Shown here in pieces: positions 1 to 20,156 of a DNA stretch of 20,156 nt (position 1 is its first letter; every line of letters begins with the position of its first letter). Position numbers and translations under genes: made by a program. The notes under the pieces are model-generated. The model searched no databases and had not been told where the DNA came from. It worked only from the letters and a program-made list of their open reading frames with translations. The stretch is from a virus: the IMG/VR virus record IMGVR_UViG_3300009172_000097, positions 1-20,156 of that record; one strand, 5' to 3'.

Positions 1-1180
1 ATATAGCAATAAAATTAATAACTTGGATAACAATCCTGATAATAACATCAACCTTATGGTATCAAATACTAATACATCTATTTCTAATAGAGAAATAATT
101 CAAGCTGATGCACTCTCAGTAGCAGTAAAACATAAAAGGTGTGGCTTAGGTATATCTATGGGTGTGGGTAAAACTAGAATAGCAATACAACATATACAGG
201 AACATTATAATTCTTTTATACAAGTCTTGATAGTGATACCAAAACATTCAGTAGCTCAATCATGGATAGATGAATTAGGTAAAATGAATTTAGAAAATTT
301 AGTTAATCATATAACTTTTACCACTTATCTCTCACTAAAAAAATACAATCCTAATGATTATGACATAGTATATTTAGATGAATGTCATTCACTTAAGTAT
401 TCTCATGAAGTATTTTTAGGTCCATATTCAGGCAAAATATTAGGTTTAACAGGTACACCACCAAAAAGTTTAAATTCTGAGAAGGGTATGATGGTAAATA
501 AATATTGCCCTATTAAGTATACTTTTACTGTAGATCAAGCAACAGACTCTAATATTTTAAATGATTACAAAATTGTTATACATGAGTTAGAATTGTCCAA
601 GCTACCTTCTCTAAAAAAGAAAAACAAAGCTGGTGGGTTTTGGTATACATCAGAAAAGAAAGACTATGACTATGTAACCAATAGATTAGCTCAAGCTAAT
701 ACTGATAAACAATTACAGTTTGGAAGAATTATGCGCATGAGAGCTTTAATGGATTATACAAGTAAAGAAAGTTATGTTAAAAGTATATTAAGCAATGTAA
801 GTACTAAATGTATTGTATTTGCTAATACTCAAAAACAAGCAGATGAAATATGTAAACATAGTTATCACTCTAAGAACTCTAAATCAGAAGAAAACCTTGA
901 GTTATTTTCTGATGGTAGAATAGATAAATTATCATGTGTTTTGCAATTATCAGAAGGTGTAACTATACCAAATCTTAAGGCAGGTATTATTATGCATGCA
1001 TATGGTAATGAAAAGAAAACTTCACAAAGAATAGGAAGATTGCTTAGATTAAATCCAACAGAAACAGCAACATGTCATATACTAATGTATAAAGGTACCC
1101 AAGATGAAAAATGGGTTAATTTAGCTATCTCAGGATTTGATCAATCAAAAATTACAGTTTATAATCCATTAAAAAGATAA
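1..1180 (+). CDS. Superfamily 2 DNA/RNA helicase, 5' end cut by window edge
   Basis: An ATP-dependent SF2 (DEAD/DEAH-like) helicase or translocase, in phages usually involved in remodelling branched DNA or R-loops (UvsW-like role inferred). The reading frame is open from base 2 to the stop at 1178-1180, so the true start probably lies outside the window; in-frame possibilities inside it are a TTG at 23 and an ATG at 56. Counted from 23 (385 codons), visible motifs are motif I (MGVGKT, about residue 46), motif II (DECH, about 119), motif III (LTGTPP, about 142), motif V (SEGVT, about 311) and motif VI (QRIGRLLR, about 336). Together they give both RecA-like lobes. No extra nuclease or zinc domain is seen. 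The stop overlaps the next start as TAATG. Family assignment is firm; exact substrate is not readable. Confidence 0.88.
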   Translation, partial: YSNKINNLDNNPDNNINLMVSNTNTSISNREIIQADALSVAVKHKRCGLGISMGVGKTRIAIQHIQEHYNSFIQVLIVIPKHSVAQSWIDELGKMNLENLVNHITFTTYLSLKKYNPNDYDIVYLDECHSLKYSHEVFLGPYSGKILGLTGTPPKSLNSEKGMMVNKYCPIKYTFTVDQATDSNILNDYKIVIHELELSKLPSLKKKNKAGGFWYTSEKKDYDYVTNRLAQANTDKQLQFGRIMRMRALMDYTSKESYVKSILSNVSTKCIVFANTQKQADEICKHSYHSKNSKSEENLELFSDGRIDKLSCVLQLSEGVTIPNLKAGIIMHAYGNEKKTSQRIGRLLRLNPTETATCHILMYKGTQDEKWVNLAISGFDQSKITVYNPLKR

Positions 1181-1332
1181 TGTGTAAGCCAATTATTAAA
1201 TGTAGCAGGTGTGAAAAAGTATTTTGTGGTGGATTTGACTACAGAATGCATTTTGATATACATATGGATGAATGGTATAAAACAGAAAATAAACAAGAAT
1301 ATATTAAAAAAACAACACAATGGGAAAAATGA
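1180..1332 (+). CDS. Small C2H2-type zinc-finger protein (50 aa)
   Basis: A short gene starting at the ATG that overlaps the helicase stop (TAATG). The 50-residue product carries Cys8, Cys11, His24 and His28, giving C-X2-C-X12-H-X3-H, the exact spacing of a classical C2H2 finger. Phe15 sits three residues after the second Cys, and an aromatic Tyr21 takes the usual Leu position two residues before the first His. The C-terminal 20 residues are charged and rich in Lys and Glu. A DNA- or RNA-binding role is inferred from the finger alone; single fingers can also mediate protein contacts. It ends in an ATGA overlap with the next gene, so it is probably translated by coupling. The partner and function are unknown. 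Confidence 0.72.
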   Translation: MCKPIIKCSRCEKVFCGGFDYRMHFDIHMDEWYKTENKQEYIKKTTQWEK

Positions 1333-1556
1333 AAGAGCTCTACATAGAGCACCAAGAAGAACAAGCATACAAAGGATCACATGATGCTATGATACATAGT
1401 TTGTCAAGAAAAACAATAGAAGAATATATAACAGAAGGTGATACACCTTGTCCTAATTGTAACGAACCTTCATTATTACGCAATGAAAACAATGCAAAAT
1501 GTTTAGAGTGTGCTCAAGAGTTCACTTATGTTGGTTCAGCTTTAAGATTCTTATGA
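1329..1556 (+). CDS. Small zinc-ribbon protein (75 aa)
   Basis: Hypothetical protein with a C-terminal zinc ribbon: a CPNC knuckle followed about 13 residues later by a CLEC knuckle, with short hydrophobic strands around them. The N-terminal half is charged and probably helical. I take the ATG at 1329, which forms an ATGA junction with the preceding stop, the commonest junction in this window; an in-frame ATG at 1320 would add three residues. Such ribbons occur in many small phage proteins that bind nucleic acid or transcription machinery, but nothing here fixes the role. Confidence 0.7.
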   Translation: MKELYIEHQEEQAYKGSHDAMIHSLSRKTIEEYITEGDTPCPNCNEPSLLRNENNAKCLECAQEFTYVGSALRFL

Positions 1557-1813
1557 GTAAGATATATAGAGAAGATATAGAATATTTAGGTTATGACGCA
1601 GAAGTAGAATATACTTTTGACCCGGGAGAACCTGAAGTACATACAGAAACTAATGGAGATCCTGGTACACCAGGAACTGGACCATCTGTAGATGTACATC
1701 GGATTTGGGTAGAATTAGAAAGCAATGAAGGATGTTCAGTAGTGGTAGACATATCTTCCGTCTTTTATGAATCATCTATTGAAGAACACATATTAGAAAA
1801 GTATCATGAATGA
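1553..1813 (+). CDS. Hypothetical acidic small protein (86 aa)
   Basis: Unrecognised acidic protein. The start chosen is the ATG at 1553, which makes an ATGA overlap with the zinc-ribbon gene; a longer frame from 1499 would overlap that gene by 58 nt and is less likely. The middle holds a Gly/Pro/Asp/Glu-rich loop (around residues 22-46, with DPGEPEV and GTPGTGP) between predicted beta strands (VEYTF before it, VHRIWVEL after it), suggesting a small beta protein with a flexible acidic loop. No catalytic motif is seen. It overlaps the next gene by 8 nt. Confidence 0.65.
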   Translation: MSKIYREDIEYLGYDAEVEYTFDPGEPEVHTETNGDPGTPGTGPSVDVHRIWVELESNEGCSVVVDISSVFYESSIEEHILEKYHE

Positions 1814-1949
1814 AAAAAGAATTAGATGCATAAGCACCAGAACATATATTTTTGTAGATGGTAAATGGATTAATGAAAGATCTAATGTAGAATTAGATCC
1901 TCATGATCCAGATTACTGTGTAGTATGGGATATAAAAAAAAAATCATAA
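1806..1949 (+). CDS. Hypothetical small protein (47 aa)
   Basis: Starts at an ATG overlapping the previous stop by 8 nt and runs 47 codons to TAA. The product begins MNEKRIRCIS and contains a YIFVDGKWI stretch that looks like a beta hairpin, then an acidic segment and a Lys-rich tail. Codon use matches its neighbours and it fills the space between two other genes exactly, which supports a real gene. No family recognised. Confidence 0.55.
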   Translation: MNEKRIRCISTRTYIFVDGKWINERSNVELDPHDPDYCVVWDIKKKS

Positions 1950-1962
1950 TAAAAATAGAAAA

Positions 1963-2106
1963 ATGAGTAGAACAAAAAGAAAACCATACACTGGAGCTAA
2001 AGCGGTAGATAAGTCTTGCAGAGGTAAACGTGGAACTTGTCCTACTTGCAGTGAAAATAGACAATATAAAAACACTAAACGAGAAGTAAAAACGGAACTT
2101 AAATAA
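1963..2106 (+). CDS. Small basic Cys-containing protein (47 aa)
   Basis: A 47-residue basic protein starting MSRTKRKPYT and containing one Cys followed by a CPTC pair (a C-X6-C-X2-C pattern near residues 19-29) and an NR motif. The arrangement of Arg/Lys-Pro-Tyr, then Ser-Cys-Arg, then Cys-Pro-X-Cys, then Asn-Arg resembles, from memory, a small conserved protein seen in many Bacteroidota phages with no known function. Strong positive charge and the Cys cluster suggest nucleic acid or metal binding, an inference. An A-rich tract precedes the ATG. Confidence 0.6.
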   Translation: MSRTKRKPYTGAKAVDKSCRGKRGTCPTCSENRQYKNTKREVKTELK

Positions 2107-2111
2107 AGGTT

Positions 2112-2369
2112 ATGACAGCAAAAGAAAAAGCAGCAGAATTATATGATGTATTTAATAGTATTACACCATTAGATGCAAGATTTACAGATACAGTTGAAGA
2201 TGCAAATAGAAAATGTTTAGCAGATATAAAATTAACTAAACAATGTGCATTGATTTGTGTAGATAAAATATTAGAATTTGCATACGATATAGAATGGGAA
2301 AAGAAAGAAGAGGCTATATCTAAATTAAAGTTTCTTAAAGAAGTTAAACAAGAGATAAATAAATTATGA
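2112..2369 (+). CDS. Small conserved phage protein, paralog family copy 1 (85 aa)
   Basis: First of three paralogs in the window (the others start at 5130 and 5357). All begin MT(A/P)K(E/Q)KA, carry a central KQCALICVD-type helix (KGALICVE in the third) and end EVKQE(I/L)NKL. The variable part lies between the first helix and the central motif. The product is probably an all-alpha protein. Small proteins with this beginning and ending are, from memory, common in Bacteroidota phages and have no assigned role. Its stop overlaps the next start as ATGA, and its last codons (AAT AAA TTA) form the A/T-rich initiation region of that gene. Confidence 0.75.
   Translation: MTAKEKAAELYDVFNSITPLDARFTDTVEDANRKCLADIKLTKQCALICVDKILEFAYDIEWEKKEEAISKLKFLKEVKQEINKL
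2237..2264 (+). repeat. Dispersed repeat in paralog copy 1
   Basis: A 28-nt block matching 5231-5258 with a single mismatch (G versus A at the position after GTGCATT); 5504-5523 shares its core. It encodes the central Cys-Ala-Leu-Ile-Cys helix of the paralog family. Confidence 0.75.
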
Positions 2370-2482
2370 AAAACAAACAAAAAACATTAGTAATATTAAA
2401 ATTTATTTGTATAGGTTTTATCGCATTTTGTGGTATTGCAGTTTTAATAGACATTATTAGAAACGGTTCTAATATGTTATAA
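2366..2482 (+). CDS. Single-pass membrane peptide (38 aa)
   Basis: Starts at an ATGA overlap with the preceding paralog gene and encodes 38 residues: a Lys-rich N-terminus (MKNKQK), one hydrophobic helix from about residue 7 to 30, and a short polar tail. By the positive-inside rule the N-terminus would face the cytoplasm. There is no signal-peptidase site and no lipobox. Small inner-membrane peptides of phages have varied roles, including superinfection exclusion and lysis control; nothing here allows a choice. Too short for most gene finders but well framed by its neighbours. Confidence 0.55.
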   Translation: MKNKQKTLVILKFICIGFIAFCGIAVLIDIIRNGSNML

Positions 2483-2492
2483 ATTAAATAAT

Positions 2493-2876
2493 ATGAAAGA
2501 TAACTTATACATAAAAGCAACAGTAAAAGATGGGCAATTACATTTTCCCATTAAAGCAGTGGGTACTAAATATAGAAAATTCTTTGAACAGTTACCTGAT
2601 GATTCTAGATTAGAAATATTTATTGGTGTAGGTGGTGATAAAGGTAGTAATCCACAATTAGCACGTATACATGCAATGATTAGAGAAATAGCACAAGAAA
2701 TTGGCTATACTTTTGCAGAAGCCAAAATTGAAGTGAAAAGAGCCGCTGGATTATGTTTTGTAAGAGATAAACAAGAGTATTGCAAGTCTTTTGCAGATTG
2801 TGATAAAGATGAATTAAATTTAACTATACAAGCATGTGTTGAGATAGGAGACTTTAATGGTATGCAGTTAAGATGA
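2493..2876 (+). CDS. Hypothetical protein, NinB-like fold possible (127 aa)
   Basis: Begins with beta-strand-like sequence, then a helix from about residue 53 (SNPQLARIHAMIREIAQEIG) followed by GYTF, a second helix with a Cys, and a C-terminal KSFADCDKDEL...QACVEIGDF section. The order of strand, then Asn-X(6)-His-X-Met helix, then Gly-Tyr loop recalls NinB-type recombination proteins and related phage families that bind ssDNA, but this rests on pattern memory and is weak. Its 3' end overlaps the convergent minus-strand gene by 9 nt. An A/T-rich tract precedes the ATG. Confidence 0.6.
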   Translation: MKDNLYIKATVKDGQLHFPIKAVGTKYRKFFEQLPDDSRLEIFIGVGGDKGSNPQLARIHAMIREIAQEIGYTFAEAKIEVKRAAGLCFVRDKQEYCKSFADCDKDELNLTIQACVEIGDFNGMQLR

Positions 2877-3368
2877 TTTATCATCTTTTACTACTTTCAT
2901 TATTGGCTCCACTTCTTTAAGTACTTCTTTTAAATTACTAAATTTATCACCTAATTCAGTTAATTGATTAACAAGATCACCATTCATAACACCGTTTTTT
3001 ATAGAATTTTTTGCAGATTCAAATAAGTCATTATCAACTTCAATTTCTTTTTTAATTGTGATACCTTGACGTTCTGCTTCAAACTTTAAATAATTAACTA
3101 AACCAAATAGAACATATAAATTTTGTTCATATGAATCTAATTCAATAGCAGGAAGTGGATTACCAGATTTTGGATCATATGCCATGATAGTTTCAAACTT
3201 TTTCATAGCACCTGGAATCTTTAACTTATCTTCTTCAGTTGCATTAAGCATAAACACTGAAGTTATATTTTGTAAACCAATAATAAAAGATGGATTAATT
3301 TCTATACCTGTGATATTTTTTGTGTAATCATAAGTTGTAAGTTCCCTTACTGTTGAATTTTCTGACAT
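2868..3368 (-). CDS. Hypothetical protein, the only minus-strand gene (166 aa)
   Basis: A 166-residue acidic, mostly helical protein beginning MSENSTVREL. The C-terminal 60 residues look like an amphipathic helix or coiled coil rich in Leu, Glu and Lys, ending in VKDDKSS. No catalytic motif or family recognised. It is the sole gene on this strand. Support for reality: its start sits 36 bases from the divergent glycosylase gene, a TATATTTG box lies 20 nt upstream on its own strand, codon use is like its neighbours, and its stop coincides with a hairpin shared with the convergent gene. Opposite orientation suggests separate timing of expression, which is inference. Confidence 0.72.
   Translation of the reverse strand: MSENSTVRELTTYDYTKNITGIEINPSFIIGLQNITSVFMLNATEEDKLKIPGAMKKFETIMAYDPKSGNPLPAIELDSYEQNLYVLFGLVNYLKFEAERQGITIKKEIEVDNDLFESAKNSIKNGVMNGDLVNQLTELGDKFSNLKEVLKEVEPIMKVVKDDKSS
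2870..2887. terminator. Possible bidirectional hairpin at convergent gene ends
   Basis: A perfect inverted repeat (AAGATGA, TTTA loop, TCATCTT, with one more potential T-A pair) lies over the last codons of both convergent genes. On the plus strand it is followed by a short T run. The stem is AT-rich and the T run short, so termination would be weak; its position at the meeting point of two genes is the main support. Confidence 0.35.
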
Positions 3369-3387
3369 AATAAAAAGTTTTAATAAA

Positions 3388-3395
3388 CAAATATA
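3388..3395 (-). promoter_or_regulatory. Possible Bacteroidota -7 box for minus-strand gene
   Basis: Read on the minus strand this is TATATTTG, a full match to the Bacteroidota TAnnTTTG element, 20 nt before the start of the minus-strand gene in the 36-base divergent gap. No TTG is found at the usual spacing upstream, so the call is weak. Confidence 0.35.
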
Positions 3396-3404
3396 GTAAA
3401 ATAA

Positions 3405-4091
3405 ATGGAAATAGATATAAATATACTAAGAGATAATTTAAATAATAAATTAAAAGACAGCGGTTGGGACCGGATGCTTTCACCGTATGTTAATGGTTTA
3501 AGTTTTGATCATATAATAAATACATTAGTTCAAAATGTTGAGAACGGTAAACGTTTTACTCCTAAATTCAAAGATGTATTTAATGGATTTTATGAATGTC
3601 CATACAAAGATCTTAAAGTTGTGATAGTAGGTCAAGACCCATACCCTCAATTAGGTGTGGCTGACGGTATAGCATTTAGCTGTAGCAGAAAAGGTAAAAC
3701 AGAAAAGTCATTACAATATATATTCAAAGCACTTTACGGAGAGTATGAAGGTTATAATAATGATTTAAGACGTTGGTCTAATCAAGGTGTTTTACTAATT
3801 AATACTGCATTTACAGTAGAGATTAATAAAATTGGTTCACACTATGGTATATGGAAAAGCTTTACAGAACACATCTTTGATAATATTAATAAACACAATC
3901 CAAATACAATATTTATATTAATGGGTAAAAAAGCAGAAGAATGGATAACATCAATACCTACTGCTAAAATTCTTAAATGTTCTCACCCAGCATCAGCTGC
4001 ATATAGAGGTGGGGAATGGGATTGTAATGATGTCTTTAATAAAGCAAATGAAATATTAAATAAGCAAGATAAAACTTGTATAAACTGGTAA
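3405..4091 (+). CDS. ung: Uracil-DNA glycosylase, family 1
   Basis: Removes uracil from DNA, leaving an abasic site for repair. The 228-residue product matches the usual size of family 1 enzymes. Visible motifs: the water-activating loop GQDPYP at residues 76-81 with catalytic Asp78, ADGIAFS just after it, LINTAF with Asn133 for uracil recognition, and the HPAS loop with His194 near the C-terminus, which intercalates at the lesion. All key residues are kept, so it should be active. The start is preceded by an A-rich tract with no Shine-Dalgarno sequence. It lies in a 36-base divergent gap with the minus-strand gene. In a phage it would guard against deaminated cytosine or host-derived dUTP incorporation; which one is not shown. 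Confidence 0.95.
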   Translation: MEIDINILRDNLNNKLKDSGWDRMLSPYVNGLSFDHIINTLVQNVENGKRFTPKFKDVFNGFYECPYKDLKVVIVGQDPYPQLGVADGIAFSCSRKGKTEKSLQYIFKALYGEYEGYNNDLRRWSNQGVLLINTAFTVEINKIGSHYGIWKSFTEHIFDNINKHNPNTIFILMGKKAEEWITSIPTAKILKCSHPASAAYRGGEWDCNDVFNKANEILNKQDKTCINW

Positions 4092-4106
4092 TAATGGTTA
4101 TATTTG
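4076..4106 (+). promoter_or_regulatory. Bacteroidota-type promoter (TTG-N20-TATATTTG)
   Basis: TTG at 4076-4078 and TATATTTG at 4099-4106, separated by 20 nt, fit the Bacteroidota -33/-7 pattern. The predicted transcript would start about 4111-4114, giving a leader near 15 nt for the gene at 4128. The -7 box lies in a small inverted repeat (GGTTA, TATTTG, TAACC; 4096-4111) that could be an operator. The same spacing occurs at 8892-8922. Confidence 0.5.
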
Positions 4107-4127
4107 TAACCCTGTAATTTTAATTAA

Positions 4128-4655
4128 ATGATTGAAAATCAAAAGATTAGACAAGAACGTGAGATAAAAGCTTTTAGGCTTAAATTTTTAAAAGAACATG
4201 ATGTTAAACTTTTTATTATAGTTCCAAAATTAAATATAGATCATATTTGTACATTAGAAATATATAAAAAAATTACTTTAGAATGTATAAAAGAAGATCA
4301 TCCAAAATATAAAAAATATACATTTAAAACAAAATCTAAAGAGCGTGATTTTATTACTTATATACAAGTAATGAGTTTTTTAGCTAGTAATGATGGATAT
4401 TCTTTAACTGTTATTGGAAAATCAATATTTAGAAATCATGCTACTATTATTAATTCTCGTAAGATTATTAGTAATGGTATAGAAACCAGAGAACCTAGCA
4501 TTAATAGAATAATTACAAAAATACAAACTAAAATAGAAGATTATGTGGGAATTATTCCAGAAGATGTTAAAAGCAAACCTATCACCAAACCAGTGCTTGA
4601 TCCTATTTGGCATGAAGCAAAAGATCTCATTACCGGATGCAATAACCGCAGATAG
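4128..4655 (+). CDS. DnaA domain IV-like DNA-binding protein (175 aa)
   Basis: The region from about residue 65 to 115 resembles the C-terminal DNA-binding domain of bacterial DnaA: a basic helix (KTKSKERDFITYIQ), a GYSLTVIGKSIF segment, and the signature-like RNHATIINSRKI at residues 102-113, to be compared with the DHTTV...RKI signature that reads the DnaA box. There is no AAA+ ATPase part, so this is a stand-alone domain IV with a different N-terminus. Such proteins could bind DnaA-box-like sites in the phage origin or block host initiation; either is inference. A promoter lies just upstream. The last 113 nt overlap the next gene in another frame. Confidence 0.65.
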   Translation: MIENQKIRQEREIKAFRLKFLKEHDVKLFIIVPKLNIDHICTLEIYKKITLECIKEDHPKYKKYTFKTKSKERDFITYIQVMSFLASNDGYSLTVIGKSIFRNHATIINSRKIISNGIETREPSINRIITKIQTKIEDYVGIIPEDVKSKPITKPVLDPIWHEAKDLITGCNNRR

Positions 4656-5133
4656 AGACATACTAGTTATTAAAGGTTTTATAGAATTAAAAGATCATCA
4701 GTATGTAATGACAGCACAAGCAAAAGTATTTTGTGCTACTCTAGATAGTTACTTTATTAAAGCTAAAAAGAAAACTGACATCCAACTTATGGGTAAAGAT
4801 TTTGTAGAAAAAATAAATAGTTATAGAGAAATATTTCCTCCAAGAAAACTACCTAGTGGTAATCCTGCAAGAAATAATGTTAAAGCTCTTGGAGAATCAT
4901 TTAGATGGTTTTTTGAAACCTATGATCATACATGGGAAGAGGTAGAAAAAGCTACAAGTATGTATGTTAATGAGTATAGAGATGCTGATTACTTATATAT
5001 GCAAACCAGTCAATATTTTATATGTAAACAAGATAAGCATAAAGTCAAACACTCTAGACTAGCTGATTATTGTGATATGATTGTTGATGGAGTTAGTACA
5101 GAAGATGAACACTTTAAAGAAAATGTAGTATGA
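4543..5133 (+). CDS. Winged-helix-like protein overlapping the previous gene (196 aa)
   Basis: The N-terminal 60 residues look like a winged helix: a first helix (LSPNQCLILFGM), a middle helix, then a wing (LVIKGFIELKDHQYVMTAQAK). The remainder is helical with many aromatic residues (SFRWFFETYDHTWEEVE), unrecognised. The start is ATG 4543 or ATG 4564; both lie inside the upstream gene, giving a 113- or 92-nt out-of-frame overlap. The wing and helix continue across the end of that gene without a break, so the overlapped part is needed for the fold. The alternative is a +1 frameshift joining the two frames. It ends with an ATGA overlap with the next gene. DNA binding is likely, the target unknown. 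Confidence 0.68.
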   Translation: MWELFQKMLKANLSPNQCLILFGMKQKISLPDAITADRDILVIKGFIELKDHQYVMTAQAKVFCATLDSYFIKAKKKTDIQLMGKDFVEKINSYREIFPPRKLPSGNPARNNVKALGESFRWFFETYDHTWEEVEKATSMYVNEYRDADYLYMQTSQYFICKQDKHKVKHSRLADYCDMIVDGVSTEDEHFKENVV

Positions 5134-5357
5134 CACCAAAAGAAAAAGCAAAGGAGTTAGTAGATAAGTTTACACTTTATTTAGGTACTGATGTTAACGG
5201 TGACGAATGTTATGTAGATGTAATAGAAGCTAAACAATGTGCATTAATTTGTGTAGATGAGAAGATTGAAACATTATTGCCTTATGCCGGGTTATTAGAT
5301 ATTAAAAAAACAATTGATGAATTAGAAGAAGTTAAACAAGAATTAAATAAACTATAA
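5130..5357 (+). CDS. Small conserved phage protein, paralog copy 2 (75 aa)
   Basis: Second copy of the family first seen at 2112. It begins MTPKEKAKEL, has KQCALICVDEKI in the middle and ends EVKQELNKL. It is shorter than copy 1 between the first helix and the central motif. The start overlaps the winged-helix gene as ATGA and the stop overlaps copy 3 as TAATG, so copies 2 and 3 form a tandem pair. Function unknown; the fixed ends and variable middle suggest a shared helical scaffold. Confidence 0.75.
   Translation: MTPKEKAKELVDKFTLYLGTDVNGDECYVDVIEAKQCALICVDEKIETLLPYAGLLDIKKTIDELEEVKQELNKL
5231..5258 (+). repeat. Dispersed repeat in paralog copy 2
   Basis: Matches 2237-2264 over 28 nt with one difference; encodes the central helix of the family. 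Confidence 0.75.
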
Positions 5358-5617
5358 TGACACCAAAACAAAAAGCAATAGAGTTGTTAGGTAATTTTGA
5401 TAACATTAATTTAATAGCAACAAGAAATACCAAAGGGAATTTAGTTTCTCCTTACAAAAGTAAATACCTTGAAAATGAATGTTGTGTGCATAATTCAAAA
5501 AAAGGTGCATTAATTTGTGTAGAGGAATTAATTAAACTTTACGAATTTGAAAACCCAAACAGAGGGTTTAAAATAAGCTATTGGGATGAAGTTAAACAAG
5601 AAATAAATAAATTATGA
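5357..5617 (+). CDS. Small conserved phage protein, paralog copy 3 (86 aa)
   Basis: Third member of the family. It begins MTPKQKAIEL, holds KKGALICVEELI in the centre and ends EVKQEINKL. Compared with copy 2 it has a longer, more divergent insert (about residues 20-48) and lacks the first Cys of the central motif. It starts at a TAATG junction with copy 2 and ends in an ATGA junction with the next gene, where its last codons again supply the A/T-rich initiation tract. Function unknown. Confidence 0.75.
   Translation: MTPKQKAIELLGNFDNINLIATRNTKGNLVSPYKSKYLENECCVHNSKKGALICVEELIKLYEFENPNRGFKISYWDEVKQEINKL
5504..5523 (+). repeat. Dispersed repeat core in paralog copy 3
   Basis: The core GTGCATTAATTTGTGTAGA is shared with 5231-5258, with one mismatch to 2237-2264. 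All three genes also share an identical 14-nt block near their 3' ends (2340-2353, 5328-5341, 5588-5601). Confidence 0.7.
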
Positions 5618-5790
5618 AGACAGCTCGTTTTTTAATTAAGAAAGAAATAAAAGAAGTATTAAATAAATTAAACCTTGTACGTGAAGATTTTCAAATGCTA
5701 AGAGATGGGAAATGGGTTCCAGATAAACAGTCATGTAATGACAGCATTGATAATATAGAAAGTATTATAAACATAATAGATGATGAGTAA
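5614..5790 (+). CDS. Hypothetical small helical protein (58 aa)
   Basis: Begins MKTARFLIKK at an ATGA overlap with paralog copy 3 and ends in a run of Ile/Asp/Asn. It looks like two helices separated by a DGKWVPDKQ turn. No family recognised. It overlaps the next gene by 11 nt (or 8 if the second ATG there is used). Position in the coupled chain and codon use support a real gene. Confidence 0.6.
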   Translation: MKTARFLIKKEIKEVLNKLNLVREDFQMLRDGKWVPDKQSCNDSIDNIESIINIIDDE

Positions 5791-5965
5791 AAGTGATAAA
5801 ATAGTAGAAGATTTAAAAAAAGAATTTGATATAAGAAGTTGTGTTGGTATAGATAAATATAAAACAACACTACAAGATAATAACAAAGATGATTTTTTGC
5901 AGCACTTAAAAGAAGAACTTATGGATGCAGCATTATATATTCAAAAACTACAAAGTAATGAGTAA
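5780..5965 (+). CDS. Very small MazG-like helical protein (61 aa)
   Basis: The sequence has KYKTTLQDN, then LQHLKEELMDAALYIQKL. The EELMD stretch matches the EExxD metal-binding motif of all-alpha NTP pyrophosphohydrolases (MazG-like), and the GxxKYxTTL...LxHLxEELMDAxxY pattern is familiar from short phage proteins of that group. Only one of the two acidic motifs is present and the protein is far shorter than a full enzyme, so it may be a half-domain acting as an oligomer, or a non-catalytic relative. Two consecutive ATG codons (5780, 5783) are possible starts. The stop overlaps the helicase gene by 8 nt. Confidence 0.6.
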   Translation: MMSKSDKIVEDLKKEFDIRSCVGIDKYKTTLQDNNKDDFLQHLKEELMDAALYIQKLQSNE

Positions 5966-6914
5966 ACCAACACCAGCATGGGTGGGCCAATACACAGCCT
6001 TCAATGATGCACTTAAATACATGTATGCTAGGTCAACAGGAGCTGAGAAATCAATATATACTCCATGGCCCAAGTTTAATGATGCTGCAACTGACGGTTT
6101 AGAATGGAATACACTTACTGTTATTGGTGGTAGACCTGGTTCAGGTAAAACTCTGATTAAAGATCAGATAATACGTGAGTCTTTTATGCTTAACCCTAAT
6201 GATGACTTTAGAGTATTAGAATTTCAATTTGAAATGGTTGGTAGAACATCAGCCATTAGAGAATTTAGTTCTATTACTGGTAAAACATATAAAGAACTGT
6301 GTAGTGCAGGTTCTGTATTAGGTGCAGATGTAATGACTAGTTGTCATCAGTATGCAAAAGAACGTGTAAAGTACCCGGTAGATATTATATCAACACCTTT
6401 GACTGTTAATCAAATGCGTGAGCAAGTTGATGCTTACATGGTTAAACATCAAGGTAAGAAAACAATTATTACACTAGATCACACTATGCTTGTAAAAAGA
6501 GCTCCTTATCAGAATAACTCATTAGATATGTTATTTGAACTAGGTGAATTCTTTACACAATGTAAACGTGATTACCCTTGTTTATTTATTGCATTGTCAC
6601 AGCTTAATAGAAATATTGATAACCCTGACAGAGCAATTGACGGTAAGTATGGTAATTATATTCTTGAGTCAGATATATTTGGATCAGATGCTATGTTACA
6701 ACATGCAGATATGTTGATTGGTATTAACCGGCCAGCAAAACAAAAGATTAGGTTCTATGGACCTGATAGATATATTATAGAAAATGATAGAACCTTGGTA
6801 CTTCATTTCTTGAAAGCTAGGAATGGTGATGCAAGAATGAGTTTTTTCAAAGCAGAATTTGAGAAAATGCAAATTGCAGAAATGGCTACACCAGGACAAC
6901 AAGAACGCAGATGA
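5958..6914 (+). CDS. DnaB-family replicative helicase, ATPase domain only (318 aa)
   Basis: Hexameric RecA-like helicase that would unwind the phage fork. Motifs: Walker A GRPGSGKT at residues 58-65, Walker B TIITLDHT with Asp174, the DnaB H3-type motif ALSQLNR at 212-218 and the KARNG motif near 286 that corresponds to the KxRxG region carrying the arginine finger. About 50 residues precede the ATPase, so the DnaB N-terminal primase-binding domain is missing or very reduced, as in several phage helicases. I use ATG 5958 (MSKPTPAW), which overlaps the previous stop by 8 nt; an upstream in-frame ATG at 5925 lies deep in that gene. The stop overlaps the next gene by ATGA. Loader and primase contacts are not visible. 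Confidence 0.87.
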   Translation: MSKPTPAWVGQYTAFNDALKYMYARSTGAEKSIYTPWPKFNDAATDGLEWNTLTVIGGRPGSGKTLIKDQIIRESFMLNPNDDFRVLEFQFEMVGRTSAIREFSSITGKTYKELCSAGSVLGADVMTSCHQYAKERVKYPVDIISTPLTVNQMREQVDAYMVKHQGKKTIITLDHTMLVKRAPYQNNSLDMLFELGEFFTQCKRDYPCLFIALSQLNRNIDNPDRAIDGKYGNYILESDIFGSDAMLQHADMLIGINRPAKQKIRFYGPDRYIIENDRTLVLHFLKARNGDARMSFFKAEFEKMQIAEMATPGQQERR

Positions 6915-7477
6915 TAAGCACTAAAAAATTAAAAATAGAAAATATGGGACTGACACCAGACCAACGTAAAACTAAAGTTGCAAAACTAAGAGAAGAACAT
7001 GAAAATTATTTTCAAATAGGAGGTAATATTAATGCTCAATATATACCAAAGATGGCTTATAGACCAAAAGGAAAAGATGAACTACACGTATCATTCTTTC
7101 CTAGTGAGCTAGAAAAAGAGGAAGACATATATACTGAATTTGTTAGTATAGATTATGATTCAGAAGATCCAAAAAGAACATTATATTTACATAAGTATAA
7201 TCCTCATTGGAAATCAGAATATGAATTAGTTACATCTGGTTCTGGATTTCAAAGACATCTTATTCCAGTAAATGAATTAAAAGTTATAAATGATGTAACT
7301 TCAAGAAATGATAATCATCCAATTAAAAATATAATAACTCTTCCATCGTCAACAAGTACATTATTTGACTTACCAAATCCAGATGGCATTAGCCCTACTG
7401 CATTAATTGATAAACTTGAAGAGATTAATCAAACATTAATAACATTAACCAAAGTAATAAATAAATTTAACAAGTAA
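6911..7477 (+). CDS. Hypothetical protein between helicase and Sak4-like ATPase (188 aa)
   Basis: Unrecognised. Residues 12-32 are charged and helical (GLTPDQRKTKVAKLREEHENY), the middle is beta-rich with many Tyr and Phe (ELHVSFFPSELE, EFVSIDYDSED, RTLYLHKYNP), and the last 30 residues form an amphipathic helix (TALIDKLEEINQTLITLTKVI) that could oligomerise. ATGA coupling to the helicase gene and a 2-nt gap to the Sak4-like gene place it within the replication operon; a helicase accessory role is an inference. Confidence 0.62.
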   Translation: MISTKKLKIENMGLTPDQRKTKVAKLREEHENYFQIGGNINAQYIPKMAYRPKGKDELHVSFFPSELEKEEDIYTEFVSIDYDSEDPKRTLYLHKYNPHWKSEYELVTSGSGFQRHLIPVNELKVINDVTSRNDNHPIKNIITLPSSTSTLFDLPNPDGISPTALIDKLEEINQTLITLTKVINKFNK

Positions 7478-7479
7478 AC

Positions 7480-8163
7480 ATGGCAAACAGCGTATTAGTT
7501 ATTGCTGATTCAGGGACAGGAAAGTCTACCTCAATCAGAACATTAGATCCAAAAGAGACTTTTATTATAAATATAGCTAACAAACCTTTACCGTTTAGAG
7601 GTTGGAAGGGCAAGTACACTCAGATAACAAAAGATCATCCAAAAGGAAATCTAACATCTGCAGCTACTGCACCTGGTATCATTAAAGCAATGAAGCATGT
7701 AAATGATAAGATGGGCCATATCAAAACTATTGTAGTTGATGATTGGCAATATATGAGTTCTTTTGAATATTTTGATAGAGCACATGAGAAAGGATATGAA
7801 AAGTTTACACAGATTGCTGCTAACTTGGCCATGGTTGCTAAGTTACCTAAAGATCTAAGAGAAGACTTAAATATTATTTTCTTAACTCATTCAGAAGATT
7901 CAACTGATTTAAATGGAAACAGAAAAGTTAAAGCAAAAACTATTGGTAAGATGATAGATAATACTTTAACTTTGGAGGGTCTATTTTCAATAGTGTTGTT
8001 TGGTAAAGTAAATAAATTAGATGATGGTGAACTTGAATACGGTTTTGAAACTCAAAACAATGGAGAGAACACATGTAAATCACCAATGGGTATGTTTAAG
8101 GATAAATTTATTCCTAATGACCTGCAATTCGTAATAAGTTGTATTGAGGAATACAACAAATAA
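7480..8163 (+). CDS. Sak4-like RecA-fold ATPase
   Basis: Single-domain RecA-like NTPase of the AAA_24/Sak4 type, in phages a single-strand annealing or strand-exchange recombinase. Walker A GTGKS at residues 12-16, right at the N-terminus as is typical; Walker B IVVDDW at residues 84-89; and a FLTHSED segment near residue 134 consistent with the sensor region. The length (227 aa) suits the family. The next gene has features of an ssDNA-binding protein, the usual partner of Sak4, which strengthens the call. A generic phage NTP-binding protein remains possible. Confidence 0.78.
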   Translation: MANSVLVIADSGTGKSTSIRTLDPKETFIINIANKPLPFRGWKGKYTQITKDHPKGNLTSAATAPGIIKAMKHVNDKMGHIKTIVVDDWQYMSSFEYFDRAHEKGYEKFTQIAANLAMVAKLPKDLREDLNIIFLTHSEDSTDLNGNRKVKAKTIGKMIDNTLTLEGLFSIVLFGKVNKLDDGELEYGFETQNNGENTCKSPMGMFKDKFIPNDLQFVISCIEEYNK

Positions 8164-8185
8164 ATTAATTTAAAAATCAAAAATT

Positions 8186-8860
8186 ATGTTAAGTACTAAA
8201 GACATGTCTGCCGGATCAGGCGGAACAAAACCAGTAATTGGAACAGGAAATCAAAAAGTAAAGATCAATTCAATTACATTTGATCAAACGCCATATGATA
8301 TGAATGCATACAATATTACATTGCATGTAGAAAGTGAACCAATTACCGGAGAATTCAACGGATTCTTAAAAGATGTAAATAATCCTAATGGACCCAAGTT
8401 TGAAGGTCAAGTAGGTAGAGTAAGATTCTCTCCATATCCATTTAAAGATGCTACATTAGCAAATGGTAATGAAATTAGTAGAGATACAGAAGTATTGAAA
8501 GCTATGGTATTTTTATCAGAAGTAGTTGATAAGAGAGATGAGCTTGATGCTATTCAGGCAAACACTATTGAAGATTTCATGATGAAAGCTTCAAAGATTT
8601 GTTCTGGGACTGGTTACATCAACGCATGCTTAGGTGCACGTGAGTGGGAAAACAAAGAAGGTTATGTAAATAATGATTTATTTTTACCTAAAAGAAACAG
8701 AATGGGTGTACCATTAGAAGCTTTGGATACAGAAAATTCTAATTTAATTTCTTTTGATAGTGGTGATAAAAATCATTTCAGAGGAATGGAAAAGAAAGAA
8801 TCAACTCCAGCAAGTAATTTTGAACCGGCTCCTACTGCAGGATCTGATTTTGAATTATAA
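8186..8860 (+). CDS. Probable phage ssDNA-binding protein (224 aa)
   Basis: Beta-rich protein: KVKINSITFDQTPYDMNAYNI with alternating hydrophobics, then an ITGEFNGFL strand and a GRVRFSPYPF strand, suggesting an OB-like barrel in the first 100 residues. A helical middle follows, then a low-complexity linker and a short acidic, hydrophobic-ending tail (SDFEL). Disordered acidic tails of this kind in SSB proteins recruit partner enzymes. It follows the Sak4-like gene after 22 nt and is followed by a strong terminator, so it closes the operon. No SSB signature is certain; the call rests on fold hints, tail and context. Confidence 0.58.
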   Translation: MLSTKDMSAGSGGTKPVIGTGNQKVKINSITFDQTPYDMNAYNITLHVESEPITGEFNGFLKDVNNPNGPKFEGQVGRVRFSPYPFKDATLANGNEISRDTEVLKAMVFLSEVVDKRDELDAIQANTIEDFMMKASKICSGTGYINACLGAREWENKEGYVNNDLFLPKRNRMGVPLEALDTENSNLISFDSGDKNHFRGMEKKESTPASNFEPAPTAGSDFEL

Positions 8861-8876
8861 TATCCTTAATTAAAAG

Positions 8877-8912
8877 AATGGGCTCAGTATATTGCTGGGC
8901 CTATTTTTTTTT
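8877..8912 (+). terminator. Intrinsic terminator after the SSB-like gene
   Basis: Stem 8877-8887 pairs with 8895-8905 (core GGCTCAG with CTGGGCC, two G-U pairs in all) around a 7-nt loop, followed by nine T residues at 8904-8912. It ends the 4128-8860 transcription unit just before the primase promoter. Confidence 0.85.
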
Positions 8913-8922
8913 AATACATTTG
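8892..8922 (+). promoter_or_regulatory. Bacteroidota-type promoter (TTG-N20-TACATTTG)
   Basis: TTG at 8892-8894 lies in the loop and 3' edge of the terminator hairpin, and TACATTTG at 8915-8922 matches TAnnTTTG, with the same 20-nt spacing as the promoter at 4076. The primase ATG is at 8927, only 4 nt after the box, so the message would be leaderless or nearly so. Confidence 0.5.
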
Positions 8923-8926
8923 GTTT

Positions 8927-9904
8927 ATGTTTAACACAAAAAATATTGTAGGAGAAGGACATGACGTACCAAGCACTTGGATTTTTCAATATTACTTAGA
9001 CCTTCCTGAACAACTTACAGGACAAGACATAAAGATTAAATCAATATTTAATCCTAATGAACGTACTCCTAGTTTTTGCATATATGTAGATAAATCTATT
9101 ATGCAGTATAAGTTTAAAGACTTTTCAACAGGAAAAAGTGGTAATAAAATAGATTTAGTTAAGTTAGTTCTTAACCTGGAATTTCATGATGCTATGACAA
9201 GAATAGTATCAGATTATAATAAGCATGTAACGTCATCAGACTATATACAACACAAATTTCAACCAGAAACTAAGTGGGAAATTGATTTCATTAAAGAAAG
9301 AGGATGGACTACTGAAGATAGAAAGTTTTGGTTATCATTTAGAATAGGTCAAACCATGCTTAGCATGTATAATGTAAAACCTATTGATTATTACAATCTT
9401 ATCAAAGATGACTCAGGTGAAATAAGAAAGTTAACAATTGGTAGCAAATGGTGCTATGGTTACTTTGACAAAAGCGGTGAAGTTTATAAAATTTATCAAC
9501 CTTTTAGTAAGAAATACAAATTTTATAAAGCTAAATCATATCTACAGGGTAAAGATCAACTTAAATTTGATCAACCTTATTTAGTCATATGTTCTTCACT
9601 TAAAGACGCTATGTGTCTTAAAGGTATGGGGTATAACCTTGAAGTTATAGCTCCAGACTCAGAAAATACTATGATTAAACCTCATATAATTCAACATTTC
9701 AAAAAAAAATATAAGAAAGTAATAACACTTTTTGATAATGATGAGGCTGGCCTCAAGGCTGTAGAGAGATATGCTGATGCATATAAAATCAATGGATTTG
9801 TACTAACTATATGTAAAGACATATCAGACGCTATGAAGTCACATGGTTTTGATAAGGTTCATGCAATGTTAAAACCATTATTAAAAGAAACATTAAATAA
9901 ATAA
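8927..9904 (+). CDS. DnaG-like (TOPRIM) DNA primase
   Basis: Would make RNA primers for the phage fork. The N-terminal 80 residues follow the layout of the CHC2 zinc domain (NPNERTPSF, then KFKDFSTGKSGNKIDLV) but the zinc-binding Cys and His are gone. The TOPRIM domain covers about residues 218-310: DNDEAG at 270-275 and KDISDAM near 298 are kept, while the expected Glu of the first motif (EGxxD in the family) is Ser223 in SSLKD. Length 325 aa is short for a primase, with no helicase-binding domain obvious. The ATG is only 4 nt after a -7 box, so translation may begin on a leaderless message. Primase is the best fit; loss of the Glu leaves activity uncertain. Confidence 0.8.
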   Translation: MFNTKNIVGEGHDVPSTWIFQYYLDLPEQLTGQDIKIKSIFNPNERTPSFCIYVDKSIMQYKFKDFSTGKSGNKIDLVKLVLNLEFHDAMTRIVSDYNKHVTSSDYIQHKFQPETKWEIDFIKERGWTTEDRKFWLSFRIGQTMLSMYNVKPIDYYNLIKDDSGEIRKLTIGSKWCYGYFDKSGEVYKIYQPFSKKYKFYKAKSYLQGKDQLKFDQPYLVICSSLKDAMCLKGMGYNLEVIAPDSENTMIKPHIIQHFKKKYKKVITLFDNDEAGLKAVERYADAYKINGFVLTICKDISDAMKSHGFDKVHAMLKPLLKETLNK

Positions 9905-9906
9905 AA

Positions 9907-10236
9907 ATGAAAAAAAGTAAATTAATTAGTAAAGTAAACAGGTATTTAGTATTATCAAAAGAGTTTGAACAAGATGTAGATATATTATTTGAAGATAGAG
10001 CGATAGAAGCATCATCAATGGTTTTAAGATCATCATCAGGAAACGTAAGTTATATTGGGAGTTCTGATAGTTTTAGTTTAAACAATGTAGTAGTGGAAGC
10101 CAAAACAAGAGCGGAGGTTATTCTAAATAAGGCATTGGAAGAGGCAAACCGCTCAGATAGATATGATGAGTATAAAAAACTTCAAGATACTCTTAGTATG
10201 TATGTTACATTTTATATTGATGAATTAAATAAATAA
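9907..10236 (+). CDS. Hypothetical helical protein (109 aa)
   Basis: Follows the primase after 2 nt, so it is co-transcribed. Begins MKKSKLISKVNRYL and ends YVTFYIDELNK. Two helical ends enclose a Ser-rich beta section (SSSGNVSYIGSSDSFSL). No motif recognised. An A-rich tract from the primase 3' end precedes the start. Confidence 0.62.
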   Translation: MKKSKLISKVNRYLVLSKEFEQDVDILFEDRAIEASSMVLRSSSGNVSYIGSSDSFSLNNVVVEAKTRAEVILNKALEEANRSDRYDEYKKLQDTLSMYVTFYIDELNK

Positions 10237-10249
10237 ATAAAAATTACTG

Positions 10250-10399
10250 ATGAAGAAACCTACTCTTAACCAAAATTTTAGATGGAGATGGGTATTATTA
10301 ATATTATATATTATTTTTTCAATAATATATACAACAGTAGATTTAATAATTAAATTAATAAATGGGGGTGGGAATTTTAAAGATACGTTCAAGTTTTAG
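10250..10399 (+). CDS. Single-pass membrane peptide (49 aa)
   Basis: A 49-residue peptide with a basic N-terminus (NFRWRW), one hydrophobic helix from about residue 14 to 37 rich in Ile and Leu, and a short tail with three Gly. Ends in TAG. An ATG after an A/T-rich tract and a correct spot between two genes support it. Possible roles include lysis or membrane anchoring; none can be chosen from sequence. Confidence 0.5.
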   Translation: MKKPTLNQNFRWRWVLLILYIIFSIIYTTVDLIIKLINGGGNFKDTFKF

Positions 10400-10447
10400 A
10401 CCTTAAACTAAAAACTATAAAAGCCCCTATTAATAAATTAAATAAAT

Positions 10448-10558
10448 ATGATAGAAGCAATAGGTTGGCTAACAATAGCTGTAGTAGTAATGATAGTTGG
10501 TAAAGCAATAGCTAAGAAGTTATGGCCAGAAGACTGGAATAATGATCCATTTTCATGA
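10448..10558 (+). CDS. Small membrane peptide (36 aa)
   Basis: A 36-residue peptide with a hydrophobic helix (about residues 4-20), a basic stretch (KAIAKK) and a polar, acidic tail (EDWNNDPFS). Ends in an ATGA overlap with the next gene, which is the main reason to believe it is translated. A/T-rich tract upstream. Function unknown. Confidence 0.5.
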   Translation: MIEAIGWLTIAVVVMIVGKAIAKKLWPEDWNNDPFS

Positions 10559-10692
10559 AGAAGAAGGAAAAAATAATAACAAAAGATCAATCTATGATTG
10601 ATTTGTATAATTCTTTAAAAGACCAAGATCAAGGAGAAGGTGTTTATTTAGGTGATGATATGTATTTGCAACCTGATGGAGAAATAATCTAA
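10555..10692 (+). CDS. Hypothetical small protein (45 aa)
   Basis: Begins MKKKEKIITK at an ATGA junction with the membrane peptide gene and ends GDDMYLQPDGEII. The acidic tail with a YLxPDG turn resembles a small beta hairpin. No family recognised. Confidence 0.5.
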   Translation: MKKKEKIITKDQSMIDLYNSLKDQDQGEGVYLGDDMYLQPDGEII

Positions 10693-10698
10693 AATAAT

Positions 10699-10908
10699 AT
10701 GGAATTATATAACGTACCTAGAAATAGTAGAATAAAAGTGGTTACTCAAGATAAAGTACCACCCGGAGCTCCGCCCGTTGATGAAGGAGAAGAACTTAAT
10801 TTTAGATCTATAGATGGAATGTATAGTTACTGCACTAGAAATAATGGTGAAGTAGTACATTTAGTAGCATGGACTGAAGTAGAAATAATAAAAGACTATG
10901 TCAAATAA
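10699..10908 (+). CDS. Hypothetical small beta-rich protein (69 aa)
   Basis: Sequence MELYNVPRNSRIKV, a Pro-rich acidic loop, then FRSIDGMYSYC and GEVVHLVAWTEVEII gives a small beta-barrel look (SH3-like by strand pattern only). Similar short proteins are, from memory, common in Bacteroidota phages near RusA-like genes, without a known role. It overlaps the RusA-like gene by 11 nt. Confidence 0.62.
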   Translation: MELYNVPRNSRIKVVTQDKVPPGAPPVDEGEELNFRSIDGMYSYCTRNNGEVVHLVAWTEVEIIKDYVK

Positions 10909-11275
10909 AAAATGGTGGATACCAGGAAATGTACCTTCTAGTAAAAACGGAAGAAGATGGACAGGTAAATACTTTATTGCTAGCAAAGCTGTAATGACTT
11001 ATAGGAAAGCAACTAAAGATATTTATGCTGAATATACTGAAGAGTTTAAAAAGGAATTAGAAAACCATGAACTTCCAGTAAAAATATCTTTTGAATTTGT
11101 TAGAGGCAGCCGCCATAAATTTGACTATCTAAACCCTGCACAAACAGTACAGGATGATATGGTTAAGTATGGTTGGATTGAAGATGACAATGCTGAATTT
11201 ATAATTCCTGCATTTGAGCAATACACTTATAGTAAAGAAAACCCAGGAGTATGGATAGAGATCCTATCAAAATAA
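10898..11275 (+). CDS. RusA-like Holliday junction resolvase homolog (125 aa)
   Basis: RusA-family size and layout: an N-terminal GNVPSSKNGRR segment and the core FDYLNPAQTVQDDM (75-88) then IEDDNAE (94-100). In RusA the core reads D-x-D-N-x-x-K and is followed by a paired Asp; here Asp76 is kept, but the second Asp is Leu78 and the Lys is Gln82, while Asp86, Asp96 and Asp97 remain. It would resolve four-way junctions or trim branched DNA before packaging, if active. The altered residues make reduced or altered catalysis possible. Starts inside the preceding gene by 11 nt and overlaps the next by 25 nt. Confidence 0.8.
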   Translation: MSNKKWWIPGNVPSSKNGRRWTGKYFIASKAVMTYRKATKDIYAEYTEEFKKELENHELPVKISFEFVRGSRHKFDYLNPAQTVQDDMVKYGWIEDDNAEFIIPAFEQYTYSKENPGVWIEILSK

Positions 11276-11544
11276 TTGAATTAGAAGAATTCTTTAAGTT
11301 AAAAGAAATGTTTCAAGGCCTGCCTGATGATCAGGAATTGGCATGGGTAATTTATGAAAATAACTATAAAGATGACACAGCTGATTTATTAATGCATAAA
11401 GCATTAGTATTTAAAAACAGAAAAAAGTTTGCTGATGCTGTAAAATTCATTGATACACCAATACTTGGCAAACAACAATTATATATTTATATAGAAGAAA
11501 AGAAAATGCATTCTATTTATAAAAAAATATTAGATAAATTATGA
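11251..11544 (+). CDS. Hypothetical helical protein (97 aa)
   Basis: Overlaps the RusA-like gene by 25 nt in another frame. Acidic N-terminal helix (IKIIELEEFFKLKEMF), then a mainly helical body with an amphipathic KNRKKFADAVKF segment and a LDKL end. No motif recognised. Its stop overlaps an ATGA that opens a three-codon frame leading to the next gene. Confidence 0.62.
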   Translation: MDRDPIKIIELEEFFKLKEMFQGLPDDQELAWVIYENNYKDDTADLLMHKALVFKNRKKFADAVKFIDTPILGKQQLYIYIEEKKMHSIYKKILDKL

Positions 11545-11548
11545 AAAC

Positions 11549-12712
11549 ATGATTAATATTCAAGATCAGGTTGCTAGATCAACCAAAAGTTTAATATTTA
11601 CAGAGCCCTTTTACGGGCTCTTTTTAATTGGTATCAATAAACAATACAGTGAGCATATTTCTACAGCAGGAGTAAGCATGCGTGGTATTGGTATGCAATT
11701 GACAATAAACCCTGAGTTCTTTAATGGACTGAGTGAAGACCACAGATTTGGTTTAATAAAACATGAACTATTGCATATTGCATTTGGTCATCTATTATTA
11801 AGAGATCTATATTCTAATCATAAACTATTTAATATAGCTGCTGATTTAGAAATAAACCAGTACATACTGGAAAGTAAATTACCTGACGGTGGTTTATTAT
11901 TATCAAGTTTTCCTGAACTAAATCTTCCTACTAAAGCAGGTACTAAAAAGTACTATGAGCTTTTAGAACAGGCACAAAAAGATGGGTCTTCTCCATCATT
12001 AGGTAACCTAATGGACCAGATGGATGGTAATAGCCAACATTGTCATAGTACATGGGAAGAGTTTGATGCATTACCTGAAGCAGATAAAAAGTTAGTTCAA
12101 AAACAAATTGAACATCAATTAAAAGAAGCCGCTGAACAAACAGAAAAGAAACAAGGATCTATTCCTGGTGAGTTATCTGATCTTATACACAGGCTTATGC
12201 ACATTGAACCTGCAAAGTTTGATTGGAAAGGTTATTTAAGAAGATTTGTTGGTAATTCAAGTATTGTGTTTACTAAAAAGTTGAGACGTAAGTATAACAA
12301 ACGTTATTCTGGTAGTCCAGGCTTAAAAATTAAATTCAAAAATCACATTCTTGTTGGTGTTGACACAAGTGGATCTGTAAATAATGAAGAACTAAAAGAA
12401 TTTTTTAGTGAGCTTACGCATATGCATAAAACAGGTCATAAAATTACAGTAGCACAATGTGACACCCGCTTAGTAAGCGTGGAAGAATTTAAACCTAAAA
12501 AAGATTGGGAAATACACGGTCGTGGTGGAACTAGTTTTCAACCAGTAATTGACCACTTTAATGAAAAGAAAGGAGTTTATACAGCTCTAGTATATCTAAC
12601 AGATGGTGAAGCATATAATCCAGATAACTGTCCTAAGAATACCTTATGGGTTCTTAGTAGTATATCTAATATGAATAATGAGTTACCAGGACAAGTAATT
12701 AAATTAAATTAA
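11549..12712 (+). CDS. VWA-domain protein with metallopeptidase-like N-terminal domain (DUF2201 type)
   Basis: Two-part protein (387 aa). The N-terminal part has the zinc-protease-like HELLHIAFGH at residues 72-81, preceded by EPFYGLFL and INPEFF segments typical of this family. A Gln/Glu/Lys-rich helix covers about 170-200. The C-terminal part is a von Willebrand A domain: MIDAS motif DTSGS from residue 272, the GRGGTSF threonine loop near 330 and LTDGEA near 352. Proteins of this kind work with a MoxR-type ATPase, which is the next gene, 6 nt away. The substrate is unknown; the peptidase role is a family label, not proven. Codons 18-26 coincide with a strong terminator hairpin. The start is taken before it because the N-terminal segment fits the family. 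Confidence 0.85.
   Translation: MINIQDQVARSTKSLIFTEPFYGLFLIGINKQYSEHISTAGVSMRGIGMQLTINPEFFNGLSEDHRFGLIKHELLHIAFGHLLLRDLYSNHKLFNIAADLEINQYILESKLPDGGLLLSSFPELNLPTKAGTKKYYELLEQAQKDGSSPSLGNLMDQMDGNSQHCHSTWEEFDALPEADKKLVQKQIEHQLKEAAEQTEKKQGSIPGELSDLIHRLMHIEPAKFDWKGYLRRFVGNSSIVFTKKLRRKYNKRYSGSPGLKIKFKNHILVGVDTSGSVNNEELKEFFSELTHMHKTGHKITVAQCDTRLVSVEEFKPKKDWEIHGRGGTSFQPVIDHFNEKKGVYTALVYLTDGEAYNPDNCPKNTLWVLSSISNMNNELPGQVIKLN
11602..11625 (+). terminator. Terminator-like hairpin inside the VWA coding region
   Basis: AGAGCCC (11602-11608), a 6-nt loop and GGGCTCT (11615-11621) form a perfect 7-bp stem running into five T residues (11621-11625). The 3' arm GGGCT followed by T resembles the terminator ending at 18330. 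It lies 53 nt into the VWA gene and 58 nt past the previous stop. Confidence 0.7.
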
Positions 12713-12718
12713 TAGAAA

Positions 12719-13990
12719 ATGGCACAAGTAAATTTAAATGTAACAGAATTAAAAGGATTTGTAAATCACATAATTACAAACAATAGATTTTTGCAAGAAG
12801 ATGGTAAACAATCTGTATCAATAGAAGTAGTAGGTGAATCAGGAATAGGTAAAACCTCATCTATTGTAGAAATTGCTCAAGAAAACAATCTTAAGTTTGT
12901 TAAATTAAACTTAGCTCAGATAGAAGAGTTAGGTGACTTAGTAGGTTTTCCTGTACGTCAATTTCAGATGTATAAAGAAAAAATAGTACAAGCAAAGAAA
13001 ATAGATGACCTTAGTTACACAGCGGCTCAAAGAGCTGCAGCATCAGCTGATATAGCAAATATGGCTACTCCTACTACAAAAAAAGTAGGTATGTGGGTTA
13101 ATGAACTTGCCGTACAAGAATATCTTAAAAATGGATACAAAATGACTGGGAAGAATAGGATGTCTTACTGTGCTCCTGAATGGATTGCAGATGCAAAAGC
13201 GGGTGGTATTTTATTATTAGATGACTGGAACCGTGCAGATACTAGATTTATTCAAGCAGTTATGGAATTGATTGACAGACAAACTTATATCTCATGGTCA
13301 TTACCAAAAGATTGGCATATAATTTTGACAGCAAACCCGGATAACGGAGACTATATGGTTAACAGTGTAGATAGTGCACAGAAGACTAGATATGTAACTG
13401 CTAACCTTAAGTTTGATGTTAACATATGGGCTCAGTGGGCAGAGAGTGCTGGAATAGATACTAGATGTATTAACTTCTTATTGCTTCATCCTGAATTAGT
13501 AACGCAAGAAACTAATGCAAGATCAATTACTACATTCTTTAATGCTATTTCAAGTTTTGAAAAGTTTGAATATAACTTAAGTTTGATACAAATGATTGGT
13601 GAGGGTAGTGTAGGAGATGAGTTTGCATCTATGTTTACAACTTTTATTAATAACAAACTAGATAAGTTAGTAACACCAAAAGATTTATTAACTCATGAAA
13701 ATGAATCATATATTTTAGGTGAACTAAGAGGATCTATTGGTCAAGATGATACATACCGTGCAGATATTGCTGCAACGTTAGCTACTAGGCTTGGTAATTA
13801 TGCTGTTGTATACTCTAAAGAGAATACAGTTAGCCAGAAAATTACAGATAGGTTAAAAGCTTTATGTACTAAAGATTATTTTACTAATGATCTTAAGTAT
13901 TTAGTTGTACGTACAATCTTTAATGGTAATAAAAAGAAGTTTAACAAATTAATGATGATTCCAGAAATTATCAAAATGACAATGAAATAA
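12719..13990 (+). CDS. MoxR-type AAA+ ATPase
   Basis: AAA+ ATPase of 423 residues. Walker A GESGIGKT at residues 39-46, Walker B ILLLDDW near 162-168, sensor 1 LTANPDN near 202-208, and a long helical C-terminal part with an Asn-Lys-rich end. The GILLLDDWNRAD segment followed by the AVMELIDRQ helix is the usual arrangement of MoxR-like proteins, in which the ATPase acts as a chaperone with a VWA partner. The VWA gene ends 6 nt upstream, so the two are expressed together. An insert between the first strands and Walker B (about 80-150) is larger than in a minimal ATPase. Target unknown. Confidence 0.85.
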   Translation: MAQVNLNVTELKGFVNHIITNNRFLQEDGKQSVSIEVVGESGIGKTSSIVEIAQENNLKFVKLNLAQIEELGDLVGFPVRQFQMYKEKIVQAKKIDDLSYTAAQRAAASADIANMATPTTKKVGMWVNELAVQEYLKNGYKMTGKNRMSYCAPEWIADAKAGGILLLDDWNRADTRFIQAVMELIDRQTYISWSLPKDWHIILTANPDNGDYMVNSVDSAQKTRYVTANLKFDVNIWAQWAESAGIDTRCINFLLLHPELVTQETNARSITTFFNAISSFEKFEYNLSLIQMIGEGSVGDEFASMFTTFINNKLDKLVTPKDLLTHENESYILGELRGSIGQDDTYRADIAATLATRLGNYAVVYSKENTVSQKITDRLKALCTKDYFTNDLKYLVVRTIFNGNKKKFNKLMMIPEIIKMTMK

Positions 13991-13991
13991 A

Positions 13992-14093
13992 ATGGAATAT
14001 TATTGTAAAGATTGTCAAGATGATTGGATCACTGACAAAAAAGAAACAATGTGTACTCAATGTTTAAGTAGTAATATTATTAAAACCGAATAA
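13992..14093 (+). CDS. Tiny zinc-ribbon protein (33 aa)
   Basis: 33 residues with two CxxC pairs (CKDC near residue 5, CTQC near residue 21), a complete four-Cys zinc ribbon in a very small frame. It sits 1 nt after the MoxR-like gene and 2 nt before the next gene. The four Cys positions make chance coding unlikely. Function unknown; metal-dependent folding and nucleic-acid or protein contact are inferences. Confidence 0.6.
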   Translation: MEYYCKDCQDDWITDKKETMCTQCLSSNIIKTE

Positions 14094-14095
14094 AA

Positions 14096-15136
14096 ATGGC
14101 AAATAAATCAGTATATCAAGATTTTGATACTGATGCTTTAATTCACTTTGGATTAGAACAGGACACTATTTATGGTGTCCTTTCTACTTCAGGGGAAATA
14201 GATAAAGTATTATGTACTCAAGATAAAACTACATATGAAAAAATAAGCACTATACTAACAGTACCAACGGAAGACGGTACTACTTTTATAACCAAAAAGA
14301 AAGCTTTTATATTACCTAAGTGTACTGTATCTCAGGATAGATTAAAAGCAGCTCTTAAAGAGCACGGTATAACTGTAACAAATGATTATACATTAGCAGA
14401 TTTAATTATAGGGCATGAAGAAATAGAAGGTGGTACATTATCAAACGCTGATAATATTCCTTCTACATTAATGCTAAATAAACTATGGAATTATGAAACT
14501 ACTAAAGGTAGGAATCATGCAACTCATTCTAAAGAAATAGCAATTTACAACTCAGGATTAGAAGTTATAGTAACTCCTAAGCTGACAGAAACTGTGAGAT
14601 ACTATGATTTAGATATTGAAAATAGTCTTTATGATGAGTGGATGTTAACAGGTATGGCTGTTAATTTAGCTCATATAATTGACACTACTGATGTAAGTGT
14701 AATTGATCCTGAAACAGTACTTCATAGTTCTGCAAGTAAAATGGTTCTTGATGAGCAACTTCTTAGTGATCTAAAAGTACAGTTGAAATCTTATGGTGAT
14801 GATAAAGCTTTAGCTCTTAAAATTATACCTACAATAGATTACAAGAAAAATTATCATTTGTTGTGGCAGTTTGCACAAGATTGTAGTAATATTACTTATG
14901 CAGATAATAGGGATAAGGATTTAAAGTATTGGATTGAAGCATCTAAATTTACTTCATTTGAAAGAAAAAGTGCTCAGGACATGATACTTTGGTTAGAAGA
15001 AAATGAATATCTATGTAATACAAGCTTTAGATATCTAGAACCTATTGTAAGAAGAGAAATAAGTATAAATAACCGTGATCTTTACACATTTAAAGTAGCA
15101 GTTAAAAAAGAATATCAAAAATATTTAAAAAGATGA
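14096..15136 (+). CDS. Large hypothetical protein, tandem paralog A (346 aa)
   Basis: Unrecognised. Residues 70-110 show a compact alpha/beta unit ending HGITVTNDYTLADLIIG. The second half is helical and includes DKALALKIIPTIDYKKNYHL (about 239-258). The same two landmarks, in the same order, occur in the next gene (RVIRDEKKADVSIV and NRSLALEMLANCNIEKSF), so the pair look like strongly diverged duplicates. No catalytic motif seen. The stop overlaps the next start by ATGA. A GC-containing hairpin lies 64 nt inside the gene. Location after the MoxR/VWA pair suggests, but does not prove, a link to it. Confidence 0.65.
   Translation: MANKSVYQDFDTDALIHFGLEQDTIYGVLSTSGEIDKVLCTQDKTTYEKISTILTVPTEDGTTFITKKKAFILPKCTVSQDRLKAALKEHGITVTNDYTLADLIIGHEEIEGGTLSNADNIPSTLMLNKLWNYETTKGRNHATHSKEIAIYNSGLEVIVTPKLTETVRYYDLDIENSLYDEWMLTGMAVNLAHIIDTTDVSVIDPETVLHSSASKMVLDEQLLSDLKVQLKSYGDDKALALKIIPTIDYKKNYHLLWQFAQDCSNITYADNRDKDLKYWIEASKFTSFERKSAQDMILWLEENEYLCNTSFRYLEPIVRREISINNRDLYTFKVAVKKEYQKYLKR
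14160..14182 (+). other. Hairpin inside the 14096 gene
   Basis: AGGACAC and GTGTCCT form a perfect 7-bp stem around an 8-nt loop (TATTTATG ends it), with a short T-rich tract after it (TTTCTACTT). It lies 64 nt past the start codon, similar in position to the hairpin in the VWA gene, but the T tract is interrupted, so termination is doubtful. Confidence 0.35.
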
Positions 15137-16284
15137 GAAAAAGATTTGAAATAAAATTAGATATAAATGTTAATCACATTGATAAAGATGATAAAATTAA
15201 AGGATCGGGTGTTACTTGGTTTGAAGATGAGGACATGTTTATGTGGAATAATGATACTTGGGAAGTTACACCCAAAGATCTTATTAATGCTGGTATACCC
15301 AGTGTAAGTTCAGATGCTGTTAATTTACAAGATAAATTAATTTATAGATATCCTCAATTAGATCTACCAAGAGAAAAAGTAGATCTATTAAAAGAAAGAT
15401 TTAATTGTAGAGTTATTAGAGATGAAAAGAAAGCAGATGTTAGTATTGTATCTATGAAATTTATGGATAATTTATTTCATAGAGAATGGGTTTCCTCTAA
15501 AGATATGCAGACTACATATAAATTTTTTAAGTATCTCAAAGAAGATCTTAATATATTAAGTGATTCAGCTTTAATTGTACTAAGAGATTTTATGAATGCT
15601 GCTCCTAAAGATGCTATGGTTAATATAAAATATAGTAAAACCTGGGAAACACATTTTGTGGTGGATAAACTTTATGCTCAAGTTGAAAATTATTTAAATT
15701 CTGATGCTTATGGTAGTACTAATGGAAGAGATTGGCTTTTAGCTCCAACAAAATTTAGAGCTTACAATGATTTAATAACTTCTACTACACAAATAGTTCT
15801 TGACACAGAAATATGTAATATTATTGATGAAGATCTTGCTGTTTTAGGTAATGAAAAATACAATGAAGTAGAGCAAATGGTTACTAGTAGTGATATGGAT
15901 AACAGATCTCTTGCTTTAGAAATGCTTGCTAACTGTAATATTGAAAAATCATTTGATATTGTATCTGGTATATATTATTGGCATTATGATTGGCTTAAAG
16001 CTACTACTAACTGGAATACTGTTAATGTAAAAGCTTTTAGAAAAAGAATGAAAGCATATGAAGGCAATCATGGTATACAAGGTATATATCCTTTTAATCA
16101 ATATTTAAATACTTTGGCTAAAGATAGAAAATTAAGTAAATTTGCTGTAGATCATACTAGAACTAAACTGCATAATACATTTCTTAATAGTGTAGTAGGT
16201 TCTGAATCAGATGTATTCAAAGTAGATTTAAGTTCTATCTATATTAATGAAGAATTAACTAATAAAATAATTACAAATGAATAG
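15133..16284 (+). CDS. Large hypothetical protein, tandem paralog B (383 aa)
   Basis: Unrecognised. The N-terminal 60 residues are acidic with Trp/Phe-rich strands (SGVTWFEDEDMFMW). Residues about 70-110 carry the alpha/beta unit ending in KKADVSIV, and about 260-290 hold the LALEMLANCNIEKSF helix pair shared with the preceding gene. The remainder is helical. ATGA coupled to the gene before and overlapping the next start by 8 nt. Proteins with a LAxEMLxNC-type helix pair are, from memory, frequent in large Bacteroidota phages, with no assigned function. Confidence 0.65.
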   Translation: MRKRFEIKLDINVNHIDKDDKIKGSGVTWFEDEDMFMWNNDTWEVTPKDLINAGIPSVSSDAVNLQDKLIYRYPQLDLPREKVDLLKERFNCRVIRDEKKADVSIVSMKFMDNLFHREWVSSKDMQTTYKFFKYLKEDLNILSDSALIVLRDFMNAAPKDAMVNIKYSKTWETHFVVDKLYAQVENYLNSDAYGSTNGRDWLLAPTKFRAYNDLITSTTQIVLDTEICNIIDEDLAVLGNEKYNEVEQMVTSSDMDNRSLALEMLANCNIEKSFDIVSGIYYWHYDWLKATTNWNTVNVKAFRKRMKAYEGNHGIQGIYPFNQYLNTLAKDRKLSKFAVDHTRTKLHNTFLNSVVGSESDVFKVDLSSIYINEELTNKIITNE

Positions 16285-17266
16285 AAATCTAGAGTTAGAA
16301 GATAAGTTTTATGCAAACACAAATTTTGCATTTAGTTACTCTTCTTTAAATAAGTTATTATTTTCACCATCTTTATTTTACAAAGATTATATATTATGGG
16401 ACCGTGAAGTTAGAGCGGATAAACATTTAGTAGAAGGTAAGCTTGTTCATTGTCTAGTATTTGAACCAGAAAACTTGACAAAAAAGTTTAATATTGTACC
16501 GGGTAAAGCACCATCAGATAGTGTAAGAAAAGTATTAAAAGACATGTCTTTGTATACAGATGCTGTAAAGCTTGCTGATGTAGATGATAAAGTAATTCTT
16601 GATTCTTTAATAGAGTTTAATTTATACCAGTCACTCAAAGCTGATGAAGCTAGAATAGCAAAAGTGAGAACTTTAGATAATGAACCTTATTGGGAATTTT
16701 TATCTAACAGTGCTGTTGACGTAATAGATCAAGATACTTTATTAAATTGTAAAACAAAAGCTGAGGTAATAAAATCTAATGAAGAAGTTATGTCTTTATT
16801 TAAAAATGAGCAAACAGATTTTGATTTAGATCCTATAAAAACTTATGCAGAAAAATATCTTAAGTCAGATTTAGAAGGTTATCCTTTTAAATTACACGGC
16901 TATGTAGATTATTATACAGTTGATACTGAGGCAAAGACGGTTACAATTTGTGACCTTAAAACTTCAGGTAAAACAGTAGATAAGTTTAATGAAAGCGTAG
17001 ACTTTTACAATTACTGGTTACAAGCAGCTATATATTCTAAAATAGTATATGATTCTCTAGGGGATGACAAAGATCAATACACTATTACGTTTAAATTTAT
17101 TGTTATAGATAAATATAATCAGGTGTATGTTTATGATGTATCTCAAGAGTCTATGTCTAATTGGGCAAATGGCTTAGGTGGTGTATTAAAAACTGCTGGT
17201 TATCACTACAAAGAAAGAAATTATTCATTACCTTATGAATTGTTAGTGAAAAGAGTTAAATTATAG
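16277..17266 (+). CDS. PD-(D/E)XK nuclease, RecB/Cas4-like
   Basis: Exonuclease of the RecB/Cas4 type, in phages used to resect DNA ends for annealing recombination. Motifs: EGKLVH at residues 53-58 with His58 (motif I), HGYVD with Asp211 (motif II), CDLKTSGK with Asp226 and Lys228 (motif III), and QAAIY at 249-253, the QxxxY motif that defines this group. All active-site residues are present. There are no Cys clusters for an iron-sulfur site, unlike true Cas4. It would supply single strands to the Sak4-like protein and SSB-like protein earlier in the window. Ends in TAG; overlaps the previous gene by 8 nt. Confidence 0.88.
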   Translation: MNRNLELEDKFYANTNFAFSYSSLNKLLFSPSLFYKDYILWDREVRADKHLVEGKLVHCLVFEPENLTKKFNIVPGKAPSDSVRKVLKDMSLYTDAVKLADVDDKVILDSLIEFNLYQSLKADEARIAKVRTLDNEPYWEFLSNSAVDVIDQDTLLNCKTKAEVIKSNEEVMSLFKNEQTDFDLDPIKTYAEKYLKSDLEGYPFKLHGYVDYYTVDTEAKTVTICDLKTSGKTVDKFNESVDFYNYWLQAAIYSKIVYDSLGDDKDQYTITFKFIVIDKYNQVYVYDVSQESMSNWANGLGGVLKTAGYHYKERNYSLPYELLVKRVKL

Positions 17267-17267
17267 T

Positions 17268-17843
17268 ATGGGAGTATACACTGAGTATTTTCAAAAAAGT
17301 AAAGTATTTCTTTATCCTTTACTAAAAATAAGGAAAGGCATAGCCCATGTTCCCATACAAACGTATGTGGCATGGGATAATGTCTATTCTCCAAATGATC
17401 TTAAATTTTTTTGTGAATATAAAACTAAAAAAACCAGGCTTTTTGAAAAGTTTGCTAAAGATTATTTATTAGGACATCCTCTTTTTGAAGAAGCAATTGA
17501 ATTAAATCAAGACACACAATTATTTATTTATGACTTTTCTGAATACAAAACTGATTTTAAAAAATTTCTTGAAGGAAAATACTCTCAGTTTACATTAGAC
17601 AGTAAAGTTAATATATTAGATTTCTTTGGTAATAAAGAACTTATTTCAGGTTATGTAGAAGGATTTTTACAACCAGAAGGAGTGCATGATGAATATGCAA
17701 AAACATTAGCTGTAGATGTAGAAAATATACAAGATATATATGAAGTATGCACACCTCCAGATATTAACAAAGAAACTTTAGTTGATAATAATCACATTAT
17801 TGATCAATTATTAAAAAATAGTTCCATATATTTGACAAAATAA
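17268..17843 (+). CDS. Hypothetical protein after the nuclease (191 aa)
   Basis: One nucleotide after the nuclease stop. Begins MGVYTEYFQKSKVFLYPLL, with a beta-rich N-terminus, a helical middle (KKTRLFEKFAKDYLLGHPLFEEAIEL) and an acidic C-terminal part. No motif recognised. Coupling to the nuclease suggests an accessory role. A hairpin of two short stems (17344-17376) lies near the 5' end. Confidence 0.65.
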   Translation: MGVYTEYFQKSKVFLYPLLKIRKGIAHVPIQTYVAWDNVYSPNDLKFFCEYKTKKTRLFEKFAKDYLLGHPLFEEAIELNQDTQLFIYDFSEYKTDFKKFLEGKYSQFTLDSKVNILDFFGNKELISGYVEGFLQPEGVHDEYAKTLAVDVENIQDIYEVCTPPDINKETLVDNNHIIDQLLKNSSIYLTK

Positions 17844-17851
17844 AAACCATT

Positions 17852-18274
17852 ATGAATAAACAAATTGGCCAAAACATGATGTTAGTAAATTCTACTTTTA
17901 GAAATGCTAAATCATTTACATTAATTCCAGTGAGTATGGACTCACCATATACAGAAGCTATGTTTGACCCTGCGTCAGGCATTTTAGCAGTTATTAGTAA
18001 AGTAATGAAGCAATCATATCACATGGTTCCTAAATTAAATGATGATGGAGAACCTATTAGGTTAAAATCACCAAATCAACAAACAGGTAAAACAGTTAAA
18101 GAAGAAAGAAGGTTGGTAGATACTTTTTCAGAATTCTATTTAACTGATAAGGCTGATATAGATACTTTCATTCATATGTTTGCAGTTAATGCAGAGTCAT
18201 TTGATTATGCAAAATTTACAGAAGTTGATGTTAAAGAAACAACAGTTTCAAAAGTTATATTACCTGGTCAATAA
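17852..18274 (+). CDS. Hypothetical protein before the polymerase (140 aa)
   Basis: Begins MNKQIGQNMMLVNSTFRNAKSFTLIPVS. A beta-rich first half and a Lys/Arg-rich loop (KSPNQQTGKTVKEERR), then helices with aromatic residues (FIHMFAVNAESFDYAKF) and a short beta end. No catalytic motif. It is the last gene before a terminator, so it closes its transcription unit. Proteins of this kind occur next to replication genes in related phages, from memory, without a known function. Confidence 0.62.
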   Translation: MNKQIGQNMMLVNSTFRNAKSFTLIPVSMDSPYTEAMFDPASGILAVISKVMKQSYHMVPKLNDDGEPIRLKSPNQQTGKTVKEERRLVDTFSEFYLTDKADIDTFIHMFAVNAESFDYAKFTEVDVKETTVSKVILPGQ

Positions 18275-18304
18275 AGGTCTAATACTTTAATGACTAAAAA
18301 AAAG

Positions 18305-18330
18305 AAAGCTCATTGATTTGGGCTTTTTTT
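18305..18330 (+). terminator. Intrinsic terminator before the polymerase gene
   Basis: AAAGCTC (18305-18311) pairs with GGGCTTT (18320-18326), one G-U pair, around an 8-nt loop, followed by seven T residues (18324-18330). It separates the 17852 gene from the polymerase. No clear TTG-N20-TAnnTTTG promoter was found in the remaining 26 nt, so some transcripts may read through. Confidence 0.78.
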
Positions 18331-18356
18331 GGCACTAATATTTAAAAAATATAAGA

Positions 18357-20156
18357 ATGAAACATTGGGTAATGGATTATGAAACTCTATCTAATTGTTT
18401 TACAGGGGTATTTGAACATTATAAGACTACTGAAAGAAAGGTCTTTGTTGTTCATGACTTACGTAATGATTTAGATGATTTTATAAGTTTTCTTAAGGAA
18501 AACATTAATAACAAAGAGTGGCACATATCTTATAATGGATTAGCCTTTGATGGTCAAGTTACTCACTATATATTAGATAATTACTTTTTATGGAGTAGTT
18601 TAACAGGATGTGAAATTGCTAAAATTATATATAAGTATGCACAACGTACTATATCTATATCTAATGCTAAAGAATTCAGTGATTACCCACAATGGAAAAT
18701 GCAAATAGGTCAAATAGACATATTTAAGCTACACCATTGGGATAATCCGGCTAAACGTTCAAGTCTTAAATGGATACAGTATAGTATGGATTGGGAAAAC
18801 ATTCTTGATATGCCTATTCATCATGAGACAGAAATTAAGACTCAAGAAGAAATAGATATTATTCTAGAATATTGTATTAATGATGTTAGATCTACTAAAG
18901 AAATTTATAATAGATCTAAGTCACAAGTTGGTTTAAGAAAAGAATTGACAGGTACATATGATATTAATATGTTTAGTGCTTCAGAGCCAAGAATTAGTAA
19001 AGAAATATTTGGTTATTATTTATCTAGAAATTTAAACATATCTACAAGGGACCTCAAACAAATGAGAACTTACAGAGATACTATAAAAGTTAAAGATATA
19101 ATATTACCATACATCTCATTTACATCTCCTGAGTTTAAACTTTTACATGAAAGGTTTAAATCTCTTGAGATAGATGCTTCTAAATTAAAAGGTAGTTTTA
19201 AATACCACATTGATTATAAAAATGTAAAAACTCATTTTGGTTTAGGTGGCGCTCATGGTGCTGCAAGTAAAGGTGTTTATGAAAGTTCAGAAGATATGAT
19301 TATAATGACGTCAGACGTTACTAGTTTCTATCCTAATCTTGCTATTAAAAATCAATGGTCACCCGGTCACTTCCCAAAAAAAGCTTTTAGTGATCAGTAT
19401 GAGTGGTTCTTTGAGGAGCGTAAGAAGATACCTAAGAGCAATCCAATGAATTATGTATATAAGATTATACTTAACTCAACGTTTGGTCTTAGCAATGATG
19501 TAAATAGTTTCTTTTATGATCCTGAACTTTGTATGCGTATTACAATTAACGGTCAACTAACATTGATGATGTTGTATGAGCAAATAATGGAGAGAATACC
19601 TGGTGCAATTGCATTGCTCCAAAACACAGATGGTATAGAAACTATTATACCAAAAGAGCACTATGATTTATATATGCAAATATGTGAAGAATGGGAACAA
19701 ACTACAAGTTTAAACTTAGAACATGATCAATACCAAAAATTGGTACTTTCAGATGTAAACAATTATATTGGTGTAAATAACTATGTAAAAGTTGACATTA
19801 CTAAGTGGAGAGAAGTTAAACAAAGTCAACCTCATTACCTATTTAAGGTGGAAAATGATAAGTTTAGTTTTGCCCCTGTTAAGTTAAAAGGTAGATTTGA
19901 CTTTCATGATTTACAGTTACATAAAAATAAATCTAAATTGGTAATACCTAAAGCATTATATCAGTATTTTGTAAATGATATATTACCAGAAGATTATCTA
20001 GAACAAAATAAAAATATTTTAGATTATTGTATTGGTGGTAAATCAAAAGGCCAATGGCAACAGATAGCCCGTAGTGTAGAAAATGGTGCCTTTAAAGAAG
20101 AGAAGCTCCAGAAAATCAATAGGTATTTTATATCTAAACAAGGTGTTAAAATTGTA
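18357..20156 (+). CDS. Family B DNA polymerase with 3'-5' exonuclease, 3' end cut by window edge
   Basis: Replicative polymerase; 600 codons are visible and the frame is open at the right edge. Proofreading domain: MDYET with Asp7 and Glu9, SYNGLAFD with Asp65, and YCIND with Tyr172 and Asp176, all exonuclease residues kept. Palm: motif A DVTSFYP at 320-326, motif B KIILNSTFG at 369-377, motif C QNTDG with Asn423 and Asp425. Motif C usually reads DTD; the first Asp is Asn here, while the second, which binds metal in family B, is kept. Only 49 residues separate the motif A Asp from the motif B Lys, far less than the about 90 of cellular family B enzymes, so the fingers must be short. The start is the ATG after the terminator, with an A-rich tract and no Shine-Dalgarno. 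Confidence 0.88.
   Translation, partial: MKHWVMDYETLSNCFTGVFEHYKTTERKVFVVHDLRNDLDDFISFLKENINNKEWHISYNGLAFDGQVTHYILDNYFLWSSLTGCEIAKIIYKYAQRTISISNAKEFSDYPQWKMQIGQIDIFKLHHWDNPAKRSSLKWIQYSMDWENILDMPIHHETEIKTQEEIDIILEYCINDVRSTKEIYNRSKSQVGLRKELTGTYDINMFSASEPRISKEIFGYYLSRNLNISTRDLKQMRTYRDTIKVKDIILPYISFTSPEFKLLHERFKSLEIDASKLKGSFKYHIDYKNVKTHFGLGGAHGAASKGVYESSEDMIIMTSDVTSFYPNLAIKNQWSPGHFPKKAFSDQYEWFFEERKKIPKSNPMNYVYKIILNSTFGLSNDVNSFFYDPELCMRITINGQLTLMMLYEQIMERIPGAIALLQNTDGIETIIPKEHYDLYMQICEEWEQTTSLNLEHDQYQKLVLSDVNNYIGVNNYVKVDITKWREVKQSQPHYLFKVENDKFSFAPVKLKGRFDFHDLQLHKNKSKLVIPKALYQYFVNDILPEDYLEQNKNILDYCIGGKSKGQWQQIARSVENGAFKEEKLQKINRYFISKQGVKIV

Follow-up and report, generated by a model that had tools for sequence, protein, structure and literature searches.

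The VWA gene of an uncultured virus carries, close to its start, a small hairpin (HP2) that, to judge from the codons of its relatives, is a real and deeply conserved RNA element in coding sequence. Together with the T-rich tail behind it, HP2 would form a partial-strength intrinsic (Rho-independent) terminator that attenuates expression of the VWA gene and the ATPase gene that follows, a reading to which we assign a probability of about 0.72. Nested in the opening 84 nt of VWA coding sequence, the terminator would end some of the transcripts that come from the upstream unit (primase, RusA, small ORF). Because HP2 lies downstream of the VWA start codon, a full-length VWA message from any promoter would have to read through it. 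VWA expression would thus depend on read-through, as would that of the ATPase gene unless it has a promoter of its own, and through this attenuator the VWA-ATPase pair would be expressed less, or later, than the replication genes. Read-through could be set by ribosome coupling, by a phage antiterminator or by simple leakiness.

The window, a viral contig of 20,156 bases with a G+C content of 29.6%, carries the genes described here on its plus strand. The VWA gene (11549-12712; the A of its ATG is 11549) encodes a 387-aa protein with a DUF2201 metallopeptidase-like and a VWA-like domain. It matches PHROG 1314 and, in Pfam, PF13203 (the DUF2201_N part; 66.3 bits, cut-off 23.2, 4e-18) and PF09967 (the VWA-like DUF2201 part; 61.5 bits, cut-off 26.4, 1e-16). 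Its frame is kept in all homologs, which together with the DUF2201 match indicates that the hairpin segment is coding, and bears out the original prediction that the hairpin encodes EPFYGLFL of a DUF2201-type protein. A late start codon downstream of the hairpin was rejected, the N-terminus M.NIQD.VA being conserved. Six nucleotides past the VWA stop begins the gene for a putative AAA+ ATPase of 423 aa (12719-13990), called MoxR in the original prediction; its product had no Pfam hit and only a PHROG match, to the ATPase family 1297 (7e-35). A DUF2201 VWA/ATPase gene pair of the same protein family is found in N4-like and other phages (PHROG 1314 and 1297), and VWA homologs in sequenced cultured phages are just ~30% identical. 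Synonymous sites are unusually conserved in the first codons of the ATPase gene (12719-12745) and of gene 14096 (14096-14134).

Upstream of VWA, the ORF list gives a small variable ORF of 97 aa (11251-11544) whose homologs are 33-79% identical; the VWA ATG lies 4 nt from its stop in the window, and the two overlap in many relatives. Farther upstream are genes for a RusA-like Holliday junction resolvase (10898-11275; PHROG 1682, 2e-19) and a DNA primase (8927-9904; PHROG 12622, with Toprim and Zn-ribbon Pfam hits). We presume that the RusA gene belongs to one transcription unit with the primase, and that the primase is the first gene of the unit that meets the VWA hairpin. Ahead of the primase, the terminator scan found an intergenic terminator (8872-8910) that served as our reference design; relatives have different stems at this site. 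Reading of the sequence places a further terminator-like intergenic hairpin ahead of the DNA polymerase gene (18305-18326). In the Sak4-like gene (7480-8163), synonymous sites are more conserved at positions 8008-8097 (codons 177-206; kappa up to 0.94) than anywhere else in the region. This segment has no strong fold, does not overlap any long alternative ORF and could contain a promoter or a signal for replication or packaging.

Just upstream of the primase, TACATTTG (8915-8922, plus strand) matches the Bacteroidota -7 element TAHHTTTG, as a consensus match rather than a mapped promoter, with ~9.5 matches per strand expected by chance in the window. A match lies ~20 nt ahead of the primase ATG in 18 of 63 relatives; around the VWA start there were just six scattered matches in 72, and no conserved match was present at VWA, RusA, the ATPase gene or 14096. 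Three distant relatives (L247, L256 and L215) carry TTTGGC followed by TATATTTA, a promoter-like arrangement, upstream of VWA, and in two of these a strong hairpin, for instance GGCCCCTCAGGGGCC, overlaps the upstream part. Shine-Dalgarno sites were found at 2% of genes, against 4% in the control, and gene leaders are A-rich, with peaks at -3 and at -11 to -13. A-rich leaders without Shine-Dalgarno sites are known for Flavobacterium (PMC6847099), and by this analogy the host is likely to belong to the Bacteroidota. No phage RNA polymerase was recognised among eight proteins, mostly from large ORFs, of the relative G001 (115,836 bases); one of them, a predicted protein of 3326 aa (ORF L278:5604-15584), had no PHROG or Pfam match.

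HP2 (11602-11621, plus strand) consists of the stem AGAGCCC/GGGCTCT, with five G-C among its 7 bp, and the 6-nt loop TTTTAC. It runs from the third base of VWA codon 18 to the first base of codon 25, beginning 53 nt into the gene and 57 nt past the previous stop codon. Here the original prediction had placed a perfect stem followed by five T; stem and position stand, but the first of the five T after GGGCTC is the last base of the stem, and four T follow the 7 bp, then AATT. The T-rich tail TTTTAATTGGT (11622-11632, plus strand) covers codons 25-28; directly 3' of the stem the window reads TTTTAATT, and the tract holds 7 T in 9 nt in 11 of 11 genomes. The HP2 pattern occurs once in the window and in none of 100 shuffles, and no further copies of the stem were found in ten long relatives. 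The window gave no match at the Rfam gathering score, and the tRNA scan returned nothing. A programmed frameshift at C TTT TTA was rejected, as the hairpin precedes the tract and the -1 frame, read from the sequence, soon meets a stop.

The stem was present in all 80 IMG/VR relatives of a first search (protein identity 82-92%). A peptide scan blind to codons reached at least about a hundred distinct marine phage sequences, and every sequence listed had the stem except the homolog L121, which belongs to a different branch; among the matches listed, HP2 is kept in 94 of 94 distinct in-clade sequences. For comparison we used 48 homologs, 41-75% identical, that have the same peptide without GGG; as this set was selected for the absence of GGG, its Gly codon is not independent evidence, whereas its other codons are. 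In a recoding test, each sequence was rewritten with synonymous codons at the usage of the VWA gene itself and then folded. The mean fold energy at HP2 was -11.46 kcal/mol as observed and -3.56 after recoding, a difference significant in all 94 listed in-clade sequences, compared with only 2 of the 48 in the comparison set. One could argue that HP2 has no RNA function and that the peptide EPFYGLFL and codon bias give the hairpin by accident, since the peptide is conserved in distant relatives that have no hairpin. Yet those relatives encode EPFYGLFLIG with GAA/CCA/TAT/GGT/TTG and form no stem, and HP2 is therefore not a by-product of the protein. The stem also draws on codons that are rare in the VWA gene (GGG, CCC/CCT and CTC/CTT; in the dereplicated set, CTC accounts for 4% of Leu codons, CCC for 9% of Pro codons and GGG for 12% of Gly codons). 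With the uniform outcome of the recoding test added, we find the accident hardly credible.

The tail shows a similar bias. Codon 25 is TTT in 94 of 94 listed in-clade sequences versus 24 of 48 in the comparison set, codon 26 is TTA or TTG in 93 of 94 versus 23 of 48, codon 27 is ATT in 93 of 94 versus 32 of 48, and the tail codon GGT is used in 91 of 94 versus 28 of 48. The T-tail stands at the maximum that amino-acid limits allow, and the block of synonymous constraint in VWA stops at codon 29. On this codon evidence the tail is selected as strongly as the stem, which speaks against a bare hairpin.

The level at which selection acts was read from a tree of 83 VWA genes, built from codon 31 onwards. 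The Glu codon GAG of HP2 did not change on the tree, while nine other invariant Glu codons changed 4-22 times each; the Gly codon GGG was likewise without change, against 2-27 changes at other invariant Gly codons. That mutations do occur at the site is shown by 14 changes of the loop codon TAC/TAT; the loop codon TTT did not change. All changes in the stem were between C and T (CCC<->CCT six times, CTC<->CTT 11 times), and after each of these 17 events the bases can still pair in the sense transcript, as U.G or G.U. The reciprocal changes GAG->GAA and GGG->GGA, tolerable on the other strand, occurred 0 times on the same tree. As the stem tolerates only changes that keep wobble pairs in the sense RNA, selection appears to act on the transcript. 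It could be supposed instead that HP2 is a DNA-level element, such as a cruciform or a replication or nuclease site, given that the inverted repeat is present in the DNA too and that the region encodes replication genes; a DNA stem, however, would be hurt equally by both kinds of change, and the count of 17 to 0 leaves this very improbable.

The original prediction had looked to homologs for conservation of both the residues and the stem, the latter with compensatory changes. Within the clade both are kept; the opposite pattern, residues kept and stem absent, is confined to the distant relatives. The alignment holds no compensatory double change in the HP2 stem, and none is to be expected, because hardly any pair can vary on both sides under the amino-acid constraint: among the six inner pairs only G57-C70 can, and its use would break the neighbouring pair. 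The informative signal in HP2 is, as we read the alignment, synonymous change limited to wobble.

The candidate terminator also stands out in a terminator scan of the window and ten long relatives (11 genomes, about 1 Mb). Outside sense ORFs there were 47 terminator-like hits (44 intergenic, three antisense); within an ORF on the sense strand there was exactly one per genome in all 11, always HP2. Across 420 nt spanning the VWA start, 62 of 62 in-clade sequences had a hairpin at the HP2 position and one had another besides, while none of 35 comparison sequences had a hairpin at that position. Three distant relatives have an intergenic terminator directly ahead of VWA instead. The majority of the comparison set is without any terminator near VWA, so the function would not be universal in the gene family. 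In stem and tail HP2 resembles the intergenic terminators of the same genomes, and the design that it had been said to share with the terminators at 8877 and 18305 holds. Its strength is another matter, and tells against the terminator reading: the stem, at -8.8 to -12.8 kcal/mol, is weaker than the intergenic median of -16.8 and falls in the lower range of the intergenic ones, and the T run is just five.

Position agrees with termination. HP2 had been described as lying where a terminator of the upstream gene would be expected, and the upstream stop is indeed 45-64 nt ahead of the stem in 91 of 93 relatives. Work in E. coli (Li et al., PMC4824070) found that a terminator within 100 bp of the start of a coding region is efficient, as the ribosome has not yet coupled, and that a hairpin escapes masking once the stop codon is more than about 27-30 nt ahead of it. 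Lying 45-64 nt past a stop and within the first 100 bp, HP2 is thus placed as a working terminator would be. What one would expect by default from these findings is that HP2 terminates with partial read-through rather than being opened automatically by ribosomes; that RNA polymerase terminates at HP2, and to what extent, we infer from sequence features.

Ahead of HP2 lies a second hairpin, HP1 (11569-11584, plus strand; GGTTG-CTAGAT-CAACC, VWA codons 7-12), identified by covariation. Among 73 sequences its outer pair 21-36 is G-C in 36, A-U in 26 and G-U in four, and its inner pair 24-33 is U-A in 64 and A-U in two. Doubly changed cells numbered 28, compared with 10.7 +- 3.7 in shuffles and reached in 0 of 500, though the shuffle controls kinship incompletely. 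HP1 folds better than synonymously recoded sequence. In a few relatives the stem is shifted instead, and by eye some distant relatives too have hairpins at this place; the in-clade pairing fails to hold across the comparison set. HP1 probably belongs to the same device as HP2, where it might for instance serve for pausing or recognition.

HP1 also enters a reading in which a real terminator is opened when ribosomes translating VWA follow closely on the polymerase, HP1 synchronising the two; VWA-ATPase expression would then report translation efficiency. An upstream stop near or overlapping the VWA ATG would favour the re-initiation that this needs, HP1 is a conserved hairpin preceding a terminator, and intrinsic terminators in coding sequence can be suppressed by coupled ribosomes (PMC5021804). 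Against it, E. coli terminators within the first 100 bp are little suppressed, as coupling is not established (PMC4824070), and no antiterminator fold was found. The candidate pairing around HP2, ACYAA (columns 34-38) with TTGGT (80-84), was rejected; it is paired in 98.9% but has no covariation and lies past the T-tail. We therefore regard opening by closely following ribosomes as unlikely.

HP2 is not the only hairpin of its kind. In a synonymous-recoding fold scan (65 gene families, 6,970 windows), three in-gene hairpins stood far above the rest: HP2, one in gene 14096 and one in a small HNH endonuclease gene. The high-ranking in-gene hairpins, and a stem in gene 17268, start within about 40-75 nt of the start codon, and those of gene 14096, the HNH gene and 17268 have no clear T-tail. 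In gene 14096-15136 the hairpin (14155-14185, about codons 19-31, ~59 nt past the start) reads GGACAC-TATTTATG-GTGTCC. It has many compensatory variants (GACCC/GGGTC, CGGTATC/GGTATCG), folds to -13 to -20 kcal/mol in 34 of 34 relatives and encodes D[PT]xYG[VL], similar to the EPFYGL of the VWA hairpin. The HNH gene (L276:4904-5173, in G001) has at codons 13-25, near its start, a long conserved stem TTAAATACTGC...GCAGTATTTAA, which is the strongest outlier of the whole folding scan and is weaker in some relatives. Gene 17268-17843 has a covarying long stem at ~17336-17385, for example GCAGAC/GTCTGC in one relative and ACAAAC/GTTTGT in another, that is weaker in the scan.

Conserved in-gene hairpins without a T-tail (14096, the HNH gene) can serve other purposes, and it is mainly because of these that we do not hold the terminator reading more firmly. 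HP2 might likewise be an RNA signal other than a terminator: it could be bound by a protein of the phage or the host, direct RNase processing or govern stability, or form a structure that slows ribosomes. The covariation of HP1, the presence of such tail-less hairpins about 40-60 nt past the starts of other genes in the same block and the unchanged loop codon TTT would suit this idea, to which we give some weight while still considering it unlikely. The selection on the T-tail like that on the stem, with constraint ending at codon 29, the match of stem and tail to intergenic terminators of the same genomes and the freedom of the loop codon TAY to change (14 changes) all argue against it. More speculatively, HP1 and HP2 could form one compact regulatory RNA in coding sequence, in which a phage or host factor bound to HP1 lets polymerase pass and which, with the hairpins of 14096, the HNH gene and 17268, times the replication operon. 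The VWA-ATPase pair and the genes behind it would then be switched on at a set time; we think this doubtful.

Set beside known systems, the proposed terminator has familiar parts in an unfamiliar place. The lambda boxB and HK022 put sites are phage antitermination sites that make polymerase ignore downstream terminators. HP1 resembles them as a small hairpin upstream of a terminator in a phage transcript, a structural resemblance alone, and differs in lying inside coding sequence. The pyrBI and trp operons have intra-operon or leader attenuators. As there, polymerase would meet HP2 after the translation start and with a hairpin (HP1) ahead; unlike there, no leader peptide is present, since HP2 lies in a 387-aa gene, no antiterminator fold was found, and the ORF that carries HP2 would itself be regulated. 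Of these systems, pyrBI is discussed in PMC4824070. Mapping in E. coli has placed intrinsic terminators within ORFs (PMC7815308), and their action in coding sequence has been tested (PMC4824070). HP2 shares with them a G-C-rich stem, a short loop, a T-rich tail on the sense strand and a place ~50 nt past an upstream stop, and is unlike them in being nested at the start of a 387-aa gene, held by codon choice in about a hundred phage sequences and of moderate stem energy. Searches of the open-access literature found no described equivalent of the nested HP2, and distant relatives of the VWA gene, unlike the clade, are without it.

When a terminator-like hairpin is predicted within a gene, it is commonly put down to chance. 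Codon recoding combined with the direction of wobble offers a simple way to find nested signals in unculturable phage genomes, and HP2 is a clean natural test of terminator read-through in early coding sequence. Here the codon record points to one such hairpin being maintained for its RNA shape, in a real gene and across a large clade of uncultured phages, where it probably limits or times expression of the VWA gene.
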